The translations under genes and the position numbers were made by a program. This document shows, in pieces, positions 1-64,000 of a stretch of DNA of 64,000 bases. The stretch is from positions 1 to 64,000 of the forward strand of contig VRZD01000006.1 of the NCBI GenBank assembly GCA_016743235.1, read 5' to 3'. Position 1 is the stretch's first letter. Each line of letters starts with the position of its first letter. The DNA comes from Pantanalinema sp. GBBB05 (GTDB lineage Bacteria > Cyanobacteriota > Cyanobacteriia > Leptolyngbyales > Leptolyngbyaceae). The notes beneath the pieces are model-generated. The model saw nothing but the letters and a program-made list of their open reading frames with translations, was not told the origin of the DNA and did not search any database.

Positions 1-61
1 AGAGAATCTGGGCAATGGTATCAATGCTTTGTTGCAGTTGCGCTTGATCTTCTGGGGTCAT
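1..61 (-). CDS. Start of an unidentified gene, cut by the window edge
   Basis: An ATG at 61 (minus strand) opens a frame that runs off the left end, giving about 20 residues beginning MTPEDQAQLQQ. The frame is closed upstream by the same TAG that ends the 81-residue gene at 95, so this ATG is the only ordinary start. A purine-rich GGAGAGAAG lies about 20 bases upstream, too far for a good ribosome site. The N-terminus is Gln/Asp rich and looks helical. It loosely resembles the start of some cyanobacterial transposase-associated proteins, but that is a vague impression and I assign no function. Confidence 0.35.
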   Translation of the reverse strand, partial: MTPEDQAQLQQSIDTIAQIL

Positions 62-94
62 ACGACAGTTGGGACAATAGGCTTCTCTCCTAGC

Positions 95-340
95 CTAATT
101 TTTCTCCCAAGAAGGTGACACGCACCCGGTATTAACATCTTCTTGCCAAGATGTTTCAGTCATTAATGAAGTTGTGCCACAAACCACCTGATCAACGCTA
201 GAAGACTTTGAACCAGATTGATAAAGTGGAACTGATAGATCAGACTGAACTCCTAACTGGGATGGTAGAATCACACCACCATTAGACATTGCAGTTGTTA
301 AACCGTTAGTAGCATTTTGAGATTGACCTTTGCCGAACAT
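95..340 (-). CDS. Small protein of unknown function, 81 residues
   Basis: I do not recognise this protein. The start is well supported: AAAGGAG lies 8-9 bases before the ATG on the minus strand. The product is polar, rich in Ser, Gly, Gln and Thr, and starts MFGKGQSQ. It has no membrane segment or signal peptide and only two cysteines, both in the C-terminal third. It ends 33 bases before the next minus-strand start at 61, so the two could be co-transcribed. It could be a short structural or regulatory protein or a peptide precursor; nothing in the sequence decides this. Confidence 0.5.
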   Translation of the reverse strand: MFGKGQSQNATNGLTTAMSNGGVILPSQLGVQSDLSVPLYQSGSKSSSVDQVVCGTTSLMTETSWQEDVNTGCVSPSWEKN

Positions 341-856
341 GTGAGTGTCTCCTTTAATCGATAATCCTATTAAAAGAGATGTTATGGATTCTTGACCTGA
401 GTAGCTTTGCTGATTTTATTTAAAGATAGTTTGGCGAATTCTAGCTTTTTTGCGTTGCTATACGGACTGTTTTTGAAAAGTGTGTAGGGAGATTTTTTCG
501 AGCCAAATTAATTTAAGTTAAGGGGGTAAACACCTAAATTATTCAAAGTAAATACGGAAAATATAAAGTTAAAATTAAGCAAGCTGTTCTCAGTTCTCAG
601 TAACTTTTCTGAATGTCTATTTAGCTATTAATTTGCTGCCGAAATATTGAGTGATTCCTAGTACTTTTTCTGAATCAGTCCATTATCCATGGCATCCTCG
701 ATCGGGGTTATTACTGTTCATTTCTGCCCACGCTTCCCTCACCACATTGTGATGAGTCGGCAATACCTATCTCTGAAGGCGAGAATACCGATCTGTGTAA
801 TCTTGCTGACTTTCCTACAATGGCGGTAGCGGCAGTGAAATCATCCAGGGGGAGTT
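341..856. other. Intergenic region between the small protein and clpB
   Basis: This 516-base, AT-rich stretch lies between divergent genes and must carry the promoters of both. I see no open frame with a ribosome site, no tRNA, and no CIRCE-type inverted repeat (TTAGCACTC-N9-GAGTGCTAA) of the kind that controls some heat-shock genes. A TTGACC near 391 resembles a -35 box, but its -10 partner is poor. Nothing else stands out. Confidence 0.5.
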
Positions 857-3475
857 ATGCAGCCAAACCAGTCCCAAATGACAGAGAAAGCCTGGGAAGC
901 AATCGTTAGAACTACAGATATTGTTAGACAGACCCAGCAACAACAGATTGAAACTGAACACCTGATGAAAGCCTTGCTAGAGCAAGAAGGGATAGCGATC
1001 AGCGTGTTCAATAAGTTAGATATTAGCGTTCAGCGAGTCCGTGATTACACAGATGCCTTTATTGCCAGACAGCCAAAAGTCTCTGGTAGCGGTAGTTCTG
1101 TTTATATGGGGCGTAGCCTAGATACCTTGCTCGATCGCGCGGATGCCCAGCGGAAACAATATGATGACGAGTTTATCTCTGTTGAGCACTTTCTGCTGGC
1201 CTATGACAAAGATGATCGGTTTGGCAGAGGACTGTTCACTGAATTTAGACTAGATGAAGCCAAGCTCAAAGCAACGATCGATCAGATTCGAGGAAGTCAA
1301 AAAGTGACAGACCAAAACCCCGAAGGGAAATACGAGTCTTTAGAGAAATATGGGCGTGATCTGACTCAGTTTGCTCAGGAAGGTAAACTTGATCCAGTGA
1401 TTGGTCGAGATGACGAAATTCGTCGAACTATCCAGATCCTGTCCCGGCGGACGAAAAATAATCCGGTGCTCATTGGGGAGCCAGGCGTAGGAAAGACCGC
1501 GATCGCGGAAGGGTTGGCACAACGGATTGTTAGTGGTGATGTGCCGCAATCGTTGAAAGACCGCAAGCTGATTGCTTTGGATATGGGCGCACTCATTGCT
1601 GGCGCCAAGTATCGAGGTGAATTTGAGGAGCGGTTAAAAGCAGTTCTGAAAGAAGTCACCGATTCTAAAGGACAAATCATCCTCTTTATTGATGAAATTC
1701 ATACCGTAGTTGGGGCGGGGGCAACTCAAGGCGCGATGGATGCTGGCAACCTGTTAAAGCCAATGCTGGCGCGGGGTGAACTGCGGTGTATTGGTGCCAC
1801 TACTTTGGATGAATATCGTAAATACATTGAGAAAGATGCGGCCCTAGAACGGCGGTTCCAACAAGTTTACGTGGATCAGCCCAGTGTCGAAGATACGATC
1901 TCGATTCTGCGGGGTCTGAAGGAGCGGTATGAAGTCCATCATGGGGTGAAAATTTCTGATAGCGCGTTAGTGGCGGCTGCCACCTTATCCACCCGCTATA
2001 TCAGCGATCGCTTCCTGCCTGACAAAGCGATCGACTTGGTAGACGAAGCGGCGGCGAAGCTGAAGATGGAAATTACCTCCAAGCCAGAGGAATTGGATGA
2101 AGCCGATCGCAAGATCCTGCAACTGGAGATGGAGAAACTATCGCTTCAGAAGGAAACGGATCTCGCTTCCCGCGATCGCTTGGAAAAACTGGAGAAAGAA
2201 CTGGCTGATCTAAAAGAAGAACAGAGCACTCTCAATGCCCAGTGGCAGGCCGAAAAAGACAAAATTAATCAGATCCAATCCCTGAAAGAAGAGATCGATC
2301 GAGTCAATGTTGAAATTCAGCAAGCGGAACGGGATTACGATCTCAATCGGGCTGCCGAATTGAAGTATGGCAAGCTGACCAATCTCAATCGCCAACTGCA
2401 AGAAGCGGAACAACGATTAACCGAAACTCAGACCAGCGGTAAATCACTGCTGCGGGAAGAAGTCACAGAATCCGATATTGCTGAGATCATTTCTAAGTGG
2501 ACGGGCATTCCGATCAGTAAGTTGGTGGAGTCGGAAATGCAGAAACTCTTGCATTTAGAAGCTGAACTGCATCAACGCGTCGTTGGTCAGGATGAAGCGG
2601 TGACTGCCGTAGCCGATGCCATCCAGCGATCGCGAGCCGGGTTAGCCGACCCAAACCGTCCGACAGCGAGTTTCATCTTTTTGGGTCCGACTGGGGTGGG
2701 TAAAACCGAATTGGCAAAAGCCTTAGCCGCGTATCTCTTCGATACTGAAGAAGCGATGGTCCGAATTGATATGTCTGAGTATATGGAGAAGCACACCGTT
2801 TCGCGGTTAATTGGTGCGCCTCCGGGGTATGTCGGGTATGACGAAGGTGGACAGCTAACGGAAGCGATTCGCCGCCGTCCCTATGCCGTGATTCTGTTTG
2901 ATGAAATCGAGAAAGCCCATCCTGATGTGTTTAATGTCATGCTGCAAATTCTCGATGATGGTCGGGTAACGGATGCTCAGGGTCATACCGTGGACTTCAA
3001 GAATTCGGTCATTATTATGACCAGTAATATTGGTTCTCAGTACATTCTGGATGTAGCAGGCGATGACAGTCGCTACGATGAAATGCGTGGTCGGGTCATG
3101 GAAGCCATGCGGACTAGCTTCCGTCCTGAGTTTCTCAACCGGATTGACGAGATCATTATCTTCCACGGTCTACAGAAGTCTGAACTGCGGAAAATTGTGC
3201 AGTTACAAGTGCAACGGCTAAGCAAGCGGCTGGCAGACCGTAAGATGGCATTGAAGCTCTCGGATGCAGCGATCGACTTTCTGGCTGAGGTCGGCTATGA
3301 TCCCGTATTTGGTGCTCGTCCCCTGAAGCGAGCCATTCAACGCGAACTAGAAACGGCGATCGCCAAAGCTATTTTGCGGGGAGACTTTCACGAAAATGAC
3401 ACAATTTTTGTGGATGTGGAAAACGAACGTCTTGCCTTCAAGCGCCTACCATCCGAAGTCCTAACGACTCAATAA
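857..3475 (+). CDS. clpB: ATP-dependent disaggregase ClpB
   Basis: Hexameric AAA+ disaggregase that pulls polypeptides out of aggregates together with DnaK. The 872 residues match full-length ClpB. They comprise a Clp N-terminal repeat domain (about 1-150), a first ATPase domain with Walker A GEPGVGKT near residue 207, and a long charged coiled-coil middle domain (about 400-530) that separates ClpB from ClpA/ClpC. The second ATPase domain has Walker A GPTGVGKT near 610, followed by the C-terminal D2-small domain ([13 protein letters not shown]). GGGGAG lies just before the ATG. It is monocistronic, closed by a strong hairpin, and convergent with htpG. No regulatory repeat is visible upstream. 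Cyanobacteria often carry two ClpB copies; I cannot tell which this is. Confidence 0.97.
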
Positions 3476-3484
3476 CTCTAATTG

Positions 3485-3522
3485 AATCAGGGGTGAACCA
3501 TCGTGGTTCACCCCTGATTGTT
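3485..3522 (+). terminator. Terminator of clpB
   Basis: A perfect 16-base-pair stem (AATCAGGGGTGAACCA at 3485-3500 with its complement at 3504-3519) closes a TCG loop 9 bases after the clpB stop. The following T run is short (GTTTA). The stem is symmetrical enough to act on both strands. Confidence 0.8.
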
Positions 3523-3554
3523 TAATCCGTAATTCTACATAGAAAATCTAACTA

Positions 3555-3590
3555 ATTCAGCGATCGATCAGTCAAGGTCGATCGCTGAAT
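3555..3590 (-). terminator. Hairpin downstream of htpG
   Basis: ATTCAGCGATCGA (3555-3567) pairs perfectly with 3578-3590 around a 10-base loop, just beyond the htpG stop on the minus strand. The T run is weak. The stem contains CGATCG, the HIP1 core. It probably terminates htpG transcription. Confidence 0.6.
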
Positions 3591-3599
3591 GGCTTGAGC

Positions 3600-5654
3600 T
3601 TACTTCGCCCGATCGGTAAGGCTAGTCAAGACCTTATTGGAGCGCTCCACAAAGGTTTTCATCCCTTCGGCATCAAAGCCTTTCTGTGCCATCAATGCCA
3701 GGTCATAAACATGATGACAAATCATGTCAGACAGCTCAGCCGAGGGCGATTTGCCGCCGCTTTGAATTACGGCGCCTTGATTGATCGCAATTAAATTTTG
3801 GATCAACGGATGGGAGGTATTCACCAGCAAAATATGTTCTTCGGGGAACTGAACCGTTTGCTGTTGCAAGAACGCGTTCATTTCTTGCATCCGCCGCAGG
3901 TGTTCGGGCAGCAGCACGATCGCGGGTGGGGCACCTTGGGGGTCATTCGACTTGAGGGCTTCGGTGCGAATCGTCAACTTCGGCTTGTTCAGTGCCGCTG
4001 TGAACAAGTCTTTAATCTGTTCGCTCCGGGTTTTATTGGTTGCCGGATCGACAATTTCTGCCTCTTTTTCCTTGTCAATTAGGGTGTCATCCAGATCTGC
4101 GTCTACGCGTGAGAACTTGACATCCGAGTGTTCCCGTTCCAGGAAGCTAACAAAATGGCTATCAATGAAGGAGTCCATAAATAGGACTTCTAATCCCTGA
4201 GTTTTGTGGAGTTCCACATAGGTTGCTTGGGTCACTTCATCAGTGCAGTAAAACACTCGATTGGGATGACGGTCTTTGTTGCGTTCTAGATATTCTTTCA
4301 GTGTGGTGAAAGACTTACCATCCAATGTGGAACTAGGCGCCTTATTGGTATCTTGCCAGACATCTCCTTCCGCCGTTTGCACTTCGACTTTGGGGCTATC
4401 CGACTGAGCGCTGAGATCAGCCGTGGTGCGATAAATCAGAATGTCTTCAACCTGTTTCTTAAATTTGTCGTCATTGATCGAGCCAAACTTAACAAACGTA
4501 CCTAAATCCTGCCAGCAGCGAACATATTCTGCCCGATCGTCGCGATACAGCTCTTTCAAGCGATCGCCAACTTTCTTGGCAATATAGTCAGCAATTTTCC
4601 GTACCGTGCGATCGTTCTGCAAGAAACTGCGAGAGACGTTCAGCGGAATATCACTACTGTCAATTACACCTCGCAAAGGTAGCAAAAATCGCGGAATCAC
4701 TTCTTCGCAATTGTCGCTAACAAAGACCTGATTACAGAACAGTTTGATCTGTCCTTTGGTGACATCGACATCTGGCTTTAGTTTGGGGAAATAGAGAATC
4801 CCATTGACCACAAAGGGATAGTCAGTATTCAAATGCACCCATAACAGCGGCTCTTCTTGGAATGGATAGAGATACCGATAGAACTCCAGATAATCCTCTT
4901 TACTAAGGGAATTCGGTGATTCCTTCCAAGGGGCTTTCTGGCGGTTGATTTGCTCTGGGGCTTTGGGTTCTTCGGTGGAAGTAGCTTCCGCTTCGCCTTC
5001 TTTGGGTGTTTCGGCGGGTGCTTCCTTCACCTCTAACTTGATCGGATAGGGCATGAAGTCGCAATAGGTCTTGATCAACTGCCGAATCCGATAAGGCTCC
5101 AAATATTCCTGTTCTTCGTCTTGCAGGAGCAGGGTAACCGTGGTTCCCCGTGTGGTACGGCTAGACTGGCTTAACTCAAACTCGGTAGAGCCATCACAGG
5201 ACCAATGCACTGGTTGAGAATCGGGCTTGTAGGACAGAGTATCAATATCAACTCGTTGCGCCACCATAAACGAGGAATAGAAGCCCAAGCCGAAGTGACC
5301 AATAATTTGCTCGTCACTGGCAGCTTTATATTTCTCAACAAACTCCTCGGCACTGGAAAACGCGACTTGATTAATGTAGCGCTTGACCTCATCGGCAGTC
5401 ATGCCAATACCAGTATCAGAAACGGCTAATGTTTTCGCCGCTTTATCCAGTGTGATAACAATTTCAGGTTCACCCTGATCACCGGAATATTCGCCCGAAT
5501 GCGATACCATCTTGAGTTTCTTGATGGCATCAACCGCATTGGAAACGAGTTCTCGGAGAAAAATTTCGTGATCGGAGTAAAGCCACTTCTTGATAATAGG
5601 GAAAATATTCTCAGTATGGATGCTGATATTGCCCTTTTCCAGAATGGTTTCCAT
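3600..5654 (-). CDS. htpG: Chaperone HtpG (bacterial Hsp90)
   Basis: ATP-driven cytosolic chaperone; in cyanobacteria it is known for heat, light and oxidative-stress tolerance and for tetrapyrrole enzyme and phycobilisome clients. The 684 residues contain the GHKL ATPase motifs in order: ELVSNAVDAI (Mg-binding Asn), DTGIGM, and the lid motif GHFGLGFYS. Middle and C-terminal dimerisation domains follow. Around residues 208-240 lies a Glu/Pro/Ala-rich linker (EAPAETPKEGEAEATSTEEP) longer than in enterobacterial HtpG. The ATG has a weak GAGG about 10 bases upstream. It converges on clpB, placing two heat-shock chaperones tail to tail, each with its own terminator. Confidence 0.96.
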   Translation of the reverse strand: METILEKGNISIHTENIFPIIKKWLYSDHEIFLRELVSNAVDAIKKLKMVSHSGEYSGDQGEPEIVITLDKAAKTLAVSDTGIGMTADEVKRYINQVAFSSAEEFVEKYKAASDEQIIGHFGLGFYSSFMVAQRVDIDTLSYKPDSQPVHWSCDGSTEFELSQSSRTTRGTTVTLLLQDEEQEYLEPYRIRQLIKTYCDFMPYPIKLEVKEAPAETPKEGEAEATSTEEPKAPEQINRQKAPWKESPNSLSKEDYLEFYRYLYPFQEEPLLWVHLNTDYPFVVNGILYFPKLKPDVDVTKGQIKLFCNQVFVSDNCEEVIPRFLLPLRGVIDSSDIPLNVSRSFLQNDRTVRKIADYIAKKVGDRLKELYRDDRAEYVRCWQDLGTFVKFGSINDDKFKKQVEDILIYRTTADLSAQSDSPKVEVQTAEGDVWQDTNKAPSSTLDGKSFTTLKEYLERNKDRHPNRVFYCTDEVTQATYVELHKTQGLEVLFMDSFIDSHFVSFLEREHSDVKFSRVDADLDDTLIDKEKEAEIVDPATNKTRSEQIKDLFTAALNKPKLTIRTEALKSNDPQGAPPAIVLLPEHLRRMQEMNAFLQQQTVQFPEEHILLVNTSHPLIQNLIAINQGAVIQSGGKSPSAELSDMICHHVYDLALMAQKGFDAEGMKTFVERSNKVLTSLTDRAK

Positions 5655-5942
5655 ACAGATCTTGCCTCAGCTCTCTTAAAGATTGGTCAGAAGGGGGTCA
5701 ATGACTGTTATCTATTGTAGTGAGCAGGGCATTCTGATTCGTAGATACGGATCTCCCTACCTGCGCCCCCTATTCTTACTGTTAATTCTGGGATTAGTCA
5801 TTGCTAATCTCCGTAAAAAACCTGATTTCTCAGCCATGACAATTGCTCATACTAAAATAGCTACGCCTCCAGTAAATCGACAGGATATGCTCCGTCAGGC
5901 TTTTTCAGGTACTTCTACACTTCATTGCATGAGGTATTCTCT

Positions 5943-6956
5943 GTGAACCACCTCGATTCAGACCGTCCAAGAGTCCTTGTTGTTGATGATCATCCTTCCA
6001 GTCGGATGACCGCCGTTGCCTTACTGTCTGTAGAAGGCTATGAGGTGTTAGAGGCGGATAGTGGACCTGCTGCGCTCGAATCTGTGAACACCTGTAATCC
6101 CGATCTAATCCTGTTGGATGTCATGATGCCGGGAATGGATGGCTTTGAAGTGTGCCGGCGGTTAAAGCAGGATGAACAAACTCGATTGACCCCGATCGTC
6201 TTTGTCACTGCCCTAGACGATCGCCGTGCTCGACTTAAAGGGATTGAAGCGGGAGGCGATGACTTTCTCACTAAACCCTTTGACCAGCTTGAATTATCTG
6301 CACGGGTGAAATCTCTGATCCGGCAAAAACGCTTGAATGAAGATCTGGATCATGCGGAGAAGGTGCTGTTCTCGATCGCCCGGACGGTCGAAAGCCGTGA
6401 TCCCAATACCGGTGACCACTGTGAACGCTTGGTCGATCGAGGCAAAGCCTTTGGTGAGTTTTTAGGGCTGACCCGCACTGAAATTCGCGATTTAATGTGG
6501 GGTGGTTATCTGCATGACATTGGCAAAGTCGGCATTCCTGATGCCATTCTGCTAAAACCAGGCAAATTTACGCCCGAAGAGTGGGAAATCATGCAGCAGC
6601 ATGTGTTGATTGGGGAAAAGATTTGTCAACCCCTGCGCACAATGCGGGGTGTGGTGCCAATTATCCGCCATCATCATGAACGTTGGGATGGTTCCGGCTA
6701 CCCAGATGGCTTAGTTGGTGAGCAAATTCCACGGTTAGCCCAAATCTTCCAAGTGATTGATATTTATGATGCGTTAACCAGTGAACGTCCTTATAAACGT
6801 GCGTTTACCCCAGAAGAAGCCCTAGAGATTATCGAGCAGGAGATGCAGAAAGGGTGGCGTAATCCGGAGTTAATCGCTCAGTTTCAGGAATTTATCCGAA
6901 CTATAGCCGCTCAACCCGTACCATCCTCCCGGGAAGAAGTTGCTGCCAGCCGCTAG
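5943..6956 (+). CDS. HD-GYP response regulator (cyclic-di-GMP phosphodiesterase type)
   Basis: A receiver domain fused to an HD-GYP domain, the RpfG layout, expected to hydrolyse cyclic-di-GMP under control of a partner kinase. The receiver (about 8-125) has the acidic pair VVDDH and the phosphoacceptor Asp59 in LLDVMMPGMDG. The HD pair is His191-Asp192 (HDIGKVGIP), followed by HHHERWDGSGYPDG with an intact GYP. I chose the GTG at 5943 because GAGG lies 8 bases before it; an in-frame ATG at 5925 has no ribosome site. The product is 337 residues. No kinase is adjacent, so the partner is unknown. Confidence 0.9.
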   Translation: MNHLDSDRPRVLVVDDHPSSRMTAVALLSVEGYEVLEADSGPAALESVNTCNPDLILLDVMMPGMDGFEVCRRLKQDEQTRLTPIVFVTALDDRRARLKGIEAGGDDFLTKPFDQLELSARVKSLIRQKRLNEDLDHAEKVLFSIARTVESRDPNTGDHCERLVDRGKAFGEFLGLTRTEIRDLMWGGYLHDIGKVGIPDAILLKPGKFTPEEWEIMQQHVLIGEKICQPLRTMRGVVPIIRHHHERWDGSGYPDGLVGEQIPRLAQIFQVIDIYDALTSERPYKRAFTPEEALEIIEQEMQKGWRNPELIAQFQEFIRTIAAQPVPSSREEVAASR

Positions 6957-7057
6957 TCGTTTACCCGTAGACTCCCTAACCCTGGTATAAGTTATAAACG
7001 GAGATTCTGCCCAGTTAGGCAGGATATTTGGATTGAAACTAACAGGCAGAGAGCAGC

Positions 7058-8440
7058 ATGGTAGCAGTAGCAATATTAGCGGCAGGTAAGGGAACCCGGA
7101 TGAAGTCGGATTTACCCAAAGTGCTGCATTCTCTAGGAGGACGATCGCTCCTGGAGTGGGTATTGAATGGTATCTCTGAGGTGCAACCCGTTCGTCGCCT
7201 GGTGATTGTGGGCTACCGGGGTGAGTTAGTCAAACAGGCATTGCTTCAGGTCAGCGATCACTTGTCCTCTGAACCCACCTTAGAATTTGTTGAGCAAACT
7301 GAGCAGTTAGGCACAGGTCATGCTGTGCAACAATTATTACCGCACCTGGAAGGATTTCAAGGGGATTTACTGGTACTGAATGGTGATGTACCTCTGTTGC
7401 GTCCCCAAACGCTGCAACGGTTGCTACAAACGCATCGAGAGCAGCAAAACCCCGCAACTATCTTGACTGCCCATCTGCCTGATCCGAAGGGGTACGGTCG
7501 GGTGTTCTGTAATAGCGATAATATTTTGCAGCAAATTATAGAAGACCGGGACTGTAGTGCGGCGCAAAAGCAAAATCGTCGGATCAACGCGGGCGTCTAT
7601 TGTTTCCGCTGGGCTGACTTGGCTGAGGTGCTGCCCAAGCTAACGGCAGATAATGACCAGAAGGAGTATTACATTACGGATGCGGTCAATTACCTGAATC
7701 CAGTGACGGTCGTAGATGTAGACGACTACCAAGAAATTCTCGGGATTAACGATCGCAAACAACTGGCAACAGCCTATGGCATTCTGCAAACCCGGATTAA
7801 AGATGACTGGATGGCAAAGGGTATTACCTTGATCGATCCCGCTACGGTGACGATCGACGATACAGTACAGCTCGAACCAGATGTGGTAATTGAACCGCAG
7901 ACTCATTTACGCGGCAGCACGGTGATTGGGGCGGGTAGCCGAATTGGTCCTGGTAGTTTGATCGAAAATAGTCAGATTGCTGCCAATACAACGATTCTGT
8001 ATTCGGTGGTGACAGATAGTAAGGTGGCGACTGGTACTCGGGTTGGACCTTATGCCCATTTGCGCGGACATGTGGAAACAGGGGCAGATTGCCGGATTGG
8101 TAACTTTGTGGAACTGAAGAATACTCAATTGGGCGATCGCACTAACATTGCCCATCTATCTTATCTGGGTGACACCACTGCTGGCACTCGGGTCAATATT
8201 GGGGCGGGTACAATTACCGCTAATTACGATGGGGTGAAGAAACACCGAACTCAGATCGGCGATCGCACGAAAACCGGGTCTAATACCGTATTGGTTGCGC
8301 CGATTACCGTGGGGGAAGATGTGACGATCGCGGCTGGTTCAACCGTGACTGAAGATGTCCCGAATGATTGCCTGGTCGTGGCTCGTGCCCGTCAAGTGCT
8401 CAAGCCAGGCTGGCGATTAAAAGCACCATCAGAAGGCTAA
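7058..8440 (+). CDS. glmU: Bifunctional GlmU: GlcN-1-P acetyltransferase / GlcNAc-1-P uridyltransferase
   Basis: Makes UDP-GlcNAc, the precursor of peptidoglycan and lipid A, in two steps. The N-terminal Rossmann uridyltransferase domain (about 1-230) begins [21 protein letters not shown], with the nucleotide loop and catalytic Arg/Lys visible. The C-terminal half is a left-handed beta helix of hexapeptide repeats ending with the acetyltransferase residues in [16 protein letters not shown] and the [13 protein letters not shown] segment. At 460 residues it is normal size. A purine-rich GCAGAGAG precedes the ATG. The next gene is a GlmS-type isomerase domain, an earlier step of the same pathway, about 100 bases downstream. 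Confidence 0.97.
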
Positions 8441-8543
8441 ATTCCTGGTGAGAAATCCTGCATCTGTGGGATGTTCGAGTACTAGCGCTGGGGCACACTA
8501 AGGTTATGACTGATTCCTAACCCCTTGCTGGCAGCTGTTGCTC

Positions 8544-9701
8544 GTGACATCCTCATCCCTTTCATCTACCGCTATTGACAGATCTGATCACTCTGAATTT
8601 CCCCATTTGATGCTGAAGGAAATTTATCAGCAACCAGAAGTCTTACGCACTTGTTTAGCGGCTTACTTGACGGGCAATCGCGATGTTCCCATTAACCTGA
8701 ATTTACCGATCGAGCTTTACAACGACCTTGATCAAATTCATTTAATTGCCTGTGGAACCAGCCGTCATGCTGGATTAGTGGCTCAACATTGGTTAGAACA
8801 GATTACTGGAATTCCTACCCGCATCCGATCGGGGTCAGAATTTGTCTCGGCTCCCCTGCCGATAGCTACCAATACATTGACGATCGGGATTACGCAATCG
8901 GGAGAAACGGCGGATACGCTGAAAGCATTGACGATCAATCAAACTCGCCGATCGGAATTAGGCGATCGCTTTCAGGCTCGGCAATTGGGCATTACCAATC
9001 AACCCAATAGTTCACTGGCTCAATTAGTTGATCACATTCTGCCAACTTGGGCAGGAACTGAAATTGGCGTTGCTGCCACCAAAACCTTTACGACCCAGTT
9101 AGCAGTTCTGTGTTGCCTAATGTTAGATCTAGCGGTGCGACGGGGAGTGATTGTCTCTGCCCAATTACAACAGTGGATTACTGTTTTACAGCAATTGCCG
9201 GAGCAGATTGCTCGGATTCTGGAACAGGAAGGTGCAATTAAAGATTTGGCACAACAGTTAGTGAACAGTTCGCACTGCATTATCTTGGGTCAGGGTGTGA
9301 ACCGAGCGATCGCACTGGAAGGCGCACTAAAGCTGAAGGAAACCACTTATATTCATGCTGAAGGCTATGCGGCAGGTGAATTCTTACATGGACCGATCGC
9401 GTTATTGGATCAGCAAATTCCCGTGATTGCGATCGCGCCGGAGGGGAGTAGTCAAGCGGCGGTGTTAGAGACGGTTCGTAAAGTTCAGATGTCTGGAGCT
9501 AAGGTCATTGGCATCGTCAGCAATCGGGAAGCCACCCCGGATTTGTTTGAGGACTGTCTGGTTCTACCCGCGATCGCGAATGAACTGATTTCACCCTTTT
9601 TAACCGTAATTCCATTGCAACTACTGGCTTATCACATTGCAGTGTTGCGGGGCTTGGATGTTGATCGTCCTCGCAATCTAACAAAAGCCATTACTGTCTG
9701 A
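8544..9701 (+). CDS. Stand-alone double-SIS, GlmS-isomerase-like protein
   Basis: This resembles the C-terminal isomerase half of glucosamine-6-phosphate synthase (GlmS) without the N-terminal class-II glutaminase. Two SIS domains are seen: one with ACGTSRHAG and TQSGETADTL, another with GQGVNRAIALEGALKLKE and the GlmS-like YAAGEFLHGP. The C-terminus has DRPRNLTKAITV, as in GlmS. Relatives without glutaminase are GlcN6P deaminases (NagB-II) or ammonia-dependent synthases (GlmD), so direction and nitrogen donor are open. The start is uncertain: TTG 8538, GTG 8544 and ATG 8610 are in frame, none with a clear ribosome site. I prefer an upstream one because the GlmS-like PHLMLKEIYQQPEV motif spans the ATG. 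Confidence 0.85.
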   Translation: MTSSSLSSTAIDRSDHSEFPHLMLKEIYQQPEVLRTCLAAYLTGNRDVPINLNLPIELYNDLDQIHLIACGTSRHAGLVAQHWLEQITGIPTRIRSGSEFVSAPLPIATNTLTIGITQSGETADTLKALTINQTRRSELGDRFQARQLGITNQPNSSLAQLVDHILPTWAGTEIGVAATKTFTTQLAVLCCLMLDLAVRRGVIVSAQLQQWITVLQQLPEQIARILEQEGAIKDLAQQLVNSSHCIILGQGVNRAIALEGALKLKETTYIHAEGYAAGEFLHGPIALLDQQIPVIAIAPEGSSQAAVLETVRKVQMSGAKVIGIVSNREATPDLFEDCLVLPAIANELISPFLTVIPLQLLAYHIAVLRGLDVDRPRNLTKAITV

Positions 9702-9706
9702 CGAGT

Positions 9707-10579
9707 TTAACAATAGCTCAATAATTGGTCGATCATGCGATTGGCTTGCCCTGCATAGCTGCCGCCAAATAGATTGAAGTGATTGAGGATGTGGTAAAGG
9801 TTATAGAGAATTTTGCGCTGTTGATAGCCAGCACCCAACGGAAACGCTTGGTTGTATCCCTGGTAGAAGGCTGTAGGAAAACCGCCGAAGAGTTCGGTCA
9901 TGGCGAGATCAACTTCGCGATCGCCGTAGTAAGTGGCTGGATCAAAGATGACAGGTTCTCCGGTTTGAGCGATCGCCGCATTGCCTGACCACAAATCACC
10001 ATGAACGAGCGAGGGGATGGGGGTGTGACCTGCCAACAGTTGTGGAATTGTCGCTAATAACTGGTTGCCTTTCGGGAAATGACCGCCTCGCCGTTGACCT
10101 AATTGCAACTGGTAGCCAATCCGGTGTTCTGTCCAAAATTCTGTCCAATCTGCTGTCCAGGTGTTGATTTGGGGAGTGGAGCCGATCGTATTCTCTTGCT
10201 GCCAGCCAAACCCGGAATCGCTGGTATGACGATGCATGGCGGCTAGTTGGTGTCCCATCGCTTCCCAGGCAGTGGCACTATTAGACCGACCAAATTCCAG
10301 CCATTCCAGTACTAGATAGGCAGAATTTCCGGCGGTGCCCCAACAAATTGGGTGAGGGACTCGGATGGTTTGGGTAGCGACCATTTGCTTCAGTCCAGCT
10401 GCTTCCGCTGTAAACATTGCCCGTTGGGAAGCCTGATTGAGTTTGACGAAATAGGTACGATCGCCATCAGAAACCGCGTAGCCAGAATTGATGCACCCGC
10501 CCCCGATCGATCGAGGATTGTTGGGCTGAAACGGTTTACCTGTAACCTGGCTAATTTGCGCGGCGATATCGTTCCACAT
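9707..10579 (-). CDS. Fructosamine/ketosamine-3-kinase family protein
   Basis: Member of the FN3K-like branch of the aminoglycoside-phosphotransferase fold, which phosphorylates sugar adducts (ketosamines, ribulosamines) on proteins and small molecules as a deglycation step. The 290 residues show the Gly-rich loop GGGCINSGY, the ATP lysine in YFVKLN, the catalytic loop HGDLWSGN (about 193-200) and the metal-binding Asp in FDPATYYGDREVDLAM. Size and motif order match the family. It converges on the SIS-domain gene, with only 5 bases between the stops. No Shine-Dalgarno is obvious before the ATG. The natural substrate in bacteria is unproven. Confidence 0.9.
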   Translation of the reverse strand: MWNDIAAQISQVTGKPFQPNNPRSIGGGCINSGYAVSDGDRTYFVKLNQASQRAMFTAEAAGLKQMVATQTIRVPHPICWGTAGNSAYLVLEWLEFGRSNSATAWEAMGHQLAAMHRHTSDSGFGWQQENTIGSTPQINTWTADWTEFWTEHRIGYQLQLGQRRGGHFPKGNQLLATIPQLLAGHTPIPSLVHGDLWSGNAAIAQTGEPVIFDPATYYGDREVDLAMTELFGGFPTAFYQGYNQAFPLGAGYQQRKILYNLYHILNHFNLFGGSYAGQANRMIDQLLSYC

Positions 10580-10625
10580 AATTGCTGAGGGGCTGATTAG
10601 TTTCAGACATCAGCATACAGAACGA

Positions 10626-11408
10626 TCAGGCTTCTTTGAAGAAGCGAATAATTTCGCGCACATGTTCCAGCATCTGCCCATCGGTGCTAAGTTGGGCGAT
10701 CGCGGTACGGGCTTCGCGGGAGAGGCGATCGTGTTCAGCTTGATTAGTGGCTTTCAAATCTTCGTGGGCAGAACTGAGTTGGCTCAAGTCCTGCCGGAGG
10801 GCAGTGAGGGTGCGTTGTTGCGTCGCGACCAGGCTATCGGGATGTTCAGTGTTCAGTTGATATTCCATCGTTTGTAAGCGATCGCTAAGTTGATGGACGC
10901 GATCGCGCAGTTCGACAATATCTTCGCGAGGATACTTAAAGGTTTGCCCAATATTGCTTAATCGAGATGCCAAATATTCATACAGTCCGACGGCGGGACG
11001 GAGAGCGGTTAATAGTAAGGCGGCTCCGGAACTGTAATAGCCGATCGCGCTGACTCCAGTAGCGGCGAGTAAATAGAGTCCTAATGCTGAAAATAAATGT
11101 AAGGCAATGGCAGCCCAGAGCGATCGTTGAGCTAATTGTTGGACGTAGCGGAGTTGTTGGCGATCGACAGTAATGCCAATGGTTTGGGATTCGGCGGCTT
11201 CTGCTAGTACGGCTTTGGCTCCGAAATGAATATTCCAGGGTACGGTGACAATTACCAGTAACCACCAGAAGCTAGCGGCGCCAATTAACCAATCGAGAAA
11301 ATTACCCGTTGGGATATGCAGCCAATGCAGAATGGCGAATACCAGCAAAATTAGGATCGCCAGGACAGACGTAAAGCTGAGGAAACCAGTGGTTTCACGC
11401 GAATTCAT
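10626..11408 (-). CDS. Conserved-looking membrane protein with C-terminal coiled coil
   Basis: I do not recognise a named family. The protein has two hydrophobic hairpins: FLSFTSVLAILILLVFAILH plus WLIGAASFWWLLVIVTV, then another pair around AIALHLFSALGLYLL and AIGYYSSGAALLL. A long charged, heptad-like helix (EDIVELRDRVHQLSDRLQ onward) fills the last third, suggesting a membrane-anchored coiled coil in the cytoplasm. The frame is open to a TTG at 11492, with ATGs at 11444 and 11408. None has a strong ribosome site; 11408 starts just before the first membrane segment and has AGG 8 bases upstream. The gene follows the M16 peptidase by about 20 to 110 bases on the same strand and may be co-transcribed with it. 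Confidence 0.7.
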   Translation of the reverse strand: MNSRETTGFLSFTSVLAILILLVFAILHWLHIPTGNFLDWLIGAASFWWLLVIVTVPWNIHFGAKAVLAEAAESQTIGITVDRQQLRYVQQLAQRSLWAAIALHLFSALGLYLLAATGVSAIGYYSSGAALLLTALRPAVGLYEYLASRLSNIGQTFKYPREDIVELRDRVHQLSDRLQTMEYQLNTEHPDSLVATQQRTLTALRQDLSQLSSAHEDLKATNQAEHDRLSREARTAIAQLSTDGQMLEHVREIIRFFKEA

Positions 11409-11514
11409 ATCAATAACCTGTGGAGGGAACTCTGCCTCCATCATGGACTGAGGTAATTGAGTGAATTGAATTTCGCTGTGGCAGTTCGCCAAGCTTCACG
11501 GTGGCAATCTGAGA

Positions 11515-12810
11515 CTACGATTCCGGTTTAATCACCACGACTCCATAAACATCAGGAGATAAATACTGTTGCGCTGCCTGTTGTAGAGCTTCTGCCTCGA
11601 TCGAATTAATATAACTGGGGTAGTGCAGAGCTGGGGTGAGATCCCCTAGCAGCGTGTGATAGTAGCCGTAGAGTCCTGAGCGATCACTGGGAGTTTCATT
11701 GCCGAAAATAAAATGATTGGCAACGCGGGTTTTAACTCGGTCAATTTCTGATGCAGCGATCAAGTCATTGTGTAAAGCCCGAATGTGAGCGGCGATCGCG
11801 GCTTCCACTGCCGGAACATTCTCAGTCGGCAGTTGCGCTGAGATATAAAAAGCGCCCTGATGCTGATAGGTAATGTTGCTAGCCGAAATGTTGGATACTA
11901 AGCCGCGCTGTTCGCGTAAATCTTGTACCAGACGAGAGGTGCGACCATGCCCCAGGATGGCCGCGATCATGTCCAGAGCATAGGTTTGTTCCAATAGGTT
12001 TAGCCCAGGAACCCGCCAGGTCATAATCAAGCGGGCTTGTTGCAAGCTGGGATCGCTGATTTCCCGCCGAGTAATGGTGGTAAAGGGCGCTTCGGGCAAC
12101 CAGGAAAAATTACCAGGATGGTTGGAATAGTCTTTGCCTTGAGTCGCTTGAGTAAAGCTATCTTCAACGATTTGAATTAATTGCTCGACCGGCAGATTGC
12201 CGACTACAGCCGCCGTGATCGATCGCGGTTGATACCACTCAGCATGGAAATCCCGCATTTGTTGGGCAGTCAGGTGCTCAATGACCTCCGATGGACCGAG
12301 AACCTGGCGGCGATAGGGCAACCGTTCAAAGGTGATTTCGCTAGTATGTTGAAAGGTGCGGCGACGAGGATTATCCTGCGATCGCCGGATTTCTTCTAGG
12401 ACAACATGCCGTTCGCGCTCAAACCCATCATCGGGAATGCGAGGATTCATCACGACATCGACTTGCAATGGAGCCAGATCCGCGAAATCTTTGGGAGCGG
12501 TAGTGATGTAGTAGTGGGTGTAGTCCTGGCTGGTAGCCGCATTGGTAACAGCTCCCCGTTGTTCGATCAAGCGCTCAAACTCTCCACTTTGGAGGCGATC
12601 GGTGCCCTTAAACACCATGTGTTCCAAAAAATGTGCCATACCATTGATCGGATCGGGTTCGATCGCGGAGCCAACCTTCAGCCAAATATTCAGGTTAACG
12701 GCAGCAATAGGCATCTGTTCTGCCACGATCGTTAGACCATTGGCTAACCGATGGACTGTAGGTGCATTTAAAGGTTGGGTTACGGGAGATTTGAGCAGGG
12801 TCGCTGTCAT
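11515..12810 (-). CDS. M16 family zinc peptidase
   Basis: An insulinase/processing-peptidase-type zinc protease. The inverted motif HxxEH is intact (His60-Phe-Leu-Glu63-His64), followed by the downstream Glu-rich helix RERHVVLEEIRRSQDNP that supplies the third ligand. The 431 residues match the single-chain PqqL/YmxG-type members, with the active M16 domain first and a second, inactive M16 domain (from about 190) containing the usual RTSRLVQDLREQRGL segment. No signal peptide is visible, so it is probably cytoplasmic. Cyanobacteria often carry two M16 genes side by side (active and inactive partners). Only one is here, next to a membrane coiled-coil protein. The substrate is unknown. Confidence 0.92.
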   Translation of the reverse strand: MTATLLKSPVTQPLNAPTVHRLANGLTIVAEQMPIAAVNLNIWLKVGSAIEPDPINGMAHFLEHMVFKGTDRLQSGEFERLIEQRGAVTNAATSQDYTHYYITTAPKDFADLAPLQVDVVMNPRIPDDGFERERHVVLEEIRRSQDNPRRRTFQHTSEITFERLPYRRQVLGPSEVIEHLTAQQMRDFHAEWYQPRSITAAVVGNLPVEQLIQIVEDSFTQATQGKDYSNHPGNFSWLPEAPFTTITRREISDPSLQQARLIMTWRVPGLNLLEQTYALDMIAAILGHGRTSRLVQDLREQRGLVSNISASNITYQHQGAFYISAQLPTENVPAVEAAIAAHIRALHNDLIAASEIDRVKTRVANHFIFGNETPSDRSGLYGYYHTLLGDLTPALHYPSYINSIEAEALQQAAQQYLSPDVYGVVVIKPES

Positions 12811-13087
12811 GCTATGCCCCAGAAAGGGTGTTCTTCATCCATCTTAACTCTATCGACCCTGGCAACTGTCATCTCTAATTGCCCTTTAATCTATAGTTCA
12901 TCTAAAGTTAGCCACCATTCTAAGAATGCCTCCCTAAGATAGAAGGTGGAATGCCGGGGAGGATTAGACACTAAAGATCACCGTGAAGAAACTGTAATGA
13001 AACACAAACAATCACGATTTTGATGGTTTGGCTTAGTTCGTTGCTATTCTCCGGATTCCCTGAGTTGTCTATCGGGAGGTTATATCA

Positions 13088-14146
13088 GTGGTTGACGCTC
13101 ACCCATCGCTAGACCATGAATACGCCCTGGATCGTGACTGTACAACCTTGGCGCGTCATGTTCTCCAGCAGTTACATAGTTTTGCTCCAGATGCTCAAGA
13201 TTTGAGTGCCTTAATGAATCGGATTGCGCTGGCGGGTAAGTTAATTGCTCGTCGCCTCAGCCGAGCGGGTCTGATGGAAGGGGTGTTGGGCTTTACGGGG
13301 GAAATGAATGTGCAGGGCGAGTCCGTCAAAAAGATGGATGTTTATGCCAATCAGGTGTTTATTTCGGCGTTCAAGCAAAGCGGTTTAGTCTGTCGCTTAG
13401 CGTCGGAAGAGATGGAAAACCCATATTACATCCCGGAAAACTGCCCGATCGGACGATATACGCTGCTTTACGACCCGATCGATGGCTCTACTAATCTGGA
13501 CATTAACAGTAATGTAGGATCCATCTTTTCCATCCGGCAACAAGAGGGGGTGGATGCTGATGGATCAGCGAAAGATCTCCTGCAAGACGGACATAAACAA
13601 CTGGCAGCAGGGTACATCCTGTATGGACCGAGTACGATGCTGGTTTACTCGATGGGTCGAGGGGTGCATGCCTTTACGCTTGATCCCAGCTTAGGCGAGT
13701 TTATTCTGTCGAACGAAGATATTCGTGTCCCAGAACACGGTCCGATTTATAGCGTCAACGAAGGTAACTTCTGGCAATGGGATGAATCCATTCGGGACTA
13801 CATTCGCTATGTACATCGGCATGAAGGCTACACTGCCCGGTATAGCGGCGCTCTAGTGGGCGACTTCCACCGAATTCTGTTTCAAGGCGGTGTATTTCTC
13901 TATCCCGGTACGGTGAAAAAGCCAGAAGGGAAATTGCGCTTGCTCTACGAAACTGCCCCTTTGGCATTCTTAATTGAGCAGGCAGGGGGACGCGCCAGCA
14001 CAGGGGCGCAAAATATCATGGATGTGATTCCCGAAAAACTTCATGCCCGTACCCCATTAATTATTGGCAGTCCAGAGGATGTGGCGTTAGTGGAATCATT
14101 TATTACCGAGCGGGCACGGGAACAAGAAGAAATTGTGCGGCGCTAG
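13088..14146 (+). CDS. fbp: Fructose-1,6-bisphosphatase, class I
   Basis: Hydrolyses fructose-1,6-bisphosphate to fructose-6-phosphate. The metal and substrate motif [20 protein letters not shown] is intact, with an acidic LASEEMENP before it and the C-terminal [18 protein letters not shown] of class I enzymes. Length is 352 residues. The start is GTG 13088, preceded by GGGAGG at an 8-base spacing. It heads fbp-tal-zwf-opcA, an order known in filamentous cyanobacteria, where these genes supply NADPH in the dark and in heterocysts. Tal follows after 24 bases, so the two are probably one transcript. Calvin-cycle work is usually done by the unrelated GlpX-type enzyme, so this copy may serve the oxidative pentose phosphate cycle. 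Confidence 0.95.
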
Positions 14147-14170
14147 CTATTTATTGAGGGAGCCAGAATA

Positions 14171-15313
14171 ATGACAAATCACTTAGCCGAGATTGGAGAA
14201 TTGGGTCAAAGTATCTGGATGGATAATTTGACTCGCGATTTAATTCGATCGGGCGACTTAAAACAAATGATCGAAACCCGAGCCTTACGGGGGATCACGT
14301 CCAATCCTGCCATTTTTGAAAAAGCGATCGCAGGCAATGCGATTTACGACGATGCGATCGAAACGGGGATGCGAGCTGGGAAACCACTGCAAGAGATTTA
14401 TGAATCGCTGATTTTTGAAGATATTCGTCATGCTTGCGATATTTTCTTCCCGATTTATGAATCCTCAGGTGGGTTAGATGGCTATATCAGCATCGAAGTG
14501 CCACCGATTATTGCCCGTGATACCCAAAAAACGATCGATGAAGCCCGCCGTTACTACCGGGAAATTGGCAAACCTAATGTCATGATCAAAATTCCTGGTA
14601 CCGCTGAAGGTTTACCAGCGGTGGAACAGGCGATTAGTGAAGGGATCAATGTCAACGTAACGCTGCTATTTTCGGTGACTAGCTATATCGAAACCGCTTG
14701 GGCGTATATTCGGGGTTTGGAAGCTCGGGCAGCGAAAGGCGAGGATATTAGTAAACTTGCTTCGGTTGCCAGTTTTTTCCTTAGCCGCATTGACATCAAA
14801 ATTGATGACTTGATTGACTCCCGGTTAAAACAGGGGGCTCCTGATCAGAATGTTCGAGCCAAACTGGAAGCGATTAAAGGAAAAGTAGCGATCGCTAATG
14901 CAAAAATCGCTTACCAGGAGTATAAGAACATCATCCAGACCGATCGCTGGCAAGCCCTAGCGGCTAAAGGAGCCAATGTGCAACGCCTGCTCTGGGCTAG
15001 CACCAGTACCAAAAATCCCCATTACAGCGATGTCATGTATGTGGATGAACTGGTTGGTCCGGAAACGGTGAATACTCTGCCACCTGCGACGATCGAAGCC
15101 TGCGCTGACCATTGTGATGTGGCAAATCGGATCGAGTCTCATGTGGATGAAGCCTATCGCTTAATCGACAGCCTCAAAGATCCGGATGTCAACATTGACA
15201 TCGATCAAATTATGGATGAACTGCTGGCTGAAGGAATCGACAAATTCATTCAACCGTTTGAATCCCTAATGGAATCCCTGGAGAACAAAGTCAAACAATT
15301 AGCTACCGTCTAA
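14171..15313 (+). CDS. tal: Transaldolase
   Basis: Transfers a dihydroxyacetone unit between sedoheptulose-7-phosphate and glyceraldehyde-3-phosphate in the non-oxidative pentose phosphate pathway. The Schiff-base lysine is Lys140 in VMIKIPGT, followed by the signature NVNVTLLFSVTSYIETA. At 380 residues it belongs to the long type seen in cyanobacteria and actinobacteria rather than the 220-residue TalC type. GAGGGAG lies 8 bases before the ATG. It sits directly behind fbp. A 285-base gap holding a dispersed repeat separates it from zwf, so zwf may have its own promoter. Confidence 0.96.
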   Translation: MTNHLAEIGELGQSIWMDNLTRDLIRSGDLKQMIETRALRGITSNPAIFEKAIAGNAIYDDAIETGMRAGKPLQEIYESLIFEDIRHACDIFFPIYESSGGLDGYISIEVPPIIARDTQKTIDEARRYYREIGKPNVMIKIPGTAEGLPAVEQAISEGINVNVTLLFSVTSYIETAWAYIRGLEARAAKGEDISKLASVASFFLSRIDIKIDDLIDSRLKQGAPDQNVRAKLEAIKGKVAIANAKIAYQEYKNIIQTDRWQALAAKGANVQRLLWASTSTKNPHYSDVMYVDELVGPETVNTLPPATIEACADHCDVANRIESHVDEAYRLIDSLKDPDVNIDIDQIMDELLAEGIDKFIQPFESLMESLENKVKQLATV

Positions 15314-15404
15314 GGATGTTTGAACAGGTCAGATGGATCTCATGGTCAGCATTTAACGATACCCTTACCCCCCTTAACAAGCTACGGTGTACACACAAGT
15401 CGAG

Positions 15405-15495
15405 TTGATCCTCCCCAACCCTCCTTAACAAGGAGGGAGCCAAGCCAAAGATGTTCAAAGTCCCCCTTTTTAAGGGGGATTTAGGGGGATCTCAA
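15405..15495. repeat. Dispersed palindromic repeat between tal and zwf
   Basis: Two inverted repeats lie in tandem. CCCTCCTT (15419-15426) pairs with AAGGAGGG (15430-15437), and TCCCCCTT (15461-15468) pairs with AAGGGGGA (15472-15479), followed by the direct echo TTAGGGGGATC. A related CCCCCCTTAACAAG occurs just upstream near 15368. This matches the AAGGGGGATTTAGGGGGATC style of element scattered through many cyanobacterial intergenic regions. It codes for nothing and could form a hairpin in RNA. Confidence 0.75.
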
Positions 15496-15597
15496 AGTAT
15501 ATTTCTGCTAATCCCTAGCTCAAGGAATTTAGTAAGTCATCGCTTCCTTACCTTCCCCATCACTCCTCCCCATCATCACTCACTCAACTAGCTACTT

Positions 15598-17127
15598 ATG
15601 GTCACTCTGCTCGAAAATCCATTACGTGTTGGCTTACAGCAAGACCGCGTCCCTGAACCCCAAATTTTGGTGATTTTTGGGGCATCGGGTGATCTGACCC
15701 AACGAAAACTGATCCCCGCGCTGTATCAAATGCGGCGGGAACGGCGATTACCGGCTCAGTTTACGGTCGTGGGTGTAGCGCGGCGAGAATGGAGCCACGA
15801 TTTCTTCCGCGAACATCTCCGGGAAGGCGTGGAACAGTTTGGTAGTGGTCTAGGTGCTGAAGCGATCTGGGAGGATTTTGCCAAAGGCATTTTCTACTTC
15901 CCGGGTGATATCGACCAGCAAGAGAGCTACCAGAAACTCAAAGCCTTTCTGAGTGAACTGGATGCCCAACGTGGTACCTTGGGCAATCGGGTTTTTTACC
16001 TGTCTGTCGCTCCTAAGTTTTTTGGCGAAGCGGTGCAACAATTGGGAACTGCGGGAATGTTGCCTGATCCCCACAAGCAGCGGATTGTGATTGAAAAACC
16101 GTTTGGGCGGGACTTAGGGACAGCTCAGGCACTAAATTATGTCGTGCAGAATGTCTGTAGCGAAGAACAAATTTACCGGATTGATCATTATCTCGGTAAA
16201 GAAACGGTGCAAAACCTGATGGTATTTCGGTTTGCTAACGCCATTTTTGAACCGTTATGGAATCGACAATTTGTTGATCATATTCAGATCACGGTGGCAG
16301 AAACCGTTGGACTGGAAGGACGGGCAGGATATTATGAAACTTCCGGTGCCCTACGGGACATGGTGCAAAACCACATCATGCAACTGTTCTGCTTGATTGC
16401 GATGGAACCACCGAGCGGATTGGATGCGGATAGTATTCGCAACGAAAAGGTGAAAGTGTTGCAAGCAACTCACCTAGCTGATCTGCATGACATCAGCTTT
16501 TCTGCCATTCGGGGACAATATACGAATGGTTGGATGAAAGGCAAAGCAGTTCCCGGCTATCGAGAAGAGGAAGGGGCATCTCCAGAATCGACGACACCCA
16601 CTTATGCCGCACTGAAGCTTCATATTGATAACTGGCGCTGGAAGGGTGTACCCATTTATATGCGAACGGGTAAACGGATGCCCCGGAAGCTGACGGAAAT
16701 TTCGATTCAGTACAAAGAAGTACCCTTCCTGATGTTCCAATCGGCGGCGAAACAAGTTAGTCCCAATACCTTGGTACTCCGAATTCAGCCGGATGAAGGG
16801 ATTTCGCTGCGGTTTGAAGTGAAAACACCGGGAAATTCGCTCCGCACCCGATCGGTAGATATGGATTTCCGCTATGACACGGCTTTTGGTCAGCCCAATA
16901 CTGATGCCTACAGTCGCTTGCTGGTGGACTGCATGTTAGGCGATCAAACGCTGTTTACCCGAGGCGATGAAGTCGAAGCTTCCTGGCGGATTCTCACCCC
17001 GTTGTTATCAGCCTGGGATGCACCGGCGCCACCCGAATCGATTCCATTGTATGAAGCAGGAACCTGGGGACCAGTGGAAGCTGAATTGTTGTTGAACCGG
17101 GACGGGCGAAACTGGCGGCGATTATAA
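15598..17127 (+). CDS. zwf: Glucose-6-phosphate dehydrogenase
   Basis: First enzyme of the oxidative pentose phosphate pathway; yields NADPH and 6-phosphogluconolactone. The nucleotide-binding loop is [18 protein letters not shown] (residues about 25-42), and the catalytic motif RIDHYLGKE lies near residue 195. The C-terminal substrate domain has [11 protein letters not shown]. At 509 residues it is normal size. The ATG at 15598 has no Shine-Dalgarno, and the preceding bases are a C/T/A simple-sequence tract. It is followed after 98 bases by opcA, the allosteric partner needed for full activity in cyanobacteria. The enzyme is redox controlled in this phylum: inactive when reduced in light, active when oxidised in the dark. 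Confidence 0.97.
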
Positions 17128-17225
17128 GCAGGGGGATAAATCTGTTCTCACCCTACGGCTTCATCCTGGCACACGATCGATGGCAGATTGCTAACCATTC
17201 ACTACTATCAATGAGTTACTGACCT

Positions 17226-18569
17226 ATGACAACCACTCCCCTTGTTGCCCTGCAAAAACCGAAAGATATTTCCCTGGATGAAATTGAGGCAGAACTGAGT
17301 GCGATTTGGCATAGCCAGAGCGGTGATAAAGGGACGCCTCTGGCAACCAGGGCCTCGACCTTTAGTATTGTGATCTACGAGCCAGAAGAATTTCAGCAAT
17401 TACTGGCTGTGCTGGGATTCTATAAAGGGGCGATCGATGGCATTCACGGTCCAATGACGAAAGAAGCAGTCGAACTGGCTCAGAAAGCCTATGGCTTAAA
17501 AATTAATGGTCGCGTGGATCATGAAACGCTGGCACGCCTGCGGCAAGAAGTGGCGAATTTGCCGCCTGATCGCCTGAAGATTACTAATCCCAACATGCGT
17601 GGTTTTAGTGTTAGCGAGGCGATCGCCGCTCAGAATCCCTGTCGGATCATTACTCTGTGTCCTACCTTGGGTGCAGATGAGGGGGTAACGGCAGAAGTCT
17701 CCGCCTACTGCCCAGTGCAAAAGAGCGGCAAAAGTAACTTGATTTGCTGCGAATACATTACCCTGCGGGGTACAAAAGCGGCACTGAATCGCGTGGGCGA
17801 TCTGGTGACATCGTTACTCATTCCAGATTTACCCAAATTTGTCTGGTGGAAGGCAACACCCAACCCGGAGCAAGAACTATTTAAGCGTCTAGTCGATCAG
17901 TGTCATTGTTTGATTTTGGATTCTTCTTATCACAGCAATCCTGAATCAGAGTTTGTCAAAATTCAGGAGTTGATGAACTCTAACACTTATATTGCTGACC
18001 TCAACTGGCATCGCCTATCAGTCTGGCAAGAATTGACCGCTTCTGCCTTTGATCCTCCCGAACGGCGATCGGCATTAGTTGATGTCGATCAGGTGACGAT
18101 CGATTATGAAAAAGGAAATGCGGCTCAAGCGTTGATGTTCCTGGGTTGGCTTGCCAGTCGCCTGGGTTGGCAACCGATCTCCTACACCGAATCGGGGGGG
18201 GATTATGACCTCAAACATATTACCTTTACGGGATATAACAGTCGCAAAATTGAAGCGGAACTAGCTGCCATTCCGACTGCCGATCCAGGGGAAATTATTG
18301 GGGATCTGATTGGTCTACGGCTGGCTTCCACTAATCTGCAAGCTGACTGTTGCACCATTCTCTGTTCAGAAACCACAGGTTGTATGCGGATGGAAGCAGG
18401 GGGTCGTGCCCAAGAAGCTCGCACTGAACAAGTGACGGCATCAAATGATCAGAAAGCTGAATTCCTCTTGAGTCAGCAATTACAGCGTTGGGGTCGGGAT
18501 GTGTTGTATGAAGAAAGTTTTGATGTAGCCGTGCAGATTGTGCAATTGCGTGGCAAGAGCAATCAATAG
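17226..18569 (+). CDS. opcA: OpcA, glucose-6-phosphate dehydrogenase assembly protein
   Basis: Allosteric activator of Zwf. The 447 residues carry an N-terminal peptidoglycan-binding-like three-helix segment (about 55-105: LAVLGFYKGAIDGIHGPMTK then YGLKINGRVDHETLARL) before the OpcA domain proper (LPKFVWWKATP and the Cys-rich end). Cysteines at 375, 376, 380 and 386 (CCTILCSETTGC) include a C-x5-C pair with the spacing of the pair that, as I recall, thioredoxin reduces in Anabaena OpcA. This would explain light/dark control of Zwf through OpcA. The ATG at 17226 lacks a clear ribosome site. It follows zwf on the same strand and is probably co-transcribed with it. Confidence 0.95.
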   Translation: MTTTPLVALQKPKDISLDEIEAELSAIWHSQSGDKGTPLATRASTFSIVIYEPEEFQQLLAVLGFYKGAIDGIHGPMTKEAVELAQKAYGLKINGRVDHETLARLRQEVANLPPDRLKITNPNMRGFSVSEAIAAQNPCRIITLCPTLGADEGVTAEVSAYCPVQKSGKSNLICCEYITLRGTKAALNRVGDLVTSLLIPDLPKFVWWKATPNPEQELFKRLVDQCHCLILDSSYHSNPESEFVKIQELMNSNTYIADLNWHRLSVWQELTASAFDPPERRSALVDVDQVTIDYEKGNAAQALMFLGWLASRLGWQPISYTESGGDYDLKHITFTGYNSRKIEAELAAIPTADPGEIIGDLIGLRLASTNLQADCCTILCSETTGCMRMEAGGRAQEARTEQVTASNDQKAEFLLSQQLQRWGRDVLYEESFDVAVQIVQLRGKSNQ

Positions 18570-18694
18570 ATAGTGAATCGTGGTCATTAAACAATGGACA
18601 ATGAAGAATTATCACTGTCAGTAGTTTCCATCTAATGCAGGATAGAGCTGCATCAGTGGCTTGATTTGATTGTTCTTTGTTCGTTGGCTAACTC

Positions 18695-20104
18695 ATGTCC
18701 ATTATTATTGCGGGTGAGCGTAGCGGTGTTGGCAAAACCACCGTTACTCTTGCCTTATTGTCTTGTTTAAGCCGTCGGGGCTTGGCGGTGCAATCGTTTA
18801 AGGTAGGACCGGATTACATTGATCCGATGTTTCATCGGCATGTGACCCAACGATCGTGTCGCAATCTTGATCCCGTTCTAACTTCTGAAGCTTATGTACA
18901 GGAGTGCTTTACCCGCCATACCCAGGATGTTGACTATGCCCTGGCAGAAGGGGTAATGGGATTATTTGATGGCGCGGTCGATCGTCCTGGGTTTGCCAGC
19001 ACTGCCCATATTGCCCGACTGTTAAAGCTCCCAGTTTTACTGGTGTTGGATTGTAGTCGCATGTCGCATTCGATCGCGGCGTTAGTCCACGGCTATCGCT
19101 CCTTCGATCCGACCATTCAATTGGCAGGAGTGGTACTAAATCGAGTTGGCAGCGATCGCCATTTGGAGATCTTAAAATCTGCTCTGTCCCCGTTACAGAT
19201 CCCTATTTTGGGCGTCCTGCGGCGAGACGATCGCGTACAAATTCCCGATCGACATTTGGGACTTATTCCCACCGCCGAACTCCCCAACTTACAACCCGTC
19301 ATCGACCAACTAGCCCATCTCGGTGAAACCTGCTTCGACTGGTCAGCCCTTACCCCCCTGCTCAAAACCACTCCCCATCTCCCTCATCTTCCTCACCTCC
19401 CTCACCTTTCACCCACTGTCCGAATTGCGATCGCCCACGACCCAGCCTTCAGTTTCTACTACGCTGATAATCTCGATTTATTGCAAGCTCTGGGAGCCGA
19501 ACTAGTATTCTGGAGTCCGTTACAGGATCAGGAATTGCCCGAAAACATTCAGGGGCTGTACTTCGGGGGTGGTTTTCCTGAAATGTTTGCGGCGACCTTA
19601 GCAGATAACCAAGCGATTCAGGCAGCGGTGCGATCGCAGATTCAAGCCGGCATTCCCACTTATGCGGAATGTGGTGGACTAATGTATTTGTGTCAGCAAA
19701 TGGTTGATTTTGAACAAAATACATTTCCAATGGTGGCAATTCTGCCCACAACCGCCGTGATGGGGAAGCGATTAACTCTAGGATATCGCTGTGCGATCGC
19801 TCAACACGATACGCCGTTAGTGACAACTGGACAAACAATTTGGGGACATGAATTTCATCGATCGCACCTGACGATCGCGCCATCGAATCCCTTATTTCAC
19901 ATCAATCCCCAACCATTGCCTGATCAACTCCCACAATCCTCTACCTGCTTGACTTCTTCATCTTCCTCATCTCCCCATCTCCCCACTTATGAAGGCTGGC
20001 ATCTACCCAATCTCCACGCTTCCTACCTTCACCTCCATTGGGGAGCTTGTCCGAAGTTACCAACTCGATTTTTATGCCAATGCAGAATTAGGATGAAATC
20101 CTGA
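18695..20104 (+). CDS. cbiA: Cobyrinate a,c-diamide synthase
   Basis: Amidates the a and c side chains of cobyrinate (or hydrogenobyrinate) with glutamine and ATP in B12 synthesis. The N-terminal domain begins with a P-loop, GERSGVGKTTVTLALL, and FKVGPDYIDP. The C-terminal glutamine amidotransferase domain has the nucleophile Cys326 in YAECGGLMYL and a final EGWHLPNLHASYLHLHWG. Two simple-sequence insertions lie inside the frame: PHLPHLPHLPHL (from 9-base repeats near 19372-19408), between the two domains, and a Ser-rich tract ending SSSSSSPHLPTY (near 19955-19989). They look like expansions in loops and leave the motifs intact. The start has no ribosome site. A B12 riboswitch occurs elsewhere, at 59.4 kb. 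Confidence 0.94.
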   Translation: MSIIIAGERSGVGKTTVTLALLSCLSRRGLAVQSFKVGPDYIDPMFHRHVTQRSCRNLDPVLTSEAYVQECFTRHTQDVDYALAEGVMGLFDGAVDRPGFASTAHIARLLKLPVLLVLDCSRMSHSIAALVHGYRSFDPTIQLAGVVLNRVGSDRHLEILKSALSPLQIPILGVLRRDDRVQIPDRHLGLIPTAELPNLQPVIDQLAHLGETCFDWSALTPLLKTTPHLPHLPHLPHLSPTVRIAIAHDPAFSFYYADNLDLLQALGAELVFWSPLQDQELPENIQGLYFGGGFPEMFAATLADNQAIQAAVRSQIQAGIPTYAECGGLMYLCQQMVDFEQNTFPMVAILPTTAVMGKRLTLGYRCAIAQHDTPLVTTGQTIWGHEFHRSHLTIAPSNPLFHINPQPLPDQLPQSSTCLTSSSSSSPHLPTYEGWHLPNLHASYLHLHWGACPKLPTRFLCQCRIRMKS

Positions 20105-20205
20105 ATTCAGGATCAACATACCTTAGGAAATGCAAGATCAAGTCATCGAATCTTACATGTAAAACCTGCTTGTCCAAACAACTCCGAGTATTCTATTGGC
20201 TAATA

Positions 20206-21072
20206 TTAGCTTGGGTAGGAAGTGACTAACACTTCGGTAATTTTGCCGCGTCGTTCAGCTTTGGAATTGATTGCCCGAGCTGCATAAATTGTGTGGATGT
20301 GGAAGTCTTGATAGAGTTCCCGGACAAAGGGACAGTCGGAATTGGACAGCATGACTTTAACGCCACGTCTAGCTAATTCGGCAAAGGTATCGCGTAGGCG
20401 AATTTGATCGGCTGGAGTAAAAGCATAGCGATTATAAGCGGTAAAACTACTGGTTGGACTGATCGGATGATAGGGTGGATCGAAGTAAACAAAATCTTGT
20501 TTACCCGTCGTATAATTTAAGATTGCTTCAAATGGGGCAAAGGTAATTTGCTGCGATCGTAGCGCTCTAGAAGCGGCTTTCAGTAACTCTGGGTCATAAA
20601 TGCCAGGATTTTTGTAGCGCCCCATTGGTACGTTAAATTGCCCTTTGGAGTTTTCCCGATACAGCCCATTAAAGCAGGTCTTATTCAGATAAATCAGTCG
20701 AGCGGCCTTATCGATCGCAGGTTCAATACCGCGATCAAACTGATATAACTTTGCTTCCCGATGCCTTGATCGTTGCTCATAATAATATTCTGGACAATGG
20801 TGATCACGATGTTCTTGTAATCGCACGATCAAGGCATCGACATGATCGCGAACGCAACAATAAACATTCACCAATTCCGCATTGATATCCATTAAAATAG
20901 CGCGGCGAGGTTGGAGATGAAAAAAGATAGCTCCACCACCGAGAAATGGCTCGTAATAGGTTGAGAACTGTTGGGGAAACAAGGACTCGTATTGTGGAAT
21001 TAAACGAGCTTTTCCCCCTGCCCATTTGAGGAATGGACGTGGACAAATTGTTGGCAGAACATGAGCTTGCAT
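20206..21072 (-). CDS. Dam-type adenine-N6 DNA methyltransferase
   Basis: D12-class methylase. The SAM motif PFLKWAGGKARLIP is near the N-terminus, FLGGGAIFFHL follows, and the catalytic DPPY is at 198-201. At 288 residues it is the size of Dam and of the cyanobacterial GATC methylases (DmtA; Slr1803 of Synechocystis). GATC is the likely target, inferred from similarity. No restriction gene is adjacent, so it is a solitary methylase. GATC lies inside the HIP1 palindrome GCGATCGC that is very frequent here. AAAGGA abuts the ATG directly, an unusually short spacing, so translation may be weak. Confidence 0.92.
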   Translation of the reverse strand: MQAHVLPTICPRPFLKWAGGKARLIPQYESLFPQQFSTYYEPFLGGGAIFFHLQPRRAILMDINAELVNVYCCVRDHVDALIVRLQEHRDHHCPEYYYEQRSRHREAKLYQFDRGIEPAIDKAARLIYLNKTCFNGLYRENSKGQFNVPMGRYKNPGIYDPELLKAASRALRSQQITFAPFEAILNYTTGKQDFVYFDPPYHPISPTSSFTAYNRYAFTPADQIRLRDTFAELARRGVKVMLSNSDCPFVRELYQDFHIHTIYAARAINSKAERRGKITEVLVTSYPS

Positions 21073-21237
21073 TCCTTTATCATAAGGGGAATTTCTGTCA
21101 AAAAATCAACTTTGATCGTTCGACTTCGAGACATTTTAGAAGGCGATCGAAGCGATCAAATCAATTAGAAAACCTGATCAATTCCACTGATAGAGTTAGC
21201 TTGCGCACAATTTCTCATACCATCCCTAGATCTAGTG

Positions 21238-21579
21238 TTATCGACCTTCAGTAATTCCATAACAGCCAGTTAAGCTGCCAAAACAATCACTTAATAGCGA
21301 TCGATTCAACGAGTTGTACTTGGTTTGTCCCTCGCGACGGATGTGAATTAACCCAGCCTCAGCTAGAGTTCTGGAGTGATGACAAAACAGCGCTAAACTA
21401 ATCCCCATCTGGTTCGCAATCTCTGAACCACTCAGCTCTCCTTGCGCGGCTAATAGTTCAACCATGCGGAGTCTGGTTGGGTCAGCTAGGGCGGCAAAAA
21501 TCTTGGCTCGTTGCTCGGTGTCAGTTTTACTAAGCGAATTGACTGAACTAATAGATTTACGATCGGAATTTTTAACCAT
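21238..21579 (-). CDS. ArsR-family winged-helix repressor
   Basis: A 113-residue protein with the ArsR/SmtB helix-turn-helix: ALADPTRLRMVELLA, then SGSEIANQMGISLALFCHHSRTLAEAGLI split around the recognition helix. It lacks the CxC metal site of ArsR, but has Cys66 within the recognition region and Cys99 and Cys106 near the C-terminus. Redox or thiol-reactive sensing is therefore more plausible than arsenite sensing. It is divergent from the ene-reductase at 21761, with two inverted repeats in the gap. By analogy with other ArsR/ene-reductase pairs it probably represses that gene in response to electrophiles or quinones; this is inference. Confidence 0.88.
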   Translation of the reverse strand: MVKNSDRKSISSVNSLSKTDTEQRAKIFAALADPTRLRMVELLAAQGELSGSEIANQMGISLALFCHHSRTLAEAGLIHIRREGQTKYNSLNRSLLSDCFGSLTGCYGITEGR

Positions 21580-21651
21580 ATCTAGTAACCCAACTGAAAT
21601 GAGAGCCAGAATCCTATCTTTATCTTAGGCTGGGATAGATTGTAGTGAAAC

Positions 21652-21718
21652 ACTTAAATAAGTACTTGACTATCTAAACGTTGCTGGCTATTCTGTAGTT
21701 AAATCGTTGCTTAACTAC
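21652..21718. promoter_or_regulatory. Inverted repeats between the ArsR regulator and the ene-reductase
   Basis: GTAGTTAA (21695-21702) and TTAACTAC (21711-21718) form a perfect 8-8-8 dyad about 40 bases before the ene-reductase ATG. ACTTA-AA-TAAGT (21652-21663) is a second, compact dyad nearer the regulator. Both lie where a repressor would block one or both promoters. They are candidate operators for the ArsR-family protein; binding is not shown. Confidence 0.5.
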
Positions 21719-21760
21719 TAAATAACGCTTCTCGCTCAGCAACCCAAGGAGTTTGTCAGA

Positions 21761-22870
21761 ATGGATCATGCTATACCCCTGCTGTCTCCGGTGAAACTCG
21801 GTCGCTACGAATTGCCGAACCGGATGGTGATGGCTCCACTAACTCGGAATCGAGCTGGAGAGGGCTATGTGCCTGGAGATCTTAATGTTACCTATTATGT
21901 CCAACGGGCTTCTGCTGGGTTGATTATTACCGAAGCCAGCCAGATTTCGCCACAAGGTATGGGCTACCCCAGTACCCCTGGGATTTACTCTACTGAACAG
22001 GTGACTGGTTGGCAAAAGATAACAGCCGCAGTTCATGCCCAGGGCGGACGGATTTTCTTACAACTCTGGCACGTCGGACGAATTTCCCATCCCTCGCTGC
22101 AACCGGACGGAGCACTACCTGTGGCTCCCAGCGCGATCGCCCCGGCAGGGATGGCATCGACCTATACGGGAGAGCAACCATTTGTTACCCCTCGGGCTCT
22201 GGAAACGGATGAAATTCCTGGCATTGTCGAGGATTACCGCCGAGCGGCAGCGAATGCTTTAGAGGCAGGCTTTGACGGCGTAGAAATTCATGCGGCGAAC
22301 GGTTATCTGATCGATCAATTTCTCCAAGACAATACGAATCACCGCACTGATCAGTATGGGGGGGCGATCGAGAATCGCACTCGGTTTTTATTAGAGGTTG
22401 TCACGGCAGTTACTGAGGTTTGGGGCAGCGATCGTGTGGGAGTTCGGCTCGCTCCTAGCGGTACATTTAACGATATGGGAGACTCGAACCGTAAAGCGTT
22501 ATTTACCTATGTGGTGCAGCAATTAGAACGCTTTAATCTAGCGTACTTGCATTTCGTAGAACCGAGAGCTGATGCGATCGCCGCCAGCCAAGCCGATCAC
22601 CCTGACGCTCTGACCTGTCGGTATTTCCGCTCAGTCTACAGTGGCACGATTATGTCTGCGGGTGGCTACGATCGAGAATTAGCCAACGCCACGATCGCCG
22701 CCGGTGATACGGATCTGATTGCCTTTGGCAGACTCTATATTGCGAATCCCGATTTGGTGGAACGGTTCGCGCTGGATGCGCCGCTGAATCCTTACGATCG
22801 CTCTACCTTCTACGGCGGCACGGAGAAAGGCTACACCGACTACCCAACGCTAGAACGCCAACCGGCTTAA
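21761..22870 (+). CDS. Old yellow enzyme family alkene reductase
   Basis: FMN- and NAD(P)H-dependent ene-reductase of the NemA/OYE class, reducing activated C=C bonds, quinones or nitro-esters. Visible family motifs are LPNRMVMAPLTRNRA at the N-terminus (FMN site), the HAANGYLIDQFL active-site loop, TDQYGGAIENRTRFLLEVV, and the C-terminal FGRLYIANPDL phosphate-binding segment. The 369 residues match classical OYE length. AAGGAG lies 9 bases before the ATG. The divergent ArsR-family repressor and dyads upstream suggest inducible expression. The dienelactone hydrolase downstream runs in the opposite direction. The physiological substrate is unknown; detoxification of reactive electrophiles is likely. 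Confidence 0.95.
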   Translation: MDHAIPLLSPVKLGRYELPNRMVMAPLTRNRAGEGYVPGDLNVTYYVQRASAGLIITEASQISPQGMGYPSTPGIYSTEQVTGWQKITAAVHAQGGRIFLQLWHVGRISHPSLQPDGALPVAPSAIAPAGMASTYTGEQPFVTPRALETDEIPGIVEDYRRAAANALEAGFDGVEIHAANGYLIDQFLQDNTNHRTDQYGGAIENRTRFLLEVVTAVTEVWGSDRVGVRLAPSGTFNDMGDSNRKALFTYVVQQLERFNLAYLHFVEPRADAIAASQADHPDALTCRYFRSVYSGTIMSAGGYDRELANATIAAGDTDLIAFGRLYIANPDLVERFALDAPLNPYDRSTFYGGTEKGYTDYPTLERQPA

Positions 22871-22960
22871 CCAGAGTAACTAACGAGCGGGGCAAGCCTT
22901 TGTGGTTGTCCCGCAAGGTTCTAGGGCAATTGATCTAAAGCCGATCGCTGCTTGCTGTAA

Positions 22961-23698
22961 CTACAACGTATCGCGGTAGAGTTGCAGGACATGAGTCCAG
23001 GCATCGGCGGCGGCTTCTGGTCTGTAGTCAGCACGTTGATCGCAGAAAAAGCCATGTCCAGCTTGATAGCGGAAAACCTGGTGATCAATTTGGTGCTGTT
23101 GCAGTGCAGCCTCAATTTGATCAATTTGTGCCACCGGAATTAAGGGGTCTTCAGTGCCAAAGAAGGCATAGAGTTTCCCGTGAATTTCGGGAGTACGATC
23201 GACGGTCGGCGCACCGCCCCCTGGAGTCATGGTGGCAATCCCACCACCGTAAAACGAAGCTGTGACTTTAATCTCTGGTAGAGTTGCGGCTAAATACACC
23301 ACATGCCCGCCAAAGCAGAAGCCGATCGTGCCAAATCCCCCCGCTTTTACATTGGCTTTGGTTTGGAGATAGGCGATCGTCGCTTGAATATCACTCAATA
23401 ACTCATCAGCTTTAGTCTGGTCTTTATATTCTCGACCTAAAACGGTATCCGCTTCACTATAACCAACCTCAAACCCAGGAGCGGTACGCTGAAAAATCGC
23501 TGGCGCGATCGCCACATAGCCAGCCTTCGCAAGGCGTTCGGTTACTGATCGAATATGGGAATTAACGCCAAAGATTTCTTGAATGACGACGATAGCTGGG
23601 AATGTCCCAGGTTCAGTTGGTTCTGCCAGGTAGGCATCAATCTGTAAGTCTCCATTCGCCACCTTGACCCATTCTGTCCGCATTGTTTGATCTGTCAT
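22961..23698 (-). CDS. Dienelactone hydrolase family protein
   Basis: Alpha/beta hydrolase with the dienelactone-hydrolase Cys-Asp-His triad visible: Cys128 in GFCFGGH, Asp184 in TEDPLIP and His215 in AGHGFFCD. The oxyanion region VIQEIFGVN is typical. The 245 residues match carboxymethylenebutenolidase-type enzymes. GGGG lies just before the ATG. It converges on the ene-reductase with 90 bases between the stops, so the pair are neighbours but not one operon. Most cyanobacterial members have no assigned chlorocatechol pathway, and the true substrate cannot be read from the sequence. Confidence 0.93.
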   Translation of the reverse strand: MTDQTMRTEWVKVANGDLQIDAYLAEPTEPGTFPAIVVIQEIFGVNSHIRSVTERLAKAGYVAIAPAIFQRTAPGFEVGYSEADTVLGREYKDQTKADELLSDIQATIAYLQTKANVKAGGFGTIGFCFGGHVVYLAATLPEIKVTASFYGGGIATMTPGGGAPTVDRTPEIHGKLYAFFGTEDPLIPVAQIDQIEAALQQHQIDHQVFRYQAGHGFFCDQRADYRPEAAADAWTHVLQLYRDTL

Positions 23699-23830
23699 GA
23701 CCCCATCCTGACTACACCATGTTTGGTTATATCAGTCTAGGAACGGATTCGTGAAGAGTGACTCCAGCGATCGCCATGAGTGAGCTAATTTAATGCTTAA
23801 ATAGGTTGGCAATCTTGGTCATAAGGAACG

Positions 23831-24589
23831 ATGGTGCAACAGGCGATACCCGATACTCCCCAATTATTTTCTGTACTGGGTCTACCCCTGCATTTATTGA
23901 CTGATTACACCGGCTGGCTCGTGCATCGGATGCAGCAACATGTGGGTTGTCATGTGGTAACGCTGAACGCCGAAATGGCAATGCAGGCAGACCAAACCCC
24001 TCGTCTGGTCAAGGCAATTCACCAGGCAGAGTTGGTGATTCCAGATGGGGCGGGTGTGGTCTTTTACCTGAAACTGTATGGCAAACAGGCGGCACGATGT
24101 CCTGGGATTGAACTAGCCGAGTCTTTATTGCAACAAATGGGACAACATCCTGATTTGGGCACAGTCTTCTTTTATGGGGGAGCACCAGGAGTTGCGGAAG
24201 CCGCCGCCGACATTTGGCAACAGCGATCGCCTGGATTGCGATTTGCTGGAGTGCAGAATGGCTTTCTCACGCCAGAAGACCAACCTGCCTTTCAACAACG
24301 CCTGCAAGAGTTGCAACCTCAATTGATCCTGGTGGGATTAGGAGTACCCCGGCAGGAATTTTGGATTATGGAACACCGTCACCTCTGTCCCAATGCGATT
24401 TGGATCGGCGTGGGTGGGAGTTTTGATATTTGGGCGGGGGTAAAAGTTCGCGCTCCAGGTTGGCTACGCGATAATCATCTGGAATGGCTATATCGTCTCT
24501 ATCAGGAACCCTGGCGTTGGCGCCGGATGTTGGCGTTGCCGCAGTTTGCCTGGCGATCGCTAGTGTATCGATTGCGGGGGAAGGGATAG
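23831..24589 (+). CDS. WecG/TagA/CpsF family glycosyltransferase
   Basis: GT26-family enzyme adding a sugar (such as ManNAc or its uronate) to a lipid-linked acceptor in surface polysaccharide synthesis. Family motifs are VVTLNAEMAMQA and VIPDGAGVVFYLKL (catalytic Thr/Asp region), FFYGGAPGVAE, and the C-terminal QEFWIMEHRHLC with IGVGGSFDIWAG. The tail WLYRLYQEPWRWRRML is basic and amphipathic and probably lets the monomer associate with the membrane. Length is 252 residues. AAGGA lies 4-5 bases before the ATG. It stands alone between a hydrolase and ftsE, with no other polysaccharide genes nearby. Confidence 0.93.
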   Translation: MVQQAIPDTPQLFSVLGLPLHLLTDYTGWLVHRMQQHVGCHVVTLNAEMAMQADQTPRLVKAIHQAELVIPDGAGVVFYLKLYGKQAARCPGIELAESLLQQMGQHPDLGTVFFYGGAPGVAEAAADIWQQRSPGLRFAGVQNGFLTPEDQPAFQQRLQELQPQLILVGLGVPRQEFWIMEHRHLCPNAIWIGVGGSFDIWAGVKVRAPGWLRDNHLEWLYRLYQEPWRWRRMLALPQFAWRSLVYRLRGKG

Positions 24590-24687
24590 GGAGATGGGCA
24601 GATGAGGGAGATAGGTCGGATCTGATCGCGATCGCCTAAAACGAGTGCATCATCCTGAAGGTTTTGTGGTCTAATGAAGTGCGCTGT

Positions 24688-24705
24688 ATTGCAGTTGCTT
24701 GCAAT
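24688..24705. promoter_or_regulatory. Short dyad upstream of ftsE
   Basis: ATTGCA (24688-24693) and TGCAAT (24700-24705) form a perfect dyad around GTTGCT, 30 bases before the ftsE start. It could be a protein-binding site or chance; no -10/-35 pair is clear around it. Confidence 0.25.
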
Positions 24706-24735
24706 ATGGATGCATGATGGCTGATTGGACTCTGG

Positions 24736-25527
24736 ATGCATATGGTCGGTAATCGTCGGGTCAATGGTTTTGGGCATCATCGTCCTCTATCGTCACCCAT
24801 ACCAGTGTCGGAAGTGGGTAGCACTGCTGATCAAGGGTTGCCAGCTTCAGGAGTAGATGCGATCGTCTCGCTGCAAAATGTCAGCAAAATTTATCCAAAT
24901 GGCACGAAGGCACTAGTCAACGCCAATTTGGAAATCCAACGGGGCGAATTTTTGTTTATTACCGGAGCATCGGGTTCCGGCAAATCGACTTTACTAAAGC
25001 TGTTTTATGGGGCGGAGCGAGCCACAACAGGAGCCGTAATTGTCGATGGTCAGGATCTTTCGCCACTAAAGGGCGATCGCCTAGCCATGTTGCGTCGCCG
25101 TATTGGTGTGGTGTTTCAAGACTACAAACTAATTCCCCGCCGAACGGTGTTGGAAAATATTGGCTTTGTCCTCTGGGCGCAGGGCTTTCCCCGCGCCGAA
25201 ATTGAGCGTCGTTTGCAACCGGCGCTAAAAATGGTGGGCTTGCAACATAAAGCTGATTGTTTTCCTGAAGAACTATCTGGGGGTGAGCAACAACGAGTCA
25301 GCATTGCCCGCGCGATCGTCAGCACTCCTCCCCTACTGCTGGCTGATGAACCAACTGGCAACCTGGATGCCGATAATTCCTGGCAGGTGATCAAGATTCT
25401 CAAGAAGCTGAACATGATCGGTATCACGATCATTGTCACAACCCACGATGAAACCCTAATTCGCCAATCCAATCATCCAGTGCTGCAATTAATCAATGGT
25501 CATCTAGCCCAACGCAAAGTGAGATAG
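24736..25527 (+). CDS. ftsE: FtsE-type cell-division ABC ATPase
   Basis: ATPase of the FtsEX complex, which at the septum couples ATP hydrolysis to peptidoglycan hydrolase activation. The ABC motifs are complete: Walker [12 protein letters not shown]-loop VVFQDYKLI, signature [15 protein letters not shown], Walker [13 protein letters not shown] and the switch His in VTTHDE. The [14 protein letters not shown] segment is typical of FtsE. An N-terminal tail of about 40 residues (MHMVGNRR onward) precedes the usual start. The chosen ATG has no good ribosome site and no internal ATG is available before the conserved core. FtsX is not next to it; a convergent M48 protease begins 4 bases beyond the stop. 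Confidence 0.9.
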
Positions 25528-25531
25528 GGAT

Positions 25532-26545
25532 TTATTCCGATCGCTTGATCCGATCGATTTCCTGTTGCAGTTCTTCTAGTTGGCGACGGAGGTTGTCTAC
25601 TTCGGCTTGGGTGGTGCTGGAGGTGGAACCGGGCGATCGAGGTGGGGGCGTTGGTTCTGTGGGTTGTACAGGTACGTCTACCGACCCTTCGGCTCCGGCA
25701 CGGTGATAGTTGCCCTGGCGAATTTGGCGATATTCCTCAGAACCCGACCATTCCCGTAAAAAGTGAACTCGTTCTACAGCAAAGGGATGGGTGAGAAAGA
25801 CACCAGCGGAAATGTCGTTGTAGAGAAAGAATTTATAAATCTGGTTTAAGCCGTCTTCATCTAAACTTTGATAGCGTTCCGACTGCCGAATGAATTCATC
25901 CAGGCTCACTTCATGGGCATGTTTGACACTACCCCCTGCCATTTTCATCATCGTGTGCATAACAGGATTCAGGTCGTCAGTGACTAACAGAGCCGCACGA
26001 TCGGCGGAGAGCTCGGCTTTGCGTAACCACTCAAAAAATGCCATTAGTAGCCCAGTGGTAATTAGGGTGCTTAAGCCAAAGGTTAAATCAGCTAGCCCAG
26101 AGACTGCCTGGACAGTCCACATTGCCATTTGAATCAGTGTACTGTGCCCACACTTGATATGTCCTAATTCATGGGCAATGACGGTACGCAATTCGGTTTC
26201 ATTCATCAAGTCCAGCAGTCCACTGTTGATAGTGATGCTAGGGTGATCCTGCCCTAGCGCTACTGCATTCACCAAAGGATTTTGGGAAATAAATAAATCA
26301 GGTTCAGGGTAAATGTCTAAATCCCGTAAGCAGTCACGAAAAATCTGATACACCGAAGCATACTGCCGGGGACCGACCTGAATACTATTGCCCATCAAAT
26401 AAACGAAGCGAGGACGCTCAGATAAGTATTCAACAAATCGGCGAGCGACTAGATCAAACCCTGGAACGCTACGCAGGGTCTGTTCTGCCTGACGATCGAG
26501 CGGATGACGAAAAGCTTCACTAGAAATTCCGGTATAAGTCGGCAT
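25532..26545 (-). CDS. M48 family zinc metalloprotease
   Basis: An Ste24/HtpX-type protease with an intact active site: HELGH at 125-129 and the third-ligand Glu in ELSADRAALL. A hydrophobic stretch (about 133-175) lies between them and probably dips into the membrane. The C-terminal tail is a Pro/Ser-rich linker followed by a short coiled coil (VDNLRRQLEELQQEIDRIK). I place the start at ATG 26545 (MPTYTGISSEAF). The frame is open to 26668, but the extra 41 residues are basic and unlike the rest. No ribosome site is clear for either. It is probably a membrane-protein quality-control protease; the substrate is unknown. Confidence 0.9.
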   Translation of the reverse strand: MPTYTGISSEAFRHPLDRQAEQTLRSVPGFDLVARRFVEYLSERPRFVYLMGNSIQVGPRQYASVYQIFRDCLRDLDIYPEPDLFISQNPLVNAVALGQDHPSITINSGLLDLMNETELRTVIAHELGHIKCGHSTLIQMAMWTVQAVSGLADLTFGLSTLITTGLLMAFFEWLRKAELSADRAALLVTDDLNPVMHTMMKMAGGSVKHAHEVSLDEFIRQSERYQSLDEDGLNQIYKFFLYNDISAGVFLTHPFAVERVHFLREWSGSEEYRQIRQGNYHRAGAEGSVDVPVQPTEPTPPPRSPGSTSSTTQAEVDNLRRQLEELQQEIDRIKRSE

Positions 26546-26816
26546 AGTGGCAAAAAACGAGCTTAGAACGTGGAAATAAAAACTTAATCCCCTTCTTTTG
26601 TATCTTATGCGCCTGTTTCTTGGCAGGCTCTCGGTAATAATTTCGTCAATCCACCTGAAACCAGGCAACCAGTTAACCTCCTGAAGTTAAATCCATGCTC
26701 TACCCTCTAGCACTACATCCTAAGCAGTTGCCTGATCAGGAAGGATTAATTTCTCTCTGTCTGTTTACCTCTAGTCAATCCCGTTAAGCTATCTCCTTGG
26801 TTGTGTGCGGAAATCC
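26546..26816. other. Intergenic region upstream of the M48 protease
   Basis: No convincing gene. It must contain the M48 promoter on the minus strand. A 10-base palindrome CCTGATCAGG sits at 26731-26740. The far end holds a plus-strand terminator (26817-26848) with no plus-strand gene before it, so a short untranslated RNA could lie here. Confidence 0.4.
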
Positions 26817-26848
26817 CCCTCTAGCTCGATCGTGCTGGAGGGTTTTTT
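26817..26848 (+). terminator. Orphan Rho-independent terminator
   Basis: CCCTCTAGC (26817-26825) pairs with GCTGGAGGG (26834-26842) with one G-U pair and an 8-base loop, followed directly by six T. It points rightward. The nearest rightward gene, ftsE, ends 1.3 kb upstream with a leftward gene between, so this hairpin does not belong to an annotated transcript. Confidence 0.65.
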
Positions 26849-26953
26849 GTGGCAACCAAAAACTACGCAGCCGTGGCTACGCTGGCAATCCTATCCCCAT
26901 GTTAAGTCTGGTGACGATAGCAACCTACTGCTCCTGTAGGTCTTGGTTCGCTA

Positions 26954-27664
26954 TTAAACCGCGATCGCGATCGCAGACAGCAATCCCTGGAATAGCTTCA
27001 TCCCATCCGTATTGCCCAACTGTGGATCCGCCGCTCGTTCTGGGTGTGGCATCATACCTAACACATTACCCTGCCGATTACAAATGCCAGCAATCTGATT
27101 TAAGGAACCATTGGGATTACTTTGCGCTTCTGTCGTACCGTCTGGTGCACAATAGCGAAATAAAATCTGACGATTGGCTTCCAGTTCTGCCAACGTTTCG
27201 GCATCCGCGTAATAGCTGCCTTCCCCATGGGCGATCGGCAGAGTAATCACGGCGCCTGCTTGATACTGTTGGGTCCAGACCAGATCATTCCGCTCCACCT
27301 TCAGGGGTACGCGATCGCAAATGAAATGTAGATCCCGATTGCGCACTAATGCTCCTGGTAGCAGTCCGGCTTCAGTTAACACCTGAAACCCATTACAGAT
27401 CCCTAATACCAACTTGCCTTGGTTCGCATGGGCGATCGTCGCTCTCATCGCAGGGGAGAACCGAGCAATTGCCCCACACCGTAAATAATCTCCATAACTG
27501 AAACCGCCTGGCACAATCACCACATCCAGGTCAGATAAATCACTATCTTCATGCCAAACCATGCGCGTTGGTTGGTGCAGTAGCGTTTGGGTGACGTAGG
27601 CAACGTCACGATCGCAGTTCGATCCCGGAAACACAATTACCCCAAATTTGACCGAATTCGCCAA
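26954..27664 (-). CDS. purQ: Phosphoribosylformylglycinamidine synthase, glutaminase subunit
   Basis: Supplies ammonia from glutamine to PurL in step four of purine synthesis, in a complex with PurS. Triad-type glutamine amidotransferase with nucleophile Cys90 in VLGICNGFQVL and the His/Glu pair in MMPHPERAAD; the N-terminus VIVFPGSNCDRD is characteristic. The 236 residues match the small-subunit form. The start appears to be TTG at 27664: no in-frame ATG or GTG precedes the conserved core, and AAGGG/GAGG lies just upstream. The purS gene, often adjacent, is absent. Confidence 0.95.
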   Translation of the reverse strand: MANSVKFGVIVFPGSNCDRDVAYVTQTLLHQPTRMVWHEDSDLSDLDVVIVPGGFSYGDYLRCGAIARFSPAMRATIAHANQGKLVLGICNGFQVLTEAGLLPGALVRNRDLHFICDRVPLKVERNDLVWTQQYQAGAVITLPIAHGEGSYYADAETLAELEANRQILFRYCAPDGTTEAQSNPNGSLNQIAGICNRQGNVLGMMPHPERAADPQLGNTDGMKLFQGLLSAIAIAV

Positions 27665-27820
27665 AACCCTTGCCTCAACCCTAACTGATCCATGCTAACA
27701 GCTAATGCGGCTGCCTATAGTAGACCATCAAGATCTCCTTTGGATTGACTCTATGTTAAAAACCCATTCTTTGTAGGAAGAATAATCTGTAGCGTTAATC
27801 GTCATCCTTCGGATTCTGTA

Positions 27821-30800
27821 ATGTCTATAGACTCGGCACCTACCCAGCTTTCTTGCGAAGTGATCCTTGAAAGCATTTCAGAAATTACTTGTCAAATTCA
27901 TCAGGGCTGGGAGCTAGAAGACATTTTACAGGCGGGGATCACCCAAGCTAGGGCAATCCTGCAGACCGATCGTGTGCTCCTCTATCGTTTTCTTCCTAAT
28001 CAAGATGCCGTCGTGGCTTTTGAGTCAGTCGGTTCAGGCTGGACATCGATTATTGGACAACTGATCTATGACCCCTGCTTTAATGCCACTTGGGTTGAAC
28101 GCTATCAGCAGGGGCAGGTTACTAGCATTGCTGATATTCATAATGGCAGCATTGCTCCATGCCATGCTCAATTGCTGGCACAGTTACAGGTCCAAGCCAA
28201 TCTGGTGGTCCCGATCGTTCGTCAGGGGCAATTATGGGGGTTATTGATTGCGCATCACTGTCGCAGCCCGCGTCAATGGCAGCCTCTAGAGGTGCAGTAT
28301 TTGCAGCAGCTGGCACTGCATCTTAGCATCGCTATTCAGCAAGCTACTTTACAGCAGCGTCAGTCTGACTACGAGCAAACCCTCAATTCGGAACATCTCC
28401 GCGATCGTTACGAGCGGATTGTTGCCGTGGCGCCTGACGGCATTGCCCTGATTGATCGCAACTATGTCTACCAAGTAGTTAACCCAACCTACTTGACCTG
28501 GCATCAAAAGTCCCATAACGAAATGATTGGGCAATCAATGGGTCAGTTGTATGGACAAGAATTCTTTGCCTCCTTCGTGAAACCGCCGATCGATCTCTGT
28601 CTAGCTGGGTCACCCAAGCAGAGTTTGGAGACATGGCTAAATTATGGGGACGGGCAACGGCACTTCATTAGAACTACATTTGTTCCCTATAGAGAACGAG
28701 ATGGTGCAATTTCTGGAGTCGTTATTAATGTCAACGATTTGACTGAGCAGAAGCGAGTAGAAGCTGCCTTGCGGGAGAGTGAAGCTCGATTCCGGGTGAT
28801 GTCGGATTCTGCACCAGTGTTGCTGTGGATGTCTGATGTTGATGGGCTGTGCAACTTCTTTAACCAAACCTGGCTGACTTTCACTGGACGCACCCTGATC
28901 CAGGAGATGGGTAATGGTTGGGCTGATGGAGTCCATCCTGACGACTTACAATCTTGCTTAGAGACTTACCTAATGGCGGTTCAGACACGGCAACCGTTTG
29001 AAATGGAGTATCGGTTGCGACGAGCCGATGGAGAATATCGTTGGGTTTTAGATCGAGGTACACCACGATTCACTCCAGATCATGAGTTGGTTGGCTTCAT
29101 TGGGTCTTGTATTGACATTCACGAACGTAAGCAATTAGAAACGTCACTATGGCTGGCTAACCTTTCCCTGGAACATTTAGGAGTCTCTGCGACCTGGATC
29201 GATCGTCACGCTCAAATTCGCCGAGTCAATGCCACAATCTGTGCTGCCCTGGGCTACTCGCGAGAGGAATTGCAGACAATGACCCTAGAGCAGATTGATC
29301 CTAATTTTTCCCAAACCGATTGGGCACAAGTTTGGGCATTGATTAAACAGCAGCAACATCTGACTCTAATTTCCCAACACCGTACCAAGGCAGGGGAATT
29401 AATTCCGGTAGAAGTGACGGTTCGGTATGTTGAATTTGCCGGGGAAGAGTATAGTTTTGCGATCGCTAAAGATATCCGAGAGCGCTTGCAAACCGAAGAT
29501 CAATTGCGATTGCAAAGTACCGCCCTAACGGCTTGTGCGGATGCGATTATGATCACTGACCATCACGGACGGATTGAATGGGTCAATTCAGCATTTACAG
29601 CGATGACGGGATACAGCCTGGAGGAAGCGATCGGCACCTGTCCTAGCAAGCTACTCCAGTCTGGGCAGCAGGATTGCGCCTTTTACCAGTCCTTGTGGAC
29701 TACAATTCTTGCTGGACAACCCTGGCGGGGCGAAATCATCAATCGTCGGAAAGACGGCAGCCTTTACATTGAGTCAGAAACTATTACGCCTGTATTTGAT
29801 CACCACCAGCGGATTAGCCACTTCATCGCTATTAAACAGGACGCTACCGAGCGCAAACAGTTAGAACAGATCGAACGCCGACGGATAGAGCAAGAAAGGG
29901 TGCTACACCAAATTAGCCAACAAATGCGCCAGTCTCTCGACCTACATCAGGTGCTGAATACGGTGGTGACTGAAGTGCAACAATTCTTGCACACCGATCG
30001 AGTGATCATTTATCGCCTCAATCTAGATTGGACAGGAGTGGTAATTGCCGAATCGGTGGCACCGGGATGGCTGGCGATTCAGCCCATTGCTATGACTGGG
30101 ACGGACTTTGCAGAGACTCATGGAGAAATCTACCATACCAATTACATCAATGTGATGCCGGATATTTATGCTGTGGGGTTTTCCTCGTGCCATATTGCCA
30201 TGTTGGAACGGCTACAGATTAGAGCGAAGCTGGTCGTTCCCATTCTTTGTGCAAACCAAACCTGGGGATTGTTGGTTGCTCACCAGTGTGGCTCTGCCCG
30301 CCAGTGGCAGCCTCTAGAGTGTGAATTCATGACTCAATTAGCTGCGCGTATGGAGATCGCCATTCAACAGTCCGAACTATATCAGCAGATGCAAATCCTC
30401 AATATAAATCTGGAATCGCAGGTGCAGGAACGCACTGCCCAACTTCAGCAAGCTCTAGATTTTGATGTGATCTTGAAACGCATTACTGATCAAGTTCGCG
30501 ATAGCCTTGATGAAGAGATAATTCTTCAGCAGGTGGTGAAGGAATTGACAACGGCGATGCAAGCTGATTGTTGTGACACAAGCAAATACGATGCTGAGCG
30601 AACTTTTACTACAGTTGAATGGGAATACAATCGGGATGGGTTTACTGCTAAAAACTTAGTCTACGCGATCGCAGATAGTTCTGATCCCCATCTCTATGTC
30701 CAGTTGTTTCAAGGACAATATTGCCACTTTTGTTTAATTGACTCCAATGTTATTCGTCCTGAACAACCTCGACAAACTATTTTGGCTGTTCCCATTGTGG

Positions 30801-31663
30801 ATAATCAAGGAATCATGGGAGATCTATGGTTGTTCAAATCCTGCCATGAGGGGTTTAACGAGCCGGAAATTCGGTTAGTGCAACAGGTGGCAAACCAGTG
30901 TGCGATCGCGCTGCGTCAGTCGCGCCTGTATCAAGCGGCTCAAGCCCAAGTGCAAGAGTTGGAGCGGCTGAATCAACTGAAAGATGATTTTCTCAGTACG
31001 GTGTCGCATGAGCTACGAACTCCTATATCCAACATCAAACTGGCAACTCAAATGTTGGAAATTAGCTTAAAAGGGTTGGGCATAGTTGTCGATGAATCAT
31101 CACCGATTAATCGCTACTTCAAGGTGTTGCATGAGGAAGGGCAGCGAGAGATTAATTTAATCAACGATCTGCTCGATCTAGCTCGTCTCGATACTGAGAT
31201 CGAACTGCTCCGTATGGCGAGCGTGGATCTGCAATTCTACCTTTCCCATCTTGCTGAAGGATTTATTGAACAGGCACAGCAGCAATTCGTTATTCAGATC
31301 GCTGCCGATCTGCCCCCCTTGCTTACAGACCTTTCCTACTTGAGACGTATTCTTACCGAACTGCTCCATAATGCCTGTAAATATACTCCGGCTGGAGAGA
31401 CAATTACCGTATCTGCACATCCGGCACCAGCAGGATTAGAAATTTGTGTTAGCAACTCTGGGGTTGAAATTCCCCCAATAGAGTGCGATCGCATTTTTGA
31501 CAAGTTTTACCGCATTCCCAACCATGATCCCTGGAAACATAGCGGCACGGGTCTGGGGCTAGCATTAGTCAAGAAGTTAACCGAGCGATTGGGCGGAACT
31601 ATCCACGTTGAGAGTAGTGTTGGACGAACTACCTTTATTTTGCGATTTAGTCTAGTTGCCTAA
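27821..31663 (+). CDS. Multi-sensor histidine kinase with cyanobacteriochrome-like GAF domains
   Basis: A 1280-residue kinase with no membrane segment. Order: GAF1 (about 15-180), four PAS domains (about 195-690), GAF2 (about 700-860), GAF3 (about 890-1045), HisKA with His1063 in STVSHELRTP, and HATPase (LLHNACKYTP, GTGLGLALVKKL). GAF1 has both a DPCF box (Cys86) and the canonical Cys114-His115, the dual-cysteine set of DXCF cyanobacteriochromes, which bind bilin and sense violet to green light. GAF2 has Cys790-His791 without DXCF, more like red/green types. GAF3 lacks the motif. Bilin binding is inferred from motifs only. It ends convergent with the nuclease gene and has no receiver of its own, so the partner regulator is elsewhere. 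Confidence 0.92.
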   Translation: MSIDSAPTQLSCEVILESISEITCQIHQGWELEDILQAGITQARAILQTDRVLLYRFLPNQDAVVAFESVGSGWTSIIGQLIYDPCFNATWVERYQQGQVTSIADIHNGSIAPCHAQLLAQLQVQANLVVPIVRQGQLWGLLIAHHCRSPRQWQPLEVQYLQQLALHLSIAIQQATLQQRQSDYEQTLNSEHLRDRYERIVAVAPDGIALIDRNYVYQVVNPTYLTWHQKSHNEMIGQSMGQLYGQEFFASFVKPPIDLCLAGSPKQSLETWLNYGDGQRHFIRTTFVPYRERDGAISGVVINVNDLTEQKRVEAALRESEARFRVMSDSAPVLLWMSDVDGLCNFFNQTWLTFTGRTLIQEMGNGWADGVHPDDLQSCLETYLMAVQTRQPFEMEYRLRRADGEYRWVLDRGTPRFTPDHELVGFIGSCIDIHERKQLETSLWLANLSLEHLGVSATWIDRHAQIRRVNATICAALGYSREELQTMTLEQIDPNFSQTDWAQVWALIKQQQHLTLISQHRTKAGELIPVEVTVRYVEFAGEEYSFAIAKDIRERLQTEDQLRLQSTALTACADAIMITDHHGRIEWVNSAFTAMTGYSLEEAIGTCPSKLLQSGQQDCAFYQSLWTTILAGQPWRGEIINRRKDGSLYIESETITPVFDHHQRISHFIAIKQDATERKQLEQIERRRIEQERVLHQISQQMRQSLDLHQVLNTVVTEVQQFLHTDRVIIYRLNLDWTGVVIAESVAPGWLAIQPIAMTGTDFAETHGEIYHTNYINVMPDIYAVGFSSCHIAMLERLQIRAKLVVPILCANQTWGLLVAHQCGSARQWQPLECEFMTQLAARMEIAIQQSELYQQMQILNINLESQVQERTAQLQQALDFDVILKRITDQVRDSLDEEIILQQVVKELTTAMQADCCDTSKYDAERTFTTVEWEYNRDGFTAKNLVYAIADSSDPHLYVQLFQGQYCHFCLIDSNVIRPEQPRQTILAVPIVDNQGIMGDLWLFKSCHEGFNEPEIRLVQQVANQCAIALRQSRLYQAAQAQVQELERLNQLKDDFLSTVSHELRTPISNIKLATQMLEISLKGLGIVVDESSPINRYFKVLHEEGQREINLINDLLDLARLDTEIELLRMASVDLQFYLSHLAEGFIEQAQQQFVIQIAADLPPLLTDLSYLRRILTELLHNACKYTPAGETITVSAHPAPAGLEICVSNSGVEIPPIECDRIFDKFYRIPNHDPWKHSGTGLGLALVKKLTERLGGTIHVESSVGRTTFILRFSLVA

Positions 31664-31687
31664 TCGAATGTTTCATCTCTAGATTCA

Positions 31688-32494
31688 TCATCCTTGATCA
31701 ACTCGGCTTTCCAGCACCCGTTGTATATTTTCTGGCACTTTAGAGAGAAAATCATATCCAGTAGCGGTTTCCAGTTGATCGACACTGACCCGGAACGATC
31801 GCCAGTTACGTTCTCGAATTCCCTGGTTGTTTGGGACATTGATGGCAATCACACGGGTGGTATCGCTAATGGCATTGACTCCCTGACCAGGACGATCGAG
31901 CACCACGACAATCTTCCAAGTATGAGTCGGGACGGTAACACGATCGCCAGCAATCAGTTTTTTCTTGCCATAGCCGCCCGCAATGATATAAAGTTCTTTC
32001 CCTTGCTTGACCAACTCTCGGCAATAGCTTTCCAATTCTTCCCAGGGACCCTGGTTGTTGTCAGGAGCCTGAGGCATAATGTTGGTCATTAAAAAGGTGG
32101 AAGAGTTATCGAGAGGGGTGGCGGTACGATCGGCAGAAGGCGTCATGTGACCGCGATCGAATCCAGTATTGATATAGTCTGCTGGAGTTACCCGATACCA
32201 ATCTCCGGGGAGGGTAAAGTCGGGACGAAAATCATTGCGACGGGGTACACTGCCTAACCAGTCTCGATTCAGTTGCCAACTCACCCAGTTTGCAATCCCT
32301 TTCTGACTGTTATAAGACAGGACATACTGAGGTTTTTCCATCAGATAGTTATCTGGTGCACCAGTACTGGGAATTGCTTGACTGGGATTACCTAACATCA
32401 GATGAACACTGGTTCCGGCTGGAGCCTGGAGCAGAGTGCAGCCTGCAATTAGCAGCAATAGCAGCACCAAGCCGATCCATCCTCGTTTCATCAT
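31688..32494 (-). CDS. DNA/RNA non-specific endonuclease, lipoprotein type
   Basis: NucA/EndA-family (beta-beta-alpha metal) nuclease cutting DNA and RNA with a divalent metal. The catalytic motif DRGHMTPSADR is intact (His116 the general base), with the metal-binding Asn in TNIMPQAPDNNQGPWEELE. The N-terminus is a lipoprotein signal: basic MMKR, a Leu-rich core and a lipobox LIAGC (Cys19), so the enzyme is exported and anchored. I use ATG 32494; ATGs at 32515 and 32530 are in frame and also possible. Anabaena NucA has an inhibitor gene, nuiA; I see none beside it. A role in extracellular DNA use or defence is speculative. Confidence 0.93.
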   Translation of the reverse strand: MMKRGWIGLVLLLLLIAGCTLLQAPAGTSVHLMLGNPSQAIPSTGAPDNYLMEKPQYVLSYNSQKGIANWVSWQLNRDWLGSVPRRNDFRPDFTLPGDWYRVTPADYINTGFDRGHMTPSADRTATPLDNSSTFLMTNIMPQAPDNNQGPWEELESYCRELVKQGKELYIIAGGYGKKKLIAGDRVTVPTHTWKIVVVLDRPGQGVNAISDTTRVIAINVPNNQGIRERNWRSFRVSVDQLETATGYDFLSKVPENIQRVLESRVDQG

Positions 32495-32563
32495 GATCTT
32501 CTCACTGTTTTTCATCGTTCCCAGTGCCATTATCAGCGATGCCGTGTGGATCGCTGAATCTCG

Positions 32564-33490
32564 TTACAATTCCCTAGGAGCAGGGATCTCCAAATCATTC
32601 AGTAATTGCCGTAATACTCGCTGAGTCACCAGCAGTAATCCTAAATGCGCCTGTTGGCGATCGATCGCTTCAGGACTACGATCGCCCCAGATGGGATAAG
32701 CACGATGGGCAACTTGAAAGGCCTGGCTGACTTGTTCGGCTTGCTGGATGAGGAGTTTAGGAGTTGGCGATCGTTCCGACCACTGATCCAGCACGGTACA
32801 TAACTGACTAATTAAGTGCCGCTCAGCTACATGATTCGGATACAGTTGCTCGGTGGGAGTCAGCCAAGGAATGGACTGAGGCTTAACCCATTGCCAGGTC
32901 GCGGTGGCAGAGTCAGATCCCTGGAGTGCGATCAGTCCAGTGCGATCGGCAAGTTGGAGCAGACAGCAACAGCGGGCATGAGCGTATTGCAGGGGGAAAG
33001 GGTTGGTCAGGAGCGTCGATGCGGAGTGAGCAGAGGCTAAAGGGGAAGTTAGGGGATGATGAATGAGGTGATTGAGCCAGATCGCGATCGCTCGATCGTG
33101 AATCTGGAACAATAAATCATTTGTTGCCGTCACCTGAACCGTGATTCCCTGCCAGAGTGTGATTAATGGCTCAGTCTGCTCTAACTGATTCCAGCTAGCC
33201 ATGTTTTGCTGCGTTATTGCTTGGGCAATATCAGTAGCAACTTTTGTGGCGGCTACTCCGTACCGAGGGGCTAAACGGTGTGCGATCGCAGACAAATAAA
33301 GAATATGAGTCGGATGGCGAATGCGCTTAAGTGGTGGGGAAGTGCCCAGAAAATCTTGATGATTAAGAGTAAGATTACGGACGGCTCCTTCGGAAATTCT
33401 AGATTTTTCCTGAAGATCCCTCTGGAGGCTGGTGATTCTTTGTAGTATAATTCTTGACAGCGCTTTGGCTGTCGGGCTGGTATAAGACAA
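32564..33490 (-). CDS. DALR anticodon-binding-domain protein related to arginyl-tRNA synthetase
   Basis: The last 130 residues resemble the C-terminal anticodon-binding domain of ArgRS: LQYAHARCCCLLQLADR, a helical middle, and a C-terminus ending LLNDLEIPAPREL. No HIGH or KMSKS catalytic motif exists anywhere in the 308 residues, so it cannot charge tRNA. The N-terminal half is helical, with RIRHPTHILYLSAIAHRL, and I cannot assign it. The only plausible start is TTG 33490, without a good ribosome site. It may bind tRNA or act as a regulatory paralogue of ArgRS; its function is unknown. It is next to, and divergent from, an NtcA-like regulator. Confidence 0.75.
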   Translation of the reverse strand: MSYTSPTAKALSRIILQRITSLQRDLQEKSRISEGAVRNLTLNHQDFLGTSPPLKRIRHPTHILYLSAIAHRLAPRYGVAATKVATDIAQAITQQNMASWNQLEQTEPLITLWQGITVQVTATNDLLFQIHDRAIAIWLNHLIHHPLTSPLASAHSASTLLTNPFPLQYAHARCCCLLQLADRTGLIALQGSDSATATWQWVKPQSIPWLTPTEQLYPNHVAERHLISQLCTVLDQWSERSPTPKLLIQQAEQVSQAFQVAHRAYPIWGDRSPEAIDRQQAHLGLLLVTQRVLRQLLNDLEIPAPREL

Positions 33491-33759
33491 AATAGTGTAT
33501 GCTCTGCGGTTAAGGTGGCTTAGGACTTTGGGGTAATTTGGTTCTAGTTAAGCGCTTCCCTCCCTTTAGAAGTAGAAATCTGTTTTCATCCCTGCTTTTC
33601 TCAGCTTTCTCACAAAAATGTAAAGTCTATAAAAGAGCTGTGAAGTTAAACTAGTGCTACCTTCATGCATTTGGCTTACACTGAGTCTACCTTCCTAGCC
33701 AACTTTTTAGTTTTGAGCTTTACTTGCCCCGTCTAGTCAACCCTTTAAGCCCCAAACTT

Positions 33760-34461
33760 ATGTATTCAGTATCTTCCAATACTTCGACTTCAGAGGCATC
33801 TCGTCCATTTCTGACCTGGCAGCGCATTATTGACTGGTCGCAGGAGCATTACCGGGTTCGCACTTTTGCTAAAGATGAGAAGATTCCCGCTCGCCCTGGT
33901 CTGCTGTATCTAGTCCAACGGGGTGCGGTTCGTTTGGTTGGTAGTGCCCAAACCAACGCCACGGGTGGCAATGCTTCTCGGTTAGCCCGAATTAGTCCCG
34001 AAGAAGCTTTTTTAGGATTTGTGGGTGCAGGTCAGCCTTTTGAAATTGTGGCTCAATCTCCGTTCACGCTCCAAAGTTATGCCCATGTAGATCAGACTTC
34101 TGTGCTCTGGATGTATTGGCACGACCTAGATAACTGGCCCCATTTCCGCCGGGAAGTGATGGATGCTTTCCGCTATCAGCATCAACGTAAATTGCTCTGG
34201 CTCAGTACGTTAGGACAGCGTCGGACGATCGATCGTCTCCTGGGTTTCTTGACTCTATTGATTGAGGAATTTGGGGAGCCTTCCGAACAAGGATATTGTT
34301 TACCATTTCCGCTGACTCATGCTCAGATCGGCAGCGCGATCGGCTCCACTCGGGTAACTGTAACCCGGTTAATGGGTAAATTGCGGCAACGCGGTATGAT
34401 CCGTACTCAAGGTGATAATCTGATCTGCATTCCCTCTGATTCTTCCCTGAATCGCGCTTAA
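33760..34461 (+). CDS. Crp/Fnr family regulator resembling NtcA
   Basis: The 233 residues contain a cupin-like effector domain (LLYLVQRGAVRLVG to PFTLQSYAHVD), a long dimerisation helix, and a C-terminal winged helix with LTHAQIGSAIGSTRVTVTRL. This recognition helix is very close to that of NtcA, suggesting a related DNA site. The effector domain lacks the usual Crp cAMP pocket residues, and FRREVMDAFRYQHQRKLLWL is unlike NtcA. I choose ATG 33760 over TTG 33724. The last 4 bases overlap the stop of the convergent hydrolase gene. The effector and targets are unknown. It is a paralogue rather than NtcA itself. Confidence 0.85.
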   Translation: MYSVSSNTSTSEASRPFLTWQRIIDWSQEHYRVRTFAKDEKIPARPGLLYLVQRGAVRLVGSAQTNATGGNASRLARISPEEAFLGFVGAGQPFEIVAQSPFTLQSYAHVDQTSVLWMYWHDLDNWPHFRREVMDAFRYQHQRKLLWLSTLGQRRTIDRLLGFLTLLIEEFGEPSEQGYCLPFPLTHAQIGSAIGSTRVTVTRLMGKLRQRGMIRTQGDNLICIPSDSSLNRA

Positions 34462-35459
34462 TGTAATCGCAGGTCAACCTGTAAGGGCAAATGGTCGGAG
34501 CCAAGAGGCGTTCCGATCGTCCGGTTCTGAACGGTGAAGGATGGGCTGTGTAAGCAATGGTCGATCGCAATCCGTAGTAGAGGTGACCAATGGGCATTCC
34601 AGGTGGGTTGTAATCCAAAGCCCCGCTGAGAATTGAGCAGTTGGCTATCTTGCAAGAGTTGCCGAAATCGGCTGGACCAGGGAGTGGTATTAAAGTCGCC
34701 CATCATCACGACCGCTCGTCCTTGCTGAAGGTGCTGCCGACTCCAAGCTGCCCCAGCAACAAACTCAATCTGTTGGAACTCCGAGGTTTCAGCGTTGCGC
34801 GGACGGGTAGTCTGAAAGCTTAAGAGGGCGATCGCGTGATCAGCCCAAGTGATGATTGCCTCTAGCATGGGGCGTTCAGAAGTAGCCGGTAAATGAATCA
34901 CTTGCGTACTTTGTACTGCGATCGCTGAAGCTGACCGATGACTCAGTAGCAGTGCGCTGCCATGACTATTCTCGCGTGGTTCTGCTGCCACCAGCTGATA
35001 GTGTTTCAATTCCGATCTCAGCTGGACTAGGCTAGCTGGCGTCACTTCGAGCAGCCAGACCAAATCAGCGGTTTGTCGATCAATGTAGGCGATCGCCTGC
35101 TCCGTTCTGTCTGGATAATCATGATCCAGCGTCACATTTAACAGCCGGAGAGTGGTTTCTAAACCAGCCGCTGTCTGATTGGTTGGCAGAAATAATGGTG
35201 ATACTAGCCCCAGGTTCAGCAGCAACGGAATGATCCAAATTAAACTCCAGCGTTGCCGCCGCAGGCTACCTAGCAGCAGCGCTGGCAGCAATAACAGGCA
35301 GTATTGGGGTCGAGGATGATCTAGCAACTCCCAGATCCACCACCAGCGACCTGCACAGCCTAAGACAGTTGCGATCATGGCAATTCCTGCTAGTCCAGCG
35401 ATCGACCAATTCACCCATTTGAAAAGCCGTCTGCGATCGCACTGAACCCAGATCTTCAT
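34458..35459 (-). CDS. Membrane-anchored endonuclease/exonuclease/phosphatase family protein
   Basis: A 333-residue protein with about three N-terminal membrane segments (WSIAGLAGIAMIATVLGCAG, YCLLLLPALLLGSL, LIWIIPLLLNLGLVSPL) followed by an EEP-fold hydrolase. The catalytic motifs are LLNVTLDHDYPD, the metal-binding Glu in LVWLLEVTP, MGDFNTTPW, and the final SDHLPL. The layout is like VanX-neighbour/YafD-type membrane EEP proteins, with the active domain probably outside. The start ATG 35459 lies 2 bases after the stop of the TPR/M48-like gene, so the two are translationally coupled. Its substrate (nucleic acid, phosphoinositide-like or other phosphodiester) cannot be told. Confidence 0.88.
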   Translation of the reverse strand: MKIWVQCDRRRLFKWVNWSIAGLAGIAMIATVLGCAGRWWWIWELLDHPRPQYCLLLLPALLLGSLRRQRWSLIWIIPLLLNLGLVSPLFLPTNQTAAGLETTLRLLNVTLDHDYPDRTEQAIAYIDRQTADLVWLLEVTPASLVQLRSELKHYQLVAAEPRENSHGSALLLSHRSASAIAVQSTQVIHLPATSERPMLEAIITWADHAIALLSFQTTRPRNAETSEFQQIEFVAGAAWSRQHLQQGRAVVMMGDFNTTPWSSRFRQLLQDSQLLNSQRGFGLQPTWNAHWSPLLRIAIDHCLHSPSFTVQNRTIGTPLGSDHLPLQVDLRLH

Positions 35460-35461
35460 GC

Positions 35462-37951
35462 TTAGAGGCTGCCACCCCGCAGGATTAAGTAAATCCCCAG
35501 GAAACAGGTCAATCCACCTAAAATCGATGACCAAACAGGATGATAGTTCCGGCTCACCCGTCCTCCTACGGTGCGTAGGGTGTCTACATCAATCCAGGGT
35601 GTCACACCACGGCGAAACCAGCCTGTGACTACTACATCTTGCGGAATTAGGTCAGAGGGTCGGATCGGCTGAGCTAATAAGTTCCCTGCTGGTCCCCAAA
35701 CCGGAGTGCAATGCAACTTAACTAATCCCGTTGGGGTTTGCAGCATTAGGTCCTGGCTGGCTCCATTACTTAAGTTAGACTGCCGCCCCAGTAATTTTCC
35801 TTCCAAACGAACTGGCAATTGGGTAATGGGTAGAGTCTGGGGTTGGGTGAGTAAACTGACTAGGGAAGGAGACGGCGCTGAGGATCGCAGAGTTGGAGGA
35901 GGCAAGTCAGGAAACAAGCGATTGACCCGAATAAAGCTGCCCAAACCAAAGCCAATCAGCGTTAGACCAATGAGAGTAGCTTGATCGCTATAGAGCCACG
36001 AAACTTCACTGATACTTAATCGATCGCCAATCCAACCAATGAGCCACAGCACCACGGCAATCATTAATCCAAATAGGGCACCAAAAAATGGTGCACCCTG
36101 CAACAGTAAGGTACGCCATTGCTGACTGGATAACACGGTTGATTTCTGCTTAGTTAGTGCTTCTTTCCCCCAGTCTAATTCTGGCTCTAGCCCCCAGTGA
36201 CGGGCATATAACGTGAGCAGATACAACCGATCGCCGGTAGGTGGATGGGCTTGGCTCATGGCTAGCCAGGTCGCAAAAGGATTAAGGCGATCCCACTGCA
36301 TAATGGCTTCTAGCCGTACATAGGGGTAAAGACTACCGAGTGGTAGCGCCATTTGGTAGCTCAACGGTGACAGTAACTCAAATCCTTCTAGCAAGTAACT
36401 GGTTTGTTTCTGCTGCTGGATGGCTTTACTCGTTCCGATCGCTAATTTTAGTAATGCCCGCACATACCCATTAGGATTACCAGTCAGTTCGGCGGCGAGG
36501 CGATCGCTGTAGTACACCCGCCGCCGCGACAACCATAGCCCTAACCACCGTAGACACCAATACACCCCATAGCTAATTCCAGCAGCAAATCCAGCCATTC
36601 CACGGATGATGGAAATTTGACTGTGATGACCAGCCTCTACTAGCAGGCGATAGAGTGTGTACGGCAGTTGAATTAAGGTCGTGATTAGGGACATTAATGG
36701 CGCGGTCCAATAAGCTAAATGTCCCAGTTCGCCAGCGTAGATGGTGGCAATTTCATCATCACTCAGTTGTTCTAGTAGACCCTGACTGACCACAATCCGA
36801 GTTGCCCAGGGTAAACAACCGTAGCTAAATACGATCGGTTCTTGGGCGGGTAAAATCCCCAGAGCGGGTAGCGGCAAATTCCGTTTCCGACAGAAGCGGA
36901 ATAGGGAAGCAGACGTTTCAGGGCTGTAGGTTCCCAGTTGGCTCAGCGATAGAGGTCGTAAACCATACAATGCGGTTAATAGAGCATCCAACAGCCAACG
37001 GGAACCAACAAACAACACGACTAGCAGAATGACGATCGGCCACACGGCTGGTTCAGACATTTCCCGTTGGAAATATAACCGGGGGATTTTAGTTAAGACA
37101 ATTGCCCAGCCTGTAGTTACCCAGTAAATCGACTGTTGTAAAACAAAAAATAAGCTGATCGCGGTCGTCACCTGGACCAGGACTAACCGCCAGGTTTTGA
37201 TTTTGCCGAGAGACTTTGCTAGCTGCGCTCGTCCTGCCTGTCGCCAGACTGGTTGATAGAGCGATGGGGGGGCTTCTATAGAATCCGGTGAAACCTCTGG
37301 TTCAACTGCTTGACGACGATCGACTACAGGCTGACGCGAGGCTGGCGATCGCGCTGGAGTTGATTGAGTGATGGGTCGATCAGTCGAGGGAAACGAGGTT
37401 TGAGTAGGAGCCTCATCTATTGGCATGCCAGCATCGACTGGAGGGGCTGTCTCTAGCGGTACAAATCCCGTTAAGTCAGCGCTAACTTCGGCCGAGGGGG
37501 GCGGTGGGGCAGTGGATGGATCAAACGGCACAAACCCAGTTTGCTTGGAATGGCTAGTAGGATTGTCTTGTTTGAGCGGCGGTTGCGGCGATCGTGGAGT
37601 ATAGGTGGCGATCGTCACATCCGCTAGATCTGCTGGTGTATTTGCCTGTCGCTTCCGCAGCTTACTCAATGTTGTAGCGACCCATTCCCGCAACTTAGGA
37701 TGAGGGCTGGTTTGCAGCGACTGGCACAAATCAGTTGCTTCGGTGAACCGACCACTTCGCGTGTAGGCAACTACTAGTCCCATCTGTGCCTGAATTGCCA
37801 GGGGGTGTTCTGCTGTAGCAGCTAATCCAGTTTCCAGTAAGTGGATTGCAGTAGCATAATCTCCCTGCTTGTAGGCAGCGAGTCCTGCTTCCAAAGTGGC
37901 AGTTTGGTCAGCGTCCGTTTCCGGTGACGACGACTCAGGAAAAGGCGGCAT
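35462..37951 (-). CDS. TPR protein with a degenerate M48 peptidase domain
   Basis: An 829-residue membrane protein. TPR repeats occupy about 15-110, and a Pro/Ser/Thr-rich linker runs to about 230. Several membrane segments and an M48-like domain follow, with a C-terminal segment ending in a last membrane helix (ILGGLTCFLGIYLIL). In the active-site position it reads GELGH (407-411) instead of HELGH, losing the first zinc ligand. The downstream EYxAD-type ligand motif reads VYYSDRLAAE, lacking the expected Glu. It is therefore probably a pseudo-protease. The ATG at 37951 has AGGAG 8 bases upstream. It is coupled to the membrane EEP gene. An intact M48 paralogue lies at 25532. Confidence 0.88.
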   Translation of the reverse strand: MPPFPESSSPETDADQTATLEAGLAAYKQGDYATAIHLLETGLAATAEHPLAIQAQMGLVVAYTRSGRFTEATDLCQSLQTSPHPKLREWVATTLSKLRKRQANTPADLADVTIATYTPRSPQPPLKQDNPTSHSKQTGFVPFDPSTAPPPPSAEVSADLTGFVPLETAPPVDAGMPIDEAPTQTSFPSTDRPITQSTPARSPASRQPVVDRRQAVEPEVSPDSIEAPPSLYQPVWRQAGRAQLAKSLGKIKTWRLVLVQVTTAISLFFVLQQSIYWVTTGWAIVLTKIPRLYFQREMSEPAVWPIVILLVVLFVGSRWLLDALLTALYGLRPLSLSQLGTYSPETSASLFRFCRKRNLPLPALGILPAQEPIVFSYGCLPWATRIVVSQGLLEQLSDDEIATIYAGELGHLAYWTAPLMSLITTLIQLPYTLYRLLVEAGHHSQISIIRGMAGFAAGISYGVYWCLRWLGLWLSRRRVYYSDRLAAELTGNPNGYVRALLKLAIGTSKAIQQQKQTSYLLEGFELLSPLSYQMALPLGSLYPYVRLEAIMQWDRLNPFATWLAMSQAHPPTGDRLYLLTLYARHWGLEPELDWGKEALTKQKSTVLSSQQWRTLLLQGAPFFGALFGLMIAVVLWLIGWIGDRLSISEVSWLYSDQATLIGLTLIGFGLGSFIRVNRLFPDLPPPTLRSSAPSPSLVSLLTQPQTLPITQLPVRLEGKLLGRQSNLSNGASQDLMLQTPTGLVKLHCTPVWGPAGNLLAQPIRPSDLIPQDVVVTGWFRRGVTPWIDVDTLRTVGGRVSRNYHPVWSSILGGLTCFLGIYLILRGGSL

Positions 37952-38030
37952 ATGCAATTCTCCTGATTAAGAGAAAGTTAGGGGTCAAACATCCGCTCGT
38001 TTGACGACCTAGAAGCTATTCCAAGATACT

Positions 38031-39659
38031 TTAGGATGCGGTTGGTTCTCTCCCTGAAACTACGGGGGCGATCGTGTTCAGTTCTAACCCTGGGTGGTCT
38101 GCCTGTACCTGATGCAGGTTCCACTCATTGCGGAATAATAACACCGGACGGTTCCAGCTATCTTTCACCGTTACGGTATTAAATAAGCGTCCAACTTTTT
38201 CTAAGGCTTCCCAACCCCCAACGACCCACCGAGCTACACTATATGGCAATAGTTCCAGGTTGGTTTCTACCCCATATTCATTTTGCAGCCGAAACTGCAC
38301 CACTTCAAATTGCAGTTGTCCAACGGCGGCTAAAATTGGGTCACGTTTGCCCTCGTCAGCCGAGTACATAATCTGCACTGCCCCTTCTTCCTGCAATTCA
38401 GAAACGCCTTTACGGAAGGGTTTGAATTTAGATGGGTTGGGATTCTTTAAATAGGCAAATAGTTCGGGCGAGAAGCAAGGGATGCCTTCATACTCCAGTT
38501 TTTGCCCCACATAGATCGTATCCCCGATCGCAAACATCCCCGGATTGTTCAAGCCAATCACATCCCCCGGATAGGCAGAATCAATCACCTCTCGATCCTG
38601 GGCAAACAGTTTTTGGGGGCGAGACAGCCGCACCGTTTTGCCAGTTCGGGCATGGTTCACCACCATATCTTTCTCGAATTTACCTGAGCAAACTCGCACA
38701 AACGCTACGCGATCGCGATGCTTCGGATCCATGTTGGCTTGTAGCTTGAAGACGAACCCAGAAAAATCTGGATAGGTCGGATCAATTTCGCCTTGGCTAC
38801 TATCATGGACTCCCGGTTTTAGGGCATAGTCCAAAAAGGCATTCAGAAATGGTTCTACCCCAAAGTTGGTCATGGCACTGCCGAAGAACACGGGGGTCAT
38901 TTTGCCTTGGTGTACCAGATCCAGATCTAGCTCTGCTCCCAGTTCTTCTAGTAGCTCTAGATCATCTTTAAATTGGTAATACAGGTCTTGTTCCAGTAAT
39001 TGCTCAATTTGGGGATCGCCCAGATCAATCACGGTATCTCGGGCTTCCCGCTGCCCATGTTCACTGCGTTCAAATAAGTGAATTTGCCGCGCTCGCCGAT
39101 CAAAGACGCCCTTAAACCGATCGCCCATCCCAATCGGCCAATTGACCGCATAGGTATGGAGTCCTAATTCCTGCTCAATTTCGTCTAGTAGTTCCAGAGG
39201 TTCTCGTCCGGGGCGATCGAGCTTGTTGACAAAGGTAAAAATTGGCAGTCCTCGCATCCGGCAGACTTCAAACAATTTGCGGGTCTGGGGTTCCAAGCCC
39301 TTTGCCGCATCAATCAACATCACCGCATTGTCAGCCGCGGCGAGTGTCCGGTAAGTGTCTTCACTAAAATCTTGGTGTCCCGGTGTGTCCAGTAAGTTGA
39401 TCTGACAGCCTTGATATTCAAACTGCAATACCGTTGAGGTAATGGAAATCCCTCGTTGTTGTTCCATCTCCATCCAGTCGGAGGTGGCATGGCGTTGTGC
39501 CCGACGCGCCTTTACGGCTCCCGCTTCGTGGATAGCGCCCCCGTACAGCAGCAGTTTTTCGGTTAGGGTCGTTTTACCCGCGTCTGGGTGCGAAATAATG
39601 GCGAAATTACGACGACGATCGACTTGCAATTGCAGTTCAGTCAGCAGATCACTGGACAT
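38031..39659 (-). CDS. prfC: Peptide chain release factor 3
   Basis: Translational GTPase that ejects RF1/RF2 from the ribosome after termination. The GTPase motifs are clear: G1 [15 protein letters not shown], the switch region [15 protein letters not shown]3 [10 protein letters not shown] and G4 [11 protein letters not shown]. Domain II and the RF3-specific C-terminal domain ([18 protein letters not shown]) follow. At 542 residues it is slightly longer than E. coli RF3 (529) and typical for cyanobacteria. It starts at ATG 39659 and stands alone; the leftward TPR/M48-like gene begins about 80 bases downstream of its stop. Confidence 0.97.
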
Positions 39660-39849
39660 ACGGGATGGCGATAAAGGACACGAACCAGAAAAATTCCTTA
39701 CCTATACTAGGGTAAACTACTGTTCCCCGTGGAAAACTCACCTTTGGCAGTACGGTTATTTCTTCCTCTAAGTCATTAGGGTAAGGAAGTCAATATGATA
39801 GCGTCATAATGAAGGCAAAAATGGCTGATCCAGCAAAGGAGAACGCTTC

Positions 39850-40200
39850 ATGTATGACTCTGGTTCCTACGATCTTGACAAGCGCAAACTACTATCAGCG
39901 TTGTGTCATGGTTCCATCTTCGTTAGCCTGCTAGGGGTATCCGTTGGGATCCCGATAGCCATTCTCTTTGTATCTGAGGATCCGGTAGTTAAGGCAAATG
40001 CCAAGGAAGCCCTCAACTTTCACTTTAACGTCTGGCTATATGGGATTATTTTCGGCATTCTGACGATCGTATTAATTGGCTTCCCACTGTTAGCGCTGCT
40101 GCAATTGGTCAATATTGTGTTGCCGGTGATTGCTATTCTGCACTCCTTATCTAAACCGAACGATCCGTATCATTATCCATTGATCTTCCGGTTACTGTAA
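39850..40200 (+). CDS. DUF4870-family small membrane protein
   Basis: A 116-residue protein with three membrane segments: ICHG-like start ALCHGSIFVSLLGVSVGIPIA, LYGIIFGILTIVLIGFPL, and LLQLVNIVLPVIAILHSL. The pattern VKANAKEALNFHFNVWLY matches the DUF4870 (YccF/Tic20-like) family, whose role is unknown; some members resemble Tic20 translocon parts. AAAGGAG lies 9 bases before the ATG. A strong terminator follows the stop, so it is monocistronic. Confidence 0.88.
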   Translation: MYDSGSYDLDKRKLLSALCHGSIFVSLLGVSVGIPIAILFVSEDPVVKANAKEALNFHFNVWLYGIIFGILTIVLIGFPLLALLQLVNIVLPVIAILHSLSKPNDPYHYPLIFRLL

Positions 40201-40217
40201 TCCATGCCATCTAGAGC

Positions 40218-40268
40218 AAGCAGAATTCAGACACCAGGATTCCAGATAGCGCTGAATTCTGCTTTTTG
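40218..40268 (+). terminator. Terminator of the DUF4870 gene
   Basis: AAGCAGAATTCAG (40218-40230) pairs perfectly over 13 bases with 40252-40264 around a 21-base loop, followed by TTTTTGCTTTT. It lies 17 bases after the stop codon. Confidence 0.8.
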
Positions 40269-40284
40269 CTTTTAAATACAAAAG

Positions 40285-40312
40285 TGCCCCGTAGTTGGGG
40301 TGCTACAGGGCA
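40285..40312. other. Imperfect hairpin after the DUF4870 terminator
   Basis: TGCCCCGTAG (40285-40294) and CTACAGGGCA (40303-40312) form a 10-base stem with one mismatch around TTGGGGTG. No T run follows. It may be part of a non-coding RNA in the 40.27-40.54 kb gap, or chance. Confidence 0.3.
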
Positions 40313-40485
40313 TTGAGGTACAGTTAAACGCTTGACTAATAGTGTGCCGAAAATTAACTTTGTTGGTCGCCTACTCTGTGCCGATTTTTTGATTGTCCCT
40401 GTAAAAGGGGGATCACAGCGGAGAAGCGGGATGTATCCAAAATTGAAACTGACTTATGGTTGCCCACTCTACCTTATAAGCTGAA

Positions 40486-40535
40486 ATGAAGATAAACCTC
40501 ATGCACTAACACAGGCAGCCAACGGCTGCTTTTTT
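40486..40535 (+). ncRNA. Candidate small RNA of about 50 bases
   Basis: A promoter-like pair, TGACTT (40450-40455) and TTATAA (40474-40479) with 18 bases between, is followed after about 30-35 bases by a textbook terminator: GCAGCC-AAC-GGCTGC and six T (40515-40535). Between them is no open frame with a ribosome site. The size would be near that of Yfr1, but the Yfr1 core ACTCCTCACAC is absent. The assignment rests only on the promoter and terminator shape. Confidence 0.35.
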
Positions 40536-40550
40536 ATTCGCCTGATCTGC

Positions 40551-41159
40551 TCACCCCACTCCTAGCCAATGCCACAGAGAGATAGTGGAGTAAGTGCCTT
40601 CGTGGTTTAACACCCAATAGACCATCCAGCCGATCGCTAATCCAATTAATGAAGCCGTTGATAATAACCAAAACGCTTGCCATTCATCTAAGCCCAGGGC
40701 TTGAATATCGAGCCTCGCCAAGGTCTCAGCCGCTACAATCAGCAAGATCTGGATAAATACATGGAGCCAAAACAGCACTACTGCCGCCAGACTAGCTATC
40801 ATACAAATGCTTAAAAATGCCACAGTATCTGATTTAAACCAGCGGGTAATAAACCGCGTGAAGCTGGTTAGAGGTGACATAAAGATTAAAGACAGTAAAA
40901 AAATCCAACCGACTGTCATAATGATGCCGATAAGATTACGCTGAACAGCTAGTTCGATCGTGGCTAGACAGGTGTAGTGATGCAGGTCGGTAATGGGTTC
41001 GCGAATGGCTACTATCCGTTCCAGTAGCGGACAGACCCAAGCTAGCTTGCTGAGCCGAGGGGCGCCTGGGCTAGAGAGATACCAGCCAAACACCGTGTAA
41101 GAAATTAGCAGTAGGGTTAAAGATTGAATGGGAAAATTTTTAGTTGCAGATGGTTGCAT
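40551..41159 (-). CDS. Integral membrane protein of unknown function
   Basis: I do not recognise this 202-residue protein. It has about four membrane segments: SLTLLLISYTVFGWYL, a central pair around GIIMTVGWIFLLSLIFM and SICMIASLAAVVLFWLHVF, and LLSTASLIGLAIGWMVYWVL near the end. The loop between the first two segments holds Cys, His-His and acidic residues (HHYTCLATIE) that could bind a ligand. The ATG is well supported by AGGAGA 8 bases upstream. It is divergent from the chemosensory operon across 800 bases of non-coding DNA. The family looks cyanobacterial, but this is an impression. Confidence 0.75.
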   Translation of the reverse strand: MQPSATKNFPIQSLTLLLISYTVFGWYLSSPGAPRLSKLAWVCPLLERIVAIREPITDLHHYTCLATIELAVQRNLIGIIMTVGWIFLLSLIFMSPLTSFTRFITRWFKSDTVAFLSICMIASLAAVVLFWLHVFIQILLIVAAETLARLDIQALGLDEWQAFWLLSTASLIGLAIGWMVYWVLNHEGTYSTISLWHWLGVG

Positions 41160-41269
41160 ACTCTAGATCTCCTCGGAGCCACACCATGCGATCGGCAACC
41201 TCTATTGTGACTGTAAATTCAAACGTTATTAGTACAAAGATTTCATTTGCGGAGAAAATTTTGCTGTTT

Positions 41270-41300
41270 TAGGGCTGAATCAGTCAGCCCTATATTTTTT
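41270..41300 (+). terminator. Terminator-like hairpin upstream of cheR
   Basis: TAGGGCTGA (41270-41278) pairs perfectly with TCAGCCCTA (41284-41292) around ATCAG, followed by TATTTTTT. It points toward cheR but lies 650 bases before it, with no rightward gene upstream. It may end a small RNA or act as an attenuator. Confidence 0.55.
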
Positions 41301-41392
41301 GAAGCGTATAATCGTTCAGCCGGTAGGATGAGGCGTTAGGGCGAGTTGGCTGATCAAGCGATCTAGGTTGCTTGGATTGAGCACTGGGGAAA

Positions 41393-41425
41393 CCTGAACC
41401 CTCAGCACAAAGACTAGGGTTCAGG
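41393..41425 (+). other. Perfect 10-base hairpin in the cheR leader
   Basis: CCTGAACCCT (41393-41402) pairs with AGGGTTCAGG (41416-41425) around a 13-base loop, followed by CGCTTTTGG. The bases just before it (CACTGGGGAAACC) are G/A rich in the manner of structured RNAs. It could be a weak terminator or part of a leader fold. Confidence 0.45.
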
Positions 41426-41956
41426 CGCTTTTGGACCTGATTATGATTAAACCAATCTAGTCGTGCAAATTTTGTGCAATTTCATCGGTTTGCGCCACAG
41501 CTTAATTAAAAATTCAATATTTTCAAGCCTTAACAAAGGTGTTTGAAGTTAGTTGAATTTTTATACTCAAGGTAGCTGCTATCCCAAGATTTTGGCGACC
41601 GCTGTAACTTTTGTTGACTGGCACCACTACATACTTCTAAACAGTCAAAAAAGTTATATTGTTTTTATATTGCTGTCAGAGTTTTTTGGCTATTAGGTTA
41701 GCGCTATTAACTCGAGTTTGAATCGTTATGATGAGCCTAATCATCTTAAGTTCTCAGTGTTTCTATCAGGGTAAGCAGGCTATGCCACGATCGACCTGCT
41801 AGGATCGCAGATGTAATGCTTTGTGAATCATGGGAACCTGAGATTAGGCTAAAGTGGACATTTCAGTAGGAAATGGTGAGATTCTGTGGAACGAATAGTT
41901 CTATCTGGTTCAATCATATCCTTCACCATCATTGCCTTTGTCAATGGACTTGAGAT

Positions 41957-43543
41957 ATGGACAGCTTAGTCATTCCTAAAGTCATTTCCCTGATTGCTAA
42001 TGTCACAGGTTTGCAAATTCGAGAGCGAGATCAGGAATTGCTCCAGCGCAAATTGCGCACTCGAATGCGACTGTTGAGTATAACTTCATTAGAAAATTAT
42101 TATCAAATCCTTCAAACCTTGGTGCAATCCCAAGATACTGATTTTTCTCATGATCAACTGATCGCTAGTGAAAAAGAATGGCGAGAGTTAATGTGTTTGC
42201 TCACCACTACCGAAAGTTATTTTTTTCGGGACAAGGGGCAATTCTTGCTGCTAAAAGATCAGATTTTGCCGGAAATTATCCTAAATAAACAACAGCTACT
42301 TCAAGATAGAAATTTAGCTAATTCAAGCTTAGAAAAGCCATCCCTGCGTGTGTGGAGTGCAGGATGCTCAACGGGGGAAGAAGCTTATTCAATTGCAATT
42401 CTACTCCAAGAGCTTATCCCTAATTGGCAAGATTGGAACCTTTTAGTGTTAGGGACAGATATTAACCAGTCTGCGATCGCGGCTGCTAAACATGGACTCT
42501 ACAGCCACTGGTCATTTCGTGATCCAGATCCATCGATTCGGAATCGCTATTTTCAGGAACATCGAGATAGTTGGGAAGTTGTGCCTAAGCTGCGAGAGAT
42601 TGTGACTTTTCAATACGGCAATTTAGTCCAAGATCCAATTCCCAATATTAATCAAAGCCTCCATAATATGGATTTGATTGTCTGTCGAAATGTGTTTATT
42701 TACTTTGATGCGCAAGCGATTGCAACAGTCCTAAAGAAAATCTATAACACGCTCGTGCCCCGGGGTTATTTAGTGACAGGTCATACCGAATTGTATGACC
42801 AGGATCTTGCTCAATTTCAGGTGCGGGTGTTTCCCCAATCTATAGCTTATCAAAAAGCTAAATTGGCTTTGTCTGCTCCACTCCTGAGCAAATCTGCGCC
42901 ATCAACCACCGTTACACCAGTCACTGCATCCCCAGTCCTACTATTAGAACAAGCGGTTGCTGAGCAGGCTACAGCTACTTATCATCATTTACCGACGCCG
43001 GCGATCGAACCTCACGACTTACCAATGGCGCTGCCACCTAGCCAAACCGATTGGCAACCCATTTTTCATCAAGCAGAACAGCTATTTGCGAGTAAAGCTT
43101 ATTTAGCTGCTTTAAAGACAGCAGAACGGGTACTGGTTTCAGAACCACACCATTTTCAGACCCATTACCTGATTGCGCAAGCCTATGCTAATTTAGGCGC
43201 TTACTGCCAGGCGGAACAGGTTTGTCGGCAAGCGATTCAAATTAACCCTTTAGCGATCGATCCCTATTATTTAATGGCGCAAATTGATGAAGAGAAGGGC
43301 GATCTGGAAGGGGCAAAATTTATGCTAAAACGGATTATTTACCTTGATCCATTAGCCGTTGATGCTTATTTGGAATTAGGTAGTTTGTATGAACGGGAAG
43401 GTAATCCCGATCGTGCCCGTAAAGTTTGGGCTTCTGTTTTAGATGTCATCCAACGATTTGATGCAGACGCCTTAATCAATCGCAGTCAGACCCTAACAGC
43501 GAATGAACTGCATCAATATGTTGAACGCTTAATTAAAAAATAG
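41957..43543 (+). CDS. cheR: CheR methyltransferase with C-terminal TPR domain
   Basis: SAM-dependent methylase of chemoreceptor glutamates. The N-terminal helical domain and the Rossmann domain show LTTTESYFFRDKGQF, the SAM motif WSAGCSTGEEAYSIAILL, GTDINQSAIAAAKHGLY and LIVCRNVFIYFD. After a Thr/Pro/Ala-rich linker (about 310-370) come at least three TPR repeats (about 375-500). The product is 528 residues; simple CheR has about 280. CheR-TPR proteins are typical of Wsp-like and other non-flagellar systems, where the TPR regulates or localises the enzyme. It is the first gene of the operon, 160 bases before cheW, and carries no HIP1-rich bias change. Confidence 0.94.
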   Translation: MDSLVIPKVISLIANVTGLQIRERDQELLQRKLRTRMRLLSITSLENYYQILQTLVQSQDTDFSHDQLIASEKEWRELMCLLTTTESYFFRDKGQFLLLKDQILPEIILNKQQLLQDRNLANSSLEKPSLRVWSAGCSTGEEAYSIAILLQELIPNWQDWNLLVLGTDINQSAIAAAKHGLYSHWSFRDPDPSIRNRYFQEHRDSWEVVPKLREIVTFQYGNLVQDPIPNINQSLHNMDLIVCRNVFIYFDAQAIATVLKKIYNTLVPRGYLVTGHTELYDQDLAQFQVRVFPQSIAYQKAKLALSAPLLSKSAPSTTVTPVTASPVLLLEQAVAEQATATYHHLPTPAIEPHDLPMALPPSQTDWQPIFHQAEQLFASKAYLAALKTAERVLVSEPHHFQTHYLIAQAYANLGAYCQAEQVCRQAIQINPLAIDPYYLMAQIDEEKGDLEGAKFMLKRIIYLDPLAVDAYLELGSLYEREGNPDRARKVWASVLDVIQRFDADALINRSQTLTANELHQYVERLIKK

Positions 43544-43705
43544 TCAGAAAATAAATATTGATCAAGATATTGATGGCTTTAGTAGGACTATTAAAACTTT
43601 TGCTACAGCCTATGAATTTTTGTCGCTTTTCGAGCGCCAGTAGGGGGATTGGGAAAACTGTCAAATAGAGACCTTTAGTGGAATCCACTCAAGTTGGTGG
43701 AAACG

Positions 43706-44725
43706 ATGTCACTTCAACCCTATTTGATTTTTCAGGCTAACCACTCACGCTACGGCATTGAAGCGTTAGCAGTGCAAGAAGTATTTTTCCTGCCAGCGTT
43801 AAAAGCGATCGCCGAAGCTCCGGCTGATGTGGTCGGTGTCTTAAACCTACGGGGTGAAATTCTTCCTGTAATCGATTTTAATCGCCGCTTAGGCTATGCG
43901 CCCCAGCCTTATCACCTCAGTGATAGCGTGATTGTGATCAAGTACCAAGACTGCCGTTTAGGCATGATTGTGAATCAGGTTGACGAAGTGCAACTGCTAG
44001 ATATGGCAGAAGGTAACCTAGATTTGACCTACGGTCGTCGGGGTGCTGCCCCAACTCGACGTTTGATCAAACAAGTGATCAGCATGGGTAATGATATTAT
44101 TACGCTGCTAGATATTGAGCAACTGGTTTGCTACTCCGATCAAGCTGCCCTATCAGACAGTTGCCGAGTTGCTGCTATTGCGTCGGTGTTTGCTTCTGAC
44201 GCTACAGCTCACGAACAGCTTGTGTTTCAACAACGAGCCGAAAACTTAATCGGTGGAGCAACGATAGAAGAGGCAACCGATCTGTTACCCCTTGCCGTTG
44301 TTGGTTTACAAGGTGAGTATTTTAGTTTGGAATTGGCGGCGGTACATGAATTTACAGATGTGCAGAAAATCACGCCGATTCCTTGTTGCCCTCCTTACAT
44401 CGTTGGTAATGTCAATTTGAGAGGTGAGATCCTTACCCTGGTTGATATTAGCCACGTGTTGAATTTGCCTACCCATCACATTGGGATCAAACCGAAGGCG
44501 ATCGTTGTGCATTTAGATCATGTGGTAGTTGGCATCACGGTAGATGAGGTTTTGGACGTAGTTTATGTGCATCCTACGGCGATTAAACCTGTACCAGCCG
44601 TATGCTCTACTACCCATGACGAATATTTGCAAGGAATTGTGTCATTTCAAGAGAGAACAATGAGCCTGCTTGATTTGCCCAAAATCCTATTTAAAGGCAA
44701 TTTAATTGTCGATGAAGAAGCTTAA
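43706..44725 (+). CDS. cheW: CheW-type coupling protein with two CheW domains
   Basis: Scaffold linking receptors to CheA. Two complete CheW domains lie in tandem: domain 1 (about 5-145) has VVGVLNLRGEILPVIDFNRR, and domain 2 (about 190-330) has IVGNVNLRGEILTLVDISH. Both retain the NLRGEI strand. The product is 339 residues. The start at ATG 43706 has GGTGG close upstream; the TTG at 43694 is less likely. A double CheW could hold receptor and kinase units together or replace two separate CheW proteins (Wsp systems have two, WspB and WspD). It lies between cheR and two receptor genes on the same strand. Confidence 0.94.
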   Translation: MSLQPYLIFQANHSRYGIEALAVQEVFFLPALKAIAEAPADVVGVLNLRGEILPVIDFNRRLGYAPQPYHLSDSVIVIKYQDCRLGMIVNQVDEVQLLDMAEGNLDLTYGRRGAAPTRRLIKQVISMGNDIITLLDIEQLVCYSDQAALSDSCRVAAIASVFASDATAHEQLVFQQRAENLIGGATIEEATDLLPLAVVGLQGEYFSLELAAVHEFTDVQKITPIPCCPPYIVGNVNLRGEILTLVDISHVLNLPTHHIGIKPKAIVVHLDHVVVGITVDEVLDVVYVHPTAIKPVPAVCSTTHDEYLQGIVSFQERTMSLLDLPKILFKGNLIVDEEA

Positions 44726-44786
44726 GGTTATAACGGCGTAATCTGAGGATTCATTGCCATCGTTAGAAATAAAAGTGAAGAGTCCC

Positions 44787-46241
44787 ATGAAGACAAATTT
44801 CAAACTCAGTCGTGTAGTTCAACTAGGATTTGGTTCTGTATTTGTGGTGATCGTTATAGTTGGCATAGTTTCTAAGTTTACTGGCGATCGCTTAATTGAA
44901 TCAAATCAGTGGGTTGCTCATACTTATAAAGTAGAAGCTGATTTACGTAGTTTGGAAAAAGTATTAATTGATGCAGAAACGGGGCAGCGAGGATATTTAC
45001 TCACTCGTAAAGAAGAGTTTCTCCAGCCCTACTATGAGGCAATTAAGGAGTTTAAAACCACGTTTCAGGCAATCCATCAACTTGTTCAAGATAACCCTGC
45101 TCAGGTAGAGCGTCTGGATCAGTTTCGTACCCAAGCTCAAGCCAAAATAGAAAATATGGAAAAGACGATCGCATTAAGTCGCAATCGTCAGTATTTCCAA
45201 GCAATCGCCCTGGTTTCTTCGGGGCAAGGCAAGCGGATGATGGATGAAATCCGTCAAGATCTGGCAAAAATGATCGAGGTTGAATCCCAACTCTTAGAGG
45301 TGAGAAAAGCTTCGGCAGACCAAGCGGCAAAGGTGTCAGCGATCGTAACGTTAGGTGGAATTGTTGCCACTATTTGCTTTGGGTTGCTAGTACTGTGGTT
45401 TATTGCCCGCGAGATCATTCGACCGATCAATCAAGCCACAAACGCGATCGCTTCATCATCCAACGAAATTGCCGCTACGGTTGAGCAGCAAGAACGCACT
45501 ATTACTCAGCAAGCGGCTTCGGTGAACGAAACAACCACTACGATGGATGAACTGAGTGCTTCTTCCCAACAATCGGCTCAGCAAGCTGAAGCGGCGGCTG
45601 TTAGTGCCCAACAAGTTCTCTCACTCGCTGAAGGTGGTAATCGATCGGTGGCGCAAACCTTACAAAGCATGGCGTTACTCAAGGCAAAAGTGGTAACTGT
45701 CGCTGACCAAATTGTGCGATTAAGTGAACAAACAAACCAGATTGGTAATATTTCTACGCTTGTGAGTGATCTAGCAAACCAAACCAATATGCTGGCACTG
45801 AATGCAGCCGTTGAAGCTGTTCGGGCTGGAGAACATGGTAAAGGATTTTCAGTAGTGGCTAGCGAAATTCGTAAATTGGCCGACCAAAGCAAAAAATCAG
45901 CTCAACAAATTAGTCAGCTTGTCACTGATATTCAAGCGGCAATTAATGCCACTGTTCTGGCAACAGATTCCAGTAATCAAAATGCTGAACAAGGTGAACG
46001 AATTACTCAACAAACGGCTGATGCTTTTGCTAATGTTTCTGAATCCGTTAACAATATTGTCCTAAATGTCCAACAGATTTCCTTGAATTCTAAACAGCAG
46101 GCAATTGCCATTCAGCAGGTTGTGGAAGCGATGACTGTGTTAAATCGGGGTGCTCAAGAAACAGCCAGTGGAATTCGGCAAACGAGAGCGGGAACTCAAC
46201 AGTTGAATGAAGCTGCTTTAAATTTGCAGACTATTGTCTAA
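44787..46241 (+). CDS. Methyl-accepting chemotaxis protein with CHASE3-like sensor
   Basis: Receptor of 484 residues: membrane helix (about 8-28), a periplasmic helical domain with the CHASE3-type pattern [21 protein letters not shown], a second membrane helix (about 188-210), then the signalling domain. The hairpin tip [21 protein letters not shown] is intact. Only about 20 residues ([19 protein letters not shown]) separate the membrane from the signalling helices, so no HAMP domain is present. No C-terminal NWETF-like CheR tether is seen. The start is ambiguous: TTG 44754 has GAGGA 4-5 bases upstream, and ATG 44787 has GAAGAG close by. It is paralogous to the next gene. Confidence 0.92.
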
Positions 46242-46333
46242 ATCGATTGATGGGTTTGTGTTGAATGGTTGTTTAATCGGGGCAAGTTCAGCAATTAACC
46301 CTAGACTTGCTAGAGGTACAGAGGATAAAAATT

Positions 46334-47794
46334 ATGGCAAGCCAAACAAAAGGTTGGAAATTACGGTATTGGATTATTTTGGGATATTGCGTTCCGATCG
46401 TGCTGACTGCCCTATCCTCTCTATTTGTATTTTCCTGTGTACAGACGGTTAGAGAAAAATCAGTAGAGTTGCAGCACTCCAGTGAGATTAATCAAAAAGT
46501 TCATGATTTAGAAACAGATGTACAGGCGCGTTCCAGAGCTACTCGTGGCTATTTACTTCAGAAAGCTACTGCTTCATTGGAAGTGTATAGAGAGGCAAAA
46601 AAACACTTGGCAGAGACATTAAATGCCCTACATGACTTGATTCAGGATCCGCCGCAACAGAAGAATTTACAGCAGCTTACGCCGTTGTTACAAGATTTAG
46701 AGGAGCTTGATCAAGAACTGTTTACTCTGGTTGATCAGGGTAAAACCACCCAGGCGGTTGAGCGCTGGAAAATGATGAATGAGCGGGAGCGGATGGGGGC
46801 TATATCAACCGTATTGGAGACAATGGTTGCCCGTGAAGCTGAAATTGTTCATGCTGGCGAAGTTGCTGGACAACAGGCATTAGATCAACTATTAATTGCA
46901 ATTGTGCTGACAACTATATTGTCAATTGGGATAGCGATCGGCTTGGGAACCTGGATTATACGTAAGATTGTGCAGCAAATTAACCAATCTGCCAGTGTAG
47001 TGGCTAGTTCTACCAATGAAATCGCTGTCAGTGTAGAACAACAGGAGCGGACTGCCAATCAGCAGGCGGTTTCAGTCAGCGAAACAACCACTACGATGGA
47101 TGAATTAGGGGCATCGGCGCGGCAATCGGCTGAACAGGCGGAAGCGGCCGCTGCCGGAGCACGGCAAGCCTTAGCCATAGCCGATTCTGGAAATCAAGCG
47201 GTTGGGCGATCGATTGATGGTATGGCGGCTTTGAAACAGAAAGTAGGAGCGATCGCAGAACAGATTCTGCGCTTAAGTGAACAGACTAGTCAGATCGGTA
47301 ATATTTCAGGGTTAGTGAGTGATTTAGCCAATCAAACTAATATGCTGGCACTGAATGCGGCTGTCGAAGCGGTGCGGGCAGGAGAACATGGCAAAGGGTT
47401 TGCTGTCGTTGCGGGTGAAATTCGCAAGCTAGCAGACCAGAGTAAGAAGTCGGCTGAAAAAATCAATCTTCTCGTGGCGGATATTCAAACGGCAATTAAC
47501 TCTACTGTTATGGTCACCGATGAAGGGACAAAGACAGTTGAAGAAGGGGTGAAAATTGCGCAACAGACGGCTGAATCTTTCTCTGGAGTGACTGATGCGG
47601 TAAACAATGTCGTTCTCAATAGCCAGCAGATTTCGCTGAATGTGAAACAACAGGCGATCGCGATTCAACAGGTGGTAGATGCGATGAATGCTCTGAATGT
47701 TGCGGCTCAAGAAACAGCGAATGGGATGGGGCAAGTGCGCATTGGTACCCAACAGTTAAATGAGACCGCCTCAAACTTAAAGGCGATCGTGTAA
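46334..47794 (+). CDS. Methyl-accepting chemotaxis protein with four-helix sensor
   Basis: Second receptor of 486 residues. It has an N-terminal membrane helix (IILGYCVPIVLTALSSLFVF), a periplasmic helical bundle starting VQTVREKSVELQHS, a second membrane helix (LLIAIVLTTILSIGIAIGLG), then the signalling domain with [21 protein letters not shown]. Like its neighbour it goes from membrane to signalling helices without HAMP. The signalling halves of the two receptors are closely similar, while the sensor halves differ strongly, suggesting duplication with a new input. AGAGGA lies 8 bases before the ATG at 46334. The periplasmic RSRATRGYLLQ motif is CHASE3-like. Confidence 0.92.
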   Translation: MASQTKGWKLRYWIILGYCVPIVLTALSSLFVFSCVQTVREKSVELQHSSEINQKVHDLETDVQARSRATRGYLLQKATASLEVYREAKKHLAETLNALHDLIQDPPQQKNLQQLTPLLQDLEELDQELFTLVDQGKTTQAVERWKMMNERERMGAISTVLETMVAREAEIVHAGEVAGQQALDQLLIAIVLTTILSIGIAIGLGTWIIRKIVQQINQSASVVASSTNEIAVSVEQQERTANQQAVSVSETTTTMDELGASARQSAEQAEAAAAGARQALAIADSGNQAVGRSIDGMAALKQKVGAIAEQILRLSEQTSQIGNISGLVSDLANQTNMLALNAAVEAVRAGEHGKGFAVVAGEIRKLADQSKKSAEKINLLVADIQTAINSTVMVTDEGTKTVEEGVKIAQQTAESFSGVTDAVNNVVLNSQQISLNVKQQAIAIQQVVDAMNALNVAAQETANGMGQVRIGTQQLNETASNLKAIV

Positions 47795-47832
47795 CGGTAC
47801 TGGCTGAACTACAGGCTAAAAGGATGGGAGCG

Positions 47833-50286
47833 ATGAAAATTGATGATGAAGAACTCCGTGAAATCTTCAAAGCCGCGAGTGAAGAGCATCTGCAAAATTT
47901 GGATCAAGGGTTACTCCATCTAGAAAAGTATCCTGACGATCGGGTAACCCTAGAAGCCCTCATGCGGGAAACTCATTCTCTCAAGGGTGACGCCAATATG
48001 CTGGGACTAAAAGATTTGGGTACTCTGGCTCATCAAATGGAGCATATTTTAGGCAGCATTAAGCGAGGAGAACAAGCTTTTTCTGCCCATTTGGGCGATC
48101 GTCTCAGTCACGGTTTAGCTGCCATTCGTAAGTTGATCGACCAAGCCATTACTGGTGAATCAGCCGGTATCAATACATTCTATGTGCTGGCAGAATTAAT
48201 GGGTGCAAGCGGGAATCAGAGTGAGCAGAAGCCATCAGCGGATAGCAGCAATAAAAGTGATGGGGCAAGTCAGGCAGCTGTAGAAGAACAAGTAGAGCTT
48301 GCAGCAACAGTGGAAGAGGTAGTAATTCAGTCGGAAGTAGTCTCCGAGATTGCAGCAGTACCCAGCCCAGAAGTGGGATTAGATCTGGTGACCATTGACA
48401 CTAATGGTCAATCAGGTCATGGGATATTACAGTCATTACCAGAGGATCTCGTCACGCTCAGACCCTCTCTGGAGGTCTCCGACACTACGGCTACTCAATC
48501 ACTGTTAGATCCTGTAATTGCGTCTGTTGCTGCTACTCAGACAACAACTAATTACCACATTGAAACGATTCGAGTGCCGACCCGCAATCTGGATGAGTTA
48601 ATGACTCAAGTCGGAGAACTAACTGTTAATAAGATTCGGATTGCCCATCGCTTAGGAGAAGTGGAAGCGATCGCCAATTTGTGGGAAGAATGTAACCGTG
48701 AACTGCTGCGCCATCAATCCAATAAGATGCATTTAGATCAATGCAGTAGCTTAATTAATCAACTACGACGATCGCTGGCAGAGGATACGGCTCGGTTAGA
48801 GCAGATCAGCACAAGTTTAGAAGAGGAAATTCGCACACTACGATTACTGCCTTTAGCTACGTTGTTTAATCTGTTTCCCCGATTAGTCCGTGATTTGGCG
48901 CGGCAGGAAGGCAAACAGATTGAATTAGTGATGGTCGGCGGAGATACCAAAGCCGATAAACGGATTCTAGAAGAGATGCGCGATCCACTGATGCATATGT
49001 TGCGCAATGCAGTTGATCACGGGATTGAATCTCCGCAGGAACGTCAACGTCAGCAGAAACCCACCACTGGAAAAATCTATTTGCGGGGTTATCAAACTCC
49101 GACGCATGTTGTGATTGAGGTCAGTGACGATGGTCAAGGATTGGATTTAGAAAAAATCAAACAAACTGCTATTAAACGGGGCATTTGCCGCGAGGAAGAA
49201 CTGGCAACTATGTCTGCCAGCCAAATTCAGGCGTTAATTTTTGCTCCGGGGTTTTCAACCCGGACTTTAGTTACCGAAGTCTCGGGGCGAGGAGTTGGTT
49301 TAGATGTGGTGCAGACCCATGTCGATCGCCTGAAGGGTTCCATTCAAGTTGAATCTTTACCGAGTCAGGGTTGCACGATTTGCTTGCAACTTAGTATGAC
49401 CTTGGCGACGGCTCATGTCCTGATTGTGTCTGTTCAAGGTGAATCCTACGCGATCCCGGTGGAAGCGGTTGAAACCGCTTGTTTAGTACAGGCGGATAGC
49501 ATTTTCACGATCGAGGGTCGAGAGGCGATTCTGTATAACGATCAACCGGTTTCAGTGGTACATTTGGCGGAGATTTTAGAGTTACCACCAGAACGAGCCG
49601 CAAGTACAAAGTCCCGCAATGCTCCCACTACACTGGCTTGTTTAATTTTGAAGACCAGTTTTAAGGTGGGTAGCCACTCAGTTCAAGAACAGACTAATGC
49701 TCGATTGGGTGTCTTTGTCGATGCCTTGGTAGATGAACAAGATGTGGTGTTAAAGCCTCAAAGCCAGCTCCTAAAACGAGTGCGCAATATTTCTGGAGCC
49801 ACCATTTTAGGTACAGGGCGGGTTTGTATGGTCTTGAATCCGATCGATTTGTTCAAATCTGTGCGCCGCTCTAAGTATGGACAGGCGACCAAACTCTCAC
49901 CCCAGGTTGCTACGCCTCCTCGAAAACTTGCTGTTTTGTTAGTGGAAGATTCGATTGCTACTCGTACCCAGGAAAAACGGATTTTGGAATCAGCTGGCTA
50001 TGAAGTTGTTACTGCTGTGGATGGTTTAGATGGTTTTAATAAGTTACAAACTCGAGCGTTTGATGCCATCGTATCCGATGTGCAAATGCCAAATCTAAGC
50101 GGTTTAGAGTTAGCCGCTCGAATTCGTCAGCATCGAGAATACAACGAATTGCCAATTATTTTAGTGACAACTCTTGCCAGCGATGAGGATAAGCGTCGGG
50201 GGGCAGAAGCCGGTGCAAATGCTTACATCACAAAGAGTAGTTTTAATCAGGAGGTGTTGCTTGAGACGCTGAAACGGTTGGTATAA
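47833..50286 (+). CDS. cheA: CheA-type histidine kinase with C-terminal receiver domain
   Basis: Hybrid chemosensory kinase of 817 residues. P1/Hpt domain with His48 in RETHSLKGDANML; a long acidic linker (about 125-240) without a clear P2 domain; P3 dimerisation; P4 ATPase with MLRNAVDHGIE, DDGQGL and GRGVGLDVV; P5 CheW-like domain (about 525-680); and a receiver with phospho-Asp749 in IVSDVQMPNLSG. The receiver probably takes the phosphate from His48 as output or sink, since no separate cheY exists here. This CheA-REC layout is that of WspE and FrzE. ATG 47833 is preferred over 47824 for ribosome-site spacing. It follows the second receptor closely. Confidence 0.95.
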   Translation: MKIDDEELREIFKAASEEHLQNLDQGLLHLEKYPDDRVTLEALMRETHSLKGDANMLGLKDLGTLAHQMEHILGSIKRGEQAFSAHLGDRLSHGLAAIRKLIDQAITGESAGINTFYVLAELMGASGNQSEQKPSADSSNKSDGASQAAVEEQVELAATVEEVVIQSEVVSEIAAVPSPEVGLDLVTIDTNGQSGHGILQSLPEDLVTLRPSLEVSDTTATQSLLDPVIASVAATQTTTNYHIETIRVPTRNLDELMTQVGELTVNKIRIAHRLGEVEAIANLWEECNRELLRHQSNKMHLDQCSSLINQLRRSLAEDTARLEQISTSLEEEIRTLRLLPLATLFNLFPRLVRDLARQEGKQIELVMVGGDTKADKRILEEMRDPLMHMLRNAVDHGIESPQERQRQQKPTTGKIYLRGYQTPTHVVIEVSDDGQGLDLEKIKQTAIKRGICREEELATMSASQIQALIFAPGFSTRTLVTEVSGRGVGLDVVQTHVDRLKGSIQVESLPSQGCTICLQLSMTLATAHVLIVSVQGESYAIPVEAVETACLVQADSIFTIEGREAILYNDQPVSVVHLAEILELPPERAASTKSRNAPTTLACLILKTSFKVGSHSVQEQTNARLGVFVDALVDEQDVVLKPQSQLLKRVRNISGATILGTGRVCMVLNPIDLFKSVRRSKYGQATKLSPQVATPPRKLAVLLVEDSIATRTQEKRILESAGYEVVTAVDGLDGFNKLQTRAFDAIVSDVQMPNLSGLELAARIRQHREYNELPIILVTTLASDEDKRRGAEAGANAYITKSSFNQEVLLETLKRLV

Positions 50287-50390
50287 GCGGCGGTTAGGGG
50301 AAGAACATTAGTCGATCGTTGACCTCAGTTCTACTGCAAATTTTTACTTTGCTTTTCTAGTCAATCACAACTAAAAATTAGGAACTTGTT

Positions 50391-51410
50391 ATGGATGTGA
50401 ACGAATTAATCAAGCGCTACCAGGCAGGAGAACGAAATTTTGCTGGAGCTAATTTAGTTGGAGTGAATTTGAGTGGAGTCAATTTGGCGGATATCAATCT
50501 CGCCGAAGCCGCTTTAGGATCAGCCAACTTAAGCCGGGCAAATTTAACTGGTGCAAATCTAGATCATGCCTTTCTTTATAGTGCTGAACTGAGTTATGCC
50601 AAGTTAGGGAATAGCAGTTTGCAAAATGCTGATTTGACCAAAGCTAATCTATCGGGTTGCTTCTTGGTTAATGCTGATCTAACTGCCGCTAAAATTAGTG
50701 GTGCCATCCTTAAGGGGGTGAATTTACGACAGGCAAATCTCAGCCGAGTCAATCTATGTGGTGCTAATTTAAGCGACATTAACTTACGATCGGCAAACCT
50801 ATCGGAAACAAATTTAAGTTGGACGAATTTGACTGGTGCTAGATTGAGCGGTGCTAACTTATCTGGTGCCAAGCTACTTGGGACTAAACTAAACCGTGCC
50901 TTTCTGAATGGCGTTGATCTAAGAGGAATGGATCTCGATGGCGCTGATTTGAGTGAGTCCAAACTGAGTGGGGTTAATTTCAGTCAAGCAAATTTAGCCG
51001 TAGCCAATTTGAGCGAAGCCTATTTAAGAGTGGCTTTACTAACTCAGGCTAATTTACATGCTGCTAATCTGAGTCAAGCTTCGCTTATTCGAGCGGATCT
51101 CACAGGAGCCGACCTCAGCAAAAGCTATTTAGAGCAAGCAGATTTAACTGAAGCAAACCTGCAAGAGGCGAATTTAAATGGCGCCAAGCTATATAACGCC
51201 AGGTTAATTGGCGCCTGCTTGAAAAATGCCTATTTATGGGCAGCCAAACTAGAGCGGAGTAATCTAGAACGAGCCAACTTATCGGGGGCAAAGATGCAAG
51301 GAGCCAACTTATCGGGAGCTAACTTAGAAAATACAGCCTATGATGCGGACACTAAGTTTCCTACTGAATTGAAATCGCTAGCTCCAGAGGTTCATTTATC
51401 CTATAAATAA
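50391..51410 (+). CDS. Pentapeptide-repeat protein in the chemosensory operon
   Basis: The 339 residues are almost entirely A(N/D)LxX pentapeptides from about residue 16 to 315, roughly 60 repeats, predicting a long right-handed quadrilateral beta helix. A short N-terminal helix, MDVNELIKRYQAGERNF, and a C-terminal tail without repeats cap it. There is no signal peptide, so it is cytosolic. AGGA lies 7 bases before the ATG. It sits between cheA and cheB on the same strand with gaps of about 100 bases, so it is likely co-transcribed. Pentapeptide proteins are common in cyanobacteria, but membership in a che operon suggests a scaffold or output partner; this is inference. Confidence 0.93.
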   Translation: MDVNELIKRYQAGERNFAGANLVGVNLSGVNLADINLAEAALGSANLSRANLTGANLDHAFLYSAELSYAKLGNSSLQNADLTKANLSGCFLVNADLTAAKISGAILKGVNLRQANLSRVNLCGANLSDINLRSANLSETNLSWTNLTGARLSGANLSGAKLLGTKLNRAFLNGVDLRGMDLDGADLSESKLSGVNFSQANLAVANLSEAYLRVALLTQANLHAANLSQASLIRADLTGADLSKSYLEQADLTEANLQEANLNGAKLYNARLIGACLKNAYLWAAKLERSNLERANLSGAKMQGANLSGANLENTAYDADTKFPTELKSLAPEVHLSYK

Positions 51411-51513
51411 CTTTATATAAAGAGTATTTTGAGGCATTCCAACTATCCGCATTATCCTCAAAATACTTGATTTCAACTCCGTCGATCGCTAAGACGGAAT
51501 TATAGGTGTTGGC

Positions 51514-52608
51514 ATGCCAAGTTCCCCGATTCGTGTATTACTGGTTGAGGATTCTCCAGTTGCCTTAACTATTCTCAAGCGCATTTTATCTAGTTCGCCG
51601 GAACTGGAAGTCGTGGGAACTGCTCGGAATGGGCTTGAAGCTCTGGAACTAATTCCACAAGTTGATCCGCAAGTAATTTGTACGGATCTGCATATGCCCA
51701 AAATGAACGGGCTAGAACTGACGCAGGCAGTGATGGCCCACTATCCTCGCCCGATTTTGGTGATTAGTGCCTCGGTTCAAGCAGAAGACACTCAAACGGC
51801 ATTTCGCCTATTAGAAGCAGGGGCACTAGATCTATTTCCCAAGCCCTTAGCCGGTCTGCCCTCGGAATACGAGCAGATGAAACAAGATCTGATTAATCGC
51901 ATTCGAGTGTTGGCAGGAGTATCGGTATTTACCCAACACCGATCGCGACCCCTCAGGAAACCTAACGCTTCAGACCACTTGCAGCTATCTGCTGCACAAG
52001 GCGCGGCATCGTCACGTCTACCGATCACGGATATTCATCTACCGAGAGTATTAGTGATTGGCGCGTCTACTGGAGGTCCACAGGCGTTGTACAATCTCCT
52101 GTCACACCTGCCTGCTAATTTTTCCTTACCTATCCTCTGTGTACAGCATATTAGTGAGGGATTTCTCAAGGGATTAGTAGATTGGCTCAATGCTGGCTGT
52201 GCGTTATCCGTAACGATCGCGCAATCAGGCATATTACCGCTGCCTGGCACAGTATACTTTGCTCCGGATCGGGCACATTTGGAAGTGGATGGTCAGGGAC
52301 GCTTAGCCCTGTTAAATACTCTGCCCGTCGATGGTCATTGTCCTTCGGTAACGGTTCTATTCAAATCCGTAGCGAGTTATTACCGACGAGCCACGATCGC
52401 CGTGTTATTAACTGGAATGGGGCGGGATGGAGCAGCAGGACTACAAGCTATTGCGCAGGCAGGTGGGCTAACGATTGCCCAGGACGAAGCGAGTTGTGTT
52501 GTGTTTGGGATGCCTAGAGAAGCGATCGCTTTGGGGGCGGCTCAGTATGTTCTGCCTGCGATTGAAATTGCTCCCTGGTTATTGAAAAAGCTGCAACTGC
52601 CCTCATAG
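51514..52608 (+). CDS. cheB: CheB chemoreceptor methylesterase
   Basis: Removes methyl groups from receptor glutamates (and deamidates Gln), opposing CheR. The receiver domain has phospho-Asp58 in VICTDLHMPKMNG. After a linker, the methylesterase domain shows Ser in VIGASTGGPQAL, His in CVQHISEGF and Asp in TGMGRDGAAGL, the complete triad. The 364 residues match full-length CheB. TAGGTG precedes the ATG. It closes the chemosensory operon, so methylation-dependent adaptation is retained even though a CheY is missing. Its receiver may compete with the CheA receiver for phosphate. Confidence 0.96.
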   Translation: MPSSPIRVLLVEDSPVALTILKRILSSSPELEVVGTARNGLEALELIPQVDPQVICTDLHMPKMNGLELTQAVMAHYPRPILVISASVQAEDTQTAFRLLEAGALDLFPKPLAGLPSEYEQMKQDLINRIRVLAGVSVFTQHRSRPLRKPNASDHLQLSAAQGAASSRLPITDIHLPRVLVIGASTGGPQALYNLLSHLPANFSLPILCVQHISEGFLKGLVDWLNAGCALSVTIAQSGILPLPGTVYFAPDRAHLEVDGQGRLALLNTLPVDGHCPSVTVLFKSVASYYRRATIAVLLTGMGRDGAAGLQAIAQAGGLTIAQDEASCVVFGMPREAIALGAAQYVLPAIEIAPWLLKKLQLPS

Positions 52609-52777
52609 TTTGCTGCGAAGTTGAATTGAGAAAATATCAACTTCTCCCGTAAGAGAGAGTAGTGTTTATGGCGTTTGACAGACGGCAACGCTTTATGATG
52701 TCGCTTAAATATGATGAGAGTAACTATGTGAGCCTAAACATTAGTCGCTGAAGTAGTGAATAAGTGAGGATATGAGT

Positions 52778-53842
52778 ATGACAAATCGAGTTTTTTCAAC
52801 TACCGTTGCACTCGCATTTTTGAGTGCTTTGATTGGCTCACCTGCATTAGCTCAAATAGATACTAGAGTGATTGCACAGCAGAATACTTCTGCCCCACAG
52901 ATTGATAGTTTTACCGCTAATTCTGTCAATCAATTGACCCCTGGCACAGAGTTAACCTTTACGCTCCAGGGTACTCCCAATGCTCGGGCTAGCGTGACGA
53001 TCGGCAATGCGGCTCGCAACCTGCCGATGCGCGAAGTTGAATCCGGAGTGTATGAAGGACGCTATGTGATTCGTACCACTGATTCCTTCACGACCGATAC
53101 TGTAGTACGGGCGAACCTGCAACGGGGTGACCAAGTGACTAGTGCCCGGCTATCGCAACCTTTAGTTGCTGCGACTGGAACGAATACTGTCCAGAATCCC
53201 CAATCTGGCAATTCCTCCACTCAATCCCTAGCGATTGATCGCTTTACGGTGCAACCGGTGCAACAGCTAGAACCTGGTACGGTGTTGAACTTCAACTTAA
53301 CGGGAACTCCCAACGCTAAAGCTACCTACTCGATCGAAGGGATCACCTACAATCAGCCAATGCAAGAAGTGTCTAGTGGCAATTACCAGGGACAGTATGT
53401 CATTCGTCGCCAGGATGATTTTACCAACACTAATAATCGGGTCACCGCTAGCCTGCAATCCGGTAATCAGATTGTGCGGGCACAATTAGATCAAAACTTG
53501 TTTGCGAATAGTGGGACAACGAATACCAGCACAACTCAACTGCCGCTAGAAGTTCTCAGCCCGGAAAATAATAGTCGGGTGCGGGGAACCGTCGAAGTTC
53601 GCGGACGGAGTTTGCCGAATACTACTGTGGCTGTGAATGTGCAAGCATCGACCTCTCTGGCGGGGATTGTGGGACTCGATCGCAACATTCTCAATCGCAC
53701 GGTCTCAACCGATGCTCAGGGGAACTTCAGCTTTAGCTTCCGTCCTACGCTAACAGTTCCAGGAACTCGCTATGAGGTCAGCTTGAGTGCAACGAATGGT
53801 AATCAAAAGAACGAAGAAACCCTGGTACTGATTCAGCAGTAA
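52778..53842 (+). CDS. Secreted protein with two internal repeats and an Ig-like end
   Basis: A Sec signal peptide (FSTTVALAFLSALIGSPALAQ) exports this 354-residue protein. Two homologous modules of about 85 residues follow (roughly 43-128 and 148-238). Each contains I-D-x-F, QLxPGT-x-L-x-F, a GTPNA motif and a YxGxYVIR strand; the repeats look like beta sandwiches. The last 100 residues (LEVLSPENNSRVRGTVEVRG onward) resemble a bacterial Ig-like or carboxypeptidase-regulatory fold. I choose ATG 52778, with GAGGA 7 bases upstream, rather than 52772. It follows cheB by 170 bases and may have its own promoter. Its role is unknown; an adhesive or envelope protein is plausible. Confidence 0.82.
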   Translation: MTNRVFSTTVALAFLSALIGSPALAQIDTRVIAQQNTSAPQIDSFTANSVNQLTPGTELTFTLQGTPNARASVTIGNAARNLPMREVESGVYEGRYVIRTTDSFTTDTVVRANLQRGDQVTSARLSQPLVAATGTNTVQNPQSGNSSTQSLAIDRFTVQPVQQLEPGTVLNFNLTGTPNAKATYSIEGITYNQPMQEVSSGNYQGQYVIRRQDDFTNTNNRVTASLQSGNQIVRAQLDQNLFANSGTTNTSTTQLPLEVLSPENNSRVRGTVEVRGRSLPNTTVAVNVQASTSLAGIVGLDRNILNRTVSTDAQGNFSFSFRPTLTVPGTRYEVSLSATNGNQKNEETLVLIQQ

Positions 53843-53887
53843 TTCCGTCAGCTCCAGTTTCACGTAGATTCGTAGAGGTTTAAGGTC

Positions 53888-53918
53888 TGGCTGTAGGAGT
53901 GGTTTATTCCTACAGCCA
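53888..53918. terminator. Terminator between convergent genes
   Basis: TGGCTGTAGGA (53888-53898) pairs perfectly with 53908-53918 around a 9-base loop. It lies between the convergent stops of the secreted protein and the hibernation factor and could serve both. T runs are short on either strand. Confidence 0.65.
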
Positions 53919-53936
53919 ATTTCTTGTTAGTACATA

Positions 53937-54560
53937 TTATTCCCAGCCTAAGGGTGGCTCCACGATCGTGTGTTCGGCTTTACCAGTTCGAACTCCAGGT
54001 TTATTCACAATTTGGACACTCGTGGCTTGAGGACCATTTTCACCTTCGGCAACAGCGAACCGCACTCCTGTACCGACTGCCAGACGATCAAAATCTCCGT
54101 GTAATACACTATGGCGATGGAAATAAATCTCTTCTCCTTCTAAGGTTTTGATAAACCCATAGTCGGCTTCAGGATATAACGTAGTGACTAAAGCGGCGGT
54201 TTCCTGGATGCCGCTACCCTTTGATTTTTCACTTTCCCGTTGTTGACGAACTAGCTCTTTAAGTTGTCGTTCAATTTTACTGAAGGCATCCCGGATCACA
54301 GTATCAATATCAGGATATTGGTTACGATCGGCGGGATGACTATCTGCCACTAATTCGTGATTCGGTGGGACGGTCAAATCAATCCGTACTCGAAATGGTG
54401 AGCCTTGTTTGGGACGATCGTGAATCTTTTCTAGGGCAATTTGGCAATGGTTGATGTAATTACATAGCCGCTCTAATCTGGCAACTTTTTCATGAATTAA
54501 GGCTTCGATCGCTAACGTTTTTTCCACATCCCGGCAAGTGATTTCCAGAGCTACTTGCAT
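53937..54560 (-). CDS. Ribosome hibernation factor (HPF/RaiA) fused to a cold-shock-like domain
   Basis: The N-terminal domain (about 1-120) is S30AE-like: MQVALEITCRDVEKTLAIEA, then the conserved RVRIDLTVPPNHELVADS and a basic helix, as in proteins that occupy the ribosomal A/P sites. The C-terminal part (about 140-200) reads YGFIKTLEGEEIYFHRHSVL and then the FDRLAVGTGVRF strand, the pattern of a cold-shock OB fold, not the dimerisation domain of long HPF/LrtA. The product is 207 residues. ATG 54560 has GGAG 8 bases upstream; the frame opens further to 54605 without one. It probably modulates ribosomes in stress and also binds RNA; the combination is the odd part. Confidence 0.88.
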   Translation of the reverse strand: MQVALEITCRDVEKTLAIEALIHEKVARLERLCNYINHCQIALEKIHDRPKQGSPFRVRIDLTVPPNHELVADSHPADRNQYPDIDTVIRDAFSKIERQLKELVRQQRESEKSKGSGIQETAALVTTLYPEADYGFIKTLEGEEIYFHRHSVLHGDFDRLAVGTGVRFAVAEGENGPQATSVQIVNKPGVRTGKAEHTIVEPPLGWE

Positions 54561-55012
54561 CTTGTTATCTCCATATTCTGGTTTTTTGACAGATCTAAAT
54601 AGCAAATGAGATTCAAACTTGATATGAAAAGTTGATTGTAGAAAAATTTTCTAATCTGGTTGAAACTATTACTAACTGCTACCTAGACTAGATAAAATGT
54701 GCCTTCACTTCACCTTGCTCAAAATATTGATTAAAAACCTCAATCTTAGGTTATAAATGCCCATTTACTATTTTTTGGTAGCAGTCTATTATTTATACTC
54801 TGAGTAAACCAGCACTGTTAAAACTTCAGAACTATCAGGTTTGCAAATCAAACAGGAACCGGATCAAACTATATTTTAAGCAGAGGTAATATAACTCAAC
54901 ATTAATTGTTACAGTCTATTAGTCAAAAGATAAACCAACTCACCATTTGGGTATTTAAACAGTATTGGGATTGCCCCAAATTATCGCCGATCGTGCCAAA
55001 AGTCCGCTACTC
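54561..55012. other. Intergenic region between the HPF-like gene and the hybrid kinase
   Basis: About 400 AT-rich bases lie between divergent genes. I see no open frame with a ribosome site, no strong hairpin and no tRNA. It must carry both promoters. Confidence 0.45.
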
Positions 55013-58000
55013 ATGAAAACCGTGTTTCCTGATGATGAAGCTGAGCGATTAACCATCCTTTACCAGTACCAAGTTTTGGATACTGACCCTGAAATTGTAT
55101 TTGATGATTTAGCCTACTTGGCTGCCCAAACCTGCCACACTCCGATCGCGCTCATTACTTTGGTAGATCGCGATCGCATCTGGTTTAAAGCCAAATTAGG
55201 ACTAACAATTTCAGAACTGCCACGAGATGGCGCTTTTTGCGCTCATACCATCTTGCAATCTCAGCCTCTGATTATTGAGGATACCTTAGCCGATGCTCGA
55301 TTTATTCAGCATCCGGTGATCATCGGGGAGCGACCTATCCGGTTTTATGCTGGGACACCTCTAGTTACCCTTAATGGGGTGTACTTAGGAACGCTCTGCG
55401 TGATGGATTACGTCCCACGCCACTTGAGTCAAGAACAAATTATCACCCTGCAAGTATTAAGCCGTCAGGTGATTTATCACTTAGAGGCTCAGTTGCAACG
55501 GCTAGATCCCCCCTCTGTTACCTTGTCAGGAATTATTTCCCCGCCTGCTCAAGTGCTTTGTGCGGTAAACGAACAGCTTTGTCCGGAACAGGACCTCCGC
55601 CAAACCCTGAAAGACTTAGCAGATTTCAAATTTGCTTTGGATGCCTCTTCGATCGTAGCGGTGACTGACCACAAAGGCATTATTCAATACGCTAACGATA
55701 AATTTTGTGAAATCTCTGGTTACAACCAAGATGAGTTATTGGGGCAAGATCATCGCCTGATTAACTCTGGCTATCATTCCAAACAATTTTTTCAACAACT
55801 ATGGCAAACCATTTCTAAAGGTCATGTCTGGAAAGGCGAACTGAGAAATCGGGCGAAAGATGGCAGTATTTATTGGGTAGATACCACGATCGTCCCATTT
55901 CTAGATGCCAAGGGACATCCCTATCAATACATGGCAATTCGCAGTGATATTACCGATCGCAAGTTAGCAGAAGCAGCGGTGCGTCAGCAATCCCGCCGTG
56001 AACGTTTGGTGGCAGAAATCGCTCAACGGATCCGGAAATCTCTGGATTTAGATGAAATTCTCGATACCACCGTAACCGAAGTTCGCCGCTTTTTGCAAAC
56101 CGATCGAGTGTTAATCTTTCGGTTTGAACTGGACTGGAGTGGGATTGTGGTTGTGGAATCTGTTGATTCGGTTTGGCAACCCATTTTAGGGGCAAAAATC
56201 GAAGACTGTTTCTTTAAAGATCCCGTGCGACGGCAAGCCTACCAGGAAGGGCAAATTCAAGCGGTGGCGGATATCCATGCCTCTGGTTTAACCCCCTGCC
56301 ATATTGCGCTATTAGCAAAATTTCAAGTTCGGGCTAACTTGGTTGTGCCGATTCTGCAAGAAAAAGCATTATGGGGATTATTAGTTGCCAATCATTGTGC
56401 TGAACCACGACAATGGCAGTTATTAGAAGTCAGTCTACTGAAACATTTAGCGACTCAAGTTGCGATCGCCATTCAGCAATCCCAACTCTACCAACAAGCC
56501 CAATTAGAACTAGCTGAACGTAAATGGGCAGAACAAAAAATTCGGGAACAAGCAGCATTGTTAGATGTGGCAACGGATGCCATTTTAGTGCGTGACCTCC
56601 ATCACCATATTTTGTTTTGGAATAAAGGAGCAGAACGGCTCTACGGTTGGCATAAACGAGAGGTGCGCGGTAAGTCTGCTAACGAAATTCTTTATCTGGA
56701 AACACCCTCGATCGCCCAAGAAATTTATCGCATTGTGTGCGAGCAGGGAGAATGGCAAGGTGAACTACAGCATGTCACCAAAATCGGTAAGGAGATTGTC
56801 GTTGAGAGCCGTTGGACTTTAGTCCGGGATGCTCTAGGACAGCCGAAAGCCATTTTGATGGTGAATACGGATATCACCCAAAAGAAATTATTAGAGTGCC
56901 AATTCTTACGCTCTCAACGGATGGAAAGCATTGGTACTCTAGCGGGTGGAATCGCGCATGATCTCAACAATATCCTAGCTCCTATCCTGATGTCAGTGCA
57001 GCTATTAAAACTGCAAATTCCTGAGGGGCAAGGGCAGCAATGGCTAGAAATTGTTGAAGGCAGTGCGAGACGGGGCAGCGAGTTAATTAAACAAGTATTA
57101 TCCTTTGCTCGCGGTTTAGATGGTGAACATGGAATTTTGCAAATTCGCCATCTAGTCACCGAGATCAAAACAATTGCTGAAGAAACTTTCCCTAAATCGA
57201 TTCAGATTTGTACCAATCTTTCCCGGGATTTGTGGGCAACTTGCGGTGATGCAACGCATCTCCATCAGGTCTTAATGAATTTGTGTGTGAATGCCCGTGA
57301 TGCGATGCCAAATGGTGGCACTCTTGGCATTGCTGCCGATAATGTGTTTATCAACGAAACAGATGCTCAGTTGCCTATTGATGCCAGAATGGGTGCTTAT
57401 GTTGTGATTACTGTGAGTGATACGGGAATTGGCATTGCTCCAGATATTCTCGATCGCATCTTTGAACCGTTTTTTACTACCAAAGAAGTTGGCAAGGGTA
57501 CGGGGCTAGGATTATCTACCGTCATTGGCATCATTAAAAGTCATCAGGGTTTTGTTACGGTGTCCAGCAAAGTGGGAAAAGGCACCCAATTCAAAGTGTT
57601 TCTGCCAGCGGTGGAAGAGACGATCAATACCTTAGAAGCGGATTGGGATCTGCCCGCCGGTAAAGGAGAACTCATTCTGGTTGTGGATGATGAGGCGCCA
57701 ATTCGGGAAATTGCGAAGAACTCATTGAAAACCTATAACTATCGAGTGCTGACTGCTAATGATGGGGTCGAAGCGATCGCCCTCTATGCCCAATACCGGG
57801 ATGATATTCGGCTGGTAGTCGTGGATATGATGATGCCACTGATGGATGGGGCAAATACTATCCGAGTCTTGCAAAAAATCAATCCTCAGATCAAAATTGT
57901 TGGCTCTAGTGGCTTAGTCCCCAGTATTCCTGTAGCTGAAATGACGCTTACAGGTGCCCAAGCCTTTTTACCCAAGCCGTATACAACCCAGGAACTCCTA

Positions 58001-58033
58001 CAAACGATCCATCACTTGCTGCAAGAGGCTTAG
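55013..58033 (+). CDS. GAF/PAS hybrid sensor kinase with receiver domain
   Basis: About 1006 residues, soluble. GAF1 (about 5-170; [18 protein letters not shown] type) comes first, then a PAS domain (about 195-320). A cyanobacteriochrome-like GAF (about 330-495) has canonical Cys429-His430 and an extra Cys399 in EDCF, a variant of the DxCF box. A second PAS (about 510-635) follows. The NtrB-type HisKA has His649 in [11 protein letters not shown]; then come HATPase ([20 protein letters not shown]) and a C-terminal receiver ([20 protein letters not shown]). The start is uncertain: TTG 54965 or ATG 55013, neither with a ribosome site. Bilin binding is inferred. The convergent arsS ends 7 bases beyond. 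Confidence 0.9.
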
Positions 58034-58040
58034 CGGGGGA

Positions 58041-59183
58041 TTATTCCGCGATCGCTCCACCACAGGAACTCCCGGCTCCAGCCGTACAACCGAAACAATG
58101 GCGTCCAGTCACAATCTGACGGTGTTTCAGCCGTTGGTAATTAAACTCTTGAATATGCATAGGAGTAGAGCGGTCAGGCTGACATTCCAAATCGAGCATT
58201 TGGTTAAAGTCACAATCAAATAATCGCCCGTCCCAGGAGATTGAGAGGGTATTACGGCACATGAGACCGGCGATCGTCGCCGGATTAAACGCATTGACGA
58301 GCCGTTGCATGTAAGCCTGTAAATTACCTGATTGCTCTAACCACTCTAAATAGCGGGAAATTGGCATATTGTTGAGCGTAATCAGGCGATCGAAGCCAAT
58401 ACCATGGTGTTTGCGCAGTCCAGCCTTCCACTCTTGTTCCAGACTGGCTTGATGACTAGAGAGAAATGCCCCGACTGGATTACTCACGAGAGTTAATTGA
58501 CGCTTGGGATCGCCCTGTCCATATCCCACCTCATTTAACCGTTGTAAAGCCGTAATCGACTTTTCAAACGTGCCATCGCCACGCTGAGCATCAGTATTAC
58601 GCTGCCGATAATGGGGCAGAGAGCAAACAATTTCTACTCCTCGTTCGGCTAACCACTCTGGCAGATCCTGCATGGACGGTAACAGCAGAACGGTGAGATT
58701 GCAACGATCGATGACTCGTTTGCCGCGGACCACACATTGATCGACTAGGTAGCGGAAATGGGGATTGAGTTCTGGGGCACCACCGGTTAGATCAACAGTA
58801 TGGGCTGACGTTTGATCTAAGGCTCGCAGGCAGGCTTCAATCGTATCCCGGCTCATCACTTCTTGAGTCCGATCGGGTCCGGCATCTACGTGGCAATGGC
58901 GGCAGGTCATGTTGCAGAGCTTGCCCAGATTAATCTGAAAAATCTCCAGTTCGGCGGGCTGCAACAATTGCCAATGATGGGTTGCTAGTGTGGTCTGAAA
59001 GTTGCCTTGATCAGGCAGGGCTGCAAGATCGACCGCTGCTAAAATCGAGAGCTGATATTGGCTAGAGGCTAAGGGGGATTGTCGCCGTTTGAGAGAACCG
59101 CTTGATTTCGGTTCTGCTGCCAGAGGGTTGAAATCAAATGATGTCGCTAATTCTTCCGGCGATCGCTGTATTTCCTTAGCCAT
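58041..59183 (-). CDS. arsS: Radical SAM enzyme ArsS (arsenosugar biosynthesis)
   Basis: Radical SAM enzyme that joins the adenosyl group to dimethylarsenite to make arsenosugar precursors. The 4Fe-4S motif is CNMTCRHC (Cys90, 94, 97), followed by VDLTGGAPELNP. The C-terminal DUF3641 region, MCRNTLSISWDGRLFDCDFN and CFGCTAGAGSSCGG, is diagnostic of ArsS. The product is 380 residues. I use ATG 59183 because GGAAGAG lies just upstream; the frame extends to 59225 without a site. The usual partner arsM (arsenite methylase) is not in this window. The gene diverges from the B12 riboswitch and hupE. Confidence 0.93.
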   Translation of the reverse strand: MAKEIQRSPEELATSFDFNPLAAEPKSSGSLKRRQSPLASSQYQLSILAAVDLAALPDQGNFQTTLATHHWQLLQPAELEIFQINLGKLCNMTCRHCHVDAGPDRTQEVMSRDTIEACLRALDQTSAHTVDLTGGAPELNPHFRYLVDQCVVRGKRVIDRCNLTVLLLPSMQDLPEWLAERGVEIVCSLPHYRQRNTDAQRGDGTFEKSITALQRLNEVGYGQGDPKRQLTLVSNPVGAFLSSHQASLEQEWKAGLRKHHGIGFDRLITLNNMPISRYLEWLEQSGNLQAYMQRLVNAFNPATIAGLMCRNTLSISWDGRLFDCDFNQMLDLECQPDRSTPMHIQEFNYQRLKHRQIVTGRHCFGCTAGAGSSCGGAIAE

Positions 59184-59384
59184 AAGCTCTTCCAACGCAT
59201 AACCATTCACAATACGGTAACGCATCTTAGATGAGAAGCGCGAGATTTAGAGCTTGATCCATTAGCGCGACGCGAACAAGGCTGGCGATCTTTATTCCCT
59301 TGGCTTTCTTCAACTTATGTCTTACTTGAGGGCATCGTTGGGTTGCGATTAATTACGATCGTGCTATCCGTGCTCCTGCCAGTG

Positions 59385-59562
59385 TGGTAAACTGCCTGGG
59401 CGCGATCGGTTTTGATGGGGAGCAGCCATCAAACGTAAGAGGGAAAGTTCGGTGCAAGTCCAACGCTGTCCCGCAACTGTAAAAGTAAAGTTAAAGGTTA
59501 ACTGGAAGTTGCTCAATGCAACGGCGTTGAGGACGCTACAGGTTAACTCAGGAATTTAGCTT
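59385..59562 (+). promoter_or_regulatory. Cobalamin riboswitch before hupE
   Basis: The conserved core reads GGTGCAAGTCC, then GCTGTCCCGCAACTGTAA (59451-59482), the invariant central part of B12 riboswitches. A perfect 8-base stem, TTTGATGG (59411-59418) with CCATCAAA (59426-59433), and the hairpin GTTGC-TCAAT-GCAAC are further arms. The 3' B12 box is degenerate: CTCAGGAATTTAGC instead of the usual AGYCMGGAGACC-type sequence. The element ends 60 bases before the preferred hupE start, so control may be at translation or by a terminator not evident here. Confidence 0.88.
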
Positions 59563-59625
59563 TTCTCAGCCAGAATGCCTACCGAATCGCTTCAAGTTCT
59601 TGCCCATGTTTTCTGCGAGGTACAG

Positions 59626-60306
59626 ATGGTGCAATTCTCCGCCTTGTCTCAATTCAATTTATCGGCTAAACAGGCGTGGTCATCCTTACCCAGGTGGTGC
59701 TCAGGTATGGCGATCGCTGTTGGTCTACTGATGATTGCCACTCCTGCCCAAGCGCACCATGCCCTGGGTGGCAAAACTCCCACGAATTTCTTCGAAGGCT
59801 TTTTATCTGGTTTAGCCCACCCGATTATTGGCATTGATCACTTTGCCTTTGTGGTTGCCGTTGGCTTACTAGCCGCAGTGATGCAGCAACGCATTCTGCT
59901 ACCTGTGGTCTTTGTGCTAGCCGCAATGGCAGGAACTGGTCTTCATCTCATGCGGATCGACCTCCCTGGTTCCGAGTTGTTTGTGGGAGCCTCGATCGTC
60001 ACGGTTGGTTTACTGTTAGCGCTAAAGAATCGTCCGCAGCCCTTGATTACCATTGCCTTGGGCGCAATCGCTGGGATATTTCATGGTTATGCTTACGGCG
60101 AGTCGATCGTCGGTGCAGATATGACTCCCTTAGTTGCCTATCTAGCTGGTTTCACAGTGATCCAATTAGTGGTAGCGTTGTCTGCTTTTAGCGTTGGTCA
60201 ACGGTTAATTACCCGCTCAGCCGAAGCATTTCCCCTGGCACTGCGGTTTGCCGGCTTTACTCTCTGTGGGTTTGGCGTGGCGTTTCTGACTTCTGGGCTG
60301 AAATAA
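59626..60306 (+). CDS. hupE: HupE/UreJ-family cobalt (or nickel) transporter
   Basis: Membrane permease of 226 residues. An N-terminal signal-like helix ends in ATPAQAHHA, exposing His residues, and is followed by the family motif HPIIGIDHFAFVVAVG (HP-x4-DH metal site). Further helices include ITIALGAIAGIFHGYAYGE with a second conserved His. Six or seven membrane segments are expected. Control by a B12 riboswitch marks it as a cobalt importer rather than a nickel importer for urease or hydrogenase. ATG 59626 has GAGG 5 bases upstream; ATG 59575 is in frame but crowds the riboswitch. A hairpin follows the stop. Confidence 0.92.
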   Translation: MVQFSALSQFNLSAKQAWSSLPRWCSGMAIAVGLLMIATPAQAHHALGGKTPTNFFEGFLSGLAHPIIGIDHFAFVVAVGLLAAVMQQRILLPVVFVLAAMAGTGLHLMRIDLPGSELFVGASIVTVGLLLALKNRPQPLITIALGAIAGIFHGYAYGESIVGADMTPLVAYLAGFTVIQLVVALSAFSVGQRLITRSAEAFPLALRFAGFTLCGFGVAFLTSGLK

Positions 60307-60318
60307 CCTGAGTTAAAC

Positions 60319-60352
60319 AAGAGGCAATGGCAAGAACATGTCGTTGCCTCTT
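60319..60352 (+). terminator. Hairpin after hupE
   Basis: AAGAGGCAA (60319-60327) pairs with TTGCCTCTT (60344-60352) around a 16-base loop, 12 bases after the hupE stop. It overlaps the stop of the convergent response-regulator gene. The T run is absent on the plus strand. Confidence 0.45.
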
Positions 60353-61022
60353 ACACAATGCCCGATCGCAAAGCCACGACGGCTGCCTGTACGCGGTCAT
60401 CCACGGATAATTTATTCATAATGCCCCGCACATGGGTTTTGATGGTATTGGGGCTGAGATACAGCGCTTCAGCAATTTCGCTATTATTTTTACCTTCTAC
60501 TAATAGTTTCAGCACATCCAATTCCCGTTCAGTTAAGTCGCCAATGGGACGATCGGGAGTCGGTGGTTTCAAATTTTCCATGACCAGTCGAGCAATCTGG
60601 GGGTCGAGGTAGGTGGCTCCAGCTTGGGCAGCGGCGATCGCCACCAATAGCTGATCAATACTGGCGCCTTTGACACAGTAAGCATCGGCTCCGCTGGTCA
60701 AAGCGGCTAAAACTTCGGTTTCTGCTGTATGGGAGGTTAACATGACCACACGGACTGAGGGCAGTTGTTGCTTAATCTGTTGAGTTGCCGCAATGCCATC
60801 CAGTCGCGGTAGCCCTATATCCATAATGATTAAATCGGGTTTGTGATTGAGCGCAGCTCGCACTCCTAGATAGCCATCCTCAACAATTTCTACGACTTCA
60901 AATTGAGGCTGGGAGGATAACATCCGCTCCAACCCGAGTTGGATCATGGGATCATCTTCCACCACCAGAATTTTTAAGGATGCAGCGGTTGAGTCCATAA
61001 ATGAGTCCGCGACGGTTGACAC
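60351..61022 (-). CDS. NarL/LuxR-type response regulator
   Basis: A 223-residue DNA-binding regulator: receiver domain with VVEDDP and phospho-Asp68 in LIIMDIGLPRLDG, then a LuxR helix-turn-helix, LTERELDVLKLLVEGKNNSE and SPNTIKTHVRGIMNKL. The start is GTG 61022, with GGA about 8 bases upstream; ATG 60998 is an alternative without a site. It follows two kinase genes on the same strand at a gap of 40 bases and is the likely transcriptional output of that cluster. Its targets are unknown. Confidence 0.93.
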   Translation of the reverse strand: MSTVADSFMDSTAASLKILVVEDDPMIQLGLERMLSSQPQFEVVEIVEDGYLGVRAALNHKPDLIIMDIGLPRLDGIAATQQIKQQLPSVRVVMLTSHTAETEVLAALTSGADAYCVKGASIDQLLVAIAAAQAGATYLDPQIARLVMENLKPPTPDRPIGDLTERELDVLKLLVEGKNNSEIAEALYLSPNTIKTHVRGIMNKLSVDDRVQAAVVALRSGIV

Positions 61023-61062
61023 AATTTTTTCCAGGAGAGTTAATACAATTGATTATCGAATA

Positions 61063-62241
61063 TTAATGAGATAACGGTAATGTAAACCAAAATCGTGAGC
61101 CTGTACCAGGAGTACTATCGACTCCAATTTCGCCTCCATGGGCTGTAATGATCTGCCGACAGAGATATAGTCCCAAGCCTAAGCCCACTGTGCGGCGGGC
61201 AGTTTGACCACGTTTATAGAGTTCAAACATCATGGCGGATTGCTCTGGAGGAATCCCTTCCCCATCGTCTTGAACAGTACAACACATCATCAGCTGGTTT
61301 TGCTCTGCCGGAGTCTGCTGAACTTCAATGATTTCTGCTGCCAACGTTAAGGTTAAACCAGGAGGATTGTGCTTCAGTGCATTCATCATCAGGTTTTCAT
61401 AGACTCGCCACAGTTGGTTAGGGTCAGCATTCACGGGAGGTAAATCTAGGGGAATCAGATTATGTAATATCGCTTCATTTTTACTCAGTAGGGCTTCCCA
61501 GTCGGCAGTTAACTGATTGACTAAATCGAGAAGCTTCACGGGTCGCAGGTGTAAGCAAACTCCAGCCACTTCATTAGCTTGAGTTTCCAGCAGGGAGTTA
61601 ATCAACTCCAATTGGCGATCGTGACTTTGAATCATGCGGTGTATGACTGATTCCGGTACTATGACACTGCCCGCTTGCTTTTCCGCTTCTCCTAGCAAAC
61701 TTTGTAAGACCATTAAGCCACCCGTCACCGGATTGCGCAGATCGTGAGACACGGCATGAAGAAAAACCTGTAAGGCTTCCTGGGCCTTCTGACGATCGTG
61801 AATTTCCTGTTGTAATTGTTGATTTTGGATCTGTAACTGATTTTGCAGGTTTTGAATCGCCAGGTGGGTTTGAATCCGAATCAACACCTCGTCAATTTCA
61901 AACGGTTTGGTGATGTAATCAACGGCTCCCATCTGAAACCCCTGGACTTTATCAAAGGTTTCGGTGAGCGCGGTCATAAACACGACCGGGATCGCCTGAG
62001 TCGCTGGATCCGCCTTGAGCCGCCGACAGGTTTCAAACCCATCAATCCCTGGCATCATCACATCTAACAAAATCAAATCTGGTTGAGCATAGGGAATCTG
62101 GGCGATCGCGCTTTCACCATCCTGAGCTACTCTGAGTTTGTAACCAGAATCGCGTAATGCTGCCACCAAAATGTTTAAATTGGTTGGATTATCATCAACT
62201 AACAAAATTACACTGGCGGATGATTCAGGTGTCATAGGCAT
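61063..62241 (-). CDS. Response regulator with C-terminal histidine kinase
   Basis: The receiver comes first (phospho-Asp60 in LILLDVMMPGIDG), then a coiled-coil linker (about 125-158), HisKA with His166 in AVSHDLRNP, and HATPase (NLMMNALKHNP, DDGEGI, GLGLGLYLCRQI). The product is 392 residues. This REC-kinase order suits an intermediate relay: it takes phosphate from the upstream hybrid kinase and passes it on. I use ATG 62241, 20 bases after the stop of the upstream gene; the frame is open to 62352, but that would overlap the upstream gene by 91 bases. No ribosome site is clear, so translational coupling is likely. Confidence 0.92.
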   Translation of the reverse strand: MPMTPESSASVILLVDDNPTNLNILVAALRDSGYKLRVAQDGESAIAQIPYAQPDLILLDVMMPGIDGFETCRRLKADPATQAIPVVFMTALTETFDKVQGFQMGAVDYITKPFEIDEVLIRIQTHLAIQNLQNQLQIQNQQLQQEIHDRQKAQEALQVFLHAVSHDLRNPVTGGLMVLQSLLGEAEKQAGSVIVPESVIHRMIQSHDRQLELINSLLETQANEVAGVCLHLRPVKLLDLVNQLTADWEALLSKNEAILHNLIPLDLPPVNADPNQLWRVYENLMMNALKHNPPGLTLTLAAEIIEVQQTPAEQNQLMMCCTVQDDGEGIPPEQSAMMFELYKRGQTARRTVGLGLGLYLCRQIITAHGGEIGVDSTPGTGSRFWFTLPLSH

Positions 62242-62261
62242 ATTCAAGGAGAAATCAACCG

Positions 62262-64000
62262 TTATGGATGGGTAGCATTCTGACTCGCTTGTTGCAACTG
62301 AAGTAATAACTCCTGAATCTGATTCACTTGAAAGGCTTGAGCCAGTTGGCATAATTGGGATGTCAAGGGTGCGAGTTCGGGTTGAGCTTGCTCTAACTGG
62401 ATTGCCCGTTCCTGAATTTCTAGCACGGCTCCCATTTTGGCAAGATCCAACAGTTCATCCAATACCGTAGCGGTTGGATACGTGCCTGGTGTGAGGGATA
62501 TCGCTGTTGGGGGAAGCTGGTCTTCGCGATCGTCAACAGTAACAGTTAACCTCTCTGTTTCGGGATCTGGTTCAGCCTCATAGTCCCATTCCAGCGCTAG
62601 AAACCGTTCCAGAATCGCAAACAGTTCCTTGATCCGAATCGGTTTCGATAGGAAGGCATCACATCCAACATTCAGGCTCGCTTGCTGGTCATGTTCAAAT
62701 GCACTAGCAGAAGCCGCAATAATCACAATATCTTGGGTATCGGGCGATCGGCGGAGGCGTCGAGTCGCTTCAAAGCCATCCATGACGGGCATCACTAGAT
62801 CCATAAAAATCATCTCTGGTTTAAACTGAGCCGCTTTTTCCAAACTATCTAAACCATTGACGGCTTCAATCAGTTCAAATCCTAACGGCGCTAATAGATT
62901 GACCAGAACTGCCCGATTCTCGGGACGCTCATCTACAACCATAATGGTTCGCCGTCTACCTAGATAGCCGATAATCTCCCGGACTTTAGTCCGAGTGGGA
63001 TCACGCCATCCTTGGGCTGAGGGAAATTCTAACTCCAGCCAAAAGGTACTCCCTTGTCCTAAAGTGCTGCTGACCTGCAATTCACCCCCCATCATTTCTA
63101 CGAGTTTGCGACTGATTGATAATCCTAATCCGGTGCCTTCGTACATCCGGCGGCGATCGCCGACTTGTTGAAACGGGAGAAAAATGTCTGCCAGGTCTTC
63201 TGAGGCAATGCCAATGCCCGTATCTTCCACCTGGAAGCGGAGGCGAAAAGATGAGGCAGTTGGGGAGGGGGTGGCTAGGATTGGGGTTAATTGGTTAACT
63301 ATGCCGACTTTGAACGCAACCCCGCCTTTGTCGGTAAATTTGATGGCATTGCTCAGGAGATTAATTAGAACTTGGCGGAGGCGTTGTTCGTCACCTCGAA
63401 TGGCAGTAGGTAGCGGGGTTAATTCCTCGTAAATGAAGCTGATCCCTTTTTGGGCAGCACGGAGGTGAAAAATATCAGCGATCGCTTTTAGAAAGTGCAG
63501 CAGATGAAATTCGTTGAGATGGAGTTCTAGGCGATGGGCTTCAATTTTCGATAAATCCAACACATCGTTGATCAGGGTGAGTAAGTGTTCGCCGCACTGA
63601 TAAATCGTATCAATTGCCTGATGTAGCGAGGACGGTATGGTTTTGGTGCGTTTGAGGATTTGAGCATAGCCCAAAATGCCGTTGAGTGGAGTTCGGAGTT
63701 CATGACTCATGTTTGCCAGAAATTCACTTTTAGCGCGATTGGCAACTTCCGCTGCTTCTTTCGCTTGTTGCAGTTCCACTTCGGCGGTTTTGCGATCGGT
63801 AATGTCGCGCACGACCCACACTACCGATTCGGTATCGATCGGGGAAATGCTGGCACTAAACCAAGTGGGGTGATCCCGAATAGTCAGGCAATATTCTGCC
63901 TTCACAGTTTGCCGAGTTTGCAGTGCCCGTTGGAGATAACTCATGAAGGTGATTGCAATCTCCGCCGGAAATAGCTCATATACTGTCTTGTTTAAGGTTT
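62262..64000 (-). CDS. Hybrid sensor histidine kinase, N-terminus beyond the window
   Basis: The frame is open to the right edge with no stop ([12 protein letters not shown] precedes the first ATG at 63944), so the N-terminus is missing. Visible are the end of a PAS domain, a coiled coil, HisKA with [16 protein letters not shown], HATPase ([31 protein letters not shown]), and a receiver (VVDERP with phospho-Asp in [13 protein letters not shown]). A final Gln-rich helical tail follows that could be a degenerate Hpt. The receiver reads VVDERPEN, so one of the two acidic Mg-binding residues is kept as Asp-Glu. It heads the three-gene phosphorelay cluster. The PAS input signal is unknown. Confidence 0.92.

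Follow-up and report, generated by a model that had tools for sequence, protein, structure and literature searches.

The window, the whole 64,000-nucleotide stretch of the cyanobacterium Pantanalinema sp. GBBB05 analysed here, contains an intact chemosensory operon that has a hybrid CheA and, in CheR-TPR and CheB, the enzymes of methylation adaptation. A gene for a pentapeptide-repeat protein, PRP-I, lies within it. We infer, with a probability of roughly 0.4, that PRP-I, as a soluble beta-solenoid, serves the adaptation/kinase side of this operon in an accessory role. Since the pairing of PRP-I with cheB recurs in other genomes, and a different pentapeptide gene, PRP-II, stands beside cheR in a sister group, PRP-I looks like a sensing accessory and not a stray gene.

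Gene content of the operon

The eight ORFs described by the sequence-only reading were recovered at the positions it had given (41957-53842, all on the + strand), and the gene order it had proposed, cheR-TPR, double cheW, two receptors, cheA with a receiver, the pentapeptide gene and cheB, was borne out by ORF positions and Pfam domains (Table 1). The seven che-cluster genes are separated, in order, by gaps of 150, 28, 65, 29, 104 and 103 bp, and a pattern scan returned no + strand terminator-like site between 49292 and 52808. The hairpin following the secreted gene is a pattern match only, of a kind found 15 times across the whole stretch against 12.0 expected.

Table 1. Features of the chemosensory operon and its downstream flank, in window coordinates.
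Feature	Position	Strand	Description
cheR-TPR	41957..43543	+	methyltransferase acting on receptors, with tetratricopeptide repeats at the C-terminus; Pfam CheR (161 bits) and TPR
double CheW coupling protein	43694..44725	+	343-aa protein with two CheW domains (Pfam, two stretches)
chemoreceptor 1	44754..46241	+	Pfam CHASE3 and MCPsignal
chemoreceptor 2	46307..47794	+	Pfam CHASE3 and MCPsignal
cheA hybrid kinase	47824..50286	+	Pfam Hpt, H-kinase_dim, HATPase, CheW, REC
PRP-I pentapeptide-repeat protein, 339 aa	50391..51410	+	Pfam Pentapeptide, 288 bits
cheB	51514..52608	+	Pfam REC and CheB (receptor methylesterase)
secreted two-repeat protein	52772..53842	+	no Pfam or NCBIfam family
terminator-like hairpin, 14-bp stem	53888..53918	+	after the last + strand gene; pattern match only

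The two CheW matches by HMM fall at 43721-44128 and 44297-44689. Motifs that we take to have their usual catalytic roles were intact in CheA (HSLKG, N-box, DDGQGL, with DVQMP in the REC domain), CheB (CTDLHMP, GASTGG, QHIS, GMGRDG) and CheR (SAM-binding motifs), and cheR-TPR is a core gene in many of the orthologous loci. The closest solved chain to chemoreceptor 2 was 2ch7, against which it aligned nearly without gaps, whereas comparison with the 3zx6 receptor gave 14 extra residues in one arm and 7 in the other. A plasmid search for named relatives of CheA returned 373 records, every one below 60% identity. The operon probably does not have a flagellar role.

The secreted two-repeat protein, which the sequence-only reading had included in the operon and listed as a possible output, probably lies outside the chemosensory system. 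Its gene was found in 0 of the 90 other cheB loci (tblastn, E <= 0.01), it is tied to the stretch by position only, and on this count it was rejected as a conserved part of the system.

Pentapeptide genes across orthologous loci

Orthologous cheB loci were compared across 91 cyanobacterial genomes, including that of the window (G000); two overlapping genome samples (386 and 388 genomes) were searched with cheB and PRP-I. Second genome copies (L127, L128, L131, L135), loci with a broken or partial cheB (L080, L083), non-cyanobacterial loci (L133, L134), the other, unannotated contig loci (L136-L205) and paralogous cheB matches at about 40% identity or lower were excluded.

PRP-I was found directly upstream of cheB in four of the 91 loci (G000, G502, G506, G286; gap 34-103 bp), all within one 9-row cheB clade. 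In the first three, which represent two families, it lies between cheA and cheB, at a protein identity of only 59-62%, and in G286 the operon is split, with PRP-I and cheB at 386-388 kb and the other che genes, without cheB, at about 2.35 Mb, some 1.96 Mb away. Five of the nine clade loci are without PRP-I, among them both of the clade's other members of the window's family (G399, G400), and the genes flanking the window's operon have none in common with those of G502, G506 and G286 except for receiver- and kinase-domain cross-matches. Conservation of the gene order in distant genera had been put forward as support for a functional link, and absence of the pentapeptide gene from orthologous operons as its refutation. 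The slot between cheA and cheB was indeed kept in other genera and in another family (G502, G506), and PRP-I stayed paired with cheB in the split operon, but the gene is missing from most orthologous loci.

The sister cheB clade (support 100/98) comprises 16 rows, and in all 16 of its loci cheR is preceded by PRP-II, which is 34-37% identical to PRP-I. The gap between the two genes, measured from mechanical ORF starts, is 2-3 bp in 10 loci and -44, -1, 21, 45, 71 and 112 bp in the others. Outside the 25-row clade (support 100/97), a pentapeptide gene adjoined a che gene in 0 of 66 loci; cheA could be seen in 60 of these and cheR in 44. With PRP-I beside cheB and PRP-II beside cheR, pentapeptide genes appear to have been recruited twice, or swapped, beside two adaptation enzymes.

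Among the 66 loci, more distant pentapeptide genes were also seen. In G207, G298, G066, G002 and G135 they lie on the same strand, with the nearest che gene 4.8-8.1 kb away, and in G008 on the opposite strand.

Relatives of PRP-I also occur away from che genes. The operonic proteins were non-monophyletic in a 53-row tree (AU p = 6e-7); a single operonic clade was not rejected in a smaller, 40-row tree (p 0.51), but the 53-row result stands and the single clade was rejected. In the 53-row tree G522 groups with the G506 copy, and G494 and G481 with the G502 copy. None of these three genomes has a cheB match at E <= 1e-110, and no che genes were recognised in the 10-20 kb covered around their PRP-I, which implies that PRP-I has, or once had, a function beyond the operon.

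These distributions bear on an alternative that we consider on balance unlikely, namely that PRP-I came from the large cyanobacterial pentapeptide family, sits in the operon by chance and has a job unrelated to chemosensing. The 54 first-look pentapeptide candidates in the window's genome, with PRP-I paralogs 56-60% identical elsewhere, the clade loci that are without the gene, and the M1 peptidase gene (G494, G481) or glyoxalase-family gene (G518, G537) adjoining some close relatives of the operonic protein would all be expected of such a passenger, whereas the use of one slot in three genomes and two families at such low identity, the persistence of the pair with cheB in G286 despite the split, and the different pentapeptide gene beside cheR throughout the sister clade argue against it. 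Block transfer, which could move two neighbouring genes together without a functional link, weighs against the reading of PRP-I as an accessory.

The PRP-I protein and its candidate partners

PRP-I has a short helix at its N-terminus and some 60 repeats without interruption, making 15 coils, and was predicted by AlphaFold2 to form a four-sided beta-solenoid (pLDDT 92.7). The best Foldseek match by E-value was 3du1, with MfpA and Qnr also among the fold matches. Outward residues, compared over 13 relatives, were unevenly conserved, with face means of 0.71 against 0.52, 0.54 and 0.61 (within-position permutation p = 0.0006); the face test was performed twice, as a repeat register shifted by one gave no face effect (p 0.30). 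The conserved face, whose residues include Y63, K84, N121/C123, W144 and R113/R133, is common to operonic and non-operonic members, only five positions looking operon-specific, so the binding partner may be other than CheB.

Our preferred reading of PRP-I as an accessory would run as follows. One operon lineage would have added a gene whose product is a rigid, soluble beta-solenoid with four sides. PRP-I would most likely dock on the adaptation side or act on it allosterically, and is not an output. PRP-I may bind CheB through its one conserved face, possibly bridging CheB to CheA or to the receptor array, and would thereby set where or how strongly CheB acts; the output of the operon may be motility by type IV pili or behaviour on surfaces.

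A partner on the kinase side seems improbable. Under this proposal, made by analogy with MfpA and GyrB, the PRP-I subfamily would bind and tune the GHKL-type ATPase domain of histidine kinases, here that of CheA. According to a review, MfpA binds the GyrB ATPase domain and mimics DNA in acting on gyrase (PMC10886550); PRP-I has a net charge of 0, a DNA-mimic reading of it was thus unsupported, and its match to MfpA and Qnr is generic for pentapeptide proteins. Eight members of the 13-row PRP-I clade lie beside che genes or a histidine kinase, compared with 1 of the 40 rows outside the clade (with about 1.5 kb of flank seen, less at contig ends), and three members (G000_C15, G506_C19, G399_C213) come immediately after a gene for a PAS/GAF-HisKA kinase. 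All seven of the clade members first known adjoined che genes or a histidine kinase, but only one of six from a further sample (G549) lay beside a kinase; kinase linkage was therefore dropped as a general rule of the subfamily and retained only as a rival, which also has to contend with the G286 copy standing beside cheB and away from cheA.

No stand-alone CheY adjoins the operon within the window, as the sequence-only reading had held, but the genome does carry an unlinked ortholog of the cheY found with sister operons (G000:C81:158261-158605, 61% identity, the next by score being 38%), a candidate CheY for this operon. The view that PRP-I stands in place of the output gene and reads the phosphorylated CheA receiver instead of CheY is very improbable: it fits the lack of a neighbouring CheY and the position of PRP-I next to the CheA receiver in three genomes, but replacement of CheY was rejected because G502 and G506 carry PRP-I together with a convergent cheY and the ortholog is present elsewhere in the window's genome, receivers in CheA are described as commonly serving as a phosphate sink (PMC10782961), and the G286 split together with PRP-II beside cheR favours the adaptation enzymes over the CheA receiver as partner.

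Cyanobacterial pentapeptide proteins are abundant but, to our knowledge, few have a known partner. For PRP-I the genomic context gives a short list (CheB, CheR, CheA), with two natural cases, PRP-I and PRP-II, and sister operons without the gene as controls. Literature searches for pentapeptide repeats in combination with chemotaxis or chemosensory terms gave no title or abstract start describing the arrangement, and one that combined them with histidine kinase gave none among the matches listed. More tentatively than for PRP-I itself, we suggest that pentapeptide solenoids may be a new chemosensory accessory class that one operon lineage took up at least twice, beside its two adaptation enzymes (PRP-I/CheB, PRP-II/CheR). 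In the sensory arrays of cyanobacteria they might serve as rigid adaptors, or might regulate receptor methylation or the ATPase domain of CheA allosterically. Were such a role shown, a solenoid scaffold would join the chemosensory parts list and one pentapeptide family would be explained.

Comparison with known systems

The likeness to ACF-type and Wsp systems seen by the sequence-only reading holds for the parts list: CheR with TPR, CheA with a C-terminal receiver, CheB, membrane receptors and two CheW domains, as in Wsp. It does not extend to a WspR-type diguanylate cyclase, since no GGDEF domain was detected by Pfam among the eight genes and GGDEF turned up in only 3 of the 91 loci in a motif scan. 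The operon also differs in its CHASE3 receptors and its pentapeptide gene, and a CheY ortholog lies separately elsewhere in the genome.

The Tax/Pix phototaxis operons (PixGHIJL; PMC5812497) have CheW, MCP and CheA in common with the operon here, and near some operons related to it lies a receiver protein with DUF4388, which we take to be PATAN. The operon here differs in its methylation enzymes, in CHASE3 receptors in place of a photosensor domain, and in having neither a PATAN-receiver gene nor a CheY gene in the cluster.

Among pentapeptide proteins, the gyrase-acting Qnr and MfpA share the fold class of PRP-I, which scores far below their NCBIfam cut-offs (91.9 and 83.9 bits against 240 and 360), is neutral in net charge and lies in another gene context. 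PRP-I scored 199.2 bits against the Alr5209 family pentapeptide protein model NF052603 (curated cut-off 125 bits), a score summed over five repeat stretches of a 113-position model, so that the name is one by repeats and not by function. With HetL and other cyanobacterial pentapeptide proteins (3du1, 2j8k) it shares the four-sided solenoid, but it falls below the HetL cut-off (NF047416, 219.3 against 260 bits), is longer at 339 aa, and stands in an operon with cheA and cheB.

Loci anchored on CheB

CheB was used to anchor orthologous loci. It matched in 91/386 genomes of a phylum sample (E <= 1e-30), with an identity step between a 53–68% group and paralogs at ~40% or lower; besides the window, this group comprised 39 genomes with the match in one piece and two (G229, G116) with it in two pieces, and G044 held a CheB fragment of 56% identity. 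Matches were also obtained in 72/388 genomes of a class sample overlapping the phylum sample (E <= 1e-110), 5/42 of the window's order (E <= 1e-80) and 8/36 of the family of G502 (E <= 1e-110). Annotation covered 91 distinct cyanobacterial loci, including the window's, a different set from the 91 matching genomes and equal in number by coincidence. The usual core, often in this order, is cheR, double cheW, one to three receptors, cheA with a receiver (cheA-REC), and cheB, and the same core is present on a Desulfobulbaceae contig (L133). At L075, L076, L077 and L242-L244 (genomes of 2.4–3.7 Mb), an extra 137-aa CheB-receiver-like protein precedes cheB.

In the window, ORF reading and Pfam recovered all eight ORFs of the sequence-only reading, with the positions and identities it had given. 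CheA has Hpt, dimerisation, HATPase, CheW and receiver domains, and the catalytic motifs of CheB and CheR are kept, so the core system looks functional from its sequence. Gaps within the che cluster are 28–150 bp. A pattern scan, weak evidence at 15 terminator-like sites found versus 12.0 expected, gave no + strand site at 49292-52808 and one with a 14-bp stem 3' of the secreted-protein gene. The Pantanalinema genome (G000, 7.18 Mb) has CheW domains on two other contigs, C62 and C78.

Pentapeptide genes beside cheB and cheR

The window's gene order recurs in a few other cyanobacteria: the slot between cheA and cheB that holds the PRP-I gene (PENTAPEPTIDE) in the window does so in G502 and G506 as well (62% and 59–60% protein identity to the window's), but PRP-I is directly upstream of cheB in only 4/91 loci. 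In the fourth, G286, PRP-I (60–61% identity) and cheB are paired at 386–388 kb, and cheR-cheW-MCP-MCP-cheA lies at ~2.35 Mb, without cheB. That cheA is followed on its own strand, after 67 bp, by a gene for an MscS-type channel, then by one for an amine oxidase and by a second pentapeptide gene, which is shorter. Sixteen loci have another kind of pentapeptide protein, PRP-II, encoded ahead of cheR (visible only in extended upstream DNA for G578 and G570); it is 279 aa long in 11 of these and 34–37% identical to PRP-I, with a differing N-terminus. With mechanical starts, 10 loci have a gap of 2 or 3 bp between its gene and cheR, and the others have gaps of -44, -1, 21, 45, 71 and 112 bp.

In the cheB tree (IQ-TREE, 91 rows), all four PRP-I loci fall within one 9-row clade (support 100/95), sister to the 16-row PRP-II clade (100/98) in a joint 25-row clade (100/97). 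A pentapeptide gene adjoins che genes in 20/25 rows inside the joint clade and 0/66 outside (Fisher p 8e-16, overstated because the rows are related), and this adjacency counts as a trait of the clade that arose once or twice rather than 20 times. Early ends of some contigs and the splitting of some operons limited the view of the 66 outside loci: cheA could be seen in 60, cheR in 44 and the two together in 43. In five of the 66 a pentapeptide gene lies on the same strand at 4.8–8.1 kb from the nearest che gene, and in G008 one lies on the opposite strand. Five joint-clade rows have no adjoining pentapeptide gene (G399, G400, G419, G421, G530), and the cheA-cheB slot of G400 is filled by a sensor histidine kinase gene. 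Kinases that share 56–60% identity with this one over the aligned part adjoin pentapeptide genes in G549 (L296) and G400 (L255).

In a 53-row PRP-I tree, the four operonic copies lie inside a 13-row clade (100/95), and their monophyly was rejected. Three other members come from genomes (G522, G494, G481) in which cheB had no match at E <= 1e-110, and the DNA read on either side of their PRP-I showed no recognisable che gene. Either the operon was lost with PRP-I kept, or PRP-I was recruited repeatedly into the same slot; we judge loss likelier, because three chance hits on one slot are improbable.

Coordinates of pentapeptide genes and associated features
Feature	Genome	Location	Strand	Remark
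PRP-I gene	G000	window 50391..51410	+	339 aa
S30AE/cold-shock protein gene	G000	window 53937-54605	-	Ribosomal_S30AE and CSD Pfam matches; convergent with secreted-protein gene
Second pentapeptide gene	G286	L270:5697-6329	-	210 aa; 42% identity to part of PRP-I
Slot histidine kinase gene	G400	L121:1614-3716	-	
Close PRP-I relative directly 3' of PAS/GAF-HisKA kinase gene		L272:7265-10765	-	
Close PRP-I relative directly 3' of PAS/GAF-HisKA kinase gene		L274:4790-8470	-	
Close PRP-I relative directly 3' of PAS/GAF-HisKA kinase gene	G000	L248:9514-12589	-	convergent receiver gene just after the relative
Candidate CheY gene	G000	C81:158261-158605		61% identity to G502 receiver protein

Predicted structure of PRP-I

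The AlphaFold2 model of PRP-I (7-row alignment) is a regular four-sided solenoid of ~15 coils with a mean pLDDT of 92.7; residues 3-11 form a helix at the N-terminus, and confidence is low in the tail from 328 on. Fold matches include HetL (3du1), designed solenoids, NP275/276, QnrB1 and MfpA, at low full-length TM-scores (0.10–0.40 in query), so the predicted structure is matched to a fold class. With the repeat register corrected (the first register showed no effect), outward-residue conservation across 13 relatives was 0.71 on one face versus 0.52, 0.54 and 0.61 on the others (p 0.0006). Conserved positions on this face include Y63, T83/K84, S103/G104, N121/C123, W144, D183 and W283, and a second conserved patch comprises N111/R113, N131/R133, S153 and N173. 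Conservation of this kind would be expected of a binding face; non-operonic members have it too, so it gives no specific pointer to CheB.

Role of PRP-I

In chemosensory systems, as described in PMC5812497 and PMC10782961, CheB and CheY are phosphorylated by CheA, and receptors are reset by CheR and CheB. The pentapeptide genes point to this adaptation side, because PRP-I adjoins cheB, PRP-II adjoins cheR, and the PRP-I/cheB pair is kept in the split operon of G286. PRP-I would dock on CheB or regulate it allosterically, a reading given a probability of about 0.4. That PRP-I is a passenger gene is a serious alternative, if a rather unlikely one. A weakened alternative, that PRP-I binds or acts on the GHKL-ATPase of the kinase, has a precedent in MfpA-GyrB (PMC10886550) and draws on kinase-adjacent relatives, the 13-row clade members G000_C15, G506_C19, G399_C213 and G549 each adjoining a histidine kinase gene. 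A link to che genes or a kinase was found in 8/13 rows inside that clade versus 1/40 outside; the prediction failed, however, among clade members added by a later sample (only 1/6 linked), and no kinase was found in the flank seen for G522, G494, G481, G518 and G537.

The proposal that PRP-I stands in CheY's place as an output scaffold reading the CheA receiver fails, as a 131–135-aa receiver gene, convergent with cheB, coexists with PRP-I in G502 and G506, and G000 has a candidate CheY. When the G502 receiver protein was compared with six genomes, its ortholog was found on contig C81 of G000 (next G000 match by score, 38%), which gives the window's system a candidate CheY by sequence similarity. 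The ortholog is away from cheB in G400, G286 and G421, and beside it in G399. Beside the C81 gene (L307) are an alpha/beta-hydrolase-like and a GAF-like ORF (by eye), and ~4 kb away lies an ORF of 565 aa that has a 35% pentapeptide match. ORFs <190 aa matching the CheA receiver, not all the same gene, occur somewhere in 33/91 loci (one CheA fragment left out), and longer ORFs with a receiver match within the fetched stretch of 32/91. DUF4388, which we take to be PATAN, was present in 4/7 longer ORFs checked, three of the four below Pfam's cut-off.

No description of a pentapeptide accessory of a chemosensory operon was found in the literature searched, most subscription journals being outside its reach. 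The core operon is of a known kind.
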